Shown here in pieces: positions 1 through 64,000 of a stretch of 64,000 nt of DNA. The notes beneath the pieces were generated by a model. It was given only the letters and a program-made list of their open reading frames with translations. It had not been told where the DNA came from and did not search any database. Position 1 is the first letter of the stretch, and each line of letters opens with the position of its first letter. Origin of the DNA: Gemmatimonadota bacterium (lineage in GTDB: Bacteria > Gemmatimonadota > Gemmatimonadetes > Longimicrobiales > Gaopeijiaceae); NCBI GenBank assembly GCA_022826565.1, contig JAJDUP010000003.1, positions 176,373 to 240,372 of the forward strand, given 5' to 3'. A program made the position numbers and the translations under genes.

Positions 1-365
1 ATTTCGGCTCGCGTCTTCTGCAGGCGCTGTACGAACCCGAAGAAGTCCTCGGCCCGCAGGAAGAAGCCGCGGTGGGTCCGCCGGCGCCAGACGCCCTTCA
101 GCGTCGCGGCCAGCCTGCGCTGGCTGACGAGCGAGTCATCGGCGGATGTGTCGGCACGGCCCACCGCCGGCAGCTCCGCCGCGATCGCCAGCGCCTCCAG
201 GAGGGTGGATTTGCCGGACCCGTTCTCTCCGGCGAAGAAGGTCACCGGTCCGGGGAAGGCCAACTCCACCAGTCCCTGGAGCGCCGGGATGGTGAAGGGG
301 AACCGGTCCCGCTCCGAGGCGTCGGGATCTCCGAGACGGATTGAGGAGAGGATGCGGGCAGACAG
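1..365 (-). CDS. AAA family ATPase (COG3910-like), 3' part off the left edge
   Basis: The N-terminal part of an ATPase is visible; the rest lies beyond the window. The Walker A loop GENGSGKST sits at about residues 46-54 and follows a segment (RFPFTIPAL, then VTFFAGENG) that I associate with the small predicted ABC/SMC-like ATPases of COG3910. Role in the cell is unknown. The start is odd. The frame has a stop about 30 bases upstream, and no ATG, GTG or TTG occurs before the conserved RFPFTIPAL stretch. The only reasonable initiator is CTG at 365, preceded by AGGAG nine bases upstream. An indel that hides an ATG in the adjacent frame is the alternative. Family assignment is by recall and moderately sure. 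Confidence 0.7.
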   Translation of the reverse strand, partial: MSARILSSIRLGDPDASERDRFPFTIPALQGLVELAFPGPVTFFAGENGSGKSTLLEALAIAAELPAVGRADTSADDSLVSQRRLAATLKGVWRRRTHRGFFLRAEDFFGFVQRLQKTRAE

Positions 366-624
366 GTCGGACGTCTCCTGACAACGGGTGGGATGTCATC
401 CGGGAAGGATACCGGCCTGAATTGTTGTGGGGCCGGCACCGGGCGACAAGCAGGTTCCACCTCCCGCAGTCCGTGGAACGGGTCCCCCCGCTGCATTCGG
501 ACTTCGATGCATCCGCACTGGCCGCAGCGCTCTCGCGACTTGTCCGCCGCAGGATCACGCCGCATCATGGCACTCCAACCCGCGCTCGCTCGCCTGATTC
601 CGCACACCGACCGGAAGGCCAGTC

Positions 625-2709
625 ATGACAACACCGAAAGGCTCCCCATTCGCATCCGACCTGCTGCTTCGCACCCTCGTCGCGGCAGGCATGGCCCTGT
701 GCTGGATCGCTCCGCCGATCACGGCCCAGGAGGCCACCGCCGACTCCGAGGTCACCGTCGACGACCGCTGGAGCCCCGCCCTGAGCATGCGGTACCACCA
801 GGTCGGCGCAGTGGCGATCTCCCCGGACGGCTCCCGTGTCGCCTACACGGTGAGGGAACCCCTCATGGAGGGCGAGAAGTCCGAATACCTGACCCACATC
901 TGGCTGGCGAACGCGGACGGGAGCCGCAACGCGCAGTTCACGCGGGGGGCGTCGTCCGCATCCGGCCCCGCGTTTTCCCCCGACGGCCGGTGGCTGGCCT
1001 TCACAACCTCGCGTTCCGGCAGCAACCAGATCTGGGTCCTTCCCATGGACGGCGGAGAGGCGCGCCAGGTAACGGACGCGGAGCCGGGAGTGGGCCAGTT
1101 CCGGTGGTCGCCCGCCGGCGACGCGTTCGCCTTCGTCATGCGGGACCCGCAGACGGAGGAGGAGGAGACGGCCGCCAGGGAAAAGCGCGATGTGATTCTG
1201 GTCGACCAGAACTTCAAGTACGGTCACATCTACTCGGTCGCATTCGATCCCCTGGCGACCGAAACCGCCGAGGCGACGCGCCTGACCGAGGGCGACTTTC
1301 ACGTGACCGGCTTCGACTGGTCGCCGGACGGTGAGCGCATCGTCTTCGGGCACCAGGCGGACCCGCGCATCAACACCGGGCGGCTGTCCGGGGATATTGC
1401 GCTCGTCGGCAGTGCGGGCGGCGAGGTCACCCAGCTCGTGACCGGGGGCGGCATCGAGTCGTCGCCGCGCTGGTCGCCGGACGGGTCTCTGATCGCCTAC
1501 GCATCGACCGGCAGCCAGCCGGAACCGGTCGGCCTCGCGGACCTCTACGTCGTGGATCCCGAGAGCGGCGAGTCGCGGATGCTGGCGGAGACGCCGAACC
1601 GCAGCGTGTTCATTCTGGGGTGGTCGGTGGGCTCCGACATGGTGTACCTCAACGAGTCGCTCGGGACGACTCGCCACGTGATCGGCGTGCCGGTCGAGGG
1701 CGAGTCGATCACCCAGGTGACGGAGGGCGCCGGCGTAGTCGGATCGACCGCGCTCGCGGCCGAGGGGGGGATGCTGGCACTGACCTGGCAGACCAGCGAT
1801 GACCCCGCGGAGGTCTACATCACCGGCATGGGGGCTTTCGAGCCCGCGCAGCTGAGCTCCGTGACCGCCGACGCGCCCCGGCCGCCCATGGGCCGCACCG
1901 AGCTCCTGGCCTGGACCGCGCCGGACGGCACCCCGGTCGAGGGGCTGCTGACCTACCCGGTGGACTACGAGGAAGGCACGCGCGTGCCGTTGATCCTGAA
2001 TGTGCACGGCGGTCCTGCCGGGGTCTTCAGCCAGTCCTTCACCGGCGCCCCGAGCATCTACATGATCCAGTACTTCGCGCAGGAAGGGTTCGCGGTCCTC
2101 CGCCCCAATCCGCGCGGAAGCACGGGCTACGGGAAGGAGTTCCGCTACGCCAACATCATGGATTGGGGCTACGGGGACCTGTCCGACCTGCTCTCCGGCG
2201 TCGACGAAGTCATCGAGATGGGGGTGGCCCACGCCGACAGCCTGCTCCTGATGGGGTGGAGCTACGGCGGCTACATGACCTCCTTCGCGGTCACCCAGAC
2301 CGACCGGTTCCGCGCAGCGTCGATGGGAGCAGGGCTGCCCAATCTGGTCAGCATGGTGACGACCACCGACATCGGCGACTACCTGGCCGGACACATGGGC
2401 GGCGAGTACTTCGACGACTACGAGACCTACGAGAAGCATTCCGCCGTGTATCACATCAGGAACGTGACGACCCCGACGCAGGTGATCCATGGTGCACAGG
2501 ATCTGCGGGTCCCCTTCACTCAGGGTCAGGAGTTCTACACGTCGCTCGTGCGTATGGGCGTGGACACGGAATTCGTCGTCTACCCGCGTACCCCGCACGG
2601 CCCGACCGAGCCCAAGTTCCTGATGGACGTGTCGGAACGGATCCTGGTGTGGTTCAACAAGTACCTGAAGGGGCCGCGGCCGACGGCGGAGGAGGGTGGC
2701 GACCGGTAG
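625..2709 (+). CDS. S9 family prolyl oligopeptidase-type peptidase, exported
   Basis: A 694-residue serine peptidase of clan SC. A signal peptide covers about residues 1-35, with the hydrophobic stretch ending near ITAQEA. Then comes a TolB-like beta-propeller with repeated SPDG/RWSPDG motifs (about 60-420), followed by an alpha/beta-hydrolase domain. The catalytic triad is readable: Ser546 in GWSYGGYM, Asp626 in HGAQDLRVP and His658 in RTPHGPT; the oxyanion segment NVHGGPAG precedes them. It should cut short peptides in the periplasm or outside the cell. It stands alone, convergent with the D-aminoacylase gene. The ATG at 625 was chosen because the signal peptide starts there. Specificity (dipeptidyl versus acylaminoacyl) cannot be read from sequence. 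Confidence 0.93.
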   Translation: MTTPKGSPFASDLLLRTLVAAGMALCWIAPPITAQEATADSEVTVDDRWSPALSMRYHQVGAVAISPDGSRVAYTVREPLMEGEKSEYLTHIWLANADGSRNAQFTRGASSASGPAFSPDGRWLAFTTSRSGSNQIWVLPMDGGEARQVTDAEPGVGQFRWSPAGDAFAFVMRDPQTEEEETAAREKRDVILVDQNFKYGHIYSVAFDPLATETAEATRLTEGDFHVTGFDWSPDGERIVFGHQADPRINTGRLSGDIALVGSAGGEVTQLVTGGGIESSPRWSPDGSLIAYASTGSQPEPVGLADLYVVDPESGESRMLAETPNRSVFILGWSVGSDMVYLNESLGTTRHVIGVPVEGESITQVTEGAGVVGSTALAAEGGMLALTWQTSDDPAEVYITGMGAFEPAQLSSVTADAPRPPMGRTELLAWTAPDGTPVEGLLTYPVDYEEGTRVPLILNVHGGPAGVFSQSFTGAPSIYMIQYFAQEGFAVLRPNPRGSTGYGKEFRYANIMDWGYGDLSDLLSGVDEVIEMGVAHADSLLLMGWSYGGYMTSFAVTQTDRFRAASMGAGLPNLVSMVTTTDIGDYLAGHMGGEYFDDYETYEKHSAVYHIRNVTTPTQVIHGAQDLRVPFTQGQEFYTSLVRMGVDTEFVVYPRTPHGPTEPKFLMDVSERILVWFNKYLKGPRPTAEEGGDR

Positions 2710-2745
2710 CGGGCGCCCGAACCGACCCCCGCGGCTGGAGCCGGA

Positions 2746-4353
2746 CTAGCTCACCGGCCTCCGCACCGGCCCTCGCAGCCAACGCCCCGGCTTCTCGCCG
2801 GTCAGGCCGCCGGCCCGGATCACCGGCACGCCGTTCACCAGCAGGTCGTTGATCCCGACGCTGTACTGGTGCGGGTCCGAAAACGTCGCGCGGTCGGCGA
2901 TCACGTCCGGGTCGAAGACCGCGATGTCGGCGCGCATCCCCTCGGCGATCACGCCCATGTCCTCGCGGCCGAGCCACTGCGCCGGCATCGAGGTCATCTT
3001 CCTGACGGCCTCCTCCAGGGTGATCACGCCCAGTTCGCGCACATACCTGGCCAGCACGCGCGGGAACGCGCCGTAGCTGCGCGGGTGCGGGTAGCCGATC
3101 CCGTACCCGACCGCGTCGCCGTCCGTCTCGATCATCGCCAGCGGGTGCTGCATGATGCGGATGACGTCGCCTTCGTCCATGGCGTGGTAGATCGCGCTGA
3201 AGCCGCCCTGGAACTGCAGCTCGATCGCGAGCTGGATGCCGGTTTCGAGGTCGTTGGGAAGGCCCCGGTCGGCGGCGTAGTCGGCAAGCGTCCTGCCGTT
3301 GTACGACTCGTCCGAGCCGAGCACCCGGAACTGGATCCGCGACATGTCCGCGCCCACCCGGTCGGTCATGAAGATGCGCCGCATGTCGTCTTCCATGCGC
3401 GCCCGCGTCTCGGGGTCGGCAACCCTGGCAGCGAAGTCGTCCGGGCCCCCGGCAAGCGCCCACTGCGGGAACAGGATGGCCGAACTCGTACTCGAAGCCG
3501 CGTACGGGTACAGGTCGTGCGTGACCGTCAGCCCCGCCGCGTTGGCCGAGTCGATCATCGCCAGACTCCTCTCGCTCCAGCCCCACTGCCCCGCTCCCGA
3601 CGCCTTGTGGTGATTGATCTGGGCCGGGATGTCCGCCTCCTCCGCGATGCGGATCAGTTCCGCCACCGACTCCAGCAGCCCGCTCGCCTCGTTGCGCATG
3701 TGGCTCACGTAGATGCCGCCGTGGGCCGCCGCAACCTTGGCCAGCTCGATGACCTCCTCGGTCTCGGCAAAGTTGGCCGGCACGTACAGGAGCCCCGTCG
3801 AAAACCCCAGCGCCCCCTCGCGCATGGACTGGTCGACGAGCGCCCGCATCTCGTCCAGCTCGGCGGGCGTGGGCGCGCGGTTCTCCAGCCCCATCACCTG
3901 CTTGCGCGTCCACGTATGGCCGGAGAAGAACCCCACGTTGGGCGCCACCTCCAGCCCGGACGCGAACTCCTCCAGCGGCCAGGGCTGGTCGCCCGAGTGC
4001 AGCGACACGATCAACGAGGTGATCCCCTGCCGCAGGAAGTTCTCGGCCAGCGGGTAGTCGACGATCGTCTGCTGGACGTGGGAGTGGTTGTCGATGAATC
4101 CCGGCGTGACGACCTGACCGGCGGCGTCGATCACCGTGCGCGCCAGCGAGGGGTCGATGGGTTCCCGTGAAACAAGCGCGATGCGCCCGTCCACAACAGC
4201 GACATCGGCGCGGAAGCGGTCGGCCCCGGTGCCGTCGACGACGGTGCCGCCGGTGATGAGCACGTCGTAGCTCTGCGCTGCGATCGAGGCGTCCGGCGCG
4301 GGGGCGAGGGTCAGGGCGATGGCGAAGGCGAGCGGTGCCAGTGCGGATCGCAT
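2746..4353 (-). CDS. N-acyl-D-amino-acid deacylase family amidohydrolase, exported
   Basis: A 535-residue metal-dependent amidohydrolase of the D-aminoacylase type. The signal peptide ends around ASIAAQSYD. The opening ITGGTVVDGTG and metal motif GFIDNHSHV (His90, His92) are followed by YVSHMRNEA, the INHHKASG loop and a C-terminal MIETDGDAV segment, all in the order expected for the family. The reaction is removal of the acyl group from N-acyl-D-amino acids; other D-peptide or hydantoin-like substrates remain possible. The gene is monocistronic, and its promoter region carries a strong palindromic operator at 4402-4428. That operator resembles the one before the BNR protein gene at 43947, so the two may share a regulator. 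Confidence 0.9.
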   Translation of the reverse strand: MRSALAPLAFAIALTLAPAPDASIAAQSYDVLITGGTVVDGTGADRFRADVAVVDGRIALVSREPIDPSLARTVIDAAGQVVTPGFIDNHSHVQQTIVDYPLAENFLRQGITSLIVSLHSGDQPWPLEEFASGLEVAPNVGFFSGHTWTRKQVMGLENRAPTPAELDEMRALVDQSMREGALGFSTGLLYVPANFAETEEVIELAKVAAAHGGIYVSHMRNEASGLLESVAELIRIAEEADIPAQINHHKASGAGQWGWSERSLAMIDSANAAGLTVTHDLYPYAASSTSSAILFPQWALAGGPDDFAARVADPETRARMEDDMRRIFMTDRVGADMSRIQFRVLGSDESYNGRTLADYAADRGLPNDLETGIQLAIELQFQGGFSAIYHAMDEGDVIRIMQHPLAMIETDGDAVGYGIGYPHPRSYGAFPRVLARYVRELGVITLEEAVRKMTSMPAQWLGREDMGVIAEGMRADIAVFDPDVIADRATFSDPHQYSVGINDLLVNGVPVIRAGGLTGEKPGRWLRGPVRRPVS

Positions 4354-4401
4354 GGGTTCTCCGGTGGTTCTGGTCGGCAGGGAAACCGCGTAATCTCGAC
4401 G

Positions 4402-4428
4402 TTACATAATGTAAATCCGGGTTTACAT
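4402..4428. promoter_or_regulatory. Palindromic TTACAT/ATGTAA operator upstream of D-aminoacylase
   Basis: Two overlapping palindromes lie 49-75 bases before the D-aminoacylase start. One is TTACAT-A-ATGTAA (4402-4414, perfect). The other is ATGTAAA-TCCGGG-TTTACAT (4409-4428, perfect seven-base arms). The block is AT-rich in a GC-rich chromosome and lies where a promoter is expected. Three half-sites in a row suggest a dimeric repressor or activator (PadR- or GntR-like by shape, which is inference). Confidence 0.65.
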
Positions 4429-4519
4429 TTGTGCCGTCGGTGAACGGCGACCCCGGCCCCGGCAGCGCGCAAACCCGCGGCGTGCGGCCGGGCATTATCC
4501 CGCGGGGCTCCAGGCAGTC

Positions 4520-5293
4520 ATGAGAATCGCAACCTGGAACGTGAACTCGGTCAAGGCGCGGGAGGCGCGGGTCCTCGGGTGGCTTCGCAATCACCGCCCC
4601 GATGCGCTGTGCCTGCAGGAGTTGAAGACCACTGACGAGGCCTACCCGGCGGAGGCGGTCCGGGGTGAGGGCTACGACTCGGCCGTGTACGGCCAGAAGG
4701 CCTTCAACGGGGTCGCGCTCATCAGTCCGCATCCGATCGACTCGGTCCAGCGGGGGCTGGGTGACGACGATCCGCAGGCTCGCCTGATCGGGGGAGTCGT
4801 GGGTGGCGTGACCGTCTACTCCGCGTATTTCCCCAATGGCCGTTCCGTCGGATCCGATGCCTGGGAGTACAAGCTGGCGTGGATGGGACGCCTTCTGGAC
4901 CTGCTGGAGAGCCGCCACGATCCCGCCGACCCCGTGGTGCTGACCGGCGACTTCAACGTGGCGCCGGACGATCTCGACGCGGCGGACCCCGAGAAGTGGG
5001 CGCCGAGCGTCCTCTGCCATCCGCTGGCGCGGGAGGCGCTGGAGAGGATTCGGGACTGGGGATTCGTCGATGTGGTGCGCAAGCACAACCCCGAGGGGCG
5101 GCTCTACAGCTGGTGGGACTATCGGCGGCTGGCCTTCCCCCGCAACGACGGTCTGCGGATCGACCATGTCTTCGCGACGGCGGCGGTGGCGGCAACATCG
5201 GCCGGCGCCTGGGTCGACCGGGACCAGAGGAAGGGACGGAAGACGGACGTTCCGTCGGACCATGCTCCCGTAGTGGCGGATTTCGCTCTCTGA
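4520..5293 (+). CDS. xth: Exodeoxyribonuclease III
   Basis: A 257-residue AP endonuclease and 3'-5' exonuclease of the ExoIII/APE1 family, acting in the cytoplasm on abasic sites during base-excision repair. The family motifs are all present: RIATWNVNSVKAR at the N-terminus, the metal ligand Glu34 in CLQELKT, TGDFNVAPDD, a C-terminal IDHVFAT and the final SDHAPV. Length matches the family. It sits alone between a divergent operator region and the TonB-like gene; three other base-repair genes (Fpg, AlkA-like, Ogt) follow within 8 kb. Confidence 0.95.
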   Translation: MRIATWNVNSVKAREARVLGWLRNHRPDALCLQELKTTDEAYPAEAVRGEGYDSAVYGQKAFNGVALISPHPIDSVQRGLGDDDPQARLIGGVVGGVTVYSAYFPNGRSVGSDAWEYKLAWMGRLLDLLESRHDPADPVVLTGDFNVAPDDLDAADPEKWAPSVLCHPLAREALERIRDWGFVDVVRKHNPEGRLYSWWDYRRLAFPRNDGLRIDHVFATAAVAATSAGAWVDRDQRKGRKTDVPSDHAPVVADFAL

Positions 5294-5326
5294 CGGAACC
5301 ATGACTGGCGATTGGAACTCTGAGGT

Positions 5327-5364
5327 GCCACTATGGTATACAACAGTTGAGCGGCCATAGTGGC
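5327..5364. promoter_or_regulatory. Perfect 10-bp inverted repeat before the TonB-like gene
   Basis: GCCACTATGG (5327-5336) and its exact complement CCATAGTGGC (5355-5364) flank 18 bases containing GTATAC. The repeat lies between xth and the next gene and ends just before that gene's purine-rich ribosome site. There is no T-run, so an operator or attenuator is more likely than a simple terminator. Confidence 0.5.
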
Positions 5365-5386
5365 TCGAACAACGCGGGGGGATGAC

Positions 5387-5968
5387 ATGGATCCGAGAAA
5401 GGCCAGGGAAAAAGGGCAACGGCGGGTGCTGCTCATGGGCGTTGGCGCCTCGATTGTCCTGCACGGCATGGTCTTCGGAGCTCTCAGCTTTCAGACCGCC
5501 GATTCGCCAGGATCCACCGCAGCCGAAGCGGGGCGGCCGGCCGCGCCCTTCGAGGTAGTGGCGCTGGAAATCGTAGACGTTCGGGAGGTCCCCGAGGTCA
5601 AGCCCCCGGATGTCGCGGCGACTGACCGCCCTGTTGTCGTTTCGCCCGCCCCCGAGGATCTGCCCGAACCGACGTCGAGCAGCATGGCCGCGGCCGCCTC
5701 GGCGGCCGAGGTCGCGACCCTCACGGTAGCCGATCTCATGGGCTCTACGTTGTCGTCCTCCAGCCTGGCCATGCGGCCCGCGGCCCAGCGGAACATCCCC
5801 GGCGCGTTCACGGGCCTGGCCATGGTGGACCCGCACGCCGGGCACGACCACGGCGACGAAGAGGAAGAGGGCGAAGGCTTCTGGAGCGCCCTCGGGAACG
5901 CCTGGGGCAAGGTCGGAATGGGGACCGGGGGCGGGAAGGTTTGCCGTCCCCCTGTGGTGATCCGCTAG
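5387..5968 (+). CDS. TonB-like membrane-anchor protein without a TonB C-domain
   Basis: A 193-residue protein. Basic residues are followed by one membrane segment (about 13-32) that carries the Ser-x3-His pattern (ASIVLHGM) seen in TonB/TolA anchors for contact with ExbB/ExbD. The rest is proline-, valine- and alanine-rich periplasmic sequence, then a His/Asp/Glu stretch (PHAGHDHGDEEEE) and a short Gly-rich tail. No TonB C-terminal domain is visible, so calling it an energy transducer is not justified. An in-frame GTG at 5360 lies inside the inverted repeat; ATG at 5387, six bases after a GGGGGGA ribosome site, is preferred. Function unknown. Confidence 0.6.
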   Translation: MDPRKAREKGQRRVLLMGVGASIVLHGMVFGALSFQTADSPGSTAAEAGRPAAPFEVVALEIVDVREVPEVKPPDVAATDRPVVVSPAPEDLPEPTSSSMAAAASAAEVATLTVADLMGSTLSSSSLAMRPAAQRNIPGAFTGLAMVDPHAGHDHGDEEEEGEGFWSALGNAWGKVGMGTGGGKVCRPPVVIR

Positions 5969-6076
5969 CCGGCGTTCAGATACCTCACGGCGCCCGGCGC
6001 GTGGGCACGGTCGGGGCATGAGCGCCGGCCCGCCCGGGCATCAGCCACCGTCCAGCGCCCTCGCTTGATCGGCACA

Positions 6077-6988
6077 TCAGCCGCCCTCCGGAGCGCGCTT
6101 CAGCGCCTCCAGATCCTCCAGCTTCCGCGGCCAGTCGCGCCGCAGCAGCCTTGAAAGGGCACGATCGGCCAGCAACCGCCCCCCTGTCTGGCATTCCGGG
6201 CAGTAGTTGGTCTCGCGCGTGGCGTAGACGATGCGTTGTATGGGGGTGCCGCACTGCGTGCAGGGGTCGCCGTACTTCCCGTGGGCGCTCATGGCCGGGT
6301 GAAAGGCGGTGATCCTGGCCGGGAAGGAGTCGCCGGCCTCCTCGATCAGCCGCTGCGACCATTCGGTGAGCGATGACAGCGTGGCCGCGTGGAGGCGGTC
6401 GATGTCGCGGTCGGTCAGCCGCGAGGTGAGCTTGACGGGCGACAGGCGTGCCCGCAGGAGGATTTCGTCCGAATGGGCGTTGCCGATCCCGGACAGGATG
6501 CGGGGGTCGGTGAGGGCGCGTTTCAGGGTGCGGTTCTCGCGCCGGATCGCCGCCGCGAAGGCCGCGCGCGTCGCGTCGAGCGGATCGATCCCGCCCGGGT
6601 CGTGATCGTGCAGCGCCGCGGCGCCCCGCACCAGATGAAGGGACGCGCGCTTGTGGCTGCTCGCCTCGGTGAGGAGGAGTGTGCCGCGTGCGAAGTCGAA
6701 GGCCGCGTGGCCGAGCTTGCGGGGGATCGGCGCGGCGGGCTTCCTCCACTGGAAGCGGCCCGCGATCATGAGGTGGATGACGAGGAAGAGGTCTCCTTCG
6801 AGACCGATCACGACGCGCTTGCCGAGCCGCTCCAGGGACTCGACCACACGGCCGTGAGCGTGCGCAATCGGCGGATCGAAGCTCTTGAGGAGAGAGGGCG
6901 AACGGATCCGCACCGCTTGCAGTTCCTCGCCGAGGATGCGCGCGCGCAGTGCGTGAAGGTAAAGGGTGACCTCGGGGAGTTCAGGCAC
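6077..6988 (-). CDS. Fpg/Nei family DNA glycosylase
   Basis: A 303-residue bifunctional DNA glycosylase/AP lyase of the formamidopyrimidine type. The N-terminus MPELPEVT gives the catalytic Pro2 and Glu3; Lys57 lies in GKRVV; the helix-two-turn-helix part (LTDPRILSGIGNAHSDEIL) is intact; and a C-terminal zinc finger with paired Cys-x2-Cys motifs (CTQC...CPEC) follows. It removes oxidised bases such as 8-oxoguanine; whether it is Fpg or Nei class cannot be settled by eye. It is the last gene of a three-gene strand. Its ATG overlaps the end of the aldo/keto reductase gene by eight bases, implying coupled translation. Confidence 0.92.
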   Translation of the reverse strand: MPELPEVTLYLHALRARILGEELQAVRIRSPSLLKSFDPPIAHAHGRVVESLERLGKRVVIGLEGDLFLVIHLMIAGRFQWRKPAAPIPRKLGHAAFDFARGTLLLTEASSHKRASLHLVRGAAALHDHDPGGIDPLDATRAAFAAAIRRENRTLKRALTDPRILSGIGNAHSDEILLRARLSPVKLTSRLTDRDIDRLHAATLSSLTEWSQRLIEEAGDSFPARITAFHPAMSAHGKYGDPCTQCGTPIQRIVYATRETNYCPECQTGGRLLADRALSRLLRRDWPRKLEDLEALKRAPEGG

Positions 6989-7991
6989 GGCGCGCGTCCC
7001 CGTCCCGGTTGAGGTCGTACCGCATGATTCTGCCGTGCGGGCCGGCGCGGTCTCGTTCGGCTTCGTAGACGGAGCCGGGAACGGTGCCGGGGACCGCCGC
7101 CTCGAGGCGGGCGATGTTGGCCGGGGTGAGCGTCACCGCACGCGGATCGGGCGCAAGGCCGCGACGGCTGAGACCGACGATCGCGGCGCCGGCCGCCGGG
7201 CGGCTCAGGGCGTAGGCAACCGCCACGTCGGCCATGGTGGCGCCCTCCCGGACGGCGATCTCCTCCAGAGCCGCACGGCCCCGCTCGAGCACGAGCGGCC
7301 CACCGACCTCGCCGACAATCGCACGATACTTGTCGAGCGAGCGGGATTCCCGTGAAGGGCCGTTTGTCAGCAGGCCGCCGGCCAGCGTGCCGTAGCAGAG
7401 GAGCGTCACGCCCCGTTCGAGGCACATCTCCGCGAGTCCGTCCAGTGGGCGGCGATCCAGCAGCGACAGCTGGACCTGATTGGAGACGACCGGGATCCCT
7501 GCGTCCAGGAGGACATGCAGGCTGCGCTGGTCGAAGTTGGTCACCCCGACCTGGCGAATCAGCCCCGCCTCACGCAGCTCCGCCAGCCATTCCGCAGCCT
7601 GCACCCACCCCGGCACGGCAAGATCCCACCAGTGAAACTGGACCAGGTCGAGTGCGTTCACTCCCAGCCGGCGGCGCGATCGCTGCACGATGCGGCGCAT
7701 GTACCCCCGGTCGACGCCGTCCAGCACCCCCAGGTCCGGCACGAACTTGGTGTGAACGACCACCCTCCCGGCCGCATCCCCCCGGCTCGCGATCCACTCT
7801 CCCAGCAGCTTTTCGACGCCTACGTAGATATCGGCGCAGTCCAGCACGAGCGGACCGGGCCGCGCGGCGGCGGCGTCCAGCGCGGCGAATGCAAGATCGC
7901 GGCTCCAACCGGGGCCATGGCCGCGGGACAGCTGCCAGCACCCCCTGATCAGCCTGGAAGGAGACCGCCATGGGCGGGGCGGCCGGTTCAC
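6981..7991 (-). CDS. Aldo/keto reductase
   Basis: A 336-residue NAD(P)H-dependent oxidoreductase with the AKR barrel. Catalytic residues are recognisable: Asp and Tyr in LDCADIYVG, Lys in VVHTKFVP, His in LVQFHWWDL; VGVTNF and the C-terminal AIVGLSR cofactor segment follow. Substrate unknown. The reading frame is open far upstream, but GTG at 7991 forms a four-base GTGA overlap with the stop of the preceding TIGR04076 gene, and homology starts there. Operon: TIGR04076 protein, this reductase, Fpg. Confidence 0.88.
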   Translation of the reverse strand: MNRPPRPWRSPSRLIRGCWQLSRGHGPGWSRDLAFAALDAAAARPGPLVLDCADIYVGVEKLLGEWIASRGDAAGRVVVHTKFVPDLGVLDGVDRGYMRRIVQRSRRRLGVNALDLVQFHWWDLAVPGWVQAAEWLAELREAGLIRQVGVTNFDQRSLHVLLDAGIPVVSNQVQLSLLDRRPLDGLAEMCLERGVTLLCYGTLAGGLLTNGPSRESRSLDKYRAIVGEVGGPLVLERGRAALEEIAVREGATMADVAVAYALSRPAAGAAIVGLSRRGLAPDPRAVTLTPANIARLEAAVPGTVPGSVYEAERDRAGPHGRIMRYDLNRDGDARRA

Positions 7992-8335
7992 GGCGATGCC
8001 GGCCCGAGCGGAACCCGCGTCACGTCGCCGTGGCGGAACGTGGTGACGCCGGTGCGCGTGATCCGGAAGCGGCCTCCGCAGTGCGGATCGGGGCAGGCGA
8101 TTTCGGCGTCGGTGGTCATCCAGTCGCTGGGTTCGGTCTTGCGCTGCTTGGCCGGCAGGAGCGGGAGGAGCGCGGCCAGCGGGTAGATGGGGAAGCTCTG
8201 CCCGGGTGGGAGCGAGAGATTCTCGCCACTCAGTTCGAAGTAGTCGCCTTCGCGGTGATTGCAGACCATCTCCTTGTCTCCGGCCACGACTTCCACGCGA
8301 AGGTCGTAGAGTTGGAAGGCGTCGGAATCGGCCAT
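7988..8335 (-). CDS. TIGR04076 family protein
   Basis: A 115-residue protein resembling the TIGR04076 family: an N-terminal DLRVEVV segment, the pattern CNHREGDYFELSG, an internal hydrophobic stretch (PIYPLAALLPLLPAKQR) and a C-terminal CPDPHC with GGRFRI. The two Cys-containing motifs hint at metal binding, but the family has no established function that I know of. It is first in the operon with the aldo/keto reductase and Fpg, joined by a GTGA overlap. The divergent NhaC gene starts about 130 bases away. Confidence 0.75.
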   Translation of the reverse strand: MADSDAFQLYDLRVEVVAGDKEMVCNHREGDYFELSGENLSLPPGQSFPIYPLAALLPLLPAKQRKTEPSDWMTTDAEIACPDPHCGGRFRITRTGVTTFRHGDVTRVPLGPASP

Positions 8336-8467
8336 CTGTCAGCTCCTCGGTCGAATTGTCCGCGTGCGCGGTCGGCAGGCAGGCTGGACCAGCCGGAGCC
8401 GACACCCGATCATACACCGTCCCGCGCCGCCGCGCGCTCTTCGTTACCTCGCAACGCAACCGCCGCC

Positions 8468-10006
8468 TTGGCCGACCTCACCCCACCGCCCCCCACCCGC
8501 GAACCGAGGCAGGATACGCGGCTCGACTTCCACTTCGGCCTCGCCGGCGCTTCCGTCCCAATCCTCCTGTTCGCCGCCGGGGCAGCGTGGCTCGGCTTTT
8601 CGGGCGCGCCGGACGAGCGCGGGCTCTGGCCGATCCTCATCGCGGCGCTCGGCGCGGGGCTCCTCCTGGCCCGCCGCGCCTCGGCGTACAGCGCGGCCGC
8701 GATCCGCGGGATGTCCCAGCCCATCGTCATGCTGATGGTGATGGCGTGGCTGCTGGCGGGCATCCTCTCGGTGCTCCTGCGCGAGTCCGGGCTCGTCGGC
8801 GCGCTCGTGTGGGGCGGCGGCGAACTGGGACTGCGCGGCGGCGGGTTCGTGCTGATGGCCTTCCTGATCACGGTCCTCTTCTCTACCGCGACCGGCACCA
8901 GCCTCGGGACCATCCTGATATGCGCGCCCCTCCTCTACCCCGCAGCCGGGATCCTCGAAGCCGATCCGGCCATGCTCATCGGCGCGATTCTGGCCGGGGC
9001 CACCTTCGGCGACAACGTCTCGCCCGTCTCCGATACGACCATCGCCTCGGCCACCACCCAGCGCGCGCCCATGGGGGGCGTGGTGCGCTCGCGGCTGCGG
9101 TACGCGGTGCCCGCGGCGCTCGTCGCGGCGCTGGTCGTGCTGCTGTTCGGCGGCGAGGAGAGTTTCGGCGCGGCTGCCGAGGCCGTCGGTTCGGGAGCGG
9201 GCTCCACAGGTCCGGGCGTCGACCCGACCGGGGCGGCGGCTGGCACGGCCGCAGCCGGTCAAGCGCGCGCGGCTGCCGCGATCTCCGGTGACCCCGGCGC
9301 CTTCCCCATGCTGCTGGCGCCCCTGGCGACCTTCTTCATGCTCTGGCGGGGCAAGGGCCTGGTGGAAAGCCTCTTCGCCGGGGTCGTCGCGGCGGTGGCC
9401 GTCGCGATCGCGGCCGGCCTCATCGCCCCGGCCGATCTCATCCACATCGACCCGGCCGCCTTCCGCGCCCAGGGGCTGATCCTCGACGGCATGGAGGGCG
9501 CGGTCGGGATCGTCGTCTTCACCGTCCTGCTGATGGGCGTGGTGGGAGCCGTGCAGGACGCCGGCATGCTCGATCGGCTGCTCCGGGAAAACGCCGATGC
9601 ACCGCAGTCGCCACGCCGCACGGAACTGCGAATCTTCGGCGTCACGAGCGCCGCCGTCGTCGTCACCACGCACTCGGTCATGGCCATTCTGGCAGTCGGC
9701 GATCTGGTGTGCAGGGCCGGGCGCAGCGCGGGCATCGGCCGCTTCCGCCGCGCCAACCTGCTCGACATGACCGTCTGCACCTACCCCTTCCTGCTGCCCT
9801 TCTTCATCCCTACCATTCTGGCGTCTTCGGCCACCGGCTCGGGGGAACCGTACGGAATCCCGCGGGTGACGGCGCTCGAGGCCGGGCTTGCGAACCCCTA
9901 TTCGTGGGCCCTCCTTTGCGTCCTCCTCATCGCGATCCTGACGGGGCTGGGCCGGCCCGAGGCGGACTCGACCCAGGATTCAACCGACCCGGACCCCCGG
10001 ATATGA
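8468..10006 (+). CDS. NhaC-family Na+/H+ antiporter
   Basis: A 512-residue polytopic membrane protein with roughly a dozen hydrophobic segments. The hallmark GATFGDNVSPVSDTT (around residue 180), matching the GD-x-SP-x-SDTT core of NhaC antiporters, and FSTATGTSLGT upstream identify the family. It should exchange Na+ for H+ across the inner membrane. A cytoplasmic or periplasmic Ala/Gly-rich loop (about 235-270) is longer than usual. The frame is open upstream; TTG at 8468 is chosen because the region before it is Arg/Pro-rich and non-homologous. Its stop overlaps the FabV start (ATGA). Confidence 0.88.
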   Translation: MADLTPPPPTREPRQDTRLDFHFGLAGASVPILLFAAGAAWLGFSGAPDERGLWPILIAALGAGLLLARRASAYSAAAIRGMSQPIVMLMVMAWLLAGILSVLLRESGLVGALVWGGGELGLRGGGFVLMAFLITVLFSTATGTSLGTILICAPLLYPAAGILEADPAMLIGAILAGATFGDNVSPVSDTTIASATTQRAPMGGVVRSRLRYAVPAALVAALVVLLFGGEESFGAAAEAVGSGAGSTGPGVDPTGAAAGTAAAGQARAAAAISGDPGAFPMLLAPLATFFMLWRGKGLVESLFAGVVAAVAVAIAAGLIAPADLIHIDPAAFRAQGLILDGMEGAVGIVVFTVLLMGVVGAVQDAGMLDRLLRENADAPQSPRRTELRIFGVTSAAVVVTTHSVMAILAVGDLVCRAGRSAGIGRFRRANLLDMTVCTYPFLLPFFIPTILASSATGSGEPYGIPRVTALEAGLANPYSWALLCVLLIAILTGLGRPEADSTQDSTDPDPRI

Positions 10007-11196
10007 TCATTCGCCCCCGAGTGCGCGGCTTCGTCTGCGTCACCACACACCTCACCGGCTGCGCGCGCAACGTCGAGGCGCAGATCGCCCACGCCGACGC
10101 CAACCCGGTGGCCAATCCTCCCCGTTCCGTTCTGGTGCTTGGATCTTCCACCAGCTACGGGCTGGGATCGCGCATCGCACTGTCGTTCGGCGGAGGCGCC
10201 GCCAGCTTCGGCGTCTTCTTCGACCGTCCGCCCAGACCCAGAAAGCCGGGCACGGCTGGCTGGTACAACACCGCCGCCTTCGAATCCGCCGCCGCCGAGC
10301 GCGGACTCCAGTCGGCGTGCTACAACGGCGACGCCTTCTCCAACGAGGCGAAGGAAACGGTCGTCGCCGCGCTACGGGACTTTCCGCCGGTGGACTGTGT
10401 CGTCAATTCACTGGCCGCCCCGCGGCGGACCGACCCCGACACCGGACAGACCTTCACGTCCGTCCTCAAACCGATCGGCGCGCCCTACCGCTCGAAGACG
10501 CTGAACACGGACCGCGCGGAAGTGACCGACGTGGAGCTGCCCCCCGCCACACCCGAAGAGGTCGACGCCACCGTCGCCGTCATGGGCGGAGACGACTGGC
10601 GCCGCTGGATGAACGCGCTGCGTGAAGGCGGCGTCCTCGCGCCCGACTGCCGCACCTTCGCCTACAGCTACATCGGCCCCGAGCTCACCTGGCCGATCTA
10701 CCGCGACGGCGCAATCGGCCAGGCCAAGGCGGACCTGCACCGCACCGCGCGCGACCTCGACGCCGCGCTGTCCCGCACGGGCGGCGGCGCGCACATCGCG
10801 GTCATGAAGGCGGTGGTCACGCAGGCAAGCGCGGCGATCCCGGTCGTCCCCCTCTACATGTCCATCCTGTTCAGAATCATGAAGGAGAAGGGCGACCACG
10901 AGGGCCCCATGGAGCAGGCCGCGCGCCTCTACGGCCAGAAGGTGTACGGTGCGGAGGGAGTCGTGACCGACCCGCACGGCTTCATCCGTCTCGACGATCT
11001 CGAGATGAAGCCCGGCACCCAGGCCGCCGTGCTGCGCGCGTGGGAATCGATCTCGACGGAGACGCTCCGCGCCGAGACCGACTTCGACGGCTACCGCACC
11101 GCGTTCCTGCGCCTGTTCGGCTTTGAGGTGCCCGGCGTCGACTACGGCGCCGATGTCGATCCGATGGTCGAAATCCCGTCGCTGGTCGGGGGCTGA
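10003..11196 (+). CDS. fabV: Trans-2-enoyl-CoA/ACP reductase, FabV type
   Basis: A 397-residue NADH-dependent enoyl reductase for the last step of fatty-acid elongation. The N-terminal MIIRPRVRGF, the nucleotide loop VLVLGSSTSYGLGSRI and the segment FAYSYIGPELTWPIYRDG are diagnostic; the Tyr-x8-Lys catalytic pair is in YRDGAIGQAK. Length is normal. FabV enzymes are known to be insensitive to triclosan, unlike FabI. The ATG overlaps the NhaC stop by four bases, so the two are translated together although no metabolic link is obvious. An AlkA-type gene follows after 13 bases. Confidence 0.95.
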   Translation: MIIRPRVRGFVCVTTHLTGCARNVEAQIAHADANPVANPPRSVLVLGSSTSYGLGSRIALSFGGGAASFGVFFDRPPRPRKPGTAGWYNTAAFESAAAERGLQSACYNGDAFSNEAKETVVAALRDFPPVDCVVNSLAAPRRTDPDTGQTFTSVLKPIGAPYRSKTLNTDRAEVTDVELPPATPEEVDATVAVMGGDDWRRWMNALREGGVLAPDCRTFAYSYIGPELTWPIYRDGAIGQAKADLHRTARDLDAALSRTGGGAHIAVMKAVVTQASAAIPVVPLYMSILFRIMKEKGDHEGPMEQAARLYGQKVYGAEGVVTDPHGFIRLDDLEMKPGTQAAVLRAWESISTETLRAETDFDGYRTAFLRLFGFEVPGVDYGADVDPMVEIPSLVGG

Positions 11197-11209
11197 GCAG
11201 CCGCGCGCC

Positions 11210-11857
11210 ATGCCGAAGCGCATCCTTCCTACCCGGTCGCAACTCGACGCGCTGGCCGAGCGCGACCCCGTGCTCGGCGCCGCCATGGCCCGCGTCACCC
11301 CCTACCCCGGCTTCCCCACCGGCCCCCTGGCGCGCGGTTCGCACTTTCAGGCGATCGCGCGGTCGATCACCTTCCAGCAGCTTGCCGGCGCGGCCGCCCG
11401 CACCATCTACGGGCGGGTCGCCGCGCTGACTCCCGGGCCGCGCTTCCCGACGGCCATCGAGTGCCTGGAGATGCCCGACGAGGCCTTCCGGGGTGCGGGT
11501 CTCTCGGCCGCGAAGACGCGGGCGATCAAGGACCTCGCCGCAAAGTCCCGCAACGGAACGGTGCGGCTGCGCGCGGTCGGCCGCATGAGCGACGCCGAGA
11601 TCGTGGAGATGCTGTCCTCGGTGTGGGGGATCGGCGAGTGGACCGCGCAGATGTTCCTGATGTTTCGGCTCGGGCGCCTCGACGTGATGCCGGTGGGCGA
11701 CCTGGGCGTGCGCGAGGGCGCGCGGATCCTCGACGGTCTCGCCGAGCGCCCCGCGCCAAGGGCCGTGCTGGAGCGCGCCGAGCCGTGGCGGCCACTGCGG
11801 TCGGTGGCGACCTGGGTGCTGTACCGGCTCGTCGACGAGGCGGGGCCAGCGGAATGA
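11210..11857 (+). CDS. DNA-3-methyladenine glycosylase II (AlkA-type HhH-GPD)
   Basis: A 215-residue helix-hairpin-helix glycosylase that excises alkylated purines. The motifs are HFQAIARSITFQQLAGAAARTI at the N-terminus, the hairpin SVWGIGEWTAQMF (about 139-151) and the catalytic aspartate in MPVGDLGV. It lacks the N-terminal extra domain of E. coli AlkA, as many bacterial homologues do. ATG at 11210 follows FabV by 13 bases. Its stop overlaps the next start as ATGA, coupling it to the methyltransferase, so the pair forms an alkylation-repair module. Confidence 0.92.
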   Translation: MPKRILPTRSQLDALAERDPVLGAAMARVTPYPGFPTGPLARGSHFQAIARSITFQQLAGAAARTIYGRVAALTPGPRFPTAIECLEMPDEAFRGAGLSAAKTRAIKDLAAKSRNGTVRLRAVGRMSDAEIVEMLSSVWGIGEWTAQMFLMFRLGRLDVMPVGDLGVREGARILDGLAERPAPRAVLERAEPWRPLRSVATWVLYRLVDEAGPAE

Positions 11858-12420
11858 CGCCGGAAGCCCGGATCGTCAGCGCCGGTGGGGCCACGACGCA
11901 CCGCACGGTGGTGACCCGCAATCTTCCCACGCCGGTGGGGGAGATGATCGCGGGCGCCACCGACGACGGGATCTGCCTCCTTGAGTTCGTTCACCGAAGG
12001 ACCTTCGCGGACCAGATGGCGCGGCTGGAGCGACACGTTGGCGTTCCCGAGGCAGGCTCCCACCCCCTGCTCACCGACCTGCGGGGGCAGCTCGACGAGT
12101 ACTTCGAAGGAGCCCGGCGCGAATTCGACCTTCCGCTCCTGTTGGCCGGTACGGACTTTCAGGTGCGAGTCTGGCACACCCTGCTCGGCATCCCCTACGG
12201 CGGCACCATCAGCTACGCCGAACTGGCGCGCCGCGTCGGATCGCGGGGCGGGTCGCGGGCTGTTGGGAGCGCGAACGGCGCGAACCGGATTGCGATCGTC
12301 GTGCCGTGCCATCGCGTGGTCCAGGCCAACGGCGACCTCGGAGGCTATGGCGGAGGCCTGAGGCAAAAGCGCAGGCTCCTCGAGTTGGAGGCCGGGGCCA
12401 GCCAGGGGTCACTGTTTTAG
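11854..12420 (+). CDS. ogt: Methylated-DNA--[protein]-cysteine S-methyltransferase
   Basis: A 188-residue suicide methyltransferase that takes the alkyl group from O6-alkylguanine. The active-site Cys152 lies in VVPCHRVV; the upstream FQVRVWHTLLGIPYG and ISYAELARRVG helix-turn-helix and the downstream GDLGGYGGG match the family. There is no Ada regulatory domain. Start ATG 11854 overlaps the glycosylase stop by four bases. It ends three bases past the convergent ADOP-like permease stop. Confidence 0.95.
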   Translation: MTPEARIVSAGGATTHRTVVTRNLPTPVGEMIAGATDDGICLLEFVHRRTFADQMARLERHVGVPEAGSHPLLTDLRGQLDEYFEGARREFDLPLLLAGTDFQVRVWHTLLGIPYGGTISYAELARRVGSRGGSRAVGSANGANRIAIVVPCHRVVQANGDLGGYGGGLRQKRRLLELEAGASQGSLF

Positions 12421-14258
12421 CCGGGAACCTGGCCGTCCATCACCGACCTGGGGTCGGCCGAAGCTGCGATGCGCGCACTCGGACCGGCCGCCCCCACTGC
12501 CGCGACAACGAACACGACCCCAACCAGCAGGAACAGCGGCGCGCTGAAGACCCGCACGCCCGGCGGCCCCAGGACGCCCACGACAAGCGTTGTCAGCCAC
12601 AGCCCCAGCCCCACCCCGACCCCGCCGATCCGGAGTGCCTCGCCGAGCACCATCCGGTAGAGAGCGCGCGGCTCCGCCCCGAGGGCCGACCTGATCCCCA
12701 TCTCCCTCCGGCGCGCCCGCACATGCGTCCCGAGCGTGCCGATCATGCCGGCCAGCGCGGCCACCGCCGCAATCAATCCAGCGGCGCGCCCTCCGCTTCC
12801 CAGCCATCCGGCCGTCCCGAGCACGCGCCGGAGTTCGTCCTCCGCCGCCCTGAAGCTCCCGATCGCCAATTCGTCCGCCGGCAGGGACCCCAGCGCGGCG
12901 CGCACGACCTCGAGCGAGTCCTCCAGATCCCACTCCGGGCCGGCCGCCGCTTCCACCGAAGCGACCAGTTCGATCTGCGCGGGCGGATGCTGAAGGGCGG
13001 AGTAGTAGACGGAGTACGGTGACCCCGACGCACCCAGCCCTCCTCGCGGAACGTCGCGGACGACCCCAGCCACCTCATGCGAAGGGCCGCCCAGCCCCCC
13101 GATCGTTACGCTCCTGCCGACCACCGGCGGGTCCTGGAAGTGGGCGCGCGCATACGCCTCGTTGATGACGACCCGGCCCGGCCCCGGTTCGCCCGGAGCG
13201 AATCCGCCGCCGGCCACGAAGGCAAGTCCCCGCTCGGCAAAGAACCCGGGCATCACGGTGTGCTGCTTGACCTGAGCCGCGTGAATCGGGTGGGGAAGAC
13301 CGCCCGTGGAGCATCGGCCGCACTCGTTCAGCGCCCGTACCTCGGGGCCTCGGCCGATCCACGCACCTGGAGTCCCGAGGCTCTCCGCGGCGAGGCCTGG
13401 CGCGTCGCGCAGTGCGACCGCCGCGGCTTCGAACAGGTCCGCGCGCCGGTCGGGATCGCGGGCCGCATCGCCCGTGGGAGACAGCAGACCGACAACCGCG
13501 AAATCGGCGACCGACCCCTCACCACCCTCACCCGCCACGCGCGAGACACCGGAAGAATCCGAAAGCAGCAACAATCCCGACCCGGTCAGGACCGCCACGG
13601 ACACGCAGAGCTGCACCGTGATCAGCACCACCCGCCCGAACTGGCGCGGCCGCGGATCCGTGTTGTGCCGGCTCTCCGCCCGCCCGTGAAGCGACCGATC
13701 CCGCCGATAGAGCCCCGCCACCGGAAGCACCCCGATCGCCAGCACCACCGCGGCGACGACAACAGCCGCCGAGATAGCCGGCCAGCCCGCGGGCCGTGAA
13801 AACAGCGTTCCCGGTGGAGCCGCCGAGGTCAGGACAACTGCGGCGGCCGCGCACGTCGCCGCTCCCAGCGCCAGCCCCACGACCACCCGCCGACCCCACC
13901 GCCGCGCCGCGCGGCCGACCAGCCACGCCGGCGGCGCCCCCAGCATCACCTCGATCACCCGGCGACCCTGCCGGAGCAGATTCTCCGACGCGATCGCTCC
14001 GAGCAGTACCGCCAGCACGGTTGTCGACGCGAGCAGCAGCAGGGTCACGCTCGTCCCGGCCAGGCGGTCGAGATCGGACCGCTCGGCGCGCGCCGCGGGA
14101 ACGTCCGGCGCGGCCAGTCCCGCCACCTCCACCGTGGGGGTCGGCTCCGTCCGGACGATGTGGAGAGCTTCGCCGCGGCCGCCGAAGAGGAGCGCGGCGG
14201 CGAACAACATGGCCGCCAGCGCGACCAAACTCCCTGTGGCGATCCGGTGCAATGGCAT
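12417..14258 (-). CDS. ADOP/MacB-like ABC transporter permease, orphan
   Basis: A 613-residue permease resembling the acidobacterial duplicated orphan permease group. There is an N-terminal membrane helix, a cluster of helices (about 65-165), a central helix followed by a periplasmic MacB-type domain (about 230-430, with GFFAERGLAFVAGGGF and VVINEAYARAHF), and a C-terminal FtsX domain of three helices (about 470-600, RRREMGIRSALGAEP). Typical ADOPs are about 800 residues, so the first half looks shortened. No ATP-binding gene is adjacent. The start ATG is preferred over upstream ATGs because they precede the divergent DegT gene. Substrate unknown; export is likely. Confidence 0.78.
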   Translation of the reverse strand: MPLHRIATGSLVALAAMLFAAALLFGGRGEALHIVRTEPTPTVEVAGLAAPDVPAARAERSDLDRLAGTSVTLLLLASTTVLAVLLGAIASENLLRQGRRVIEVMLGAPPAWLVGRAARRWGRRVVVGLALGAATCAAAAVVLTSAAPPGTLFSRPAGWPAISAAVVVAAVVLAIGVLPVAGLYRRDRSLHGRAESRHNTDPRPRQFGRVVLITVQLCVSVAVLTGSGLLLLSDSSGVSRVAGEGGEGSVADFAVVGLLSPTGDAARDPDRRADLFEAAAVALRDAPGLAAESLGTPGAWIGRGPEVRALNECGRCSTGGLPHPIHAAQVKQHTVMPGFFAERGLAFVAGGGFAPGEPGPGRVVINEAYARAHFQDPPVVGRSVTIGGLGGPSHEVAGVVRDVPRGGLGASGSPYSVYYSALQHPPAQIELVASVEAAAGPEWDLEDSLEVVRAALGSLPADELAIGSFRAAEDELRRVLGTAGWLGSGGRAAGLIAAVAALAGMIGTLGTHVRARRREMGIRSALGAEPRALYRMVLGEALRIGGVGVGLGLWLTTLVVGVLGPPGVRVFSAPLFLLVGVVFVVAAVGAAGPSARIAASADPRSVMDGQVPG

Positions 14259-14280
14259 GATGGGTCGGGCCTTGTAGTTT

Positions 14281-15405
14281 ATGGCACCCATGAAAGTACC
14301 CCAGCTGGACCTCACCGGGCAGTACGCCTCGATCAAGGCCGAGATCGACGCGGCGATCGCCCGCGTGGTCGACTCCCAGCGCTTCGTGCTGGGCCCGGTG
14401 GTGGAAGCGTGCGAGGAAGCGGTCGCCTCATATGTCGGCAGCGCCCACGGCGTCGGCGTGTCCTCGGGGACCGACGCACTGCTCGTTGCGCTCATGGCCG
14501 AAAACATCGGGCCGGGCGACGAGGTCGTCACCACGCCCTTCTCCTTCTTCGCCACCGCGGGCGCGATCGCACGGGTCGGCGCCACGCCGGTTTTCGTCGA
14601 CATCGACCCGGCGACCTTCAACATCGACCCCGCGCTGATCGAGGACCGCATCACGGCGCGAACCCGGGCGATCCTCCCCGTCCACCTCTTCGGCCAGATG
14701 GCCGGCATGGCCCCGATCATGGAGATCGCCCGGCGCCACAGCCTCGTCGTCATCGAGGACGCCGCGCAGGCCATCGGTGCCCGCCACCGCGGCCAAACCG
14801 CCGGATCGATCGGCCACTACGGCTGCTTCTCCTTCTTCCCCACCAAGAATCTCGGCGGCTACGGCGACGGCGGCATCGTCGTCACCGACGACCCCGCGCG
14901 GGCCGACAAGCTGCGCGCCCTGCGCGTCCACGGCGAAACCACCCGCTACCACCACCGCCTCGTCGGCGGCAACTTCCGTCTCGACGCCCTGCAGGCCGCG
15001 GTCATCCACGCCAAGCTGCCCCACCTGGACCGCTGGACCGACCAGCGCATCGCCAACGCATCGCTATACCACCGCCTCCTCAGCCCCCTCGCCAACCGGC
15101 GCCCGGATGCCCTCACCCTCCCGCACAACGCCACCGACCGCCACGTCTTCAACCAGTTCGTCGTCCGCGTTGCCGACCGTGACCGCGTGCAAGAGCGCCT
15201 GACCGCCGCCGGCATCGGCACCGCCATCTACTACCCGCTCCCGCTCCACCTGCAGGAGTGCTTCGCAGGACTCGGATACCGGCCCGGCGATCTTCCCGCC
15301 AGCGAACGCGTCGCGAACGAAGTCCTAGCGCTCCCCGTCTTCCCCGAACTCACCACCGAGCAGATCCGTTTCGTGGCCCGGACGCTGGAGTCGGCCATAC
15401 TCTGA
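14281..15405 (+). CDS. DegT/DnrJ/EryC1/StrS family aminotransferase
   Basis: A 374-residue PLP-dependent enzyme of the sugar aminotransferase class that makes amino sugars for glycans or antibiotics. Motifs: VPQLDLTGQYASIKAEI, GVSSGTDAL, TPFSFFATAGAI, IEDAAQAIGA, the PLP-binding Lys189 in FFPTKNLGGYGDGG, and the HNATDRHVFNQFVVR segment. No sugar-nucleotide genes are nearby, so its pathway is unknown. A second ATG lies three codons in. It reads away from the ADOP-like permease with a 22-base gap. Confidence 0.93.
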   Translation: MAPMKVPQLDLTGQYASIKAEIDAAIARVVDSQRFVLGPVVEACEEAVASYVGSAHGVGVSSGTDALLVALMAENIGPGDEVVTTPFSFFATAGAIARVGATPVFVDIDPATFNIDPALIEDRITARTRAILPVHLFGQMAGMAPIMEIARRHSLVVIEDAAQAIGARHRGQTAGSIGHYGCFSFFPTKNLGGYGDGGIVVTDDPARADKLRALRVHGETTRYHHRLVGGNFRLDALQAAVIHAKLPHLDRWTDQRIANASLYHRLLSPLANRRPDALTLPHNATDRHVFNQFVVRVADRDRVQERLTAAGIGTAIYYPLPLHLQECFAGLGYRPGDLPASERVANEVLALPVFPELTTEQIRFVARTLESAIL

Positions 15406-15445
15406 CCGGTACGCCACGACGCCCTCCAATCCAAGGAGCCATCCC

Positions 15446-16549
15446 ATGGAACGCCGCGAATTCCTCGGCACCGCGGTAGCCGCCGGAGCCGCCGCCCCCA
15501 TCGCGCACTCACTGGATGCGCCGCGCGACCGCGCCCCCACCCTCCAGCAGCCCATCATCATCGACGGCCTGAGCCCTTCGACCCTCAACGACGAATACGT
15601 CGGCCTGGTCCGGCAGGCCGGCGTCACCGGCTGGCACAAGACCCTATCCGAGATCCACTCCTTCGCCGACGCGTGGCGGTACGTGGACGAGAACCCCGAC
15701 AGGATCCTCATCGCCACCACCGCCGCCGACCTCGAGCGCGCCCAGGCCGAGGGCAAGGTCGGGCTCATGCTGGGCTGGCAGACCGCCACGCCGCTCGGCG
15801 ACAAGTCGGGCCAGGGGCTCTTCGTGGGCGACCAGATCCCGGCCGACGGCACCGCGCTCCGCGCCTACTACCACCTCGGCCTGCGCTTTGTGAACCTCAC
15901 CTACAACACGGTCAACGCATTCGGTGCCGGTTGCGTCGAGCCGCACCTCGGCATCACGCAGGCCGGGCGGCGTCTGGTCGAGGAGATCCACGCCCTCGGC
16001 ATCATCCTCGACATCGGCGGGCACACGGGCGAGCAGACCAGCCTCGACGCGATCGAGATGTCCGCGGGCGTCCCGATCGTCTGCACGCACACCAACGTGG
16101 CCGCCCTCTGCGACAACCCGCGCAACACCAGCGACCGCGTCTTCGAGGCCATCGCGGGCTCCGGCGGGGTGATCGGCGTATCCGCGATCAACGACTTCGT
16201 CGCGCGCAACCGCGCCGACCGCGACATCCGCGCCACACCCCAGGTTGGCATCGACGTCCTGCTCGACCATTATGACTATCTGAAGCGTCTGGTCGGGCCG
16301 GACCATGTCGGAATCGGCGCCGACTTCACCTGGGGGCGCCAGGGCGGCGTGGACCCCGACATCGTGCTCTTCGGCCGCGAGATGGCGAGCGAACAGGCCC
16401 CGATCAACTACGTCCGCGGGTTCGAGGTCATCACCGAACTCCCGAACCTGGTCGACGGCCTCCGCACTCGCGGCTGGACGCAGGAAGAGATCGACAAGGT
16501 CTGCGGACTCAACTGGATGCGGGTCTACCGCCAGGTCTGGGGAGGTTAG
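15446..16549 (+). CDS. M19 (membrane dipeptidase)-like protein, Tat-exported, divergent active site
   Basis: A 367-residue protein of the renal dipeptidase fold. The start MERREFLGTAVAAGAAAP has a twin-Arg-like, Ala-rich signal. The C-terminal half is typical (GITQAGRRLVEEIHALGIILDI, CTHTNVAAL, GPDHVGIGADFTWG). The N-terminal metal site is not: where M19 enzymes have Asp-Gly-His-x-Asp it reads IIIDGLSPST, and the bridging Glu position is GLMLGWQTAT. Activity as a classical dipeptidase is therefore doubtful. It heads an operon with the amidohydrolase four bases downstream and the GroES-like gene. Confidence 0.82.
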   Translation: MERREFLGTAVAAGAAAPIAHSLDAPRDRAPTLQQPIIIDGLSPSTLNDEYVGLVRQAGVTGWHKTLSEIHSFADAWRYVDENPDRILIATTAADLERAQAEGKVGLMLGWQTATPLGDKSGQGLFVGDQIPADGTALRAYYHLGLRFVNLTYNTVNAFGAGCVEPHLGITQAGRRLVEEIHALGIILDIGGHTGEQTSLDAIEMSAGVPIVCTHTNVAALCDNPRNTSDRVFEAIAGSGGVIGVSAINDFVARNRADRDIRATPQVGIDVLLDHYDYLKRLVGPDHVGIGADFTWGRQGGVDPDIVLFGREMASEQAPINYVRGFEVITELPNLVDGLRTRGWTQEEIDKVCGLNWMRVYRQVWGG

Positions 16550-16553
16550 AGAG

Positions 16554-17930
16554 ATGAGAAACAAGCACGACCCGTTCCTCGCGGCCACCCGCCCGTGCGT
16601 GGCCGGCGGTTCCCGCAGGCGCGCCTGCATGAGGCCCACCCGTCGGCACGGCAGCGTGGCGGCGCTCATCGCGGTCGTCCTTCTCCCCACCACCCCCCTC
16701 TCCGCCCAGACCACCGCGCTGCGCTGCGGACGCCTCATCGACGGCATCTCGGACGAGGCGCGGCAGGACGTCACCGTCATCGTGCGGGACGGGCGCGTCG
16801 CCGAACTGCGCGACGGCACCGCGGTCCCCGACGGCGTCGACCGCGCGCTCGACATGCGCGGCGGCACCTGTCTGCCCGGCATGATGGACCTGCACACGCA
16901 TCTGCTGATCAAGCCCGACGGCCCGGTCAGCGAACTCGATCGCTCCAGCGCCGACCGGGCCCTCGACGGCCTCCACGCCGCCCAGAAGATGCTGCACGCG
17001 GGATTCACCACCCTGCGCAACCCCGGCGACTTCGATACCCACTACGCGATGGTGTCGGTCAAGCGCTCGATCGCGGCGGGGGAGCATCCTGGACCGCGCA
17101 TCTTCGTGGCCCCGCACGCGCTGGGGCCGACCGGCGGCCACGGCGACCTCAACACGCTGGCGCCGGACGCGGCCATCCAGACGCCCACGCGCATCGTGAA
17201 CGGCGTCGACGAGATCCGCGCCATGATCCGCGAGCAGGTCAAGTACGGGGCCGACTGGATCAAGGTGATGGCGACGGGCGGGGTCATGTCGGCGGGCGAC
17301 GACCCCACGCACACGGCCTACATCGACGAGGAGATGTGGGCCGCGGTCGACGAGACACACCGGCTGGGGCGGCGGATCACCGTGCACGCGATCGGCACCG
17401 AGGGCCTCAAGCAGGCGGTCGCGGCGGGCGTGAACAGCGTCGAGCACGGGATCCTGATCGACGACGAGGCGATCGAGATGATGAAGGCGCGGGGGACGTG
17501 GCTGATCCCGACGATCTACGTGCTCAACTACGTGGTCGAGGAGGGGCCGGCGCTGGGCTACCCGGAAGCCAGCGTCGCGAAGGGCCGCGTCCTGATGGAG
17601 ACCCGGGACGACAACGTCCGCCGCGCGATCGAGGCCGGGGTGAAGATCGCCTTCGGCTCGGACACGATCTTCCCGCACGAGTGGGCGGCGCGCGAGTTCG
17701 CGCATCTGGTGCGGCTCGGGATGAGTCCGATGGAGGCGATCCGCACGGCGACGTACAACGCGGCCCAGGTGCTCGGCATCGAGGACGAGGTGGGGACGCT
17801 GCAGCCCGGAATGGTGGCGGACATCATTGCGGTGGGCGGCAACCCGCTGGACGACATCACCGAACTGGAGCAGGTTGACTTCGTCATGAAGGACGGCCAG
17901 ATCATCAAGGACGCGCGTCCGCGGACCTGA
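16554..17930 (+). CDS. Amidohydrolase (imidazolonepropionase/prolidase-like), exported
   Basis: A 458-residue metal-dependent hydrolase. Signature residues: the metal pair in MMDLHTHLL, the carboxylated-Lys region GADWIKVMATGG, ITVHAIGTEG, SVEHGI and the final metal Asp in IAFGSDTIF, with LQPGMVADIIAV closing the composite beta domain. Related secreted enzymes act on Xaa-Pro dipeptides or lactams. Two starts are possible: ATG 16554, with GGAGG eight bases upstream, and ATG 16629, which gives a conventional signal peptide ending in PLSAQT. The first has the better ribosome site and is used. Confidence 0.9.
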   Translation: MRNKHDPFLAATRPCVAGGSRRRACMRPTRRHGSVAALIAVVLLPTTPLSAQTTALRCGRLIDGISDEARQDVTVIVRDGRVAELRDGTAVPDGVDRALDMRGGTCLPGMMDLHTHLLIKPDGPVSELDRSSADRALDGLHAAQKMLHAGFTTLRNPGDFDTHYAMVSVKRSIAAGEHPGPRIFVAPHALGPTGGHGDLNTLAPDAAIQTPTRIVNGVDEIRAMIREQVKYGADWIKVMATGGVMSAGDDPTHTAYIDEEMWAAVDETHRLGRRITVHAIGTEGLKQAVAAGVNSVEHGILIDDEAIEMMKARGTWLIPTIYVLNYVVEEGPALGYPEASVAKGRVLMETRDDNVRRAIEAGVKIAFGSDTIFPHEWAAREFAHLVRLGMSPMEAIRTATYNAAQVLGIEDEVGTLQPGMVADIIAVGGNPLDDITELEQVDFVMKDGQIIKDARPRT

Positions 17931-17940
17931 AGGAGCACGA

Positions 17941-18327
17941 ATGGAAGGCAAGAGCGGCAAACAGCTCATCGTGGTCGGCGACCGCGTCCTGATCGAGCCC
18001 GAGGCGGGCGAGGGCCGGTCGAAGGTGGGTCTCTACCTGCCGGCGTCGGCGGTGGACAAGCAGTCGGTGCAGGGCGGCCGCGTGCTGGCAACCGGTCCCG
18101 GCACGCCCATCGGGGCGCCCACCGAACTCGACGAGGAACCGTGGAAGATCGGCTCCGGCGAGGCGCGCTTCCTGCCCGTGCAGGCGCAGGTCGGCGACTT
18201 CGCGATCTTCTTCCGCAAGGCGTCCGTCGAGATCAGCTTCGAGGGCAAGGAGTACCTGGTCGTGCCCCAGGCGGCGATCCTGACGCTGGTGAGGGAGACG
18301 GACAGCGGGGTGGAGCCGCTGTTCTAG
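17941..18327 (+). CDS. GroES-like (Cpn10) protein without an adjacent GroEL
   Basis: A 128-residue co-chaperonin-like protein. The Cpn10 core is visible: VVGDRVLIEPEAGEGRSKVGLYLP at the roof and mobile loop, GGRVLATGPG, then VGDFAIFF and the C-terminal EYLVVPQAAILTLV. It is longer than the usual ~95 residues because of an insertion between the central strands (about 60-82). It starts ten bases after the amidohydrolase with GGAG before the ATG, so it belongs to that operon. No GroEL is present in the window; it may be a paralogue that serves a different chaperonin or has another role. Confidence 0.85.
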   Translation: MEGKSGKQLIVVGDRVLIEPEAGEGRSKVGLYLPASAVDKQSVQGGRVLATGPGTPIGAPTELDEEPWKIGSGEARFLPVQAQVGDFAIFFRKASVEISFEGKEYLVVPQAAILTLVRETDSGVEPLF

Positions 18328-18363
18328 GAGCCGTAGAATCCCCGGCCGGGTCGGGCCTTGGTG

Positions 18364-20124
18364 CTACTGCCCCTCCGCCTTCGAACACCGCCGTGGATCC
18401 CCGCAAGCACTCCGCACCCCTGTATCCGGGTCGATGTGGATGCCCTCGAATGCGCCATGGTGCCAGTTCCAGGGATTCATCACGTCCACCGGGTGCCCGC
18501 GGTCGCGGACCGCATCGATGACAGTAGCGTCCACATCCGCTTCGACCATCGTCGAACCCGGCACCTCAAGCGACCGGCCCCCGAACCGCGGCCTCAGCAC
18601 GGATTCCGCGATCGGGATCCCGAAGTCGACGATGTTCGTGGTGTTCTGGACGATATTGGCCAGCAGGCCCACCGAGGGCGAGCCGGAAGCCAGCATCGGC
18701 GTCCCCTGCCGGTTGAACACGATGTTCGGCGCGACGTAAGCGGTGGCGCGCTGGCCCGGCTCGGGCATGACGCGCAGGAAGTGAGCGCCGGACGCGCATA
18801 CGGTCACGCCGGCGGCGAAAAGGCCGTTGCTCCAGGGCAGCGACATGCACGAGTGGAGGATGGTGGCCACGTTGCCAGCGGCGTCCACGGCGGTGACGTG
18901 GTTGCTGCCAGCGGGCGGGGGCGGCGGCGGGTTGCTCGCCGAGTTCGACCGTCCCATTTGCAGGAGCTTGAAGCGCATCTCCGCGTAGTCCTTCGAGAGG
19001 ATCACGTCCAGCGGGAGGGGGTGGCTGTCGGGATCGTTCTGCTTGCCGCCCTCCTCGAAGACCAGGTTGTGGATACGGGACATCTGGTAGAGCGATTCGG
19101 CCGACTCGTTGGGCGGACCGAGCGTCTGGAGGTCCATGAGTTCGATCATGTTCAGCATCTCGATCACCAGTGATCCGCCGTGATCGGGCGGCGGCGAGCC
19201 CGCGATCGGGTAGCCCCGGTAGGTACTCCAGGCGGGCTGCTGCCAGCGGGCCTCGTAGCGGGCGAAGTCCTCGGGCGTGATGACGCCGCCGGCCTTCTGC
19301 ACGACATCGGAGTACTGCTGGGCGAACCCGCCGTGGTAGTAGTAGTCGTTGCCCTCCTCGGCGAGGCGCTCCAGGGTGTCGGCGGCCTCGGACTGGACGA
19401 GTAGCTCGCCCGGGCGCGGGATGTGTCCGTCGGGCATGAAGACACGCCGCCCGGCCTCGGTCAGGCCGATCTTGTGGCACATGACGAAGAGTTCGCCCCA
19501 GAGGAAGGGATGGGTCTCGAAGCCGTCCCGGGCGAAGGTGATCGCGCCCTCCATGATGCGCTGCCTCGGGAGCGATCCGTGCCGGGCGAGCGCGGCCTCG
19601 AACCCGGCCCAGAAACCGGGTACGCCGGGGCCGCGGCCGGTGGCGATGTCGGCAGCGGAGAAGCCGGTGAGTGGTGCGAGCGGTGCGTTCGCTCCGCCGT
19701 TGACGTAGGTGGTCTCGCCGGTGGCCGCATCGAAATACAGCATGCTGAGCACGCCGGTGATGCCCGTCATGTGGGGCTCGACGACGGTCTGGGTGACAGA
19801 CGCGGCGAGCGCGGCATCGCAGGCATTGCCGCCTTCCCGCAGGATCTTCACGGCTTCGCGGGTTGCGAGCGGGTGCGAGCAGATCGTCATCCCCGTCTGC
19901 GACGCGGCAGGTGTCTTCGGCCCGAAGTGGGCCTCGGCGATCAGGGCGAGGCGCTCATCGTCGTCGGTACGGTGCGGGCCCGCTGAACCTTCGGTCGGGG
20001 CCGCCGGGGGCCACGCTGCTGACAGTTCCCGCGCTCCCAGTCCGGCGGCGGCAGCTCCCAGTGCAGTCGATCGGATGAAAGCACGCCGTCCGGTGATTCC
20101 CCGTTCCATTGGTCTGCCCAGCAT
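18364..20124 (-). CDS. Gamma-glutamyltransferase family protein, Tat-exported
   Basis: A 586-residue Ntn-hydrolase-fold protein. A Tat-like signal (GRRAFIRSTALGAAAAG) opens it. GGNACDAALAASVTQTVVEPHMTG and the later GSPSVGLLANIVQNT match gamma-glutamyltransferases, which mature by self-cleavage into two subunits. At the expected cleavage site the sequence is GSNHVTAVD. Aligning its His with the Thr-Thr-His of E. coli enzyme puts Ser407 at the position of the catalytic Thr. It may hydrolyse gamma-glutamyl or acyl amides in the periplasm. The start follows AGGAG by five bases. Divergent from the SNF symporter gene. Confidence 0.88.
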   Translation of the reverse strand: MLGRPMERGITGRRAFIRSTALGAAAAGLGARELSAAWPPAAPTEGSAGPHRTDDDERLALIAEAHFGPKTPAASQTGMTICSHPLATREAVKILREGGNACDAALAASVTQTVVEPHMTGITGVLSMLYFDAATGETTYVNGGANAPLAPLTGFSAADIATGRGPGVPGFWAGFEAALARHGSLPRQRIMEGAITFARDGFETHPFLWGELFVMCHKIGLTEAGRRVFMPDGHIPRPGELLVQSEAADTLERLAEEGNDYYYHGGFAQQYSDVVQKAGGVITPEDFARYEARWQQPAWSTYRGYPIAGSPPPDHGGSLVIEMLNMIELMDLQTLGPPNESAESLYQMSRIHNLVFEEGGKQNDPDSHPLPLDVILSKDYAEMRFKLLQMGRSNSASNPPPPPPAGSNHVTAVDAAGNVATILHSCMSLPWSNGLFAAGVTVCASGAHFLRVMPEPGQRATAYVAPNIVFNRQGTPMLASGSPSVGLLANIVQNTTNIVDFGIPIAESVLRPRFGGRSLEVPGSTMVEADVDATVIDAVRDRGHPVDVMNPWNWHHGAFEGIHIDPDTGVRSACGDPRRCSKAEGQ

Positions 20125-20224
20125 GGCTTCTCCTCGTTGCTACGCCCTTTCTCGCCCAACCACAAGCCACACACTAGTATTCCCGAGCCTTTTCGGACAG
20201 CGCCCCCGAGCGAACGGATCACCC

Positions 20225-21652
20225 ATGCGCGAACACTGGTCGAGCAGGATCGGGTTCATCCTGGCCACAGCCGGATTCTCGATCGGACTCGGGAACATAT
20301 GGCGCTTCCCCTACCTCGCGGGCGAGAACGGGGGCGGCGCCTTCCTGCTCGTCTATGTGGTCTTCGCGATCCTGATCGGGATTCCCCTGATGACCGCCGA
20401 GATTACGCTTGGGCGTGCCTCGCAACTCACGCCGATCGCGGGGATGGCGCGCCTTACCGGTTCCAGGACCAGTCCGTGGAACCTGATCGGCTGGTTCGGG
20501 ATCGCGGCGACCGTGCTCATCACTTCGTACTACGTGATGATCATAGCGTGGATGGCCGCCTACTTCGTGATGCTGGCGGGCGGCGGCGCCGGAATCGGGC
20601 AGACTCCGGAAGAGACCAGAGCGGCCTTCGATGCGTTCGTTGCCACGCCTGGCCCCGTGTTCGGTTACGCGTTGCTCGTCATCTTCCTCATCGCGTTCGT
20701 GGTCAGCCGGGGCGTGGCCAAGGGGATCGAGCGCTACGCCAAATTCCTGATGCCCCTGCTCGTCGCGATCCTGTTGGCGCTGGCGGTGCGCGCGATGACG
20801 CTTCCCGGTGCGGGCGCCGGTCTGGCCTGGTACCTGACGCCCGACTTCTCCGCCCTGCGGCCCTCGTCCTACCTCGCCGCGCTGGGGCAGGCCTTCTTCT
20901 CGATCGGAATCGGCATGGCGGCGGCCTTCGGGCTGGGCAGCTACCTCGACCGCCGCGACAGCGATGTCCCGGGCAATGCCGCGCTGGTCGTCGCGTTCGA
21001 CACCGGTGTGGCGGTCGTCGCCGGGCTGGTCCTTTTTCCCGCCCTCTTCGCCTTCGGGATGAATCCCGACCAGGGCGCGGGCCTTATCTTCGTCACGATG
21101 ACCTCGCTCTTCCAGGAGATGCCGGGAGGGATCGCCTTCGGAGCCGCCTTCTTCTTTCTGATGATCATCGCGGGATTCACCTCCCAGGTCGCGGTCTTCG
21201 AAATCCTTGTCGCCTCGGTCGTGGACTCGCTCCGCATGACCCGCGGCAAGGCGGTGCTTCTCTGCGCGGTGGGATCGTTCCTGGTCGGGATCCCGGTCAT
21301 CCTGTCGCAGGGTCCCTGGTCCGACATCCACATCTTCGGGATGAACTTCTTCGACTTTGCCGACACGGTATCCAGCGACTACATGCTCGCGGCGGGCGGC
21401 CTCCTGATCTCGCTCTACATCGTGTCCCAGTGGGGCTGGAACCGGTTCCAGGAGGAGGCCAACCGGGGGGCCGGACGCGTGCGGGCGAGCGGTGTCTGGC
21501 GATTCTTCTTCCGCTTCATCATTCCGGTCGCGGTCGCCATCGTCCTGCTGGGAGGCTTCGGGGTGGGGGCCGGCAACCCGCCGCTCTTCCTCGGCTGCGC
21601 CGCCGCGATCATCGTAATCCATGCCTTCCTGCTTCGACGCTTTCCTGAATAG
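20225..21652 (+). CDS. Sodium:neurotransmitter symporter (SNF) family transporter
   Basis: A 475-residue membrane protein of the LeuT fold with about 11-12 hydrophobic segments. The first helix carries the family hallmark GNIWRFPYLAGENGGGAF, containing Na+ and substrate contacts; FFSIGIGMAAAFGLGSYL corresponds to helix six. It takes up amino acids or small amines with Na+. ATG 20225 begins directly before the conserved SSRIGFILATAGF. It overlaps the homocysteine methyltransferase gene by 32 bases, which suggests co-expression. Confidence 0.95.
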   Translation: MREHWSSRIGFILATAGFSIGLGNIWRFPYLAGENGGGAFLLVYVVFAILIGIPLMTAEITLGRASQLTPIAGMARLTGSRTSPWNLIGWFGIAATVLITSYYVMIIAWMAAYFVMLAGGGAGIGQTPEETRAAFDAFVATPGPVFGYALLVIFLIAFVVSRGVAKGIERYAKFLMPLLVAILLALAVRAMTLPGAGAGLAWYLTPDFSALRPSSYLAALGQAFFSIGIGMAAAFGLGSYLDRRDSDVPGNAALVVAFDTGVAVVAGLVLFPALFAFGMNPDQGAGLIFVTMTSLFQEMPGGIAFGAAFFFLMIIAGFTSQVAVFEILVASVVDSLRMTRGKAVLLCAVGSFLVGIPVILSQGPWSDIHIFGMNFFDFADTVSSDYMLAAGGLLISLYIVSQWGWNRFQEEANRGAGRVRASGVWRFFFRFIIPVAVAIVLLGGFGVGAGNPPLFLGCAAAIIVIHAFLLRRFPE

Positions 21653-22625
21653 TCAGGGCTTCGTCCTCCTGGACGGGGGACTGGCGACCGAACTGGAGAG
21701 CGCCGGGCACGACCTCAACGACCCGCTGTGGTCGGCGAAGGTCCTCCTGGAAGACCCCGACGCCGTGCTGGCCGCGCACACCGCGTACCTGTACGGGGGC
21801 GCCGACTGCGTGATCACCGCCACCTACCAGGCCACCTTGGAGGGCCTCGCGGCACTGGGCGTCGCCCGCGCCGAGGCCGAGGACATCATGCGGAGCGCGG
21901 TCGACCTGGCAGTCTGCGCACGGGATCGATTCTGGACGGAGCCGGCGAACCGGACATGGGCTGGCCGGAGACACGGCGGGGGGCCAGCCGTCAGACCCAC
22001 CGCCCGCACCCGCCCTCTCGTCGCGGCCAGCATCGGCCCCTACGGCGCTTTCCTCGCCGACGGCTCCGAATACCACGGCAACTACGGGGTCGGCCCGGAC
22101 GCGCTCGCCGACTTCCACCGCCCCCGGCTGCACCTCCTCGCGGACAGCACCATCGACATCCTGGCCTGCGAGACGATCCCGTCCTTTACGGAAGCCCGGG
22201 TGCTGGCCGCCCTCGTCGAGGACGCGACCGACAAGCCGGCATGGTTCACCTTCACCTGCCGTGACGAGCGCCGCCTAAGCGACGGCACCCCGATCGAAGA
22301 GATGGCCGCATGGGCCGACGAGACCGCGGGCGTGTCCGCGGTCGGCGTCAACTGCACACCCGCGCGCCTGCTGCCGCCGATCATCCGCGCACTGGCCGCC
22401 GCGACGGCGAAACCCGTTGTCGCCTACCCCAACGGCGGCGGCGAGTGGGACGCCGTGACGAAGACCTGGGGTCGCGCCGACGCCGAACCCGATTGGGGCC
22501 AGGTGTGCCGGCGCTGGGTCGGCGCGGGGGCGGCGGCGGTGGGTGGCTGCTGCCGCGTGGGACCCGAAGACATCAGCGCGATGCGGACCGCGCTTGCCGC
22601 CCCGGCGCACGAGGCGCAGACTTGA
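21621..22625 (+). CDS. mmuM: Homocysteine S-methyltransferase family protein
   Basis: A 334-residue zinc enzyme that methylates homocysteine from S-methylmethionine or a related donor. LLDGGLATELE opens the barrel; the zinc Cys residues lie in GVNCTPARL and GGCCRVGPEDI; AYPNGGGEWD is also typical. An Arg/Gly-rich insertion at about residues 105-133, before LVAASIGPYGAFLADG, is not usual. The gene starts inside the end of the SNF symporter gene, so the transporter may carry the sulfur substrate; that link is inferred. Confidence 0.9.
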   Translation: MPSCFDAFLNSQGFVLLDGGLATELESAGHDLNDPLWSAKVLLEDPDAVLAAHTAYLYGGADCVITATYQATLEGLAALGVARAEAEDIMRSAVDLAVCARDRFWTEPANRTWAGRRHGGGPAVRPTARTRPLVAASIGPYGAFLADGSEYHGNYGVGPDALADFHRPRLHLLADSTIDILACETIPSFTEARVLAALVEDATDKPAWFTFTCRDERRLSDGTPIEEMAAWADETAGVSAVGVNCTPARLLPPIIRALAAATAKPVVAYPNGGGEWDAVTKTWGRADAEPDWGQVCRRWVGAGAAAVGGCCRVGPEDISAMRTALAAPAHEAQT

Positions 22626-22692
22626 ATCGTCGTCGCCACCCCGTTCCCAACGCTGGACGCCGGCCCCGGAGGACGCGCGTGAAAGGCACACC

Positions 22693-23910
22693 GTGAGACT
22701 CGCCGTCATGGCCTGGCGCAACCTGTGGCGCTACGGGCGGCGAACGGTCACGACCATCGCCGCGATGACGCTGGCGCTGCTCACCCTGATCGTCTGGACA
22801 TCGTTCGTGCAGGGGTTTCTCCGCGACCTGGAGACCACGATCGTCGAGGTCGAGATCGGCGACCTGCAGGTCTACCCGCCGGAATACCGCACCCAGCCCT
22901 CCATCTTCGACCGCATCGGAACCTCCACCGAGCTGGTCGACACGCTCGGCGCCATGGGTTTCGAGGCTTCGGCGCGCCTCCTGGGCGGCGGGCTGGCGGC
23001 GGCGGGCGAGGCATCGGCGGGCGTCTCATTGCGGGGCGTCGAAACCGAGCAGGACGCGCGGGTCAGCGTCGTCTACGACCGGGTCGCCGAGGGCAGCTGG
23101 CTCGATCCTTCCGACCCCGCCGGTATCGTGATCGGTGGCAGGCTCGCCAGAACGCTGGACGTGGGTTTGGGGGATGAGGTCGTCCTCCTCAGTCAGGCCA
23201 CCGACGGGAGCATCGCCAACGGTCTTTACACGGTACGAGGGATACTCTCCCCCTTCAGCGAGGCGACCGACCGGGGCGGAGTGTTCCTTGTGCGCCAGGC
23301 TTTCCTGGACTTTTTCGTGCTCCCGGGCGGAGCGCACCAGGTGGTTGTGCGCAACGCCGCGGACCAGCCGCTCGAAACCTCGGCCGCGCAGATACGGGCG
23401 GCGGCCCCCGGCCTCGACGTGCTGACCTGGCGCGAACTCTTCCCCACGCTCGCCACCATGCTCGATTCGGTCGAGAGCACCATGTACATCCTCTTCATGA
23501 TCGTCTACCTGGCGATCGCGATCCTCCTCATCAACGCCACACTGATGGCCGTCTTCGAGCGCATCAAGGAGCTGGGACTTCTCAAGGCGGTCGGCCTCTC
23601 GCCGACGCGAGTGGTCTTCCTGATCCTCTGGGAGGGCTTTTTCCAGGCCGCCCTGGCCGCCGCGGCCGGGCTGATCCTCTCCGTCCCTCTTCTCTTCTAC
23701 TTCACGCGCGTCGGAATCAACCTTGCGGCGCTTGGCGGCCAGATCTCGATTTCCGGGATCGGCATGGATCCGTACATGCGAGGCGTCGTCACCCCGGCGA
23801 TATTCGTCGGCCCCCTGAGCGCAATGATCGTCATCGTCCTCCTGTCGATGCTCTATCCAGCCCTCAAGGCGGCGCGGATCCGCCCCGTCGAAGCGATGCG
23901 GCACCAATGA
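22693..23910 (+). CDS. FtsX-domain ABC transporter permease (first of pair)
   Basis: A 405-residue MacB/LolC-like permease: a first membrane helix (about 18-40) after MAWRNLWRYGRR, a large periplasmic domain (about 45-265), then three C-terminal helices with the FtsX motif ERIKELGLLKAVGLSPTRV. GTG 22693 is chosen because the next residues align with the second permease (both have the MAWRNL core). It lies 67 bases after mmuM and 82 bases before the second permease. With the ATPase at 25240 it likely forms a LolCDE/MacB-type machine that extracts or exports lipids, lipoproteins or peptides from the inner membrane. Confidence 0.9.
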   Translation: MRLAVMAWRNLWRYGRRTVTTIAAMTLALLTLIVWTSFVQGFLRDLETTIVEVEIGDLQVYPPEYRTQPSIFDRIGTSTELVDTLGAMGFEASARLLGGGLAAAGEASAGVSLRGVETEQDARVSVVYDRVAEGSWLDPSDPAGIVIGGRLARTLDVGLGDEVVLLSQATDGSIANGLYTVRGILSPFSEATDRGGVFLVRQAFLDFFVLPGGAHQVVVRNAADQPLETSAAQIRAAAPGLDVLTWRELFPTLATMLDSVESTMYILFMIVYLAIAILLINATLMAVFERIKELGLLKAVGLSPTRVVFLILWEGFFQAALAAAAGLILSVPLLFYFTRVGINLAALGGQISISGIGMDPYMRGVVTPAIFVGPLSAMIVIVLLSMLYPALKAARIRPVEAMRHQ

Positions 23911-23950
23911 TTGCGTATCGGGCCCTGCGGGAAGCCGGGGGAAGGTGTTG

Positions 23951-23978
23951 CTATCATTATGATAGTGTTATGATATCA
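23951..23978. promoter_or_regulatory. Palindromic operator CTATCAT-T-ATGATAG before second permease
   Basis: A perfect seven-base inverted repeat with a one-base centre (23951-23965) is followed by a second ATGATATCA half-site ending at 23978. It lies 15-42 bases before the permease ATG in the only AT-rich stretch of the gap. This placement suggests a repressor site controlling the second permease and ATPase separately from the first permease. Confidence 0.55.
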
Positions 23979-23992
23979 GTTGTGAGGACACC

Positions 23993-25243
23993 ATGAAGCG
24001 AACCAGCCTCTGGATCATGGCCTGGCGCAACCTGGGCCGGAACCGCCGGCGCACCGTGCTCACCCTGGCGTCGATCGCCTTCGGCGTGTTCCTCGCGATC
24101 ATCTCGATGGCCGCCCAGGATCGAAACTGGCAGGAGATGATCGACCTCGGCGCGCGGATGGGCGGCGGCCACGTCACCGTGCAGCACCCGGAATACCTGG
24201 ACACGCCGAGCCTGTCGAGAACGGTGACGGGTACCGGCGCCCTCATCGAAGCAGCCTCGGGAAATCCGGAAGTCAACCGCGCCGTGGACCGCATAGCGGG
24301 CCAGCTCATGGTGAGCACCGCCCGCGAGAGCTACGGGGCCGCCTTCATCGCCTTCGACCCGGCGGCCGAGGATGCCACCACCCTGTCCTACCTGGAGGCG
24401 GTCTCCGAGGGCGGGATGTTCGCCGCCGACGACGCCACCGGAATGGTGCTGGGGGCACAATTGGCGCAGAACCTCGGCGCCGAGATCGGGGACAGGGTCG
24501 TCTACACCGCCACCGACCGCGGTGGCGAGATCGTGGCCGGGCTCGGGCGCGTCACCGGGCTCATGCGCACCGGAGCTCCCAGCATCGACGTCGGCTTGGT
24601 GCTCCTCCCGATCGCCGCAGCCCGCGACGTCCTCGGCTTCGCGCCCGACGAGGCGACCGAGGTGGCGCTCTTCATCGACGATCACCGCGAGTCGGAGGTC
24701 CTCGCCGCCCGTCTGCAGGAACAGCTGGGCGACGAGGCGGCGGCCATCCCCTGGTTCGAAGGCCGGCCCGACCTGTACGCGTTCATCGCAATGAAGGTGG
24801 GCGGTGGTGTGGTCATGGTCGTCATCATCGCGCTGATGGTCGCGGCGGGCATCTTCAACACCGTCTTCGTGAGCGTCATGGAGCGCCTGCGCGAGTTCGG
24901 GATCATGATGGCGGTGGGCTTCAGCCCGGCGAAGCTCTTCCGCCTGGTGGTCTACGAGAGCGTGTGGCTCGGCGTGATCGGCCTCGTGGTTGCCGCGCTC
25001 GTGACCATCGGTCCTTACCTCTACCTCAGCCGGATCGGCATCGACATGGGCGCCTACCTGGGAGACGCGGCCTCGACCGAGATCTCGGGCGTCGCCATGG
25101 CGACCCAGCTCAAGTTCGGGATCTATCCCGAGAACACCGTCCGCATCGTGGTCCTCGCCTTCATCGCGGTGGTCCTCGCGGGCATTTACCCAGCGTGGCG
25201 GGCCGGCCGTGTCGAGCCCGTGGAAAGCATCAGACTCGGATGA
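23993..25243 (+). CDS. FtsX-domain ABC transporter permease (second of pair)
   Basis: A 416-residue permease with the same layout as its neighbour: a basic N-terminus ([18 protein letters not shown]), a first helix (about 18-40), a periplasmic domain (about 45-270), and three C-terminal helices with [19 protein letters not shown] and a final [30 protein letters not shown] precedes the ATG. Its stop overlaps the ATPase start as ATGA. A palindromic operator lies directly upstream. Confidence 0.92.
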
Positions 25244-25947
25244 CGAACGGCGAACGGCAGAACAGCACGGTCGCCGCGCTCCGCGACGTGACCAAGCTGT
25301 ATCAGCAGGGCAGCCTCGAGGTTCAGGCCCTCCGCGGTCTCGACCTGACGGTCCACAAGGGCGAGTTCACCGCGCTGATCGGTCCGTCGGGCTCGGGCAA
25401 AACGACGACCCTCAACCTGGTGGGCGGCCTCGACGTCCCAACCGGCGGCTCCGTACAGGTCGAGGGCGTCGACCTCGGCACACTCAACCGCAAGGAGCTC
25501 AGCCGCCTCCGCCGCGACCGCATCGGGTTCGTCTTCCAGTCCTACAACCTCATCCCGGTCCTGACCGCCTACGAGAACGCCGAGATGGTGATGTGGGTGC
25601 AGGGCGTTCCCGCGCCGGAGCGGCGCGAGCGTGTCATGGAGCTGCTGCTAGCAGTCGGGCTCGAGGGCCTGGAGGACCGCAAGCCCACCGAACTCTCCGG
25701 CGGCCAGCAGCAGCGCGTCGCCATCGCGCGCGCCATCGCCTCCGACCCGGCCGTCGTCCTCGCCGACGAACCCACCGCCAACGTCGACTCTGAAACGGCC
25801 GAGACGCTGATCTCGCTGATGGAGACCCTGAACCGCGACCGCGGCGTCACCTTCCTCTTCTCCACCCACGACCACCGGGTGGTGGAGCGCGTCAAGCGGG
25901 TTGTGCGCCTGGTCGACGGACGCGTGGACAGCGACGAGGTGCGATAG
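25240..25947 (+). CDS. ABC transporter ATP-binding protein (LolD/MacB type)
   Basis: A 235-residue ATPase that powers the two permeases upstream. Walker A GPSGSGKT is at residues 48-55, the Q-loop in [17 protein letters not shown], the signature [14 protein letters not shown], Walker [16 protein letters not shown] and the switch His in STHDHRVV. LolD-like enzymes usually read DEPTGNLD; here it is DEPTANVD, a conservative change. It is coupled to the second permease by an ATGA overlap and is followed by tRNA-Pro. Confidence 0.95.
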
Positions 25948-26038
25948 ACCCGCGGACGCTCGAGTGCCGCGGGTCCGGGCCCGCTGATGCCGAGCCGCTT
26001 CCCCGTTTGCGCCCGAAGGCTTAGCTTCCTCCACGTCA

Positions 26039-26112
26039 CGGGACGTGGCGCAGTCCGGTAGCGCACCTGAATGGGGTTCAGGGGGTCGCCGGTTCGAATC
26101 CGGCCGTCCCGA
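26039..26112 (+). tRNA. tRNA-Pro (anticodon GGG)
   Basis: A full cloverleaf can be folded. The acceptor stem CGGGACG pairs with CGTCCCG; the D-stem is GCGC/GCGC, the anticodon stem CCTGA/TCAGG with loop ATGGGGT (anticodon GGG at 26073-26075), the variable loop GGGTC, and the T-stem GCCGG/CCGGC with loop TTCGAAT. The discriminator is A; no CCA is encoded. It reads CCC and, by wobble, CCU codons. Confidence 0.95.
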
Positions 26113-26199
26113 CTCGAGGGTGCGTCCACCGTGGTTCCGCGGAAATGACGCGGGGCAACAGGATGTTCGGATGGGTATAGGCGCCCGGGAGGCCCTTGC

Positions 26200-28116
26200 C
26201 TAGAACGGCAGCCCCTCACTGACCGCGATCTCCGCATCGCGGACATCCAGGGCCAGCGAAGCCGGCAGCGTCCCGTCCCAGTCGCGCAGCACCGCCCTGA
26301 GCTTTCCGCTGCCCCGCTCGGTGACCATCGCCATGGGACGGGAGCCGAACCGCTCCAGCGCGTGCGACCCTTCGGGCCCCCAAAGCTCGACCCGATCGAG
26401 CGCACCGTCCCGGTCGGGATCGAAGGGCACCGCGAAGACGAAGTTTCCGCCCCCGTACTCCAGCGGACGCATGGCGAAGCTGAGCGAGAAGCGGCGCTCG
26501 CCGGCCGGGCCCAGGCCCTCCAGACGGTAGGGGCCGTCCGAGGTGGGCAGCGTGACGGGCGCATCGACCATGAACGCCGGATCGAGGACGAGCTCGCCGC
26601 CGACCGCCCTGCCCCATAGCAGCAACGTCTTCCCGCCGACGTGGGTGTTGATGCCGCCGCTCCGGGTCACCGGGCCCATCAGCCAGCCATCGGCGCCTGG
26701 TGCGCTCGCCCCGGCACGGGCGCCCGCCTCGGTGGGGGCACTCGCTCCGGCAGGGGCGTTGGCCCGCGCACTCCCCATCACAAGCGCCTCGCGGACGAGG
26801 CGGAAGTCCATCGCCCGCGCGAAGTGATAGTCGCTGATCCACCGTGGATAGCAGTACCCCATCAAATCCTTGTAAAGGGTCGCGCTGACGACGTGCTCCC
26901 GCTCGAAGTCGTAGCCCCACACACCGATCGCACCCCCGTCGTAGGGGTAGGACGTGTCGGCCGAGGTCGCTCCCCCGCAGGGAGCGTGGCGGAGGCCCAT
27001 GTTGTGGCCAAGTTCATGGGCAAGAGTTCCCGGATCCGCCTTTCCTATGCTGGCGGGATAGCCGATCTGCCCAAGACCGTCCCAGATGGCGTCTTCGCCG
27101 AGCATCATGGCACCGTAGTAATACCCTCGCTCACCCTCGCGTATGCGCAGGAAAACGAGCTCTCCCAGTAGCTCTCCCCACCCGCGGCCGATACTCAGAT
27201 CGGCGGTAGTTACAAACCCTTCGTGGCGCCGGACGGTAAGGTCGGAGACAGGCAGCAGCGTGCGGACTCCGGCAAGCTGCTCGCTCGTTGGCGTGAGTTC
27301 GTTGACCCATCGGTGGATGAGCCCCTTCGGGTCAGTTGCCACCTTGATCGGAACGACGGTGAGGTCGAACCGGGGCATGGTGCGCACATCAAGACGCATT
27401 CGCCCTGTGGACGGAATGCGGAGCTGGCTTTCCGGCGTCGCGGGCACGACACCGTCCTTGTCCAGCCGGATCACGAGATCGGTCCCGGGCACGATTACCG
27501 AACTGGGAATCCTCGCATTGTATGAGAGTTGGAGTCGGCTTTCGTCGACATCGACCGGCAAAAGCCGGAACTCGGGCGCTATCGCGACCCCGTGGATCAG
27601 GGCATCGCTGTGATAGAAGAGCGCTTCAACCCGCGGCTGGTAGTAGCTGCGCCGGTCACCAGTGACGAAGACGCGCAGGAGCGCGTCGCGGCCCGCGATC
27701 AGCGGTAGCCCGCGCCGCGTGTTCTGAACCCCCTGGGTGATGTAGTAGGTGGGTGCGGTCAGCGTGAGCCGGGTTGGGTTAACCCGCAACGGCGTGCGAG
27801 CGCGCAACCCGGCGAACGAGGCCATGACATCGGTCTCTGCGTAGTCCAGCGCGTTCGCCGCCCCGTCGGGCGAGATGTCGAGGGTGGCGGTATCCGCAGT
27901 CTCCCAGATGGGTTGTGCCCATGACGGCAGCGGCTCGATCACCCTCCCGTTGTCGTCCAGCACTACCACGGAGTACTGCACTCTGTCCCCGACAGTGACC
28001 ATCGTGTCAGCTGGCAGGATGAGCAGGGACGCAGGAGTTTGAGCGGGCTCGAACGTCAATTCGACGCAACTGCCCAGGATCAGGGCGAACGAGACCAGCA
28101 GGCCGGCGGACCTCAG
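26200..28116 (-). CDS. Secreted metzincin-type zinc metalloprotease lipoprotein (copy 2)
   Basis: A lipoprotein of about 638 residues. The signal ends in a lipobox (ILGSC); an Ig-like N-terminal part resembling bacterial Ig domains follows (about 20-125). The catalytic domain carries HELGHNMGLRH (His367, His371, His377) and a downstream DLMGYC Met-turn-like motif. A spacer of Ala/Gly-rich repeats (APTEAGARAGASAP) and a C-terminal beta domain close it. It is paralogous to the gene at 28667. Start: CTG 28116 forms a CTGA overlap with the upstream stop, has GGAGG six bases before it, and begins exactly at the signal peptide. The only standard start is GTG 28209, which would add 31 residues inside the upstream gene. 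Confidence 0.85.
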   Translation of the reverse strand: MRSAGLLVSFALILGSCVELTFEPAQTPASLLILPADTMVTVGDRVQYSVVVLDDNGRVIEPLPSWAQPIWETADTATLDISPDGAANALDYAETDVMASFAGLRARTPLRVNPTRLTLTAPTYYITQGVQNTRRGLPLIAGRDALLRVFVTGDRRSYYQPRVEALFYHSDALIHGVAIAPEFRLLPVDVDESRLQLSYNARIPSSVIVPGTDLVIRLDKDGVVPATPESQLRIPSTGRMRLDVRTMPRFDLTVVPIKVATDPKGLIHRWVNELTPTSEQLAGVRTLLPVSDLTVRRHEGFVTTADLSIGRGWGELLGELVFLRIREGERGYYYGAMMLGEDAIWDGLGQIGYPASIGKADPGTLAHELGHNMGLRHAPCGGATSADTSYPYDGGAIGVWGYDFEREHVVSATLYKDLMGYCYPRWISDYHFARAMDFRLVREALVMGSARANAPAGASAPTEAGARAGASAPGADGWLMGPVTRSGGINTHVGGKTLLLWGRAVGGELVLDPAFMVDAPVTLPTSDGPYRLEGLGPAGERRFSLSFAMRPLEYGGGNFVFAVPFDPDRDGALDRVELWGPEGSHALERFGSRPMAMVTERGSGKLRAVLRDWDGTLPASLALDVRDAEIAVSEGLPF

Positions 28117-28670
28117 GGGCCCCCTCCGCCGATTACGATCCCGAAGCCGAGGTCCAGCGTAAGGGCGACAGCTTGATCCGAGCTGGAAGGAGTGTTTGCG
28201 GAAAGCCACCTATACGATACTCCCGGCAGAAACCGCAAACTTCCACCCCCGACGTTGAGGCCTGCGGCTGCATGGACTCCGGCGCCGGCCTCGGGCGCTT
28301 CACCCTCGGTGCCCGCCCGCGTAGTGCCGAAGAGAACGCCCAGCCGCACCCATGGCAGACCGCCGGTCCATTCCGCGCCCAGCGCTCCGTGGTTCCCAAC
28401 CACGGTGATGTCCTTGCCCGTGCAGAACCCTTCCTCACAACCGAATGCCGTCCGGAAGAACCCGCCGAAGACCGCGACCGACGGCATCACCTGCCGCTTG
28501 ACGATCACGTCGTAGGAAAGGAGCGGGGCAATGTCGAGCGCAGCCGCCGAGCCCTCGATGCTGCCCACCGTGAGTCCGCCGCGCACTTCGGCCTGGAACT
28601 GGGCTGCGGCGGAGCCGTGCATCACAGCCAGGGCAGCCAGGGCAGCCAGTATAGCTCGCATCCTCATCAT
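28113..28670 (-). CDS. Small exported outer-membrane beta-barrel-like protein
   Basis: A 185-residue protein with a clear Sec signal peptide (ending HGSAAAQF). Alternating hydrophobic strands rich in Gly and aromatic residues follow (SVAVFGGFFRTAF, LPWVRLGVLFGTT, VALTLDLGFGIVIGG), and it ends in short Gly repeats. This looks like a small barrel, but no family is recognised. Two Cys in GCEEGFC may form a disulfide. It sits between two paralogous metalloprotease genes with overlaps on both sides (ATGA upstream, CTGA downstream), so all three are made together. Confidence 0.7.
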   Translation of the reverse strand: MMRMRAILAALAALAVMHGSAAAQFQAEVRGGLTVGSIEGSAAALDIAPLLSYDVIVKRQVMPSVAVFGGFFRTAFGCEEGFCTGKDITVVGNHGALGAEWTGGLPWVRLGVLFGTTRAGTEGEAPEAGAGVHAAAGLNVGGGSLRFLPGVSYRWLSANTPSSSDQAVALTLDLGFGIVIGGGGP

Positions 28671-30475
28671 CCACCTCCCGGAAGGCCGTCGCTGACCATG
28701 ATTTCGGTGTCCCCATCCACCAGGTTGAAGCCGCCGTTCCAGTCCCGCAGGATCGCCCGCACCTGACCGCTGGCGCGGTTGGTGATGATCGCCATGGGGC
28801 TCTCGCTCGAAGGCCCGAGCACGTATTCACCCTCCGGACCGGAGAGTACGACGCGCGTGAGTTCCCCGTCCCGCTCGGGGTCGTAGGGCACGGCGAAGAG
28901 GAAGTGTCCGCCGCCGAATTCGACCGGATCGGGGGTGAAGTCGAAGGAGAAGTGGGTGCTCCCGTCCCCGGTGAAGCCCTCCAGGCGGTACGGGCCACCC
29001 GAATCGGGCAGCCTTGGGGTGCCCTCCATCAGGAACGCCGGTTCCAGCAGGAACTCGTCGTCGCCAACGCCGCCCCAGAGCAGCAGCGTCGTCTCCGGAG
29101 GCGCCGAAGCGGCCGGCACCGTCCCGCCGAAGTCTTCCGTGGCGCGGCGATGGGCGAGCGCCCTCTTGAACTGATAGTCACTGATCCAATCGGGATTGCA
29201 GTACCCCATGATGTCCTTGTACTGCATGGGAGACACCAGCCGGGTGCGATGAACATCGTACCCCCACACGCCGATCGAGCCCGCTTCGTGTGGGAAGTTC
29301 GGATCCGGACCCCCGGCGAGCCCGCACGGTGCGTGGCGCAGGTTCATGTTGTGACCCAGCTCGTGGGCGAAGGTGCGGTCGGAATCCCGTCCCACGCTTA
29401 TCGGCAGACCGATGAACCCCAGCCCGCCCCACCTCGATCCCGGCGGCAGAATGATGACTCCGTAGTAGTAGCCGTCGCCACCCTCGATTGCGCGCACGGT
29501 CCGCATCTCGCCGAGGAACCGCCGCCAGCCGCCGTCAGTCGTCAGGTCCGACGACGTATGGAAGGTCTCGTGCACCCGGACCTCCATATCGCCGATCGGC
29601 AACACCGTCCGCGCAAAGCGCATGTTGCGGTGGTCCGCGTCCAGACGCCGGGTCCACTGGAAGACCCGTTCATCGGGAGCGGAGGAGTGGAGCGTCGGAA
29701 CGATGGTCTGGACGTGTGCAGGCATTTCGATGACGCCCAGGTCCATTACGCCCTCGGCAGGAATCCGGGTTTCGCTGCCCGTGTCCAGCGGGACGATTCC
29801 TTCGGTGTCGAGCTCGACCACGAGCCCCAGTCCGGGCTGGATGATCTCGCCCGGGATCGGGGTGTTGAAAGAGAGGTCGAGTCTGCCCTCCTCGACGGTC
29901 GATGGCAGGACATCCGACCCCGGCGTCATCAGCGCCGTGTGCACGATCGCGCCGTCCTGGTAGAGCGTGGCGCGCACGTTCGGCTGATAGAAGCTGGTCT
30001 CGTCCCCGGTGGCAAAGATCCGCAACAGCGCGTCGCGCCCGGCAATGACCGGAACCCCGTCGATCGCCGGGATCACCTGGTTCAGGTAGATCGACGACGC
30101 GTGCAGCCTGATGTTGGCCGGGTTGATCCTCAGCGTGGTCCAGGCTTCCAGCCCGGCCGCCCTTGCGATGATCCGGAGATCGCCGCCGCCAAGCGCTGTC
30201 ACGTCCCCGTCCGGCGCAATGTCGATCACGTGAGGGTCGGGGGTGACTTCCCAGGCGGCGGGCGCCCAGGACGGCGGGCCGCGCATCGTGTTCAGGTCCT
30301 TGTCCCGGACCACGAGATTGAGTCTGACCTGGTCGCCCTCGGTTATCAGGGTGTCGGCCGGCGTGATCTCCAGGAAGTGCGGGACCTGGTCGGGTTCGAG
30401 CGCCAGATCGGCGCACCCGGACCACAAGAGCGCCCCGGCCAGCACCGATACTAAATATTTTTGTTTAGTGTTCAT
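28667..30475 (-). CDS. Secreted metzincin-type zinc metalloprotease lipoprotein (copy 1)
   Basis: A 602-residue lipoprotein (lipobox WSGC near residue 21), paralogous to the gene at 26200. Both share an Ig-like N-terminal region, IAGRDALLRIF-type segments, the zinc motif HELGHNMNLRHAPCG (His371, His375, His381), GSIGVWGYDV, and DIMGYCNPDWISDY, which supplies the Met-turn. The C-terminal beta domain ends with repeated GPYRLEGF and VRAILRDWNG motifs. It lacks the Ala-rich spacer of copy 2. Probably cleaves proteins at the cell surface; specificity unknown. First gene of the three-gene operon. The first codons are AT-rich (TKQKYL), unlike the neighbourhood. Confidence 0.9.
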   Translation of the reverse strand: MNTKQKYLVSVLAGALLWSGCADLALEPDQVPHFLEITPADTLITEGDQVRLNLVVRDKDLNTMRGPPSWAPAAWEVTPDPHVIDIAPDGDVTALGGGDLRIIARAAGLEAWTTLRINPANIRLHASSIYLNQVIPAIDGVPVIAGRDALLRIFATGDETSFYQPNVRATLYQDGAIVHTALMTPGSDVLPSTVEEGRLDLSFNTPIPGEIIQPGLGLVVELDTEGIVPLDTGSETRIPAEGVMDLGVIEMPAHVQTIVPTLHSSAPDERVFQWTRRLDADHRNMRFARTVLPIGDMEVRVHETFHTSSDLTTDGGWRRFLGEMRTVRAIEGGDGYYYGVIILPPGSRWGGLGFIGLPISVGRDSDRTFAHELGHNMNLRHAPCGLAGGPDPNFPHEAGSIGVWGYDVHRTRLVSPMQYKDIMGYCNPDWISDYQFKRALAHRRATEDFGGTVPAASAPPETTLLLWGGVGDDEFLLEPAFLMEGTPRLPDSGGPYRLEGFTGDGSTHFSFDFTPDPVEFGGGHFLFAVPYDPERDGELTRVVLSGPEGEYVLGPSSESPMAIITNRASGQVRAILRDWNGGFNLVDGDTEIMVSDGLPGGG

Positions 30476-30503
30476 AACATTCGCCCTGCCAGACGGGTGA
30501 GTG

Positions 30504-31199
30504 TCAATACACCCGAATCTTGATATTGCGGTACCAGACCGGATCGCCGTGGTCCTGAAGGCCGATGTGCCCTTGGCGGGCCATTCCGTATCCGGGCCAC
30601 TCCGAGAATTTGGTGCTCATGACCGTGCGGCGCCAATCGTCGGTCCACAATTCGTATTCCAACAGCCTGGTGCCGTTCATCCAGTGCTCTACCCGGGCGC
30701 CGCGGACAATGATCCGCGTTTGGTTCCACTCTCTGACCCGACGGGTGACATCCTCGGCCGGGGCATGCAGTGCGTAGTTGGATCCGGCCGAGGTTTCGGG
30801 GTTGGCGCCGTCCGCGTGACCGTCGTTGTCGAGGATCTGGTACTCGGGGCCAGTCCAGTAGGGCGCCCGCTCGGCCTCGGTTGCGCGGTAGAAGATGCCG
30901 CTGTTGCCTCCCTCCGCGACCTTCCATTCCAGTGACAGTTCGAAGTCCGCGTACTGGTCGGCGGTCATCAGGTCCCCGTCCCCACCGCCCGGCGTGAAGG
31001 TCAGCGCGCCGTCCTGCACCGACCATCCGCCGGGGACGTCGTCGCGCCGGTAGCCGCGCCAGCCGTCCAGGGTGCCGTCGAAGAGGAGCCTCCAGCCGGC
31101 CGCTTCCTCCTCTGCTGTCAAGCGGTTCACCGGGGGTTCCTGGGCCGCCGCCAGCAGCGGCACCAGCCAGATCGCCGCGGCGCACGCCCCGCTATTCAT
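30504..31199 (-). CDS. DUF1080 (3-keto-disaccharide hydrolase-like) domain protein, exported
   Basis: A 231-residue protein: a Sec signal ending PLLAAAQEP, then a single DUF1080 domain, a concanavalin-like beta-sandwich with [34 protein letters not shown] and the C-terminal [18 protein letters not shown]. Family members hydrolyse or bind 3-keto-glycosides in the periplasm. ATG 31199 overlaps the upstream isomerase stop by eight bases, so it is last in the sugar operon. The open frame extends upstream, but the signal peptide fixes the start. Confidence 0.9.
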
Positions 31200-32196
31200 C
31201 GCTGCTGAACGCTGCGTCGAACGCCGCGCCCGACGGAGGAAACGCCAGCCTGCGGACGAACTCGCAGGCTTCCCTCGCCCCGTGTTCGCGGTCCATGCCC
31301 GCGTCTTCCCACTCCACCGAAAGAGGACCATGGTATCCCACCTGGTTCAGGGCCCGGATTACGGCCTCGAAATCGACGCGGCCGCGCCCAAGCGATCGAA
31401 AGTCCCAGAAGCGGCGAGGATCGCCGAACTCCGTGTGTCCGCCGAACACCCCCGCGTCCGTCGGGCGGGCGGACCACCACACGTCCTTCATGTGCGCGTG
31501 GAAGATCCGGTCGCCGAAACGTCTTATGAAATCGACGCAGTCGACCCCCTGGTACGCAAGGTGGCTGGGGTCGTAGTTGAAGCCGAAGGCGGGGTGGCCA
31601 TCGACCGCTTCCAGCGCCCGCTCGGCAGTGGCGATGTCGAAGGCGATCTCGGTCGGATGGACTTCCAGCGCGAAACGGACGCCTTCGGCCGCGAAGACGT
31701 CCAGCACGGGGGTCCACCGCTCCGAGAAGTCGCGGAAGCCTTCGTCGATCCACGACGCCGGCACCGGCGGGAAGGAATAGAGGAGGTGCCAGATCGCGCT
31801 GCCGGTGAAGCCGTTGACGACCTCGACGCCGAGGCCCGCGGCCGCCCTGGCCGTGTCCGCCATCTCGGCGGCGGCGCGTTGCCGTACGCCTTCCGGGTCG
31901 CCGTCGCCCCACACGCGGGCGGGCAGGATATCCCGGTGTCGCGCGTCTATTCGGTCGCACACGGCCTGTCCGACGAGATGGTTGCTGATCGCGTGGACGG
32001 TGAGGCCGTGGCGGGCCAGCAGCGCTCGGCGACCCGCGCAGTAGTCCGGGTCCGCGAGCGCCGCGGCGACGTCGAAATGGTCGCCCCAGCAGGCAAGTTC
32101 GAGGCCGTCGTAACCCCAGGCGGCGGCCTTTTCGGCCAGTACTTCCAGGGAAAGGTCGGCCCACTGGCCGGTGAAGAGGGTGACCGGGCGGGTCAT
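31192..32196 (-). CDS. Sugar phosphate isomerase/epimerase (AP endonuclease 2-like TIM barrel)
   Basis: A 334-residue xylose isomerase-like barrel protein. [49 protein letters not shown] and [12 protein letters not shown] supply the Glu/Asp/His metal ligands expected in this fold. There is no signal peptide, so it is cytoplasmic. GGAGG stands nine bases before the ATG. It lies between the Gfo/Idh/MocA dehydrogenase and DUF1080 genes; in such clusters these enzymes process keto-sugars, which is inferred from context. Confidence 0.9.
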
Positions 32197-32224
32197 TGGC
32201 GCGCCTCCGGCAGGGCGCAGCGGC

Positions 32225-33418
32225 TCACGCGGGGACCTCCACCGCGCGGCCGGCGGCGGCCATCTCCACCCAGGCCTCCCGCGAAGCCGAGGCGAGCACT
32301 CCCTCGATGAAGCGCATGCCGGCCAGCCCGTCCGCGTGGTCGGGGAAGTCGTGATCGAGAGGGTCGCCCTCATCCCCCGCAATCCTCGCCCCGATCACCC
32401 GCCCCGCATTCCGGTAGAGGTTCGCAAAGGCCTCGATGAAGCCCTCGGGGTGCCCCGGCGGCAGGCGCGTCGAGCGTTGGGCCGCCTCGCACAGGTAAGC
32501 GTTGCCGCGGGTCAGGCGCTGGCGGGGCGCATCGGCGTGCAGCACATCGAGGTGGTTCGGCTCCTCCTGCCGCCAGACCAGCCCCGCGCGTTCGCCGTAG
32601 ACGCGCAGCGTCAGGCCGTTCTCCTCGCCCGCCGACACCTGGCTCGCGTAGCAGACCCCGCGCGCGCCGCCCGCGAAGCGCACCAGGACCGCCGCGTCGT
32701 CCTCCATCGCGCGCCCCGGCACCAGCGACGCGAGTTCGGCGAACACGGCTTCGATCTCGAGCCCGGTTACGTAGCGCACGAGGTTGTGAAGGTGCGACCC
32801 GATGTCGCCCATTGCGGATGTCGGCCCCGCCTGCGAAGGATCCTGGCGCCACGACGCCTGCTTGTGGCCGCCCTCTTCGAGGCGCGTCGCGAGCCAGCCC
32901 TGCGGATACTCGGCCACCACCTTGCGCAGCGTGCCCAGCCCGCCCGACCGCACCAGGTGCCGCGCCTCCTTCACCATGGGGTAGCCGGTGTAGTTGTGGG
33001 TCAGCGCGAAGACGAGGCCGGTGCGCTCCACCGCGCCGCACAGATCCTCGGCGTCGGCCACCGTGGTCGTCATGGGCTTGTCGCAGACGACGTGGATGCC
33101 GGCGTCCAGGAAGGCCATCGCGACCGGGTGATGAAGGTGGTTGGGGGTGACGATCGACACCGCGTCGATGCGGCGGTCCGGGCCCAGCGCGGCCTCCGCG
33201 GCGGCCATCTCGCCGAAGGAACCGTAGACCCGCCGCGCGTCCAGCCCCAGATCGCGCCCCTGCGCACGGGAGCGGTCCGGGTGCGAGGCGAAGGCCCCAG
33301 CGACGAGCTCCCACTCGCCGTCCAGCGCTGCGGCCATCCGGTGCACGGCCCCGATGAAGGCGCCGGGCCCGCCGCCGACCATGCCATACCGGAGCTTCCG
33401 GCCCAGGTGGGGGTTCAT
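32225..33418 (-). CDS. Gfo/Idh/MocA family oxidoreductase
   Basis: A 397-residue NAD(P)-dependent sugar dehydrogenase. The Rossmann part opens with [34 protein letters not shown] and [10 protein letters not shown] (the catalytic Lys of the EKP-type motif) follow; and the C-terminal dimer domain contains [10 protein letters not shown] with the catalytic Asp and His. It probably oxidises or reduces a sugar ring at C3, given the DUF1080 partner. It sits 28 bases upstream of the isomerase and 16 bases downstream of the MFS transporter on the same strand. Confidence 0.93.
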
Positions 33419-33434
33419 GACGTGCGCGCCCCGT

Positions 33435-34928
33435 CTACGTCAGCCGCTCCGCCCGGTATCCGCCGCGTCGCCGCTCTCGCACGAACAGCGTCCCGAACAC
33501 GACGATCAGCAGTCCGCTGAAGGGGACCAGCGACCGGAACGATACCAGACCCCCGTGGTTTTCCGCCGGGTTGAGGATCTCCTGGGCCCGCTCGACCAGC
33601 GGCGATGTCGAACCGGACCCGATCAGCGCCCGCAGCGCGTTGGCCGTCTCGACCGGCGGCAGCGAGTCGTTCTCCAGAACGAACTCGACCACCTCCGCGA
33701 CCGTTGCGTGCGCCGCCCGCAGGTCGTCGCCCTCCGGGCCCGGCGTGCGCAACGCCTGCGAATTCAACGCGCCCACCCCCTGCAGCAGCACCACGTAGGC
33801 GCCGTTCTCGACGAGCAGGGGGTGCGCCTCGCGGTCCGCGATCTCACCCATCCAGGGCGAGGTGACGAGCCCGACGGTGGCCATCCCCACCGTCCCCATC
33901 AATCCCAGTCCCAGCGCGCCGCTCTTCGGAATCTGCTCCGAAATAAAGCCGAGCATCGTCGGCCACATGTAGCAGACGCCCACCGCAAACACCGTCGCGG
34001 CCGCCACGGCAACCCCCGCGGATCCCCCGCCGCTCAGCCAGAGCAGTCCAACCGCCGAAATCACCGCGGAAGCGAGCAGGATCCCCGTCGGCGACAACCG
34101 GTGCACGACCGGCCCGGCCCAGAACCGCATCACCGCCATGATCCCGTTGATGTACACGAGCACCAGGATGCCGGCCATTCCGCCGGCCTCCAGCACGGCC
34201 GGGAGCCAGCGGTTCGGCCCCAGCTCGATCGACGCGGTAACGGTCGTGCAGACGAGTATCACCAGCATCAGCGGCGTGCTGAACGTGGCCCGGAACATCT
34301 CGCCCATCGAAACCCCCGAGCGCACCCCCTCCGTCCGCGGAAACCGCTGCCCCAGCAGCAGGAACCCGTACGCCACCGTCGGGACCAGGATCAGCACCAG
34401 CTTGAGCTGCCACGAAGTCAGCCCCACCTGATCCAGCCCATACGCCGCCAGCCCGCCCAGCACGATCCCCCCGGGAAACCAGACGTGGAACCGATTCAGC
34501 TTCGCCGTCTTGTCGTCCGGAAAGAGCGTCGCCACCAGCGGATTGCACGCCGCCTCGACCAGCCCGTTGGCCATCGCGATCACCAGCGCCCCGGCGAACA
34601 GCGTCGCGAACCCGCCGGCGAAGATCATCACCAGCGTGCCCCCCAGGTGGCAGGCGAAGGCCATCCGCAGCAGCGTGCGCATCCCGAGCGTGTCGCACAG
34701 AGGCGCGAAGACCACCTGCGAGAGCGCGAATCCCCACAGCGCCGCTCCGCCGATCCATCCGACCTGCGCGTTCGTCAGCACGAATTCGCCCTTCAGCGCA
34801 AACATGACCGCGCCCACCGTCGCAAAGGCCACGGAAGTCGCGATGAGCGCGACGCAGCTGCCCAGGAAGAGTCGGTCGGGGTTGAGGGCGGCGTCTTCAG
34901 CGCGGGCCGCGGTGGTCGGTACGTTCAT
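33435..34928 (-). CDS. MFS sugar transporter
   Basis: A 497-residue major facilitator with about 12 membrane segments. FHVWFPGGIVLGGL and the general pattern of the FucP-like sugar:H+ symporters are present; LCDTLGMRTLLRM is the loop 2-3 motif. A soluble loop of about 80 residues before the last helix is longer than usual. It likely imports the sugar handled by the downstream dehydrogenase and isomerase. A lipoprotein isomerase-like gene lies 37 bases upstream. Confidence 0.9.
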   Translation of the reverse strand: MNVPTTAARAEDAALNPDRLFLGSCVALIATSVAFATVGAVMFALKGEFVLTNAQVGWIGGAALWGFALSQVVFAPLCDTLGMRTLLRMAFACHLGGTLVMIFAGGFATLFAGALVIAMANGLVEAACNPLVATLFPDDKTAKLNRFHVWFPGGIVLGGLAAYGLDQVGLTSWQLKLVLILVPTVAYGFLLLGQRFPRTEGVRSGVSMGEMFRATFSTPLMLVILVCTTVTASIELGPNRWLPAVLEAGGMAGILVLVYINGIMAVMRFWAGPVVHRLSPTGILLASAVISAVGLLWLSGGGSAGVAVAAATVFAVGVCYMWPTMLGFISEQIPKSGALGLGLMGTVGMATVGLVTSPWMGEIADREAHPLLVENGAYVVLLQGVGALNSQALRTPGPEGDDLRAAHATVAEVVEFVLENDSLPPVETANALRALIGSGSTSPLVERAQEILNPAENHGGLVSFRSLVPFSGLLIVVFGTLFVRERRRGGYRAERLT

Positions 34929-34965
34929 GCGCGTTTCCTTGCTCGGCTGCGGGTGATGGTCGGCG

Positions 34966-35892
34966 TCAGGTCGCGGACAGATGACGGTAACTGGCCTGGA
35001 TCGAGGCGAGGGGATCGCCCGGCTGGTCGTGCTCCACGAAGTAGTGCCGCAGCCCCGCGTGCTCCGAGTGCGCGAAGATCCCGGCCCAGTCGATCACTCC
35101 CGCGCCCACGTCGACCATCTCCCCGTCGGCACTCAGGCCCTTGACGTGGCAGAGTGGGAAACGCCCCGGGTAGGCCTCGAAGAGGGCAAGCGCATCGACG
35201 CCGACGAGCGCCGACCAATACAGGTCGATCTCAAGGTCGACGAGCGCCGGGTCGAGGTTGTCGGCGAGGACGGTGTAGCCGGTCGGCCCGGCGGGGTCGT
35301 CGCCCGCGGGCTCGAACTCGAAAGCGTGGTTGTGGTAGCCGATCCGGAGGCCGGCGGATGCGGCGGCCCCCCCGGCTTCGTTCAGGATGCCGGCCACCTC
35401 GCGGTAGCCGTCGGCGGTCCTGAGCGACTCGGGGAGCCATGGCACCACCAGCCAGCCGTGCCCGATCGCCTGTGCCGATGCGATGGACGCGTCGAGCGCG
35501 TCGCCCCGCATGAGATCGAGCCCGACGTGGGTGGCTGGTGCGGTGAGGCCATTGGTGCCGAGCATGGCGCGGATCTCGTCCGGCGGGTGGTCGAAGTACC
35601 CGGCGAACTCGACCTCGCTGTAGCCGATGGCGGCCACGGCGGCGAGCGTCGCGGCGACATCGTCGGCCATGAGGTCGCGCACAGTGTAGAGCTGGACGCC
35701 GATGCGGTCGAGGGTGGGGTCGAGTGCGGGCCGCCCGCCGTCGGCTTCCCCGGCAGCTGCGTTCCCTGTTCTGTCCGGCCCAGCCCCGACCTCGGCCGCC
35801 TCTCCCGTCTCGGCTCCCTCGCCCGCGCACCCAACCAGCATCCCGGCACCGGCGGCGAGTCCCGCCGCCTGAAGGAACTGCTTCCTGTCCAT
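34966..35892 (-). CDS. Sugar phosphate isomerase/epimerase-like lipoprotein
   Basis: A 308-residue protein with an export signal and lipobox (MLVGC, residue 22) followed by a Glu/Gly/Ala-rich linker (about 23-58). The TIM barrel of the xylose isomerase-like family comes next (GVQLYTVRDLM, YSEVEFAGYF, IGYHNHAFEF, LVDLEIDLYW, CHVKG). Being lipid-anchored, it acts outside the cytoplasm, unlike the second barrel protein at 31192. It is first in the five-gene sugar cluster. Confidence 0.88.
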   Translation of the reverse strand: MDRKQFLQAAGLAAGAGMLVGCAGEGAETGEAAEVGAGPDRTGNAAAGEADGGRPALDPTLDRIGVQLYTVRDLMADDVAATLAAVAAIGYSEVEFAGYFDHPPDEIRAMLGTNGLTAPATHVGLDLMRGDALDASIASAQAIGHGWLVVPWLPESLRTADGYREVAGILNEAGGAAASAGLRIGYHNHAFEFEPAGDDPAGPTGYTVLADNLDPALVDLEIDLYWSALVGVDALALFEAYPGRFPLCHVKGLSADGEMVDVGAGVIDWAGIFAHSEHAGLRHYFVEHDQPGDPLASIQASYRHLSAT

Positions 35893-35968
35893 GAATACGC
35901 TCCTTGAAATCGTGCGGCTACAAGATGCGGCACGGGGGAGGGTGTCGCCAATGGGGGGGGGCGACGGG

Positions 35969-36979
35969 TCACCGCACCGTGAATCCCCCCGCCAGCCGAT
36001 CCCCCTCCTCGGCCCGGAACCGCGCCTCGCCGGTGTAGTGGGCCTCGCCTCCCACCAGAACCGTCACGGCGTCGTGATCGCCCACCCGCGTCTCCTCGAC
36101 GATGCAGCCCGTGAAGACCGCGCCGGTCACGCTCGAGAAGCGTCGCTCGTCACCCACCTCCACCAGCCCCCGCGCCTTCTGGATGGCCATGCGGGCGGTG
36201 ACGCCGCTTCCCGTGGGGCTGCGGTCGACCTGGCGGTCGGCGAAGACGCACACGTTCGCGCTGGGACGGTCGTCGCCCCAGCCGCCGTCGGTCAGGATGG
36301 TGCCGTAGAGGAAGGCCAGGTCCTCGTGCCCGGGGTGATCCAGCTCGAGCTGCGCCTTGGCCGCGCAGGTGACCGCCCAGGCGGCGTCCACGAGCGAGCG
36401 CGCGGGCGAGGTGCGCACGTCGAGGCCGAAGCGCGCCGCCGGCACGAAGGCGTAGAAGGCGCCGCCGTAGCCGATGTCGACCTCCACTGTGCCCGCGCCT
36501 TCAACCTCCACTTTGGCGTCGAGCAGAGGTGCGAAGGCGCCCACGCTCTCGAAGTGCACCAGCCCGGCGCGGCCGTCCCGCACGCGGACGTGCGCGTTGA
36601 CGAGGCCGCAGGGGCACTGCACGCCCACGGTGGTTCGCGGCTCGACCGCGGCCACCAATCCGGTGTCCACCGCCCAGCGCGACACCGCGATGGTGGCGTG
36701 CCCGCACATGGTCGAGTAGCCCTCGTTGTGGCAAAAGAGCACGGCGAGGTCGGCGTCGGGGTGGTCCGGCTCCACCGGAATCACGCCGTACATGTCGTTG
36801 TGGCCGCGCGGCTCGTGCATGAGGAAGCGGCGCAGGTGGTCGAGGTGCTCGCGCACGTATCGCCGCTTGTCCAGGATGGTGGCGCCCGGGATCGGCGGGT
36901 AGCCCGAGGTGATGATCCGGACGGGCTCCCCACCGGTGTGCATCTCGCAGGTGTGCAGTTCGGGGAAGTGGGGCTTCAT
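35969..36979 (-). CDS. Trans-3-hydroxy-L-proline dehydratase (proline racemase family)
   Basis: A 336-residue enzyme of the proline racemase fold. The first active-site Cys92 is in MCGHATIA. At the second site, where proline racemase and 4-hydroxyproline epimerase have Cys (SPCG), this protein has Thr256 in DRSPTGSG. The Cys/Thr pair is the known signature of trans-3-hydroxy-L-proline dehydratase, which yields a pyrroline carboxylate. GDDRPSANVCVFAD is also family-typical. It has its own AT-rich promoter region with a palindrome at 37015-37030, and an SSS symporter and P1 peptidase lie upstream on the same strand. Confidence 0.88.
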   Translation of the reverse strand: MKPHFPELHTCEMHTGGEPVRIITSGYPPIPGATILDKRRYVREHLDHLRRFLMHEPRGHNDMYGVIPVEPDHPDADLAVLFCHNEGYSTMCGHATIAVSRWAVDTGLVAAVEPRTTVGVQCPCGLVNAHVRVRDGRAGLVHFESVGAFAPLLDAKVEVEGAGTVEVDIGYGGAFYAFVPAARFGLDVRTSPARSLVDAAWAVTCAAKAQLELDHPGHEDLAFLYGTILTDGGWGDDRPSANVCVFADRQVDRSPTGSGVTARMAIQKARGLVEVGDERRFSSVTGAVFTGCIVEETRVGDHDAVTVLVGGEAHYTGEARFRAEEGDRLAGGFTVR

Positions 36980-37014
36980 GGCCTGGTACCCGGGATGAGA
37001 TTCGTCACGCTAGT

Positions 37015-37030
37015 GTAATGTTTATATTAC
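37015..37030. promoter_or_regulatory. Inverted repeat GTAAT-N6-ATTAC before hydroxyproline dehydratase
   Basis: Five-base perfect arms in an AT-rich gap of 57 bases, 36-51 bases before the dehydratase ATG. The arms resemble the half-sites of the operator at 43875-43893 (TGTAAT/ATTACA). It may be a weaker site for the same regulator, which is inferred from similarity only. Confidence 0.4.
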
Positions 37031-37036
37031 GTCTTG

Positions 37037-38434
37037 TCATGTCTGCCTTACATCAATGACTCGCCGGGCCGCGAAGAAGACGCCGTAGGCCGCTCCAGCC
37101 GACAGCAGCCCCCACGCGGGAGGCACCATCCAGCCGGTGTCATCCCACACGGCACGCGCCACGAGCAGCGTGACGACTCCGGCCGCGGCCGCCGCCAGCG
37201 CTTCGCCCGCTCCGGGACGCCGCGAGTGCAGGCCCGCCACAACCGGTACGAAGAGGCTGACGCCCAGCAGCGAATAGAAGATCGTCAGCGACGCCACCAC
37301 GCCGGGCAGCACGATCGCCAGCAGGATCCCCGCGCCGCCGCCCACAACCGCCGCGCCACGCGCCACCCTGAGCACCTGGCGGTCCGTCGCCCGCGGATTG
37401 ACGAAGCGCCGGTACAGGTCCTTCGACAGCGACGTCGACAGCATGAAGAGGATCGCGTCCGCCGAACTGATCTCGGCCGACAGCACGGCCGCCAGTCCCA
37501 GCAGGCCGACCCATGCCGGCACGCCCTGCGTGAGAATGACCGGCAGCGCCGTCTCGGGGTTCTCCAGGCCGGGCGCAACCGCCCGCGCGACCATCCCCAG
37601 CGCCGGCGGCATGAATGCGAAGAGCATCAGCGCGACACCGCACGCCGCGACGCCGAGGCGGACCGTGCGTTCGTCCCGTGCGCCGAAGGTCTTCTGCAGG
37701 ATTCCGGGCGAGACGATGAAGGCCGGGGCGAGCAGCATCAGGTACATCCACCCGGAGTCGCCGTTGCTCATGAAGTCCAGGTGGCCGGGGATGGTGCGCG
37801 CGCTTTCCAGCACGGCGTCGAAGCCGCCCGCACCGTCGAAAGCCAGCGGCACGGCGATCAGGAAGCCGCATACCAGCACGACCAGTTGCACCAGGTTGAC
37901 CCAGGCCGAACTCAGCAGCCCGCCGGCGACGAAGTACGCGGTCATCACCGCGCCGCCGGCGACCGCGCCGAGCCAGCGGGGCGCTCCCGCGACCTCCTGG
38001 AGGATCCAGGCCATCGCGATGAGTTGTGCCGCGAGGATCGCGAGGGTGCCGAGCCAGAGGAGTGCGGCCATCGCCGCCCGGACCGAGGGGCCGTAGCGGT
38101 GCTCCAGGTAGTCGCCGACGGTGAGGAGGGAGTGATCGCGCGCGATGCGCCACAACCTCGGGCCGAGCCAGCAGGCAAGCACCAGGGTGCCGACGCCGGC
38201 CGACCCTACCCACCACCACGCCGAGAGGCCGTTCCGGTAGCCGAGGCTCGCCGCGCCCACCGTGGACCCCGCGCCGATGTTGGCCGCGAGGAGCGTCGCG
38301 AAGAGGAGCCCGGGTCCGAGTCGGCGCCCCGCGACGAAGAAGTCGCCGGTGCCGGAGACGCGGCGGCCGATCGCGAGACCGACCGCCGTGATGAGGACGA
38401 CGTAGACGAGAAGGCCGAGAAGGGTCGGGTTCAT
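37037..38434 (-). CDS. Sodium:solute symporter (SSS) family transporter
   Basis: A 465-residue membrane protein with about 13 hydrophobic segments. GTGDFFVAGRRLGPGL, ANIGAGSTVGAASLGYRNGL (Na+-site region) and AAVLSAEISSADAILFMLSTSLSKDLYRR are typical of the SSS family. Imports an amino acid, sugar or similar solute with Na+; with the downstream hydroxyproline dehydratase and upstream peptidase, an imino-acid substrate is plausible. Its ATG overlaps the P1 peptidase stop (ATGA). Confidence 0.93.
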   Translation of the reverse strand: MNPTLLGLLVYVVLITAVGLAIGRRVSGTGDFFVAGRRLGPGLLFATLLAANIGAGSTVGAASLGYRNGLSAWWWVGSAGVGTLVLACWLGPRLWRIARDHSLLTVGDYLEHRYGPSVRAAMAALLWLGTLAILAAQLIAMAWILQEVAGAPRWLGAVAGGAVMTAYFVAGGLLSSAWVNLVQLVVLVCGFLIAVPLAFDGAGGFDAVLESARTIPGHLDFMSNGDSGWMYLMLLAPAFIVSPGILQKTFGARDERTVRLGVAACGVALMLFAFMPPALGMVARAVAPGLENPETALPVILTQGVPAWVGLLGLAAVLSAEISSADAILFMLSTSLSKDLYRRFVNPRATDRQVLRVARGAAVVGGGAGILLAIVLPGVVASLTIFYSLLGVSLFVPVVAGLHSRRPGAGEALAAAAAGVVTLLVARAVWDDTGWMVPPAWGLLSAGAAYGVFFAARRVIDVRQT

Positions 38435-39594
38435 GCGCCAGGGCCGGTGGGGTCACTGCCCAGGTCGGTGCGATGGCCATCGGTGCGCGGTTCTCCGACC
38501 GGTCCCGGGTCCCCGGCCGGTCCCGGTTCCCGGAGCCCCGGCAGATCTCTCACCGCCGGGATCGACGGGAGGCCGGTGGCCGCCCGCACCGCCTGCACGA
38601 TGGCGTCCGCCATGGCCTCGGCCGCGAGAGCGCCGACCTGGCTGGTGCTGAAGCCGTCGGTGAGGGTGCCCGTGGCGAGCGAGAAGATCGTGTCGCCGTC
38701 GCCGGGGGTGTGGCTCGGCACGATCGCGCGGGCGAAGCCGTCGTGGGCCATCTGCGCGACCTTGGTGGCCTCGGCCTGCGTCAGGAGCGCGTTGGTGGCC
38801 ACGAGGCCGATGGTGGTGTTCTCGCCCGGCGGCGGTGAGGGCGCTTCGCCGCGGAGGATGCGCCGGGCGTCCAGAAACTCGCCACTGCTGCCGAGCGCGC
38901 CTGCCACGACCTGTCCGGTGGCCGGATCGATAATGTCGCCGACGGAGTTGACCACGACGATCGCGCCGACCACGAGGCCGCTCGCGAGGGTGATCGAGGC
39001 TGTGCCCACGCCGCCCTTCATGGCGCCGCCGCCTCGCCCCATCTTGCCCACCGTGGCGCCGGCGCCCGCGCCCACGCTCCCCTCCGCGACGAGGCCGGTG
39101 GAGGCGGCGGTGGCGGCTTCGTAACCGCAGTCGGGGCCGGGCCGCACGCCGCCCGCGACGCGCAGGTCGAAGATGATCGCGCCCGGCACGATCGGGACGA
39201 CGAGGCCACCCCCCACCCGGTAGCCCTCGCCCCGCTCTTCCAGGTAGCGCATGACGCCGTGCCGCGTGGCGAGGCCGAAGGCGCTCCCGCCCGAAAGGAC
39301 GACGGCGTTGACATCCTGCACCGTGTTGACCGGGTCGAGGAGGTCGGTCTCGACGGTGCCGGGAGCGCCGCCGCGCACGTCGACGCCACCGACGGCGCCC
39401 CCATCGGCGATGATCACCGTGCAGCCCGTGGGGTTGTCGGGATAGGTGAACTGTCCGACCCGGATCCCGGGAACGGCCGTGATCGCCCCCGCCGGGTTGT
39501 CCTCCCCGCCTCCGACTTCCTGGGCGGCAGCGGGAATCGGCGCCAGGAGAAGACCGGCCAGTGCCGCGGCCCGGATTGTTGTCTTGCCGGCCAT
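38431..39594 (-). CDS. P1 family (DmpA/NylC-like) Ntn aminopeptidase, exported
   Basis: A 387-residue self-processing peptidase (MEROPS S58-type). A Sec signal ends PAAAQEVGG. VPGIRVGQFTYPDNPTGCTV, NAVVLSGGSAFGLATRHGVM and GAIIFDL are family motifs. The expected autocleavage lies at Asn259|Thr260 in GENTTIGLVATNA, making Thr the nucleophile as in NylC. It releases N-terminal residues, including D- or beta-amino acids in known relatives. The C-terminal ~30 residues are Pro/Gly-rich and probably disordered. Coupled by ATGA to the SSS symporter. Divergent from the sigma-54 promoter region. Confidence 0.9.
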   Translation of the reverse strand: MAGKTTIRAAALAGLLLAPIPAAAQEVGGGEDNPAGAITAVPGIRVGQFTYPDNPTGCTVIIADGGAVGGVDVRGGAPGTVETDLLDPVNTVQDVNAVVLSGGSAFGLATRHGVMRYLEERGEGYRVGGGLVVPIVPGAIIFDLRVAGGVRPGPDCGYEAATAASTGLVAEGSVGAGAGATVGKMGRGGGAMKGGVGTASITLASGLVVGAIVVVNSVGDIIDPATGQVVAGALGSSGEFLDARRILRGEAPSPPPGENTTIGLVATNALLTQAEATKVAQMAHDGFARAIVPSHTPGDGDTIFSLATGTLTDGFSTSQVGALAAEAMADAIVQAVRAATGLPSIPAVRDLPGLREPGPAGDPGPVGEPRTDGHRTDLGSDPTGPGA

Positions 39595-39723
39595 GGTTCC
39601 TCCGCTGTCGTCTTGCTGTCGGCTGGCGCTCGGTTGTCACAGGGGTTGTCCACCGGCTACCGGGCAACCCCGCGCCCGCATCGTCGCTCCAAAGTGGGTA
39701 CGGACGGCAGCCGGCGGCAATGA

Positions 39724-39844
39724 TCGGCCAATCTGGCACTCCGGACGGCAGATCCGAAGCCCGGGTTCGGCCAGTTTGGCAGGAAAGCGAATACAATCGC
39801 CCAGCGCAGTGGCCGATGTCGGGGGACGACCGGCCAATCCGGCA
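39724..39844 (+). promoter_or_regulatory. Three phased GCCA-N3-TGGC palindromes (candidate enhancer sites)
   Basis: Near-identical 15-base elements occur at 39724-39738, 39767-39781 and 39830-39844, each with the core GGCCAATCTGGCA or a close variant and dyad symmetry GCCA-N3-TGGC (third copy one mismatch). Start-to-start distances are 43 and 63 bases, close to four and six helical turns. They lie just upstream of a sigma-54 promoter, where dimers of an NtrC-type activator would bind. Confidence 0.65.
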
Positions 39845-39852
39845 GTCATTTC

Positions 39853-39868
39853 TGGCACGATTATTGCT
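39853..39868 (+). promoter_or_regulatory. Sigma-54 (-24/-12) promoter
   Basis: TGGCACG at 39853-39859, four bases, then TTGCT at 39864-39868 matches the sigma-54 consensus exactly in both boxes and spacing. Transcription would begin roughly at 39880, giving a leader of about 45 bases before the ATG at 39926. An activator ATPase is required by all sigma-54 promoters; none is encoded in this window. Confidence 0.85.
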
Positions 39869-39925
39869 TCGGACAGAAGGCCATGATGCGCCAGCGGGGG
39901 CGCACGACGCCAGGGGGAGGGAAAA

Positions 39926-40177
39926 ATGACGAGGCTACACTTGAGGAAACGACTGAACTGGCGGATTTCGGCACTGGGGCTGGTCCTGTCCATGGGACTG
40001 ATTTTCGGCGCCAGCGGGATTATCCGGCTCAACGCGGCGGAGAAGGAGCATCCCGCCGTCGATGTCGAGGAAGTTTCCGAGCCCGCGTCTCAGCGTGGTG
40101 AGTCCTTCGCGGCACCACCCGTTGTCCCCTCAGAAGGACACCGGGGAGTCAAGAGGAACTTCCAGGAACTCCTGTAG
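39926..40177 (+). CDS. Small exported or membrane-anchored protein under sigma-54 control
   Basis: An 83-residue protein with no recognised family. The very basic N-terminus (RLHLRKRLNWR) is followed by one hydrophobic segment (about 14-33) ending near LNAAEKE, which could be a cleaved signal or an anchor. The rest is a charged, Pro/Glu-rich, probably unstructured tail ending QELL. It is supported as a real gene by a GGGAGGG ribosome site six bases upstream and the perfect sigma-54 promoter 58 bases upstream. The downstream orphan ABC membrane gene starts 112 bases later and may be co-transcribed. Function unknown. Confidence 0.65.
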   Translation: MTRLHLRKRLNWRISALGLVLSMGLIFGASGIIRLNAAEKEHPAVDVEEVSEPASQRGESFAAPPVVPSEGHRGVKRNFQELL

Positions 40178-40289
40178 GCGCTCGCCGCCCCGGCTGAACG
40201 GGGGCATGGAACCGGACACCCGCCGCGCCCATTTGGAGTAGATTCCCGACACTCGCCGCACCGCAGGCCCGTCTACAGTCCGTCGCGCC

Positions 40290-41129
40290 ATGCTCGACCT
40301 CTTCAAACGTTTCGCCGGCCGTTTCACGCTCACCGCCCTGCTCGTAGTCCTTGAAGCCGCCGGCTGGGTGCTCTTCCCCCTGGTAATCGGGCGGGCCATC
40401 GACAGCGTTCTCGCCGAGTCCGCCCGGGGCCTCTACGAACTCGCCGGTCTCGGCATCTTCGCCATGGGGATCGCGGTCCTGCGCCGTCTCGTCGACAGTC
40501 GCGCCTACGCCCGCATCTACACGACGCTCGGCGAGGAAATGGTGGCCAGGGACGCCGGGAGCACCACCTCGACGAAGACCGCGCGTCTGGGGATGCTCAA
40601 GGAGATCGTGGAGTTCTTCGAGGACTCGCTGCCGGAATTGATCATCAGCACCCTGGGGCTCCTGGGCACGGTGCTGATCCTCTCCACCCTCAACATCTCG
40701 ATCTTCTTCGGCTGCCTCGTCGTCATGGCGGCCACCGTCACCCTGTACGCGCTCACCGGCAGGCTCACCACGCGATACAACGAGGGGCTGAACGACGAGC
40801 ACGAGCGGCGCGTGGACATCGTCGACTCCGGCAACCCCGGCCGCGTCGCGCGCCACCTCCGCGCCACGATGCGCTGGAACATCCGTCTCTCAGACCTCGA
40901 AGCCGCCAACTTCGGAATCAACTGGGTGTTCATGATCGTGCTGATCGTCTTCTCCGTACGCGCGGCCGTGGAGCGGACGGTCGACTACGGCACCGTCTTC
41001 GCCATCGTCATGTACGTCTTCCAGTTCATGGAGTCGATGATGATGCTTCCCTTCCACTTCCAGCAGTGGCTGCGCCTGCGCGAGATCTCGGGACGGCTGG
41101 CGGCGGTGGGGACGTCCGGGGACGACTGA
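40290..41129 (+). CDS. Orphan ABC transporter six-transmembrane domain protein
   Basis: A 279-residue protein consisting only of the six-helix ABC exporter membrane domain (as in PF13748, ABC_membrane_3): helices near 12-45, 50-65, 115-165 and 215-260, with the coupling-loop-like EHERRVDIVDSGN between. No nucleotide-binding domain is attached or adjacent, and the sequence ends naturally after LREISGRLAAVG. It may pair with a distant ATPase or work as a non-transport membrane protein. ATG 40290 begins immediately at the first helix. Confidence 0.8.
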   Translation: MLDLFKRFAGRFTLTALLVVLEAAGWVLFPLVIGRAIDSVLAESARGLYELAGLGIFAMGIAVLRRLVDSRAYARIYTTLGEEMVARDAGSTTSTKTARLGMLKEIVEFFEDSLPELIISTLGLLGTVLILSTLNISIFFGCLVVMAATVTLYALTGRLTTRYNEGLNDEHERRVDIVDSGNPGRVARHLRATMRWNIRLSDLEAANFGINWVFMIVLIVFSVRAAVERTVDYGTVFAIVMYVFQFMESMMMLPFHFQQWLRLREISGRLAAVGTSGDD

Positions 41130-41303
41130 CGGGACTGGCGGGCCGGGAATCGGCGGCATGTATGGGACACCGCCGATCTCGTCGCACGGGATCTGTGCGG
41201 AACCGGATGCGCTCGCCCCGGGCCGGTTCGATCATGTACCTTGCCACCGCTCCGGTACCGCACCGACCGTGCCGAGCCGAACCGCAAACTCGACGGAGGA
41301 CCC

Positions 41304-43862
41304 ATGACTCGCTCCCTCAAGCGCCTGCCGCTGATCGCGGCGGTCCCGCTTCTCGCCGCTGCCTGCTCCACCGATCCGGCGGGTTCCGGCGGCGACACCG
41401 GAACGACCGACGGCCCCCCGACCTTCGCGGTCGACCCCTCCTGGCCGCAGCAGCTGCCGAACGACTGGATCCTGGGCTCGATCACATCGGTCTTCGTCGA
41501 CGACCGGGATCACGTCTGGATCACGCACCTGCCGGAGACGCTGACGCCCGAGGAGATCGCCGCGGTGCAGGATCCGCCGCTCGGAGAGTGCTGCGTACCC
41601 GCGCCCGTCGTCATCGAGTTGGACACGGAGGGGAACGTGGTTCAGGGGTGGGGCGACCCCGCCACCCAGGATGTGTCGGAGTATCCGCGCAACTCCCATG
41701 GGCTCTTCATCGACCACAACGGGTTCGTGTGGATCGGGACCTACCGCCATCACCGCATCATGAAGTTCACCCGCTCGGGCGAGCACCTGATGACGCTCGG
41801 TGCCTACGACGAGAACGGCGGCAGCGCGGATACCAGCCTGCTGGGCGGACCGGCCGGGATGTGGGTCGATCCCGAGACCAACGAGGTCTTCGTGGCGGAC
41901 GGCTACCGAAACCGGCGCGTCATCGTCTTCGACGCCGACACGGGTGCATACCTGCGGCACTGGGGCGCGTACGGCGAGCCCCCCGACGACGAAGCCGAGT
42001 ACGACTACGCCGGCCGCACGGACACCCTCTTTCCGCCGCCCCAGTTCTCGACCGTGCACGGGCTCGTCGGCTCCAACGACGGCCTCATCTACGTGGCCGA
42101 CCGGCGCGGCAACCGCATCCAGACCTTCCTGCGCGACGGCACGTTCGTGGCCGAGAAGACCATCGCGCCGCTGACCCGGGCATCCGGGTCCGCCTTCGTG
42201 CTGGCGATGTCACCCGATGCCGAGCAGCGGTGGCTCTACCTGGCCGACGGGACCAACCACAAGGTGTGGATCCTGGAGCGATCCAGCATGGAGGTGATGG
42301 GCGAATTCGGGCGCGGGGGCCGCCAGGCGGGCCAGTTCATCCGGCCGCACGGGATGGATGTCGATTCGCACGGCAACATCTATGTGGGCGAGGCGTCGAC
42401 GGGCCGCCGGGTGCAGAAGTTCGTGGTGTCGGGGGGTGGGGGCGACGGGATGGCCGCGGGTGATGCCGACGCGGCAGGGGCGGGTGCGGATGCCGGAGAG
42501 GGTGACGCGGCCGCGGGGGCCGGCCGCCAGGAAGCCGCAGCCGGCCAGGCCGACTACGAGTACGACGCCAACTGCGCGGCCTGGCCTGCCGTGACGGGTC
42601 TGCACACCGTTGGCACGGTCGATTTCGAGGTCACCGATCACCTGCGCAGTTCCCACTACGCGCCTGCTCCGACCACCTCCCGCCGCATCTTCGTGCGGGC
42701 CTGGTATCCGGCTGCGGGTGCCGGAGGGTCCGAGGCGCGGCGGTACTTCACCGAGACGGAGGCAATGGTCCTTCCCGGGGCGCTCCTGGTTCCGATGCAA
42801 CAGCCGCCCGACGCCTTCCGCGCATGCGCATCCCTCGCCACGAACAGCTACACCGGCGCGCCGCCCGCCGGGGGCAGCTTTCCGGTCATCGGCTTCAATC
42901 ACGGGTACACGTCGTATCCGGCGCAGCAGTCCGCGCTCTTCGAGCACCTCGCGGCGAATGGATACGTCGTGCTGTCGGTGGGGCATCCCTACGAGTCGGG
43001 AGGGATCGTCTACCCGAACGGTGACGCCGTTACGATGTCGCCGCGCATCATGGACGACATGATGCGCTACGCTGCGAACACGGGGAGCATGACGGTGCAC
43101 TACCCCCCGAGTCTGTCGGCCGCTTTGGAGGCTTTTCCGGAGTACATCAGCGCACTCAGGACGACTTCTCTGGGACAGCTCGCCCAGGTCTGGCAGTCCG
43201 ATGTGCAGTTCGTGCTGGATCGGCTCGAAGCGAAGGACGTCCCCGACGCCGCGGCCGGGGTGGCGGACGCGATCGACCATGGAAGCCGCGGCTACATGGG
43301 GATGTCGTACGGGGGCTACATCGCGGCCATGCTTGCCCAGGGCGACCGGCGCGCGAAGGCGGCGATCAACCTCGACGGCGGATACTGGACCGGCGAACTG
43401 ATCGATGCCGACGTGCGCACGCCCTTCCTCATGCTCAACTCCGACCCGACCGCGGTCATGGCGACCCTGCCGGAGGAATTCAACGTCTATCGCGGCGAAT
43501 TCGGGTCCGGCGCCCCGACCGCGGGTGATCTCGCCTACGAGCGTCTGGCCACGGCGGGGCTTCGGGATGACATCCACAGGATCATGATTCCGGGAATCCA
43601 GCACGTCGCCATCAGCGACTTCCCCGAGATCCTGGCGGAGCCCACGGCGGCCATGCTGCTGGGCGAACCCGGCATTGTGTCGCAGCTCACCGCAATCCAG
43701 AACGACCTGGTGCTCGGCTTCCTCGACCGGTATGTGAAGGGGGTCGATTCGGACTACCCGGGCGAGGTGCTGACGCGGTATCCCAAGCTGATGGTGCGCG
43801 ATCGCGACGACATTCGCCGGCAGGCGGAGGCGCTCGGTTTGGGGCCGTCACAAGATGGTTGA
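41304..43862 (+). CDS. Fusion: NHL-type beta-propeller plus PAF-acetylhydrolase-like alpha/beta hydrolase, lipoprotein
   Basis: An 852-residue protein. Signal and lipobox LLAAAC (residue 17) come first. Residues about 30-375 form an NHL/six-bladed propeller (VFVDDRDHVWITHLP, GNRIQTFLRDGTFV, HGMDVDSHGNIYVGE), as in peptidyl-amidating-lyase-like proteins. An Ala/Gly/Asp-rich linker (about 376-415) leads to an alpha/beta hydrolase (about 430-850) with VIGFNHGYTSYPAQQSALFEH, the nucleophile Ser668 in MGMSYGGY and IQHVAISDFPEI providing the late His. The second half resembles PAF acetylhydrolase/lipase proteins. GGAGG precedes the ATG. Substrate unknown; the propeller may recruit or position it. 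Confidence 0.85.
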   Translation: MTRSLKRLPLIAAVPLLAAACSTDPAGSGGDTGTTDGPPTFAVDPSWPQQLPNDWILGSITSVFVDDRDHVWITHLPETLTPEEIAAVQDPPLGECCVPAPVVIELDTEGNVVQGWGDPATQDVSEYPRNSHGLFIDHNGFVWIGTYRHHRIMKFTRSGEHLMTLGAYDENGGSADTSLLGGPAGMWVDPETNEVFVADGYRNRRVIVFDADTGAYLRHWGAYGEPPDDEAEYDYAGRTDTLFPPPQFSTVHGLVGSNDGLIYVADRRGNRIQTFLRDGTFVAEKTIAPLTRASGSAFVLAMSPDAEQRWLYLADGTNHKVWILERSSMEVMGEFGRGGRQAGQFIRPHGMDVDSHGNIYVGEASTGRRVQKFVVSGGGGDGMAAGDADAAGAGADAGEGDAAAGAGRQEAAAGQADYEYDANCAAWPAVTGLHTVGTVDFEVTDHLRSSHYAPAPTTSRRIFVRAWYPAAGAGGSEARRYFTETEAMVLPGALLVPMQQPPDAFRACASLATNSYTGAPPAGGSFPVIGFNHGYTSYPAQQSALFEHLAANGYVVLSVGHPYESGGIVYPNGDAVTMSPRIMDDMMRYAANTGSMTVHYPPSLSAALEAFPEYISALRTTSLGQLAQVWQSDVQFVLDRLEAKDVPDAAAGVADAIDHGSRGYMGMSYGGYIAAMLAQGDRRAKAAINLDGGYWTGELIDADVRTPFLMLNSDPTAVMATLPEEFNVYRGEFGSGAPTAGDLAYERLATAGLRDDIHRIMIPGIQHVAISDFPEILAEPTAAMLLGEPGIVSQLTAIQNDLVLGFLDRYVKGVDSDYPGEVLTRYPKLMVRDRDDIRRQAEALGLGPSQDG

Positions 43863-43870
43863 ACTGTATG

Positions 43871-43893
43871 GTTTACATTACATTTTGTAATGT
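43871..43893. promoter_or_regulatory. Palindromic operator ACATTACA-TTT-TGTAATGT before the BNR gene
   Basis: Perfect eight-base arms at 43875-43882 and 43886-43893, preceded by another TTTACAT half-site, 54 bases before the ATG. The TTACAT half-site is the same as at 4402-4428. It lies in a strongly AT-rich promoter island, and nothing else occupies the 84-base gap. Confidence 0.65.
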
Positions 43894-43946
43894 TTTGATG
43901 ACATTCTTGTAAGCTTGAGCGTACCTCAACTCCAGGACACCAACCC

Positions 43947-46900
43947 ATGCACCTCTCATCGCGCCTCGTTCGAGCGGTCCCGCTGGTTGCGGCCTTCGCG
44001 GCCATCCCGGCATTCGGGCTTGCCCCGACCTTCGGAGCGGTAGCGGCCCTCACGGCAGCAGCCGCCGTAACCCCCGCTACCGCCTCCGCCCAGCGATTCG
44101 ACACCCTCGCCTTCAAGGACCTGCGGTACCGTATGGCCGGTCCGTATCGCGGGGGGCGCTCCACGGCGGCGACCGGCTTCGCGAACGACCCCGACCGCTG
44201 GCTTATGGGCACGACGGGCGGCGGCGTGTGGGAGTCGGACGACAACGGGGTGACGTGGCGCAACATCTCCGACGGGTACTTCGGGGGCTCGATCGGCGCG
44301 GTCAGGGTCGCCGATTCGGACACCAACGTGATCTACGTCGGCGAAGGGTCGATGGACATCCGCGGGAACACGTCGGCCGGTCGGGGCGCGTGGAAGTCGA
44401 TGGACGCCGGACTGACCTGGACCTTCATCGGACTGCGCGAGGCCGGGCAGATCGGCCGCATCGAGGTGCATCCACGCGAACACGACCTGGTCTATGCGGC
44501 AGCGCTGGGCCATCCGTTCGGGAAGAACCCCGAACGGGGGATATTCCGCTCGGCCGACGGCGGCAGCACCTGGGAGCACGTCCTCTCCCTCAACGACTCC
44601 ACCGGAGCGTCCGATCTCACCATGGACATGACCAATCCGCGCATCCTGTACGCCGGGATGTGGCGGGGCGAGCGCAAGCCATGGGCGCTGATTTCAGGAG
44701 CCGAGGAAGGCGGCGTCTACAAGACCACGGACGGCGGCGACAACTGGACCAAGCTGGGTGGCGGGCTGCCTGAGGGCCTGGTGGGCAAGGTCGGGGTAAG
44801 TGTGTCGCCCGCCGACCCGGACCGCGTGTGGGCGATCGTCGAGGCCGAGCCTGACGGGGGCGTCTACCGTTCCGACGACGCGGGCGAGACCTGGACGCGC
44901 ACCAACTCCGACAACAACCTGCGGCAGCGGGCCTGGTACTACACGCACGTGCAGGCGGATCCCGTCGATCCGAACACGGTGTACGCACTCAACACCAGCA
45001 TGTACCGGTCGGTCGACGGCGGCACGACCTTCGAGGTGATTCCCGTGCCCCACGGCGATGTGCACGACCTGTGGATCCACCCTGACGACGCCAGCCGCAT
45101 GGTCGTGGCGAATGACGGGGGCGCCCAGGTGAGCGTCAACGGCGGGGAGACCTGGTCGACCTATTTCAACCAGCCCACGGCCGAACTCTACGATGTGATC
45201 GTCGACAACGGCTTCCCCTACCGGCTTTACGGTGCCCAGCAGGACAACACCACGATCTCGGTGACAGCCTGGTCGGACGTCAACACCCTTTACCCCAAGC
45301 AGCACTGGCTCAACATCGGCGGCTGCGAGACCGGGCCGATCGCGCTCCATCCCGACCGGCCGCACATCGTGTACGCGGGGTGCTACGGCGGCGTGATGGA
45401 CCGCTACGATCTGCAGTCGGGACAGCGGCGCAACATCATGCTGTATCCGCAGCTGCAGCTCGGGATGGCGGCGAAGGATCTGCGGCACCGTTTCCAGTGG
45501 GTGTCGCCCATGCTGGTCAGCCAGCACGACCCGCGGGTGATCTACCACGGATCGCAGCACGTCAACCGCTCCCGCGACGAGGGGGTCAATTGGGAGACGA
45601 TCAGCCCGGACCTGACCACCGACAACCCCGCACACCAGGAGCAGTCGGGCGGGCCGATCAATGCGGACGTGACCGGGGTGGAGATCTACAACGTCGTCTT
45701 CTCGCTTGCGGAATCGCCGTTCGATGCCGACGAGATCTGGGCGGGAAGCGACGACGGGCGGGTGCATGTGACCCGCGACGGGGGCGTCACGTGGACCGAT
45801 GTCACGCCGGCGGCGATGCCGGAGCTGGGGACGGTGGACGAGATCGAACTGTCGACGCATCAGGCCGGGCGCGCGTATCTGGCGGTCCAGCGCTACCGGA
45901 TGGACGACTTCGAACCCTACGTCTTCCGCACCGACGATTTCGGCGCGACCTGGACGCTGAACACCACCGGGATCCCGAGCGATCACCCCGTGCGCACCGT
46001 GCGGGAGGACCCTGTGCGCAGCGGGCTCGTCTTCGCCGGGACCGAGTACGGCGTCTTCGTCTCGTTCGACGCCGGCGGCTCGTGGCAGAGCTTCCAGCGC
46101 AACCTTCCCGAGACTCCGGTGACCGGGATGCGCGTGGCGCACGACGACCTGATCATCTCGACGCAGGGGCGGTCGTTCTGGATCCTGGACGACATCAGTC
46201 CGCTGCGCGAGATCGAGGCGGCGGTGGCTGCGGGCACCCATCTGTTTGCGCCTCGGGACGCCCGCCGGCTGACGAACGTGGGAGCCGCCGGTCTTTCGGA
46301 GCTCAACCCCGAGCCGCAGCCTGCCGGCGCCCTGATCCACTATTACCTGGCGGAGGAGCCGGACGAGGACATCCGCGTCGAGGTGGTGGATGCGGGCGGC
46401 GAGGTGGTGCGGGTGTTCGCCTCGGACTCTGCGGCGGCGGCAGAGGCGGACGGCGAGCAGATCGCAAAGGCCGCGGGGCTGAACCGGATCGCCTGGACCG
46501 TTTCCTACCCCGGACCGGAGCTGCCCGAGGGCGCGGTGGCGTGGGGGTACACGGGTGGGGTGACCGCGCCGCCGGGTGAGTATTCGGTGCGGCTTGCCGT
46601 GGGCGAAGCCATGCTCGAACGCGGCTTCACGTTGCTCCCCGATCCACGGATCCCCGAGGTGACCGTGGCGAGCTACCAGGAGCAGTTCCGGGTGGCGATG
46701 CTGGCCCGCGATTCGATCAACTCGATCACGGCCGCCATCGACGATCTCGCGGCCATCCGGGAGCAGGTCGAAGCGGTGCTGGAGCGGGCTCGGGCGGCCG
46801 GCCAGGATGCTGACCTGCAGCCGCTCGCCGACACCCTCGCGGACAAGTCGACCGCAGTGACCCAGGAGCTGATGCAGACGAAGAACCAGTCCGGCCAGGA

Positions 46901-47174
46901 TCCGATTCGCTTCGCGCCACGCCTCGACAACCAGTGGATCGAGCTGTACGGGCGCGTGACGGGCACGGACGGCTACATCTCCGGGGGCGCGGAAGGGGCC
47001 CCGCACTCGGGCACGCTGGAGCGGCTCGAAGTTCTGCTCGAGGAGTGGGAGGTGGTGCGCGTGCAATACACCGATCTGCTGGAGAACGAGCTGCGGCGGT
47101 TCAACGAGGCGGTGGAGCTGATGGGGCTGCCGGCGGTGGTGTTGCCGCCGAGGCGGGGGCGGCTGGTAAGTTGA
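43947..47174 (+). CDS. Large exported BNR/sortilin-type (VPS10-like) beta-propeller protein
   Basis: A 1075-residue protein. The signal peptide is long (ending PATASAQRF). Two tandem propellers of BNR/Asp-box repeats follow (SDDNGVTWRNI, SADGGSTWEHV, TTDGGDNWTKL, SDDAGETWTRT, SVDGGTTFEV and others up to about residue 740). A beta domain of about 200 residues comes next, then a helical, coiled-coil-prone C-terminus (about 900-1050, NSITAAIDDLAAIREQVEAVLERARA). Such proteins are annotated as glycosyl hydrolase- or sortilin-like, but no catalytic residues are evident; they commonly accompany secreted peptidases. A TTACAT-type operator stands directly upstream. Confidence 0.9.
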   Translation: MHLSSRLVRAVPLVAAFAAIPAFGLAPTFGAVAALTAAAAVTPATASAQRFDTLAFKDLRYRMAGPYRGGRSTAATGFANDPDRWLMGTTGGGVWESDDNGVTWRNISDGYFGGSIGAVRVADSDTNVIYVGEGSMDIRGNTSAGRGAWKSMDAGLTWTFIGLREAGQIGRIEVHPREHDLVYAAALGHPFGKNPERGIFRSADGGSTWEHVLSLNDSTGASDLTMDMTNPRILYAGMWRGERKPWALISGAEEGGVYKTTDGGDNWTKLGGGLPEGLVGKVGVSVSPADPDRVWAIVEAEPDGGVYRSDDAGETWTRTNSDNNLRQRAWYYTHVQADPVDPNTVYALNTSMYRSVDGGTTFEVIPVPHGDVHDLWIHPDDASRMVVANDGGAQVSVNGGETWSTYFNQPTAELYDVIVDNGFPYRLYGAQQDNTTISVTAWSDVNTLYPKQHWLNIGGCETGPIALHPDRPHIVYAGCYGGVMDRYDLQSGQRRNIMLYPQLQLGMAAKDLRHRFQWVSPMLVSQHDPRVIYHGSQHVNRSRDEGVNWETISPDLTTDNPAHQEQSGGPINADVTGVEIYNVVFSLAESPFDADEIWAGSDDGRVHVTRDGGVTWTDVTPAAMPELGTVDEIELSTHQAGRAYLAVQRYRMDDFEPYVFRTDDFGATWTLNTTGIPSDHPVRTVREDPVRSGLVFAGTEYGVFVSFDAGGSWQSFQRNLPETPVTGMRVAHDDLIISTQGRSFWILDDISPLREIEAAVAAGTHLFAPRDARRLTNVGAAGLSELNPEPQPAGALIHYYLAEEPDEDIRVEVVDAGGEVVRVFASDSAAAAEADGEQIAKAAGLNRIAWTVSYPGPELPEGAVAWGYTGGVTAPPGEYSVRLAVGEAMLERGFTLLPDPRIPEVTVASYQEQFRVAMLARDSINSITAAIDDLAAIREQVEAVLERARAAGQDADLQPLADTLADKSTAVTQELMQTKNQSGQDPIRFAPRLDNQWIELYGRVTGTDGYISGGAEGAPHSGTLERLEVLLEEWEVVRVQYTDLLENELRRFNEAVELMGLPAVVLPPRRGRLVS

Positions 47175-47244
47175 TGGGGAGCACCGGCGCGGGCAGCGGT
47201 CCGGGTCCGGCAACAAAGACAGGCGGCATGGCGTACATTCAGGT

Positions 47245-47631
47245 ATGGGACTCAAGGATCGATTCAGACGCTACCTCCCGGACCAGCATAAGCGCTGCGC
47301 CGCGATCATTCACGGCGCGTCGGTTGCGTCCGGGGCGGCGGCGGCGGGCGCCATAATCCCAGGTTCCGATGCCGTCGCGATCATGCCGGTACAGGTCGCC
47401 ATGATCACCGCGCTGGCCGACGAGTTCGACGTCCCGTGGACCGACTCGGCCGTGCGCGCGGCGCTCTACGCCTCCCTTGGCAGAATCGTGGGCAAGGGAG
47501 GCGCCGGCCTGTTGCTCCGGTGGATACCCGGATACGGCAACGTCGTCCGAGCGGCCGTGGCCGCCAGCGTGACCGAGGCGCTGGGGTGGGCGGTCGTGAA
47601 GAAACTGCGGACCGACGGCAGGCTGACCTGA
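47245..47631 (+). CDS. DUF697-like small protein
   Basis: A 128-residue protein with hydrophobic Ala/Gly-rich helices. SGAAAAGAIIPGSDAVAIMPVQVAMITALADEF is a pattern I associate with DUF697/YcjF-type domains that accompany GTPases. No GTPase is adjacent. Probably membrane-associated; function unknown. ATG 47245 follows AGG at short spacing. Its stop forms a CTGA overlap with the possible start of the following lipoprotein gene. Confidence 0.65.
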   Translation: MGLKDRFRRYLPDQHKRCAAIIHGASVASGAAAAGAIIPGSDAVAIMPVQVAMITALADEFDVPWTDSAVRAALYASLGRIVGKGGAGLLLRWIPGYGNVVRAAVAASVTEALGWAVVKKLRTDGRLT

Positions 47632-48692
47632 CGGTTCGCGGGGGCGGACGGGACGGACTCACTCAGCGGCTCGCCTCTCTCGGGCTTGCCGTGCTCCTCG
47701 CCTGTGTCGATTCCTCTGCGCCGTCGCCGCCGGACCTCGAGCCCGACGACATCGACCGCTGCCCCGAGCCGGGGCCGGGCATCGAAATCGGGGGGTTCGT
47801 CGGCACCGGCGCCGACACCCACCGGATACCGCACCGGCGTCTGGTGCTGATGGGGGGAGGTCGGGAGGAGGATGCAGCCGCGAGGATGTTCGTCGAGGCG
47901 GCGGTCTCCGGGGACATCGTGGTTCTGCGCACCAGCGGTTCCCTGACGAGCTATCCGGAGTACTTCATCGGCGCCCTGGCCAGCTTCACGCCCGCGACGG
48001 TGATCACGGTTCGCACCAGCAACCCCGAGTCGGGCGCCGACCCCTCCGTGCTCTGCCGGGTCAGCCGCGCCGAAGCGGTATGGCTCGCCGGGGGCAACCA
48101 GTGGAACTATCTGGGCCGCTGGCCGTCCGAGCTGCACGACTCCCTCGCCGTGGTCGCCGAGCGGGACGCCACGGTGGGCGGGACCAGCGCGGGCGCCGTA
48201 TCGCTGGGGGAGGGGGCCTTCGACGCCCGGTATGGGACCGTGACCTCGGAGGACGCCCTGGCAGACCCGATGCGCCGCGAGGTGAGTGTGTCCCGCCCGG
48301 TGTTCTCTCAGCCCGAGCTGAACGGGATTCTGGTCGACAGTCATTTCATGGACCGCCGGCGCGAGGGCCGGCTCCTCGTCTTCCTTGCGCGCTTTCTGGC
48401 GGATCGCGGCGAAGGCCCCGTTGTCGGCATCGGAATGGACGAAGGCACCGCGCTCACGATCGAGGCGGGCGACTACCAGGTCACATCCCGTGGCGACGGA
48501 GCGGTGTGGATGTACGAGGTCGGCGGCCCCGCGCGGCTCGTGCCCGGTGTCCCGCTGACCCTCGACGGGATACGGCGGGTGCGACTGCCGGCCGGCAGCG
48601 TCGGACGCTGGCCGTTTTCGTTCGACGCGTCCGGCGGCGTGGAGGTCATGCATGTCGACAGCGGGGTGGTGGACGTCGGACCGCGGGGGTAG
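47628..48692 (+). CDS. Peptidase S51/cyanophycinase-like lipoprotein
   Basis: About 354 residues. A lipobox-type signal (AVLLAC) is followed by a Pro/Asp-rich stretch and then a class-I-amidotransferase-like fold. RLVLMGGGREEDAAA, AVWLAGGNQWNYL and the nucleophile elbow VGGTSAGAVSLGEG (Ser in GTSAG) match the S51 family, which cuts Asp-containing dipeptides or cyanophycin; GIGMDEGTALTI supplies a later acidic motif. Start is uncertain: CTG 47628 overlaps the previous stop as CTGA and gives a normal lipoprotein signal, while the nearest standard codon, GTG 47586, overlaps the previous gene by 46 bases and lengthens the basic region unnaturally. Confidence 0.82.
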   Translation: MTVRGGGRDGLTQRLASLGLAVLLACVDSSAPSPPDLEPDDIDRCPEPGPGIEIGGFVGTGADTHRIPHRRLVLMGGGREEDAAARMFVEAAVSGDIVVLRTSGSLTSYPEYFIGALASFTPATVITVRTSNPESGADPSVLCRVSRAEAVWLAGGNQWNYLGRWPSELHDSLAVVAERDATVGGTSAGAVSLGEGAFDARYGTVTSEDALADPMRREVSVSRPVFSQPELNGILVDSHFMDRRREGRLLVFLARFLADRGEGPVVGIGMDEGTALTIEAGDYQVTSRGDGAVWMYEVGGPARLVPGVPLTLDGIRRVRLPAGSVGRWPFSFDASGGVEVMHVDSGVVDVGPRG

Positions 48693-48722
48693 CGCCGCGC
48701 TCGGGCGAGGGTCAATCCATCG

Positions 48723-50840
48723 TCAGTCCGACGCCGGCCGCCGCGACAGCCACTGTTCCCACCACTCCAGCTGCACCCAGGTGCGGTGGACCGTCCGCCA
48801 TGGCGTCCAACCGCCATGGTAGGAGTCCGGGTAGCGGACGAACTTCGCCGGCACCTGCTGCTTCCTCAGCGCGACGTACATCTGCTCGGCCTCCTCGACC
48901 GGCACGCGGTGATCGGTCTCCCCGTGCACGAACATCGTGGGCGTGGTGACCCCCTTGGCGTAGATGATCGGCGAGGAGCGCATCAGGTTCTCGAGGCCGC
49001 GTTCCTCCCACGGCGGCCCGAAGAACTCGCTCTCCTTCGTCCGCGGAATGTCGGCGACGCCGTAGTCGCTCACCCAGTTCGAGATGGATGCGCCGGCGAT
49101 TGCCGCCGCGAAGCGGTCGGTCTGCGTGATCACCCAGTTCGTGAGGTAGCCCCCGTACGAATAGCCGGTGACGCCCATCCGGGCCGTGTCGATGTCGTAG
49201 TTGGCGATGGCGTGATCGACCCCGGCCATCACGTCGTCGTAGTCGTTGAATCCCCAGCCGCCCCAGGTGCCCCAGCGGAAGTCCTCGCCGTAGCCGGTCG
49301 AGGCGCGGGGGTTGGTGTAGAGGACCATGTAGCCCCGCGCGGCGAGGAGCTGGCGGTCGAAGGAGAAGTCGTTGCCGTAGGCGCCGTGGGGGCCGCCGTG
49401 CATGACGAGGATCATGGGCATTTCCGCGCCGGACGCGGCGTCGTAACCGCGGGCGGGGAGCATCCAGCCCTCGACCTCGGTGCCGTCCTCACTCCGGAAG
49501 AGGAGGCGGTCGGGGGAGGAGAGGTCGACATCGGCCAGGAGCGCGTCGTTGACGTCGCTGATGCGCCGCTCGTCCGCGCCGGAGGTCTGCGCGACCCAGA
49601 TGTCGGCCGGGTGCGTCGGGTCGGTGATGGTGAGAGCCATGCGCGAGAAGTCGGCGGAGAAGGAGAACCCGCCCAGGCGGCGGTCGCCCCCGGTGATCTG
49701 CTCGACGGCGCCGCCGCCCGCGGGAACGCGGAAGAGGTGGGAGTTCCCGGTGACGCTCGCGGAAAAGTAGACATGGTCGCCGTCGGGTGCCCAGGTCGGG
49801 CCGCCGGGGATGAAATCCCAGTCCTCTGTGAGGTTCCGATCGCGAGATCCCGTTCCCGCGTCGAAGACGAAGAGCTCGGACGACGCCCCCCGGTCGCGCG
49901 CTTCGCGGATGATGACGTCGAGGCCCTCGTTGCCGCGCGCCACGATTTCGGTGGCGTCGGGGGACCATTCCGGGCCGGAGTAGTTGTATTCGTCGTCGGT
50001 CAGCCGGGTGACCCTGCCATCGACGGTGACCGTCCAGAGGTCGGAGCGCTCGTAGCTGTGCTCGTCGCGCTGGTGGGCGTCTGCGGTGAAGGCGATGCGG
50101 GTCCCGTCGGGGCTCCACGCCAGGCCGGAGGCGTCGAAGCCGAGCTCGGTAAGCTGGCGGGGCTCGCCGCCTTCGGCCGGGAGGAGGAAGACCTCGCGCG
50201 GAGGCGTCGCCCAGGGATCGCGCGGGTCCGGAAGGTAGCCGCGGCGGTCGAAGCGGTAGTTCATCCAGTCGTAGGAGCGTCCGTCGAAGCGCTCGGCCGT
50301 GCGGCGCTCGAAGTCGGAGTCGTAGGTGACTTCGGGGCGGGTGCCGGCCGGGAGAACCGAGCGCGTGAATGCGATCCAGCGGCCGTCCGGGCTGAAGTTC
50401 GGGGAGCCGTCCAGCCCCTCGATCTGGAATGCCTCCCCGGAGGTGCCGTCCATGCGCAGGAACCAGGGGCCGCCGGTGGTCTCCCCGGTGGGGGACGGGC
50501 GTCTCGACGAGAAGTAGAGGTGGCCGCCGTCCGGAGTCCAGGCCGGGCTGGAGGCGCTGAAACTCGGGCTGGTCAGACGCGTGGGCTCGCCCGACCCGTC
50601 CGCGCTGGCGAGCCAGACTTCGCTGTGGCGGCGGTTCTCATCCTCCAGAACCGACGTCACCACGAATGCGACGCGCGAGCCGTCCGGAGAGAGCGCCGGG
50701 CTGCCCACACTTTTCAGGCGGTAGTAGTCCTCGAGCTCGAGCGGCCGCCGGGTCTGGGCGGTTAGACCGGCGGGGAGGAAGGACGTGCCGATGAGGAAGG
50801 CGGCGAGTCCTGTCAGGACGGAATGTCGATGAGCGAACAT
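48723..50840 (-). CDS. S9 family peptidase (acylaminoacyl/dipeptidyl type), exported
   Basis: A 705-residue serine peptidase. The signal peptide ends AGLTAQTR. A TolB-like propeller with SPDGSRVAF and WSPDGTRIAF repeats (about 45-430) precedes the hydrolase domain with MHGGPHGAYGNDF, Ser561 in GYSYGGYL, Asp in HGETDHRVP and His in DSYHGGW. ATG 50840 is set by the signal peptide, although the frame stays open about 2 kb further upstream in antisense sequence. It reads away from a second S9 gene at 50970; 129 bases lie between the starts. Confidence 0.93.
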   Translation of the reverse strand: MFAHRHSVLTGLAAFLIGTSFLPAGLTAQTRRPLELEDYYRLKSVGSPALSPDGSRVAFVVTSVLEDENRRHSEVWLASADGSGEPTRLTSPSFSASSPAWTPDGGHLYFSSRRPSPTGETTGGPWFLRMDGTSGEAFQIEGLDGSPNFSPDGRWIAFTRSVLPAGTRPEVTYDSDFERRTAERFDGRSYDWMNYRFDRRGYLPDPRDPWATPPREVFLLPAEGGEPRQLTELGFDASGLAWSPDGTRIAFTADAHQRDEHSYERSDLWTVTVDGRVTRLTDDEYNYSGPEWSPDATEIVARGNEGLDVIIREARDRGASSELFVFDAGTGSRDRNLTEDWDFIPGGPTWAPDGDHVYFSASVTGNSHLFRVPAGGGAVEQITGGDRRLGGFSFSADFSRMALTITDPTHPADIWVAQTSGADERRISDVNDALLADVDLSSPDRLLFRSEDGTEVEGWMLPARGYDAASGAEMPMILVMHGGPHGAYGNDFSFDRQLLAARGYMVLYTNPRASTGYGEDFRWGTWGGWGFNDYDDVMAGVDHAIANYDIDTARMGVTGYSYGGYLTNWVITQTDRFAAAIAGASISNWVSDYGVADIPRTKESEFFGPPWEERGLENLMRSSPIIYAKGVTTPTMFVHGETDHRVPVEEAEQMYVALRKQQVPAKFVRYPDSYHGGWTPWRTVHRTWVQLEWWEQWLSRRPASD

Positions 50841-50969
50841 CGGTAACTGCTCTCCATTCGAAGGATGGACGGTCGATGGCGGCAAACGGCCTTGCGGGAC
50901 AAGCTGGTGCACGGCGGGTCCAGGCGCCATGCTGATACCCACGGACCACAGTTCAATTCGGAGGTGATC

Positions 50970-53045
50970 ATGACTCCCTGTACCGCACCCCGTCACGCCC
51001 CCTTGGTCAACCCCTTGGTCATCGCGCGGCTGACCCTGGCCGTGGGCGGCCTGGCGCTTCTCGGCGCCGCGACCGGAATCAGCGCTCAGCAGGGCGGCCG
51101 CCCGATGACCGTTGACGACGTCCTGGCAATGCGTACGCCGTCGGGTGTCGCGGTGAGCCCGGACGGCTCCTGGGTCGCGTTCGTCGTGACGGAACGCGAT
51201 ATGGAGGCGGACCGCATGGTGAGCGATGTCTGGGTGGTCCCCAGCGACGGTGGCCCCGCGGATGCGCGCCGTCTGACCACTGCCGAGGGCGCGGACAATT
51301 CGCCCGTCTGGCATCCCGACGGAGAATGGCTGGGTTTCGCATCCGACCGGGGCGAGCAGCGCCAGGTGTTCGGGATTCGCCCCGACGGGGGTGAGGCCTG
51401 GCAGGTGACCTCGCACGCGACGGATGTGGGCGCCTTCGCCTTTTCTCCCGACGGGGCGCGGATCGCCTTCGTGGCCGGAGCGACCAAGTCCGAGGCCGAC
51501 CAGGAACTGGAGGAGCTCCGGGGACGTCCGGTGGTGCAGGATTCGGCATATGCAGACGAGTGGATGCATGTCTACGTGGCCGAGATTTCGGGCGACGGGT
51601 CGGCTGGCGAAGCCGTGCGCTGGAGCCCGGACGGCCTGTACGCGGAGAACGTCGTGTGGTCGCCCGATTCGCGGGCGGTCGCGTTCGGCGCGCGTCCGTC
51701 GCCTGTCCTGCGAACGCGCTACAGCGGAGCCACCTACGTGCAGGGCGGACCGGACGACGAGGCGCGGCAGGTGACCGAGATCGAGGGGGCCGACGGTCCG
51801 GTGGGATGGGATGAGCGGAGCGACCTGGTCGTCGCCGCGTCGGGCCAGGTGCTCGGCACCTTCAACCGTCGGCTGTGGAGTGTGGCCGCCGCGGTGGACG
51901 CCGGCGCCCGGGATCCGGTCCCGCTGACGGCAGATCTGGACGAGAACGCCACCCTGGTGCGAATCAGCGAGTCCGGGTTGCTGGTGAGCGCGAGCCAGCG
52001 TACCGGAAGCGTGCTGTACAGCATTCCGCTGTCGGACGGGATGGCCGCGGGACCGCCGGTCGCGGTGACCGATGGTGCGCGCTTCTTCGGAGCCTTCTCG
52101 GCATCCCGCGACGGCACCCTCATCGCCTTCACGGCCGAGAACGGCACCAGTCCGCCCGATGTGTACGTTTCCGGAACCCGCGCGTTCCTCCCCGCCCGGC
52201 TCACCGATCTGAACCCGCGGGCCACCGAGCTGGCGCTGGGGTCCCAGCGCGTCGAGCGGTGGCGCTCCAGGGCGGACGGCGAGGAGATCGAGGGCGTGCT
52301 GACGCTCCCCGTCGGCTACGAAGAGGGCGATCAGGTCCCCCTCGTCCTCGTCATCCACGGCGGCCCGGCGGGCGTCTCGTCCGACCGCTTCCACGGCACC
52401 CGGGGTGCCTATCCCGTGCAGGTGTACGCTGGCATGGGCTTCGCCGTCCTTCAGCCCAACTACCGCGGGTCGACCGGCTACGGCGAGCGCTTCCGGGGTT
52501 TGAACCGCGGCGACATCTCGGGGCGCGACTGGGTCGACGTGGACTCGGGCGTCGACGCGATGATCGACCGCGGGATCGCCGACCCGGCCCGGCTCGCGGT
52601 GAGCGGCTGGAGCTTCGGCGGCCATCACACCTATTGGGGCATCACCCGAACGGACCGCTTCAAGGCGGCCAGCGCCGGTGCGGGCGCCAACGACCTGATC
52701 TCGATGTACTCCCAGACCGATCTGCCTGAGTTCTACCACACCTATCTCGGGCCGAAGCCGTGGGAGGACTGGGAGCTGTACGAGGAGCGCTCGGCGTACC
52801 GTTACGTCGACCGGGTGACCACGCCGCTCCTGATCCAGGTGGGGGAGAACGACGAGCGGGTGCCGGCCGAGCAGAGCATCCAGTTCTTCGAGGCCATCCG
52901 GGCGATCGGGAAGGCGCCCACGCAGCTGGTCATCTACCCGGGCCAACCGCACGGGGTCGTCTCGCCGCGGCTACAGCGCGACCTCATGACCCGCAATGTG
53001 GAGTGGCTGCGCCGGTGGGTGCTGGAGGGACGGGAGGCTTCCTGA
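50970..53045 (+). CDS. S9 family peptidase, exported
   Basis: A 691-residue prolyl oligopeptidase-family enzyme, distinct from its divergent neighbour. Signal peptide ends GISAQQGG; TolB-type propeller with VSPDGSWVAFVV and SPDGARIAFV (about 50-390); hydrolase domain with VIHGGPAGVSSD, Ser548 in SGWSFGGHH, Asp in GENDERVPAEQ and His in PGQPHGVVS. ATG 50970 follows GGAGG closely. A strong hairpin 17 bases after the stop separates it from the convergent MATE gene. Confidence 0.93.
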   Translation: MTPCTAPRHAPLVNPLVIARLTLAVGGLALLGAATGISAQQGGRPMTVDDVLAMRTPSGVAVSPDGSWVAFVVTERDMEADRMVSDVWVVPSDGGPADARRLTTAEGADNSPVWHPDGEWLGFASDRGEQRQVFGIRPDGGEAWQVTSHATDVGAFAFSPDGARIAFVAGATKSEADQELEELRGRPVVQDSAYADEWMHVYVAEISGDGSAGEAVRWSPDGLYAENVVWSPDSRAVAFGARPSPVLRTRYSGATYVQGGPDDEARQVTEIEGADGPVGWDERSDLVVAASGQVLGTFNRRLWSVAAAVDAGARDPVPLTADLDENATLVRISESGLLVSASQRTGSVLYSIPLSDGMAAGPPVAVTDGARFFGAFSASRDGTLIAFTAENGTSPPDVYVSGTRAFLPARLTDLNPRATELALGSQRVERWRSRADGEEIEGVLTLPVGYEEGDQVPLVLVIHGGPAGVSSDRFHGTRGAYPVQVYAGMGFAVLQPNYRGSTGYGERFRGLNRGDISGRDWVDVDSGVDAMIDRGIADPARLAVSGWSFGGHHTYWGITRTDRFKAASAGAGANDLISMYSQTDLPEFYHTYLGPKPWEDWELYEERSAYRYVDRVTTPLLIQVGENDERVPAEQSIQFFEAIRAIGKAPTQLVIYPGQPHGVVSPRLQRDLMTRNVEWLRRWVLEGREAS

Positions 53046-53061
53046 GGGGCGAGCCCGAAAG

Positions 53062-53092
53062 TCGGCCCTCGCTGGCCAGTCGCGAGGGCCGA
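53062..53092. terminator. Bidirectional terminator-like hairpin
   Basis: TCGGCCCTCGC (53062-53072) and its exact complement (53082-53092) form an 11-base perfect stem with a nine-base loop, between the convergent S9 peptidase and MATE genes. No T-run follows on either strand, so release may need Rho or the hairpin may only protect the 3' ends. Confidence 0.55.
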
Positions 53093-53120
53093 TTGCCGCG
53101 GCAGGCCGCCGACCGGGCCG

Positions 53121-54452
53121 TCAGATGCTCACCTCGATCCGCCGCCACGCCCCCTGCCTGAACCGGACCATGCTGAGCACGCACCGGGTGACGTGCCCGA
53201 GCAGTATCGCCAGCCAGATGTGGTAGGCTTCGAGTCCGACTGTCTCCTGGAAGACCCAGCACAGCGCGAGAGGCAGCGCGAGCTGCGAGATCAGCGAGAT
53301 GTAGAGCGGACCGCGGGTGTCCCCTGTGCCCTGCAGACCGCCGGTGTGGGCCAGCGCGACGGCGACGAAGATGCCGGACACGCTGAGGAAGGCCAGCAGC
53401 TGGATGCCCAGAGCCGTGACAACCGGATCCTCCATCCCGAAGAAGCCGAGAAGCAGCCCGGGGAGCAACAGGAACAGGAGGCCGACGCCCCCGGCCACCG
53501 CCACGCTGATCTTCGATGCGGCGTGCACCCCCTGGACGGTGCGTTCAGGCTTGCCTGCGCCCAGATTCTGGCCGGCCACCGCGGCCGTGGCCCCCATCAG
53601 CCCCACCGACGTCCACGTCACCAGCGAGAAGAGCTGCGTGTAGCCGACCGAATAGGCCGCCTGCGCCTCCGCGCTGCTCGCCAGCGACCCGACGAAGCGC
53701 AGCAGAATCACTCCGCCGATGTTCATGGCCACGCCCTGGAGCCCGGCGGGCAGTCCGAACCGGAAGAGCTGCCGGATTACGGTGAAATCGGGACGCCAGC
53801 TCATGCCGCGGTGTATGTGGATCACCCAGGAGCCGCCGAAGAGCTTGAACGCGGCCACCACGGCCAGGGTCGCGCCCGCAATCACCGTCCCCATCGCCGC
53901 GCCGAGCGTGCCGAACGACGGGATCGGCCCCAGGCCGCGGATCAGAATCGCGCTGACCGTCACGTTCAGGAGCGTCAGCCAGATTCCGAGCCTGAGCGGC
54001 GTCCTCGCGTCCCCCGCCGACCGCAGCGCGCCGCCGAGCATGAAGAACACCATCATGCCGAAGTTGAAGACGAACATGGTGCGGATGTACGGCAGCGCCT
54101 CGGCGGCCACCTCGGGGGTTGCGTTCACGAGCCCGAGGAGCGTCGGCGCAAGGAAGTAGCCGGTCGGAGCCAGGATTCCCACCGCCACCACAAGCGCCGT
54201 GAGGAAGGCCTGATATACCGAACGGTTGACTTTTTCGTGCTCGTTGGCGCCCGCGAACCGCGCCACGAGCACGCCCATCCCGGTAAAGAGCGATCCGATG
54301 AAGACCTGCACGACCAGGAAGATCTGCCACGAGACGCCGATGGCCGCGTTGCCGGTGTAACCGACGTAGTGGCCCACCATGATGTGATCGACGAGCCCCT
54401 GGAGACCGCCGATGACGTTCTGCAGCATCGTCGGCCAGGCGAGCTTCCACAC
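53121..54452 (-). CDS. MATE family efflux transporter
   Basis: A 443-residue membrane protein with 12 helices in two similar halves (GLVDHIMVGHYVGYTGNAAIG in the first; GLMGATAAVAGQNLGAGKPERT in the second), typical of Na+- or H+-driven multidrug exporters. GTG 54452 is the only standard start. The open frame upstream encodes a dozen or so residues (DRSIVEGPIGLAV) that look like a natural MATE N-terminus but contain no ATG, GTG or TTG, so the true start may be non-standard. It follows a four-helix membrane protein on the same strand by about 80 bases. Confidence 0.92.
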   Translation of the reverse strand: MWKLAWPTMLQNVIGGLQGLVDHIMVGHYVGYTGNAAIGVSWQIFLVVQVFIGSLFTGMGVLVARFAGANEHEKVNRSVYQAFLTALVVAVGILAPTGYFLAPTLLGLVNATPEVAAEALPYIRTMFVFNFGMMVFFMLGGALRSAGDARTPLRLGIWLTLLNVTVSAILIRGLGPIPSFGTLGAAMGTVIAGATLAVVAAFKLFGGSWVIHIHRGMSWRPDFTVIRQLFRFGLPAGLQGVAMNIGGVILLRFVGSLASSAEAQAAYSVGYTQLFSLVTWTSVGLMGATAAVAGQNLGAGKPERTVQGVHAASKISVAVAGGVGLLFLLLPGLLLGFFGMEDPVVTALGIQLLAFLSVSGIFVAVALAHTGGLQGTGDTRGPLYISLISQLALPLALCWVFQETVGLEAYHIWLAILLGHVTRCVLSMVRFRQGAWRRIEVSI

Positions 54453-54529
54453 CGCCAGCCCGATCGGCCCTTCGACGATCGACCGGTCGAAGCCCTTTCC
54501 GCGGGACGCCGGTCCCCGGCGGTCGGGGT

Positions 54530-55003
54530 CTACGCGTTGGCCGATCGGTCCATCCGGGAACCGAGTATCGCCCCCACCACCCCCAGCAACGGGATCAGCC
54601 AGGTCACCCAGACGGGCTGCTGCGCCGTCGACATCGCCTCGAACATCCCGACGTCATCGGGACGCGGCCCGGGATCCGCATCGGCGACCCCCTCGAGGCC
54701 CGTCATCTCCATGTTGCCCATCGCGACAATAACACCCAGGACCACGACGATGACAAGGAGAAAACGCACCCCCCACGGACCGTCCGCGATCTTCGAGCAG
54801 ACCAGCCCGCCCGCGATGGCCGCCAGCAAGGCGATCGCGATCGATCCCAGAGACCAGCTCCATGACACCTCCCAGCTCCCCGGCCGGAACGCGCCGTCGG
54901 CGCCGAGCACCGCCCAGGCGACAAAGTTGAATACGGTGACAACCACGGCCATGGTCAGCCAACCGAGGACCGCCGCCCCGATGTTTCTGGCGAGAGATTG
55001 CAT
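54530..55003 (-). CDS. Hypothetical four-helix membrane protein
   Basis: A 157-residue protein with hydrophobic segments at about 8-35, 48-70, 80-100 and 133-150 and a short acidic loop (DADPGPRPDD) before the last helix. No family recognised. ATG 55003 has AAGGAG six bases upstream; the longer open frame has no ribosome site. It is on the same strand as, and upstream of, the MATE gene, and divergent from the SRPBCC protein. Confidence 0.7.
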   Translation of the reverse strand: MQSLARNIGAAVLGWLTMAVVVTVFNFVAWAVLGADGAFRPGSWEVSWSWSLGSIAIALLAAIAGGLVCSKIADGPWGVRFLLVIVVVLGVIVAMGNMEMTGLEGVADADPGPRPDDVGMFEAMSTAQQPVWVTWLIPLLGVVGAILGSRMDRSANA

Positions 55004-55095
55004 TGTCGCTCCTTCGTGTTGGGGGATTGGCACGGTAAGTTGGACGGGGTTTGACGGCAACCGGGTTTCACAATCACATCGTGCAGGGGCTGGCA

Positions 55096-55911
55096 ATGGC
55101 TGAGACGGACAGGGGTGGCAACGGACAGTCGGCAGTCGTGGAGCTGTCCATCGACATCGAGGCGAGCGCCGGGACGGTATGGACGATCCTCTCGACGCCG
55201 GAGGGCTTTTCCGCGCTCATGCAGGGGCAGGTCAGCTTCGAAACGACGCCGGGCAGCCCCTTCCGTGCCGAGTTCCCCGGCTTCGGTGTGGTCACCAGCG
55301 GCGAAATCGTCAGCTTCGACGGCGATGCCCGACGCATGGCACTAACCTGGGGCTCCGAGCTGGGCCCCCAGACCGCCGACCTCCCCGCCGGGTCCACGCT
55401 GGTGGAATTCCATGTGGAAGGCACGGACGCCGGCTGCCGCGTCGACCTCCGCCACAGCGGCTTCCCCTCGGCCCAGCTGGCCGCCGAGCACGACGGGGGC
55501 TGGCGCTTCCACCTCGGCCGTCTCGCCCTCGACGCCAACCGCATGGACCTCGGCGCGGGACTGGAACGCACTCTGCCGGGCTGGTTCGCAGCCTGGAACA
55601 ACCCGGATGCGGACGCCCGCCTGGCCACGCTGCGCGCCTGCTGCGCCGACGACGTCGAGTTCCAGGACGAGTGGGCCGTCGCGCGCGGGGTCGAGCGCCT
55701 CAGCGTGCACATCACCAACTGCCACCGCTTCATGCCCGGCTGGAAGATCGAGCCCACCGGCGACCTGCGCATCTGCCGTGGCGAGGCGATGGTGGGATGG
55801 CGCTCCGAGGGCCCCGGCGGCGAACAGGAGGGGCACAATCACGTGCGCGCCGCCTACGACGGCACGATTCTGCGGGTGGCGGGCTTCGAGGGGGGCCGGC
55901 AGTCCGGCTAG
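55096..55911 (+). CDS. SRPBCC (START-like) domain protein with C-terminal SnoaL-like domain
   Basis: A 271-residue cytoplasmic protein. Residues about 15-145 form an AHSA1/SRPBCC-type pocket (VVELSIDIEASAGTVWTILSTPEGF to GGWRFHLGRLAL). Residues about 155-265 resemble a SnoaL/NTF2-like domain (GLERTLPGWFAAWNNPDADARLATLRACCADDVEFQDEWAVARG). Both bind hydrophobic ligands; the pairing suggests a small-molecule binding or isomerising role, unknown. ATG 55096 is preferred over TTG 55051. It ends one base before the convergent amidase stop. Confidence 0.8.
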   Translation: MAETDRGGNGQSAVVELSIDIEASAGTVWTILSTPEGFSALMQGQVSFETTPGSPFRAEFPGFGVVTSGEIVSFDGDARRMALTWGSELGPQTADLPAGSTLVEFHVEGTDAGCRVDLRHSGFPSAQLAAEHDGGWRFHLGRLALDANRMDLGAGLERTLPGWFAAWNNPDADARLATLRACCADDVEFQDEWAVARGVERLSVHITNCHRFMPGWKIEPTGDLRICRGEAMVGWRSEGPGGEQEGHNHVRAAYDGTILRVAGFEGGRQSG

Positions 55912-55912
55912 G

Positions 55913-57553
55913 CTACCCCACCGTCTCCGCAAATGTCGGCGCCGCCCGGTGGTTCGTCGCCTGCTCGTACGCGTAGGCGACCCGCAGCAGCACAGGCTCG
56001 CTCCACCGCCGCCCGAAGAACGACACGCCGGCCGGGAGCCCCGACACGAACCCCATCGGGACGGTGATGTCGGGGTACCCCGCGATCGCCGCCGGCCCCG
56101 CGCTCGATCCGCCGCCGAGCGAATCGCCGAGGATGTGGTCGGTCTTCCACGCCAGGCCCCGCGTCGGCGCCACGATCGCATCGAGGTTGTGCTCGTCCAT
56201 GAGCCGGTCGATGCCGTCCTCGCGGTTGCCCCGCTGGATCGCGCGCACCGCGTCCAGATACGCCTGGTCGGTCAACGGGCCCCGCGCCTCCGACGCGATC
56301 AGCCGTTGCTGGCCGAAGTGCGGCATCTCCAGATCGGCGTTGCGCTCATTGAACTCGATGATCTCGGCCAGCGTCTTCACCGGCGCATCCGGCCCCAGGC
56401 TCGCCAGGTACGCGTTCATGTTCGCCTTGAACTCGTACTCGAGGACCAGAAGCGGCGCCTCGTCGTTCCAGGCCGCATTGGGCAGGTTCGCCGGATCGAC
56501 GAGCACCGCACCGGCTTCGGCCATTGCCGCGACCGCCTCGTCGAAGAGCGCCAGCACCTCGGGCGAGAAACCGGGGAAGCTTCGCGCGATCCCGAGCCGC
56601 GCCCCCTGCAGCCCGCCGGCGTCGAGGAACTGCGTGTAGTCGGCGTGGAAGTTCCCCTCGCTGGCCGCCGTCGCCCCATCGCGGGGGTCGACGCCCGCCA
56701 CAGGCCCCAGCAGCACCGCCGCGTCGCGCACCGTGCGGCACATCGGCCCCGCCGTGTCCTGCGAGTGGGAGATGGGAATGACGCCCGACCGGCTCCACAG
56801 CCCGACCGTCGGCTTGATCCCCACGACTCCGTTGGTGGAGGAGGGACACATGATCGACCCGCCGGTCTCGGTCCCGATCGTCAGCGCGGACAGGTTGGCC
56901 GAAGCCGCCACCCCCGAGCCCGAACTCGACCCGCACGGGTTGCGGTCGAGCGCATACGGGTTCACGCACTGCCCGCCACGGGCGCTCCAACCGCTCGTCG
57001 CGCGCTCGCCGCGGAAGTACGCCCACTCGCTCATGTTGAGCTTGGCCAGGATGATCGCGCCGGCCTCGCGCAGCCGCTGCGCGATGAACGAGTCCTGCGG
57101 CGGGATCGACCCCTCGAGCGCGAGCGACCCCGCCGTCGTGGTCATCCGGTCGTGCGTGTCGATGTTGTCCTTCAGCGCGACCGGGATGCCGTGCAGGGGG
57201 CCGCGCGGCCCGCTCGCCTGGCGCTCCGCGTCGAGCCGGTCGGCGATGTCCAGCGCCTCCGGGTTGGTCTCGATCACCGAGCGCAGCTCCGGTCCCTGAC
57301 CGTCGATCGCCGCGATCCGGTCGAGGTAGAGCTGCGTGATCGACCGCGCCGTCCGCTCGCCCGATTCCATCGCCGCCTGCAATTCCGCGACGGTGACTTC
57401 GTCGAGTTCGAAGGGTGGCACTCCGCCGGCACCACTCGCGGCTCCCTCCCCACCCGCGCCCTGCGGCCCGTCGGGGGCACACGCGGCGGTGCCCAAAGCG
57501 GCGGCCGCACCCCCTGCGATGGAGGTTCCAATGAAACGGCGGCGGTCGATCAT
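55913..57553 (-). CDS. Amidase signature family protein, Tat lipoprotein
   Basis: A 546-residue amidase. The signal MIDRRRFIGTSIAGG is twin-arginine type, with a lipobox GTAAC (residue 25). The Ser-Ser-Lys triad is present: Lys128 in VALKDNIDT, the cis-Ser near 209 in CGSSSGSG, and nucleophile Ser233 in GTETGGSIMCPS. MSEWAYFRGERATSGWSARGG is also typical. It cleaves amide bonds outside the cytoplasm; substrate unknown. The aldo/keto reductase gene lies 79 bases upstream on the same strand. Confidence 0.93.
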   Translation of the reverse strand: MIDRRRFIGTSIAGGAAAALGTAACAPDGPQGAGGEGAASGAGGVPPFELDEVTVAELQAAMESGERTARSITQLYLDRIAAIDGQGPELRSVIETNPEALDIADRLDAERQASGPRGPLHGIPVALKDNIDTHDRMTTTAGSLALEGSIPPQDSFIAQRLREAGAIILAKLNMSEWAYFRGERATSGWSARGGQCVNPYALDRNPCGSSSGSGVAASANLSALTIGTETGGSIMCPSSTNGVVGIKPTVGLWSRSGVIPISHSQDTAGPMCRTVRDAAVLLGPVAGVDPRDGATAASEGNFHADYTQFLDAGGLQGARLGIARSFPGFSPEVLALFDEAVAAMAEAGAVLVDPANLPNAAWNDEAPLLVLEYEFKANMNAYLASLGPDAPVKTLAEIIEFNERNADLEMPHFGQQRLIASEARGPLTDQAYLDAVRAIQRGNREDGIDRLMDEHNLDAIVAPTRGLAWKTDHILGDSLGGGSSAGPAAIAGYPDITVPMGFVSGLPAGVSFFGRRWSEPVLLRVAYAYEQATNHRAAPTFAETVG

Positions 57554-57632
57554 GTTGTCCTCCAGGTCAGTTTGTTCGCCAAATCAGGGTCGAATTGGCG
57601 GACAAATCACCGATTCCGGGCTCGGGCCCGCG

Positions 57633-58586
57633 TTATCCGGCTTGCGGAAGCGCGTCGACGTACTCGATCATCCGCTGCTGCTCGTCCTCGTCGGGCAGGC
57701 GCCCGAGGCCCGCGCCCAGATTGTCGATCATGTGCTCGGCCCTGCTTGTGGCCGGGGTCACGCACGTCACCGCCGGGTGCGCCGCAGCGAACTTGATGAA
57801 GAACTGCGCCCAGCTGTTCGCGCCGAAATCGCTGGCCCAGGCCGGCACCTCGCGGTCGCCCACGCGCGACCACAGGCGCGTCCGGCCGAAGGGCACGTAG
57901 ACCAGCACGCCGATCCCCAGCTCCTGCGCGAGCGGCAGGACCTCGTCGGCGGCGTCGGTGTTGTCCACCGCGTAGTCCACGCCGATGAAATCGAGCGGAT
58001 AGTCGCGCATGGCCTGCATCAGCCCCGCGTACTGGGGCCCGCGCGGCGTGAGCGTCGTGCCGATGTAGCGAATGCGGCCCTCGGCCTTCAGTTCCTCGAT
58101 GATGGGCATCTGGACGGCCATGTCCCCCAGGTTGTGCACCTGCATCAGCTCCATCTCGTCGACGCCGAAGTACTCGAAGGAACGCTCGATCTGCGCCCGC
58201 GCCGCCGCCGGATCCGCTCCGCCGCCGCGCCGGGCCACGTTGACCTTGGTCGCCCAGAAGATGCGGTCCGTGATCCCCAGCTCGGTCGCGAGTCTCCCCG
58301 CAACCTCCTCCGATGAGCCGTAGCTGGGCGCCGTATCGAAGACCGTACCCCCGTTGTCGACCAATGCCCTCAGCACCGCGGCCAGCGCGCTCGTGTCGTC
58401 GCCGCGCGCCACGCGCGAAAACGTCGCGGAACTCCCCAGCCCCACGATCGGCAACCGCTCGTCCGTGCCCGGAATCATCCGGGTCATCATTTCCTGCCTG
58501 CCGAGGGCCCGCAGGATGTCCGGATTCAGGGTGAGGGCCGCGCCGGCGGCCGCAGAGGTACGAAGCCAGTCTCGTCTTGTCAGCAT
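57633..58586 (-). CDS. Tat-exported aldo/keto reductase
   Basis: A 317-residue protein. A twin-arginine signal (LTRRDWLRTSAAAGAALTL) is followed by an AKR barrel: LPIVGLGSSATF, Asp and Tyr in FDTAPSYGSSEEV, Lys in FWATKVNVA, His in LMQVHNLGD, and GIGVLVYVPFGR. A Tat signal implies folding with cofactor before export. ATG 58586 with GGAGG seven bases upstream fixes the start although the frame runs on upstream. Divergent from the alcohol dehydrogenase gene. Confidence 0.9.
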   Translation of the reverse strand: MLTRRDWLRTSAAAGAALTLNPDILRALGRQEMMTRMIPGTDERLPIVGLGSSATFSRVARGDDTSALAAVLRALVDNGGTVFDTAPSYGSSEEVAGRLATELGITDRIFWATKVNVARRGGGADPAAARAQIERSFEYFGVDEMELMQVHNLGDMAVQMPIIEELKAEGRIRYIGTTLTPRGPQYAGLMQAMRDYPLDFIGVDYAVDNTDAADEVLPLAQELGIGVLVYVPFGRTRLWSRVGDREVPAWASDFGANSWAQFFIKFAAAHPAVTCVTPATSRAEHMIDNLGAGLGRLPDEDEQQRMIEYVDALPQAG

Positions 58587-58696
58587 TGAGATTCCTCCCT
58601 CGCAGGTGATGCGCCGGACAGGCTGATCCGGCAGGTTGTCAAGGTCGTTTGCGGTCAGGCGTGCCGCCAGTCCCAAGGACAAGAAGGAGGCCGTTT

Positions 58697-59707
58697 GTGT
58701 TGGCCCAACGCCTCGAAGAGCAGGCCCCGATCGAAACGCGGCCCCTCCGCGCCTGCGACCTCCCGCGCCCGGACCCGGGTCCCGGCGAGATCCGGATCCG
58801 CGTGACCGCGTGCGGCGTCTGCCGTACGGACCTGCATGTGATCGAAGGGGATCTGAGGACGGCGAACCTGCCGCTGGTCCCCGGTCACCAGGTGGTGGGC
58901 GTTGTGGATGCACTCGGCGCTGGCGTGAGCCGGTACCGGCCGGGAGACCGTGTCGGCATCGCCTGGCTGCGCGGCACATGCGGGGCGTGCGGATACTGCG
59001 CGGCGGGGCGGGAGAACCTGTGCGGGGGATCGGTCTACACGGGGTATCACAGGGACGGCGGATACGCCGAGGCGGCGGTGGTGCGCGAGGACTTCGCGTA
59101 TCGTATTCCGGCGGCGTTCGAGGACGCGGAGGCCGCGCCGCTGCTCTGCGGGGGGATCATCGGCTACCGTGCCCTGGCGCGCGCCGAGGTGCCGCCCGGG
59201 GGGCGGTTGCTGCTGGTGGGGTTCGGGTCGTCGGCGCACGTCGTGTTGCAGATCGCGCGCCACAGGGGGCATGAGGTGTTCGTTGTGACGAGGGGGGTGG
59301 GGCACCAGGCGCACGCGCGTGCGATGGGGGCCGCGTGGGTGGGCGGGCCGGGCGATGCGCTGCCCGCGAGGGTGCATTCCGCGATCGTCTTCGCACCGGC
59401 CGGCGAGACCGTGCCCGCCGCGCTGGAGGCGGTGGGGCCGGGGGGGACGGTAGCCTTGGCGGGGATCCACATGAGCGCGATCCCGTCGCTGGACTACGAG
59501 ACGCACCTCTTCCACGAAAAGCGGCTGCAGAGCGTCGAGGCCAACACGCGGGTCGATGGGCGAGAGCTTCTGGAAGCCGCCGCAGAGATCCCCATCCGGC
59601 CCAAGGTCACCCGGTTTCCGCTGGCCGAGGCGAATGAAGCGCTGATCGCGTTGAAGTCGGGGAGGATCGATGGGTCGGGGGTGCTGGTGATGGGCGGGCG
59701 CGAGTAG
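58697..59707 (+). CDS. Zinc-dependent alcohol dehydrogenase
   Basis: A 336-residue medium-chain dehydrogenase. Catalytic zinc ligands: Cys in TACGVCRTDLH and His in VPGHQVVGVV; structural zinc cysteines in GTCGACGYCAAGRENLC; NAD(P) loop RLLLVGFGSSAHVV. Oxidises alcohols or reduces aldehydes. GTG 58697, six bases after GGAGG, is preferred over the upstream in-frame start at 58649, which adds only Arg/Pro-rich residues. Starts facing away from the Tat aldo/keto reductase, with 110 bases between. Confidence 0.92.
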   Translation: MLAQRLEEQAPIETRPLRACDLPRPDPGPGEIRIRVTACGVCRTDLHVIEGDLRTANLPLVPGHQVVGVVDALGAGVSRYRPGDRVGIAWLRGTCGACGYCAAGRENLCGGSVYTGYHRDGGYAEAAVVREDFAYRIPAAFEDAEAAPLLCGGIIGYRALARAEVPPGGRLLLVGFGSSAHVVLQIARHRGHEVFVVTRGVGHQAHARAMGAAWVGGPGDALPARVHSAIVFAPAGETVPAALEAVGPGGTVALAGIHMSAIPSLDYETHLFHEKRLQSVEANTRVDGRELLEAAAEIPIRPKVTRFPLAEANEALIALKSGRIDGSGVLVMGGRE

Positions 59708-59769
59708 CAGGCCGTGAAACGGGTCCGCGCAGGCAGTCACTCCGAGTCGCAGTCCGACGGCCGGTCAGT

Positions 59770-59789
59770 GCCGGAAAGCGCTCTCCGGC
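59770..59789. terminator. Hairpin between convergent genes
   Basis: GCCGGA (59770-59775) pairs with TCCGGC (59784-59789) around a self-complementary AGCGCT, making an almost continuous 20-base palindrome. It lies 63 bases after the alcohol dehydrogenase stop, before the convergent LRR gene. No T-run; weak call. The remaining ~80 bases to the LRR gene hold the duplicated LRR-unit edge described separately. Confidence 0.35.
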
Positions 59790-59838
59790 GTGCCTACTTG
59801 TCGCATCATGCGGCCGAGAAGCAGCAAACACAGATTCG

Positions 59839-59885
59839 GCAGTCGATTCGCTGTTCCCATTCACGGCATCACGATACTCCCCCCG
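59839..59885 (-). repeat. Remnant of a further LRR-gene 5' end
   Basis: Sequence at 59839-59885 matches 62541-62590 at most positions (both contain TTCAC-CGCATCACG-like and CCCCCGAGG blocks). At 62541-62568 this sequence is the start of the intact LRR gene; at 59839-59868 the corresponding start (GTG AAT GGG) leads to a frame without LRR or Ig domains. This suggests the intact gene and the truncated one arose by tandem duplication, and that the copy downstream was mostly deleted. Confidence 0.55.
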
Positions 59886-62568
59886 AGGTGCACGTGGCCC
59901 CACCCTGGTGATAGCGAATGCTCCGCAACCATGTCTGGAACGCCTGGTTCGCGGGGGCGCACAATTGCGTTTCACTCCAATAGAATTCCTCAAGTTCAAG
60001 ATTTGTGAACTCCTGTGGAATCGCGCCGGTCAGTCCGTTTCGGTGCAGGTAGAGGACCTTGAGCTGGTCGAGTCCACCTAGTTCGGGGGGAAGGGGTCCC
60101 GTCAGATTATTGTCGGAGAGCGACATTATACGTAGCCTCCCCAGCGCGCCCAGTTCCGACGGAATAGTACCCGTCAGACTGTTCATGGAGAGAGCCAACC
60201 ATGTGAGATTGCTGAGGTTCCCGATTTCGGGCGGAATGGAACCCGTCAGATCGTTGGCTTCGAGGCCCAGTTCAGTGAGATTGACGAGGTTGCCGAGTTG
60301 AGATGGCATGGGCCCTGACAGGTCGTTGCTACCGAGCGTGAGTGACGTAAGGTTGACGAGGTTCCCGATTTCGGACGGTATCGACCCGGTCAGCATGTTG
60401 CCGAAAAGTTCCAGCGACTCAAGACTGGCGAGGTAGGAGAGTTGGGGCGGAATGGAACCCGTCAGGTCGTTGCCACCGAGCGTGAGTGACGTAAGGTTGA
60501 CAAGGTTCCCGATTTGGGACGGTATCGATCCGGTCAGGTCGTTTCCGCTTAGATCCAACCCCTCGAGTTCGGTGAGTCTACCGAGTTGTGGCGGGATGGG
60601 TCCCGTCAGACTGTTACGGGCCAGACTCAATGTGGAGTGTTCACAAACACCAAGCGGCGGGCGAGGATAGCAGACTTGGCGCCCGAGGTTCACAAGGCTT
60701 CCCAGTTCAGGAGGAATCGAGCCCGTCAGCCTGTTGTCGGAAAGATCGAGCGACGCGAGACGGCTAAGGCTCCCCAGTGCGGACGGAATGGGGCCCGTCA
60801 AGTCGTTGTCATGAAGATCAAGCGACTCGAGGCTGCCGAGCCCGGCGAATTCGAGCGGAATCGATCCGGTCAGTTCATTGTCTCGAAGACGAAGCAGTCG
60901 AAGGTTGGCGAGATTGCCTAATTCCGGTGGAATCGACCCTGCGAGATTGTTTTTCCACAAGTTCACGACAACGGCATTGGCCAGATTCCCGAGTTCCGGT
61001 GGAATGGATCCCGTCAAGTCGTTGAGTTCGAGCCAGAGATACTCGAGAGCGTCAAGATTCCCGAGCTCCGGTGGAATCGGGCCCGTCAGATTGTTGAAAT
61101 TGAGTTCGAGAATCCTCAGAGCGGTGAGGTTCCCGAGTTCCGGTGGAATAGGCCCCGTCAGGTTGTTGAAAGAGAGGTCCAGGGATTCGAGACCCGCCAG
61201 GCCGCCGAGTCCGCTCGGGATCTCGCCTTTGAGGTTGTTGCTGTGGAGATACAGCCCCGTGACCACAAGCCTGTCGCGGTAGTCGGTCGCGACACCGCTC
61301 CATGCATTCAGCGGGAATTCGGTCAGCCAGTAGAGATTACGTTCCCAGTTCGGCCCGTCGGTCGCGCTATAGAGCTCTGAGAGGATGTCCCGCTCCCGCT
61401 CCGCCGAGGACGCCCGGACCAGCAGCTTGATCGTGGCGGCGGCATCCGAGCCCACCACGCTGGCCGTTATCTCGACCGAGCCCGCGTCCTGTGCGGACAC
61501 CAGCCCGTTCGGGTCAACCGCTGCCACCGATTCGTCGCTGGATGACCATTCAAAGCGCGCATCGGGGACCAGGTGCTGGTTTCCGTCGTAGGCCGCGGCA
61601 GAGAGCTGGTACTGATCCCCGGCGTCCAGCGTGTCGACCGTTTCAGCGATTCGGACGGTCTCGGCCTGCTGTGCTACCGTTACGCCGACGCTTGCCGACG
61701 CGTCACCGTCCGGGAGAGCCGCCGTTATGGCCGTGCTGCCGTTCCCCACGGCAGTGACCAGCCCCGCGTCGTTGACGGTCGCCACCGCTGAGTCGGCCGA
61801 TGTCCAGACGAATCCGGTCGCTACCGTCGCGTGCCCATTGGCGTCCAGTCCCGTGGCCGTCAGCTGAACCGTAGTGCCCAGTGCGCGCAGAGTGTCCGGC
61901 CTGGGAGACAGCTGAACGACCGCGACCTGCTGCTCGACGCTGAAGTCGGCGCTTCCCTCCGCCGGGCCTGAGGTCGCGAGGACACTCGCGCTTCCCTCTC
62001 CGACCGCGGTGACTAGGCCGGCATCGTCCACCGAGACCACTGATGGATCGGTCGACACCCAGTCGAGGGCCACGTCTTCCACGACATGGCCGTTGGCATC
62101 GAATACCCGCGCAGTCAGGCGCACCGTGTCGCCCAGTGCGCGAAACGACTGCTGTTCCGGCGACAGCGCGATTTCGCTGGGCTGTTGGGCAACCGTTACC
62201 TGCGCGCTTCCCGAGACACTGGTCCCCGTTACGGCCGCGGTGATGCTCGTGGCACCATTCCCTGTTGCCGCGACCAGGCCGGTGGCGTCAACGGTCGCGA
62301 CCGATTCGTCGCTGCTCGTCCACGTGACGCTCACTCCCGGGATCGGCTGTCGGCTCCGGTCGAGGACGGTCGCGTTCAGCTGGACTGTCTGGCCGAGCGC
62401 GGCCAGTGTGGCCGTGGAAGGCACGACCGTCACCGAGGTGGGTACGGGCGGGGCCGGCGTAGTGACTTCAGCCGGCCCGCCGTCTCCGCAGGCGACAAGG
62501 GCGGTGAGCTGCGCCAGCGCCGCGAGGACGATGCATCGGCGGCAGGTCGATTTGCCTATCCCGTTCAC
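59869..62568 (-). CDS. Secreted Ig-like (BIG2) plus plant-type LRR lipoprotein
   Basis: An 899-residue protein. GTG start, Sec signal with lipobox TALVAC (residue 27). Four bacterial Ig-like group 2 domains follow (about 40-375; each with TVQLTA-like, VTWTSSDESVATVD and GLVTAVGNG motifs). A cap region (RDILSELYSATDGPNWERN) comes next, then about 17 leucine-rich repeats of the 24-residue type LxxLxLxxNxLTGxIPxELGN (about 430-865), and a C-terminal cap with two Cys (LCAPANQAFQTWL...GGATC). Such proteins display a binding surface outside the cell. One repeat is replaced by a Cys-containing insert (RQVCYPRPPLGVCEHS). Confidence 0.9.
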   Translation of the reverse strand: MNGIGKSTCRRCIVLAALAQLTALVACGDGGPAEVTTPAPPVPTSVTVVPSTATLAALGQTVQLNATVLDRSRQPIPGVSVTWTSSDESVATVDATGLVAATGNGATSITAAVTGTSVSGSAQVTVAQQPSEIALSPEQQSFRALGDTVRLTARVFDANGHVVEDVALDWVSTDPSVVSVDDAGLVTAVGEGSASVLATSGPAEGSADFSVEQQVAVVQLSPRPDTLRALGTTVQLTATGLDANGHATVATGFVWTSADSAVATVNDAGLVTAVGNGSTAITAALPDGDASASVGVTVAQQAETVRIAETVDTLDAGDQYQLSAAAYDGNQHLVPDARFEWSSSDESVAAVDPNGLVSAQDAGSVEITASVVGSDAAATIKLLVRASSAERERDILSELYSATDGPNWERNLYWLTEFPLNAWSGVATDYRDRLVVTGLYLHSNNLKGEIPSGLGGLAGLESLDLSFNNLTGPIPPELGNLTALRILELNFNNLTGPIPPELGNLDALEYLWLELNDLTGSIPPELGNLANAVVVNLWKNNLAGSIPPELGNLANLRLLRLRDNELTGSIPLEFAGLGSLESLDLHDNDLTGPIPSALGSLSRLASLDLSDNRLTGSIPPELGSLVNLGRQVCYPRPPLGVCEHSTLSLARNSLTGPIPPQLGRLTELEGLDLSGNDLTGSIPSQIGNLVNLTSLTLGGNDLTGSIPPQLSYLASLESLELFGNMLTGSIPSEIGNLVNLTSLTLGSNDLSGPMPSQLGNLVNLTELGLEANDLTGSIPPEIGNLSNLTWLALSMNSLTGTIPSELGALGRLRIMSLSDNNLTGPLPPELGGLDQLKVLYLHRNGLTGAIPQEFTNLELEEFYWSETQLCAPANQAFQTWLRSIRYHQGGATCTSGGVS

Positions 62569-62572
62569 CGCA

Positions 62573-63489
62573 TCACGGTCCTGCCCCCGAGGAGCAGGTG
62601 GCCCCGCCCCGGTGCCTGGGAATGCTCCGCAGCCATGCCTGAAACGCCTCGTTCGCGGGGGCGCACAATTGCGTATCCTGCCAATAGAACTGCTCGAGTT
62701 CGAGAGTGATGAGTTCCTGTGGAATTGCGCCGGTCAGTCGGTTTTCGCCCACATTCAGGACCTTGAGCCGGTCGAGTTCGGCGAGTTCGGGCGGAAGGGG
62801 TCCCGTCAGACTATTGGCGGAGAGCGACAATATGCGTAGCCTCCCCAGCGCGCCCAGTTCCGACGGAATGGGACCCGCCAGGCCGTTTAGCGGGAGAGAC
62901 AGCCATGTCAGATTGCTGAGGTTCCCGAGTTCGGGCGGGATCGACCCCGTTAGCCGGTTCGCGTACAAGTCCAGCACCTGGAGACTGTCGAGGTTCCCGA
63001 GTTCGGGCGGAATGGGCCCCGTCAGGCCGTTGTCGGCAAGATGCAGACGCGCAAGGCTCCCGAGGTTCCCGAGTTCGGGCGGAATGGGCCCCGTCAGGTC
63101 GTTGCCGGCAAGATCCAGCACCTGGAGATTGTCAAGGTTCCCGAGTTCGGGCGGAATGGGCCCCGTCAGGTCGTTGCCCCTAAGGAGCAGCCCGGATCTT
63201 GAACAGACGACAAAAGACGGATCAGAATAGCAGACTGGGCGCCCGAGCCCTTCAAGGTTCCCGAGTGCCGGTGGAATGGATCCCGTCAGGTTGTTGTTGG
63301 AAAGGTGCAGCGACCGGAGGCTCGTGAGGTTCCCGAGTTCGGGGATCGATCCGGTCAGATTGTTTTGGTTAAGGTCCAGTGACTCGAGACTTCCCAGGTT
63401 GGTGAGTTCGAGCGGGATCGACCCGGTCAGTTCATTGTCACCAAGACTGAGTATTCGAACGCTGGCGAGATTCCCGAGTTCGGGCGGAA
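62573..63489 (-). pseudogene. 5'-truncated LRR protein gene
   Basis: An uninterrupted frame encodes about 11 leucine-rich repeats and the same C-terminal cap as the intact neighbour (LCAPANEAFQAWL...GGATC), including the paralogous insert (GRPVCYSDPSFVVCS). It lacks the signal peptide, Ig-like domains and N-terminal cap. The LRR match stops abruptly at 63489, and upstream the frame soon meets a stop (63533-63535). No ATG, GTG or TTG precedes the repeats; the first GTG (63121) is inside them. The break faces the integrase gene. It ends four bases before the start of the intact gene. Confidence 0.8.
62920..63154 (-). repeat. 72-bp DNA repeats within the truncated LRR gene
   Basis: The 19-base block GGTTCCCGAGTTCGGGCGG recurs without change at 62920, 62992, 63064 and 63136, exactly 72 bases (one 24-residue LRR) apart. 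The flanking GAATGGGCCCCGTCAGG is also nearly constant. Repeats in the intact gene have the same period but more mismatches, so this tract has been homogenised or expanded recently. Confidence 0.85.
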
Positions 63490-63670
63490 CTAGATATCGT
63501 ATGTCCCATGCAGTCCAGTAGGGTACACCATGTCATTCATAACACCTTACTAGACATACCTTTCCAAGAGAGCACCCGAGTTGCATCATCCCTTGCCGTC
63601 CGTTGATGTCTCGTGTATTCTTCTCTGTGAAGTGATTTGGAATGTGATACACACCTACGGAAGGACCCGC
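63490..63670. other. AT-richer junction segment between LRR remnant and integrase
   Basis: From 63490 the sequence changes sharply: LRR homology ends, base composition becomes visibly less GC-rich than either flank, and no gene is present up to the integrase ATG. It contains short stop-dense stretches in all frames. By position it is a candidate end of an integrated element (attachment site plus integrase promoter); no second att copy is in the window to confirm this. Confidence 0.4.
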
Positions 63671-64000
63671 ATGACGAAGCGACCCAGGACCCTCTCCGCC
63701 GCCTTTGTGCGGACGGTCGGCCGCCCCGGCGTTTACGGCGACGGACGAGGCGGGCGGGGGCTCAGTCTCCGGGTGTACCGGACGGCCAACGGGCGGATCA
63801 CCAAGACATGGCGGCAGCGCGTGCGGATCGACGGGCGGCTCACCTCGATCGGACTTGGCCCGTACCCCGAGGTCACGCTCGCCGATGCCCGGGAAAAGGC
63901 GCTGGACAACAGCCGGAGGGTCCGCAGGGGACAGGACCCGCGCGGGCGCGGCGTTCCAACCTTCGCCGAAGCCGCGCGGCGGACCATCGAACTGCATCGC
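63671..64000 (+). CDS. Tyrosine-type site-specific integrase, N-terminal part (runs off right edge)
   Basis: The first 110 codons are open to the end of the window. The protein begins MTKRPRTLSAAFVRTV and contains the Arm-DNA-binding (DUF4102-type) pattern of phage/island integrases: GRGLSLRVYR, KTWRQRVRIDGR, SIGLGPYPEVTLADAREKA, then the start of the core-binding domain (PTFAEAARRTIELHR). The catalytic Arg-His-Arg-Tyr residues lie beyond the window. GGAAGG precedes the ATG. It marks the edge of a likely integrative element extending to the right. Confidence 0.88.
   Translation, partial: MTKRPRTLSAAFVRTVGRPGVYGDGRGGRGLSLRVYRTANGRITKTWRQRVRIDGRLTSIGLGPYPEVTLADAREKALDNSRRVRRGQDPRGRGVPTFAEAARRTIELHR

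Follow-up and report, generated by a model that had tools for sequence, protein, structure and literature searches.

In this study, we describe PepA, a predicted membrane microprotein encoded behind a sigma-54-type promoter in a 64-kb window (the whole stretch of DNA that was analysed, 64,000 nt) of a 4.39-Mb genome in 61 contigs, hereafter G000. Tentatively, we propose that PepA is an accessory subunit, made under certain conditions, of an ABC-type membrane protein that is orphan and ATPase-less; in this genus of Gemmatimonadota, the genes of the two co-occur. The features of the locus are collected in Table 1.

Table 1. Features of the pepA locus, in coordinates of the window.
Feature	Position	Strand	Description and basis
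S58-family peptidase gene	38431..39594	-	divergent, conserved neighbour (locus landmark); profile match, relatives' loci
GCAACC hexamer	39664..39669	+	candidate cis element; upstream of 18/20 pepA promoters
Palindrome 1, GCCAATCTGGC	39727..39737	+	exact GCCA-N3-TGGC; triplet common only to G006
Palindrome 2, GCCAGTTTGGC	39770..39780	+	exact GCCA-N3-TGGC; triplet common only to G006
Palindrome 3, GCCAATCCGGC	39833..39843	+	one mismatch; perfect in G006; 20 nt before the -24 box
Sigma-54 (-24/-12) promoter TGGCACGATTATTGCT	39853..39868	+	exact boxes; boxes in 20/20 genus pepA loci
Shine-Dalgarno-like GGGGGAGGG	39913..39921	+	ahead of pepA; read from sequence
pepA, 83-codon ORF	39926..40177	+	predicted single-pass membrane microprotein; helix at about residues 4-38, acidic disordered tail
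PF13748 ABC_membrane_3 gene	40290..41129	+	orphan six-helix ABC-exporter-type membrane domain, proposed partner; profile match

Sigma-54 is a bacterial sigma factor that is unable to open DNA without an ATP-driven activator. The first-pass annotation had claimed an exact sigma-54 promoter ahead of pepA, and our comparisons bear this out. Among the 127,968 positions of the window (both strands), TGGCACGATTATTGCT is the only one with at least 10 of the 12 box letters. In the whole genome, the exact pattern TGGCACG-N4-TTGCW is found at two sites, one of which is the pepA promoter. When one mismatch is allowed, G000 has 21 sites as compared to 38 for the reversed control pattern; thus, only exact sites carry weight. 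Across the 20 pepA loci of the genus (19 selected by a loose pattern, with none lost, and that of G010 added by hand), the boxes score 12/12 in 15, 11/12 in four and 10/12 in one. The GG and GC of the -24 and -12 boxes are kept in all of them, and the boxes lie 69-87 nt ahead of the ATG. In bits, the information content reaches 1.87 for the boxes, as compared to 0.80 for the spacer and 0.37-0.39 for the flanks. By comparison, the sigma-54-type promoter thus appears to be real, its boxes being kept while spacer and flanks drift. Transcription would start near 39878 and, given the conserved boxes, would need RpoN and an enhancer-binding protein with its signal. A lack of conservation of promoter or peptide in relatives had been named as the result that would speak against the annotation; 20 of the 23 genus genomes have both. 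A conserved hairpin in the 5′ leader was also considered and discarded, with a mean z of -0.93 against letter shuffles and no conservation in all loci.

The surroundings of pepA are stable. Of the 18 relatives' loci that were fetched, all carry a symporter gene and 17 the divergent S58-family peptidase gene, which is missing from L042. A proline-racemase-like gene is also present in 17, and in L041 the sequence stops short of this gene. A simple scan of positions 39500-41500 found neither a terminator nor a sigma-70 promoter near pepA. Further downstream, positions 41304-43862 of the window read as a fusion of NHL-repeat and PAF-acetylhydrolase-type parts, and several relatives match one half only within the fetched stretch.

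Three GCCA-N3-TGGC elements upstream of the promoter had been annotated as enhancer sites. Their spacings of 43 and 63 nt are right (44 and 63 in the sister genome G006) and two of them are exact, but the third carries a single mismatch. With starts at 126, 83 and 20 nt ahead of the -24 box, the outer two sit where enhancers lie, and the inner one is near the promoter. A palindrome at 20 nt is near for a classical enhancer; the low-affinity NtrC sites at glnA lie close to the promoter. About 0.003 such clusters are expected per 64 kb, for a pattern fitted to these very copies, and the clustering is beyond chance. The enhancer role did not hold up at the level of the genus. Indeed, the triplet is found in only two of the 20 promoters, those of G000 and G006 (19 loci were scanned with one mismatch allowed, and G010, the 20th, for exact copies, of which it has none), and we therefore rejected the palindromes as genus-wide enhancers. 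These two genomes are alike across the whole upstream region, which makes the pair a weak test of triplet conservation. G001, G004 and G019 have one exact copy each, GCCAAAATGGC, at -22. No GCCA-N3-TGGC lies within 300 nt of the other sigma-54 sites read in G000 and G006. The hexamer GCAACC, picked by eye, lies upstream of 18 of the 20 pepA promoters, as compared to a mean of 2.6 and a maximum of 7 in shuffles; in 11 of these 18, it falls between -57 and -71 relative to the -24 box. It could instead belong to the divergent gene. A longer word, GGGCAACC, does not exceed its shuffle maximum of 8 at pepA.

A first protein search gave matches in 20 of 59 genomes, G000 included; one of these 20, that in G045, was set aside as a 40-residue stretch within what reads as an unrelated protein. 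An alignment search then gave 20 of the 23 genus genomes, with G010 gained. The protein has 68 residues in G010 and 81-85 in the other genus members. Among the 98 other family genomes, nine matches were obtained at E ≤0.1. In the three of these nine that were read (G071, G072 and G034, three other genera of the family), a 10/12 sigma-54-like site with a departing -12 box precedes the matched stretch by 73-95 nt; G034, whose genome is 77% complete, has no RpoN match. G017 (L042, G017:C30) has a tandem duplication of pepA, in which only the first copy is preceded by a sigma-54 promoter.

A database search returned 72 PepA-like proteins of 77-116 residues, 69 of which were aligned with that of the window (alignment A2, 70 rows; P0011, P0035 and P0068 were left out). 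In Pfam, nothing matched PepA of the window at E 0.001. When the 20 members were compared to NCBIfam, NF033207 (midcut-by-XrtH) gave weak matches in three (best E 0.013), the protein of the window being unmatched, and NF007876 matched one member at E 0.14; a clear family-level match to midcut-by-XrtH was not found among them. By its name, midcut-by-XrtH is a family of processed proteins and the match, if real, would speak weakly for processing. Judged from these searches, PepA seems to fit no curated family convincingly and to belong to a family of microproteins that curated libraries do not cover, as the annotation of a small uncharacterised protein, whose 83-codon ORF is confirmed, had suggested. 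Over the 14 PepA pairs computed, omega ranges from 0.06 to 0.62. In the six of these pairs that reuse no genome (G000/G006, G015/G002, G011/G020, G019/G004, G018/G012 and G003/G014), alignment columns 1-35 show 11 nonsynonymous changes in about 451 sites as compared to 33 synonymous changes in 179, and the tail shows 57.5 in 634 as compared to 46.5 in 213. The tail evolves faster than the helix region and is still under some constraint.

PepA is a short protein with one conserved membrane helix, which is predicted to insert into the membrane. The AlphaFold2 model has a single helix (residues 4-38) followed by a disordered tail, with a mean pLDDT of 61. Residues 1-14 carry a net charge of +5 and the tail one of -4, which predicts an N-in orientation. 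The mean frequency of the top residue is 0.72 for residues 14-34, 0.66 for 1-13, 0.47 for 46-66 and 0.62 for 67-72. G18, S22 and A29 are invariant in all 70 rows of A2, and G71 in the tail is nearly so. Conservation is helically periodic, with a peak at 105 degrees and a modest permutation p of 0.03 at 100 degrees. The annotation had also considered a secreted peptide. The pattern is the reverse of what a secreted signal would lead one to expect: in the alignment, the C-terminal part is not conserved above the leader, and the better conservation of the helix favours a membrane microprotein over a secreted peptide. An A-x-A-like stretch follows the helix in many members, those of G001, G004 and G019 being without it, and leaves cleavage possible.

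The orphan ABC membrane gene that had been annotated downstream was confirmed by a match to PF13748 of 148.7 bits (cut-off 27), with no match to an ATPase or peptidase domain. In the model of its product (mean pLDDT 78), six helices are long and some others short. Foldseek ranks ABC exporters such as BmrA and SAV1866 first (best E 0.0019, none at ≤0.001), with query TM-scores of 0.25-0.56 among the 50 matches listed and the ATPase-less SbmA at rank 38; in the sequence search against solved structures, TAP1 is the only match (E 0.0086). The suggested link between the small protein and this gene stands: 20 genus genomes have both, three have neither (G005, G008 and G016) and none has only one. 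Their common absence may come from one deletion of adjacent genes or from missing contigs (G016 is 86% complete), so this co-occurrence involves few independent losses.

The ABC gene comes next after pepA in 15 of the 20 genomes (13 of the 18 fetched loci, plus G000 and G010) and lies on another contig in the other five (G002, G013, G015, G017 and G019). The relocated copies of G002, G013, G017 and G019, to which our readings apply, form one clade (support 99/97), although the symporter tree puts these genomes apart. Between lineages, the copies are 90-91% identical across the ORF plus no more than about 21 bases beyond it, with no common flanks; those of G002 and G013 have flanks in common. 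These copies occupy three genomic contexts (L141:4274-5108, L142:4846-5680, L143:4083-4918 and L144:3897-4731). In G022, the gene is in place, yet its sequence is one of the other clade. Taken together, the conflict of the two trees and the identity limited to the ORF suggest that the ABC gene was lost at the locus and regained elsewhere, apparently by horizontal transfer as a single gene, and pepA would be the reason for this regain. The 400 nt upstream of the four relocated copies hold no sigma-54 site (best scores 7-9/12); with the gene elsewhere in five of 20 genomes, this indicates that co-transcription with pepA is not essential.

RpoN was matched in G000 and in 113 of the 121 family genomes. 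G000 also has seven PF00158 matches, corresponding to four complete bEBPs, in which GAFTGA or GSFTGA was read, and three partial and weak ones; a kinase/activator gene pair lies at C39. Among the loci of the bEBP genes, GCCA-N3-TGGC occurs three times in L098 (at 711, 1491 and 3665; bEBP gene at 6224-7585) and is absent from L099-L101. The dyad found upstream of pepB (see below) is absent from L098-L101. Thus, no site points to one bEBP gene as the activator.

Across the genus, 41 exact sigma-54 sites were counted in 18 of the 23 genomes, as compared to nine for the reversed control. Downstream of them lie pepA (15), pepB (11), 11 other ORFs whose N-termini were judged by eye to be of the exported, lipoprotein or outer-membrane type (L075, L076, L078, L079, L081, L088, L096, L103, L106, L107 and L108) and, in four cases, nothing clear (L069, L073, L085 and L105). 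Cysteine-containing exported-looking proteins are encoded behind the exact sites of L088, L096, L108 and L075 (G012, two in G003, and G022). Lipoprotein-type ORFs that resemble each other (..ACEE(A/G)T.PPPVG..) stand behind sigma-54 sites in four genomes (L003, L076, L081 and L103), the site of L003 being inexact. Sigma-54 was proposed to control the bacterial exterior, its promoters being tied to envelope and lipoprotein genes (passages of PMC3162934), and the exported-looking ORFs of the genus fit this proposal. A passage search of that paper gave no 'small protein', and Gemmatimonad only within the title of a reference.

The other exact site of the G000 genome precedes a second microprotein gene, pepB (L002/L155, G000:C39:294181-294439; 58 residues). 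PepB has 58-60 residues, is unrelated to PepA and was matched in all 23 genus genomes. Its family matches are weak, with one member each for xseB/Exonuc_VII_S (0.08-0.1) and Peptidase_S8 (0.12). Of the 23 genus genomes, 22 have ATT as the start codon of pepB and one has ATG; outside the genus, it is ATT in G034 and G072 and ATG in G071 and G079. Over 43 loci, the starts fall at the same aligned place, with ATG in 22, ATT in 11, ATC in three, TTG in three, GTG in two and two unclear, an argument for ATT as the genuine start of pepB. AUU starts are rare but known, as for Borrelia pncA (passages of PMC13398362).

The pepB boxes score 12 in 11 genus genomes, 11 in nine, 10 in two and 9 in one, out of 12. 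In other genera, sigma-54-like boxes precede pepB in part, many scoring only 6-8; with RpoN so widespread in the family, its absence is uninformative on pepB promoters. Among the dyads tried, TTTC-N13-GAAA came out best, being found in 15 of the 23 genomes at 138-162 nt upstream; in 20 shuffles, no dyad exceeded 7 of 43. With at most two mismatches, a longer form gave 16 matches in 13 genomes, 14 at pepB, where one site was counted on both strands, and two elsewhere (G011 and G020). This long dyad, of the type TTTTC-N12-GGAAAA..GTACAC (L097:6039), lies some 140 nt upstream of the -24 box of pepB and is nearly confined to this gene. By its enhancer-like position, the pepB dyad is a candidate enhancer. 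Among exact dyads, no enhancer common to pepA and pepB was found. Words of 7 and 8 nt that occur in both upstream regions are mostly G+C-rich and near the shuffle maximum, except GCCCGCGC (12 as compared to a maximum of 8). The absence of a common dyad and the separate elements, GCAACC for pepA and TTTC-N13-GAAA for pepB, suggest that the two genes likely use different activators.

We can propose the following sequence of events for PepA. Transcription of pepA, from boxes conserved by comparison, would occur via RpoN and one of the bEBPs of the genome with its signal. PepA is then predicted to insert N-in/C-out through residues ~14-34, which would leave the acidic tail outside the inner membrane. 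The conserved face of the helix (G18, S22, L25, I26 and A29) would pack against a membrane partner. We propose the PF13748 protein as this partner because of its co-occurrence with pepA and its repeated re-acquisition; it need not be controlled by sigma-54, so that PepA would be the component under regulation, serving to switch or tune this partner. The ABC protein may also be kept for its own sake.

Other explanations have to be weighed. PepA could be a sigma-54-induced feedback microprotein acting on a sensor kinase or a protease in the membrane, the ABC gene being merely an old neighbour. The predicted single-pass helix with its conserved face, the displacement of the ABC gene in five genomes with no sigma-54 site in the four read, and the kinase/activator pair at C39 are all compatible with this role. 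The co-occurrence of pepA and PF13748 (20 both, three neither) speaks against it, and no kinase is found among the five window proteins scanned around pepA, the flanks of relatives having been compared through matches to window proteins only. We regard it as rather unlikely, though as the most serious competitor. The proposal that sigma-54 simply drives a range of exported proteins, PepA being a general envelope protein with no specific partner, draws on the 37 of 41 exact genus sites that precede pepA, pepB or exported-looking ORFs and on the tie of sigma-54 to the bacterial exterior (passages of PMC3162934). The small residues that are invariant on one face of the helix, together with the single co-occurring membrane protein, suggest a specific contact instead, and we give this proposal a low probability.

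An equally low probability is attached to PepA being a precursor, with its helix a cleaved signal or cut in the membrane and its tail secreted as a signalling or structural peptide. The A-x-A-like stretch, the nearly invariant G71, the presence in 17 of 18 loci of the divergently oriented S58-family peptidase gene and the weak midcut-by-XrtH matches could all be read in this way. Nonetheless, a cleaved signal is expected to drift more than its cargo, whereas here the leader is better conserved and the tail evolves faster; three genomes have no A-x-A stretch, and neither an ATPase nor a peptidase domain was matched in the ABC-type neighbour. Finally, near-matches to the promoter mean nothing alone, as the excess of the reversed control at one mismatch illustrates, and one could suppose a chance promoter before an ORF that is not a gene. 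We rejected this as extremely improbable: the boxes are present in 20/20 loci and unique in the window, the exact genus sites outnumber the control by 41 to 9, and pepA is under purifying selection.

The accessory subunit that we favour would have counterparts among known systems. The six-helix exporter-type membrane domain modelled for the PF13748 neighbour resembles those of BmrA, SAV1866 and SbmA, but the neighbour differs from BmrA and SAV1866 by having no ATPase domain match, and its best Foldseek E is 0.0019. SbmA also works without an ATPase. KdpF, CydX and MgrB are short proteins that span the membrane once and have a membrane complex or a kinase as their target. PepA is likewise predicted to be short and single-pass; no sequence link to them was seen, and it differs by its greater length (mostly 81-85 residues) and its acidic tail. 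In Escherichia coli, the small membrane protein AcrZ binds the membrane part of AcrB and tunes this transporter (passages of PMC7267776). The likeness lies in the pairing of a small membrane protein with a transporter, the partner of PepA being proposed only. AcrB differs as an RND pump, pepA differs by its sigma-54 promoter, and no curated family links PepA to AcrZ. In listings of the open-licence literature on sigma-54 and small membrane proteins in Gemmatimonadota and Longimicrobiales, we found no paper on such a protein.

A broader and rather doubtful proposal is that sigma-54 runs a set of membrane microproteins in these bacteria, in which PepA would switch an ATPase-less ABC-fold transporter transferred between species as a single gene, and PepB would combine a far-upstream dyad enhancer with a conserved AUU start. 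Altogether, 26 of the 41 exact genus sites precede two tiny predicted membrane proteins, which provides two concrete genes that can be tested, with a candidate partner for PepA and, for PepB, a candidate enhancer together with an AUU start that is rare and conserved. If the broader proposal is true, PepB would be gated twice, at transcription by its activator and at translation by the discrimination of initiation factor 3.
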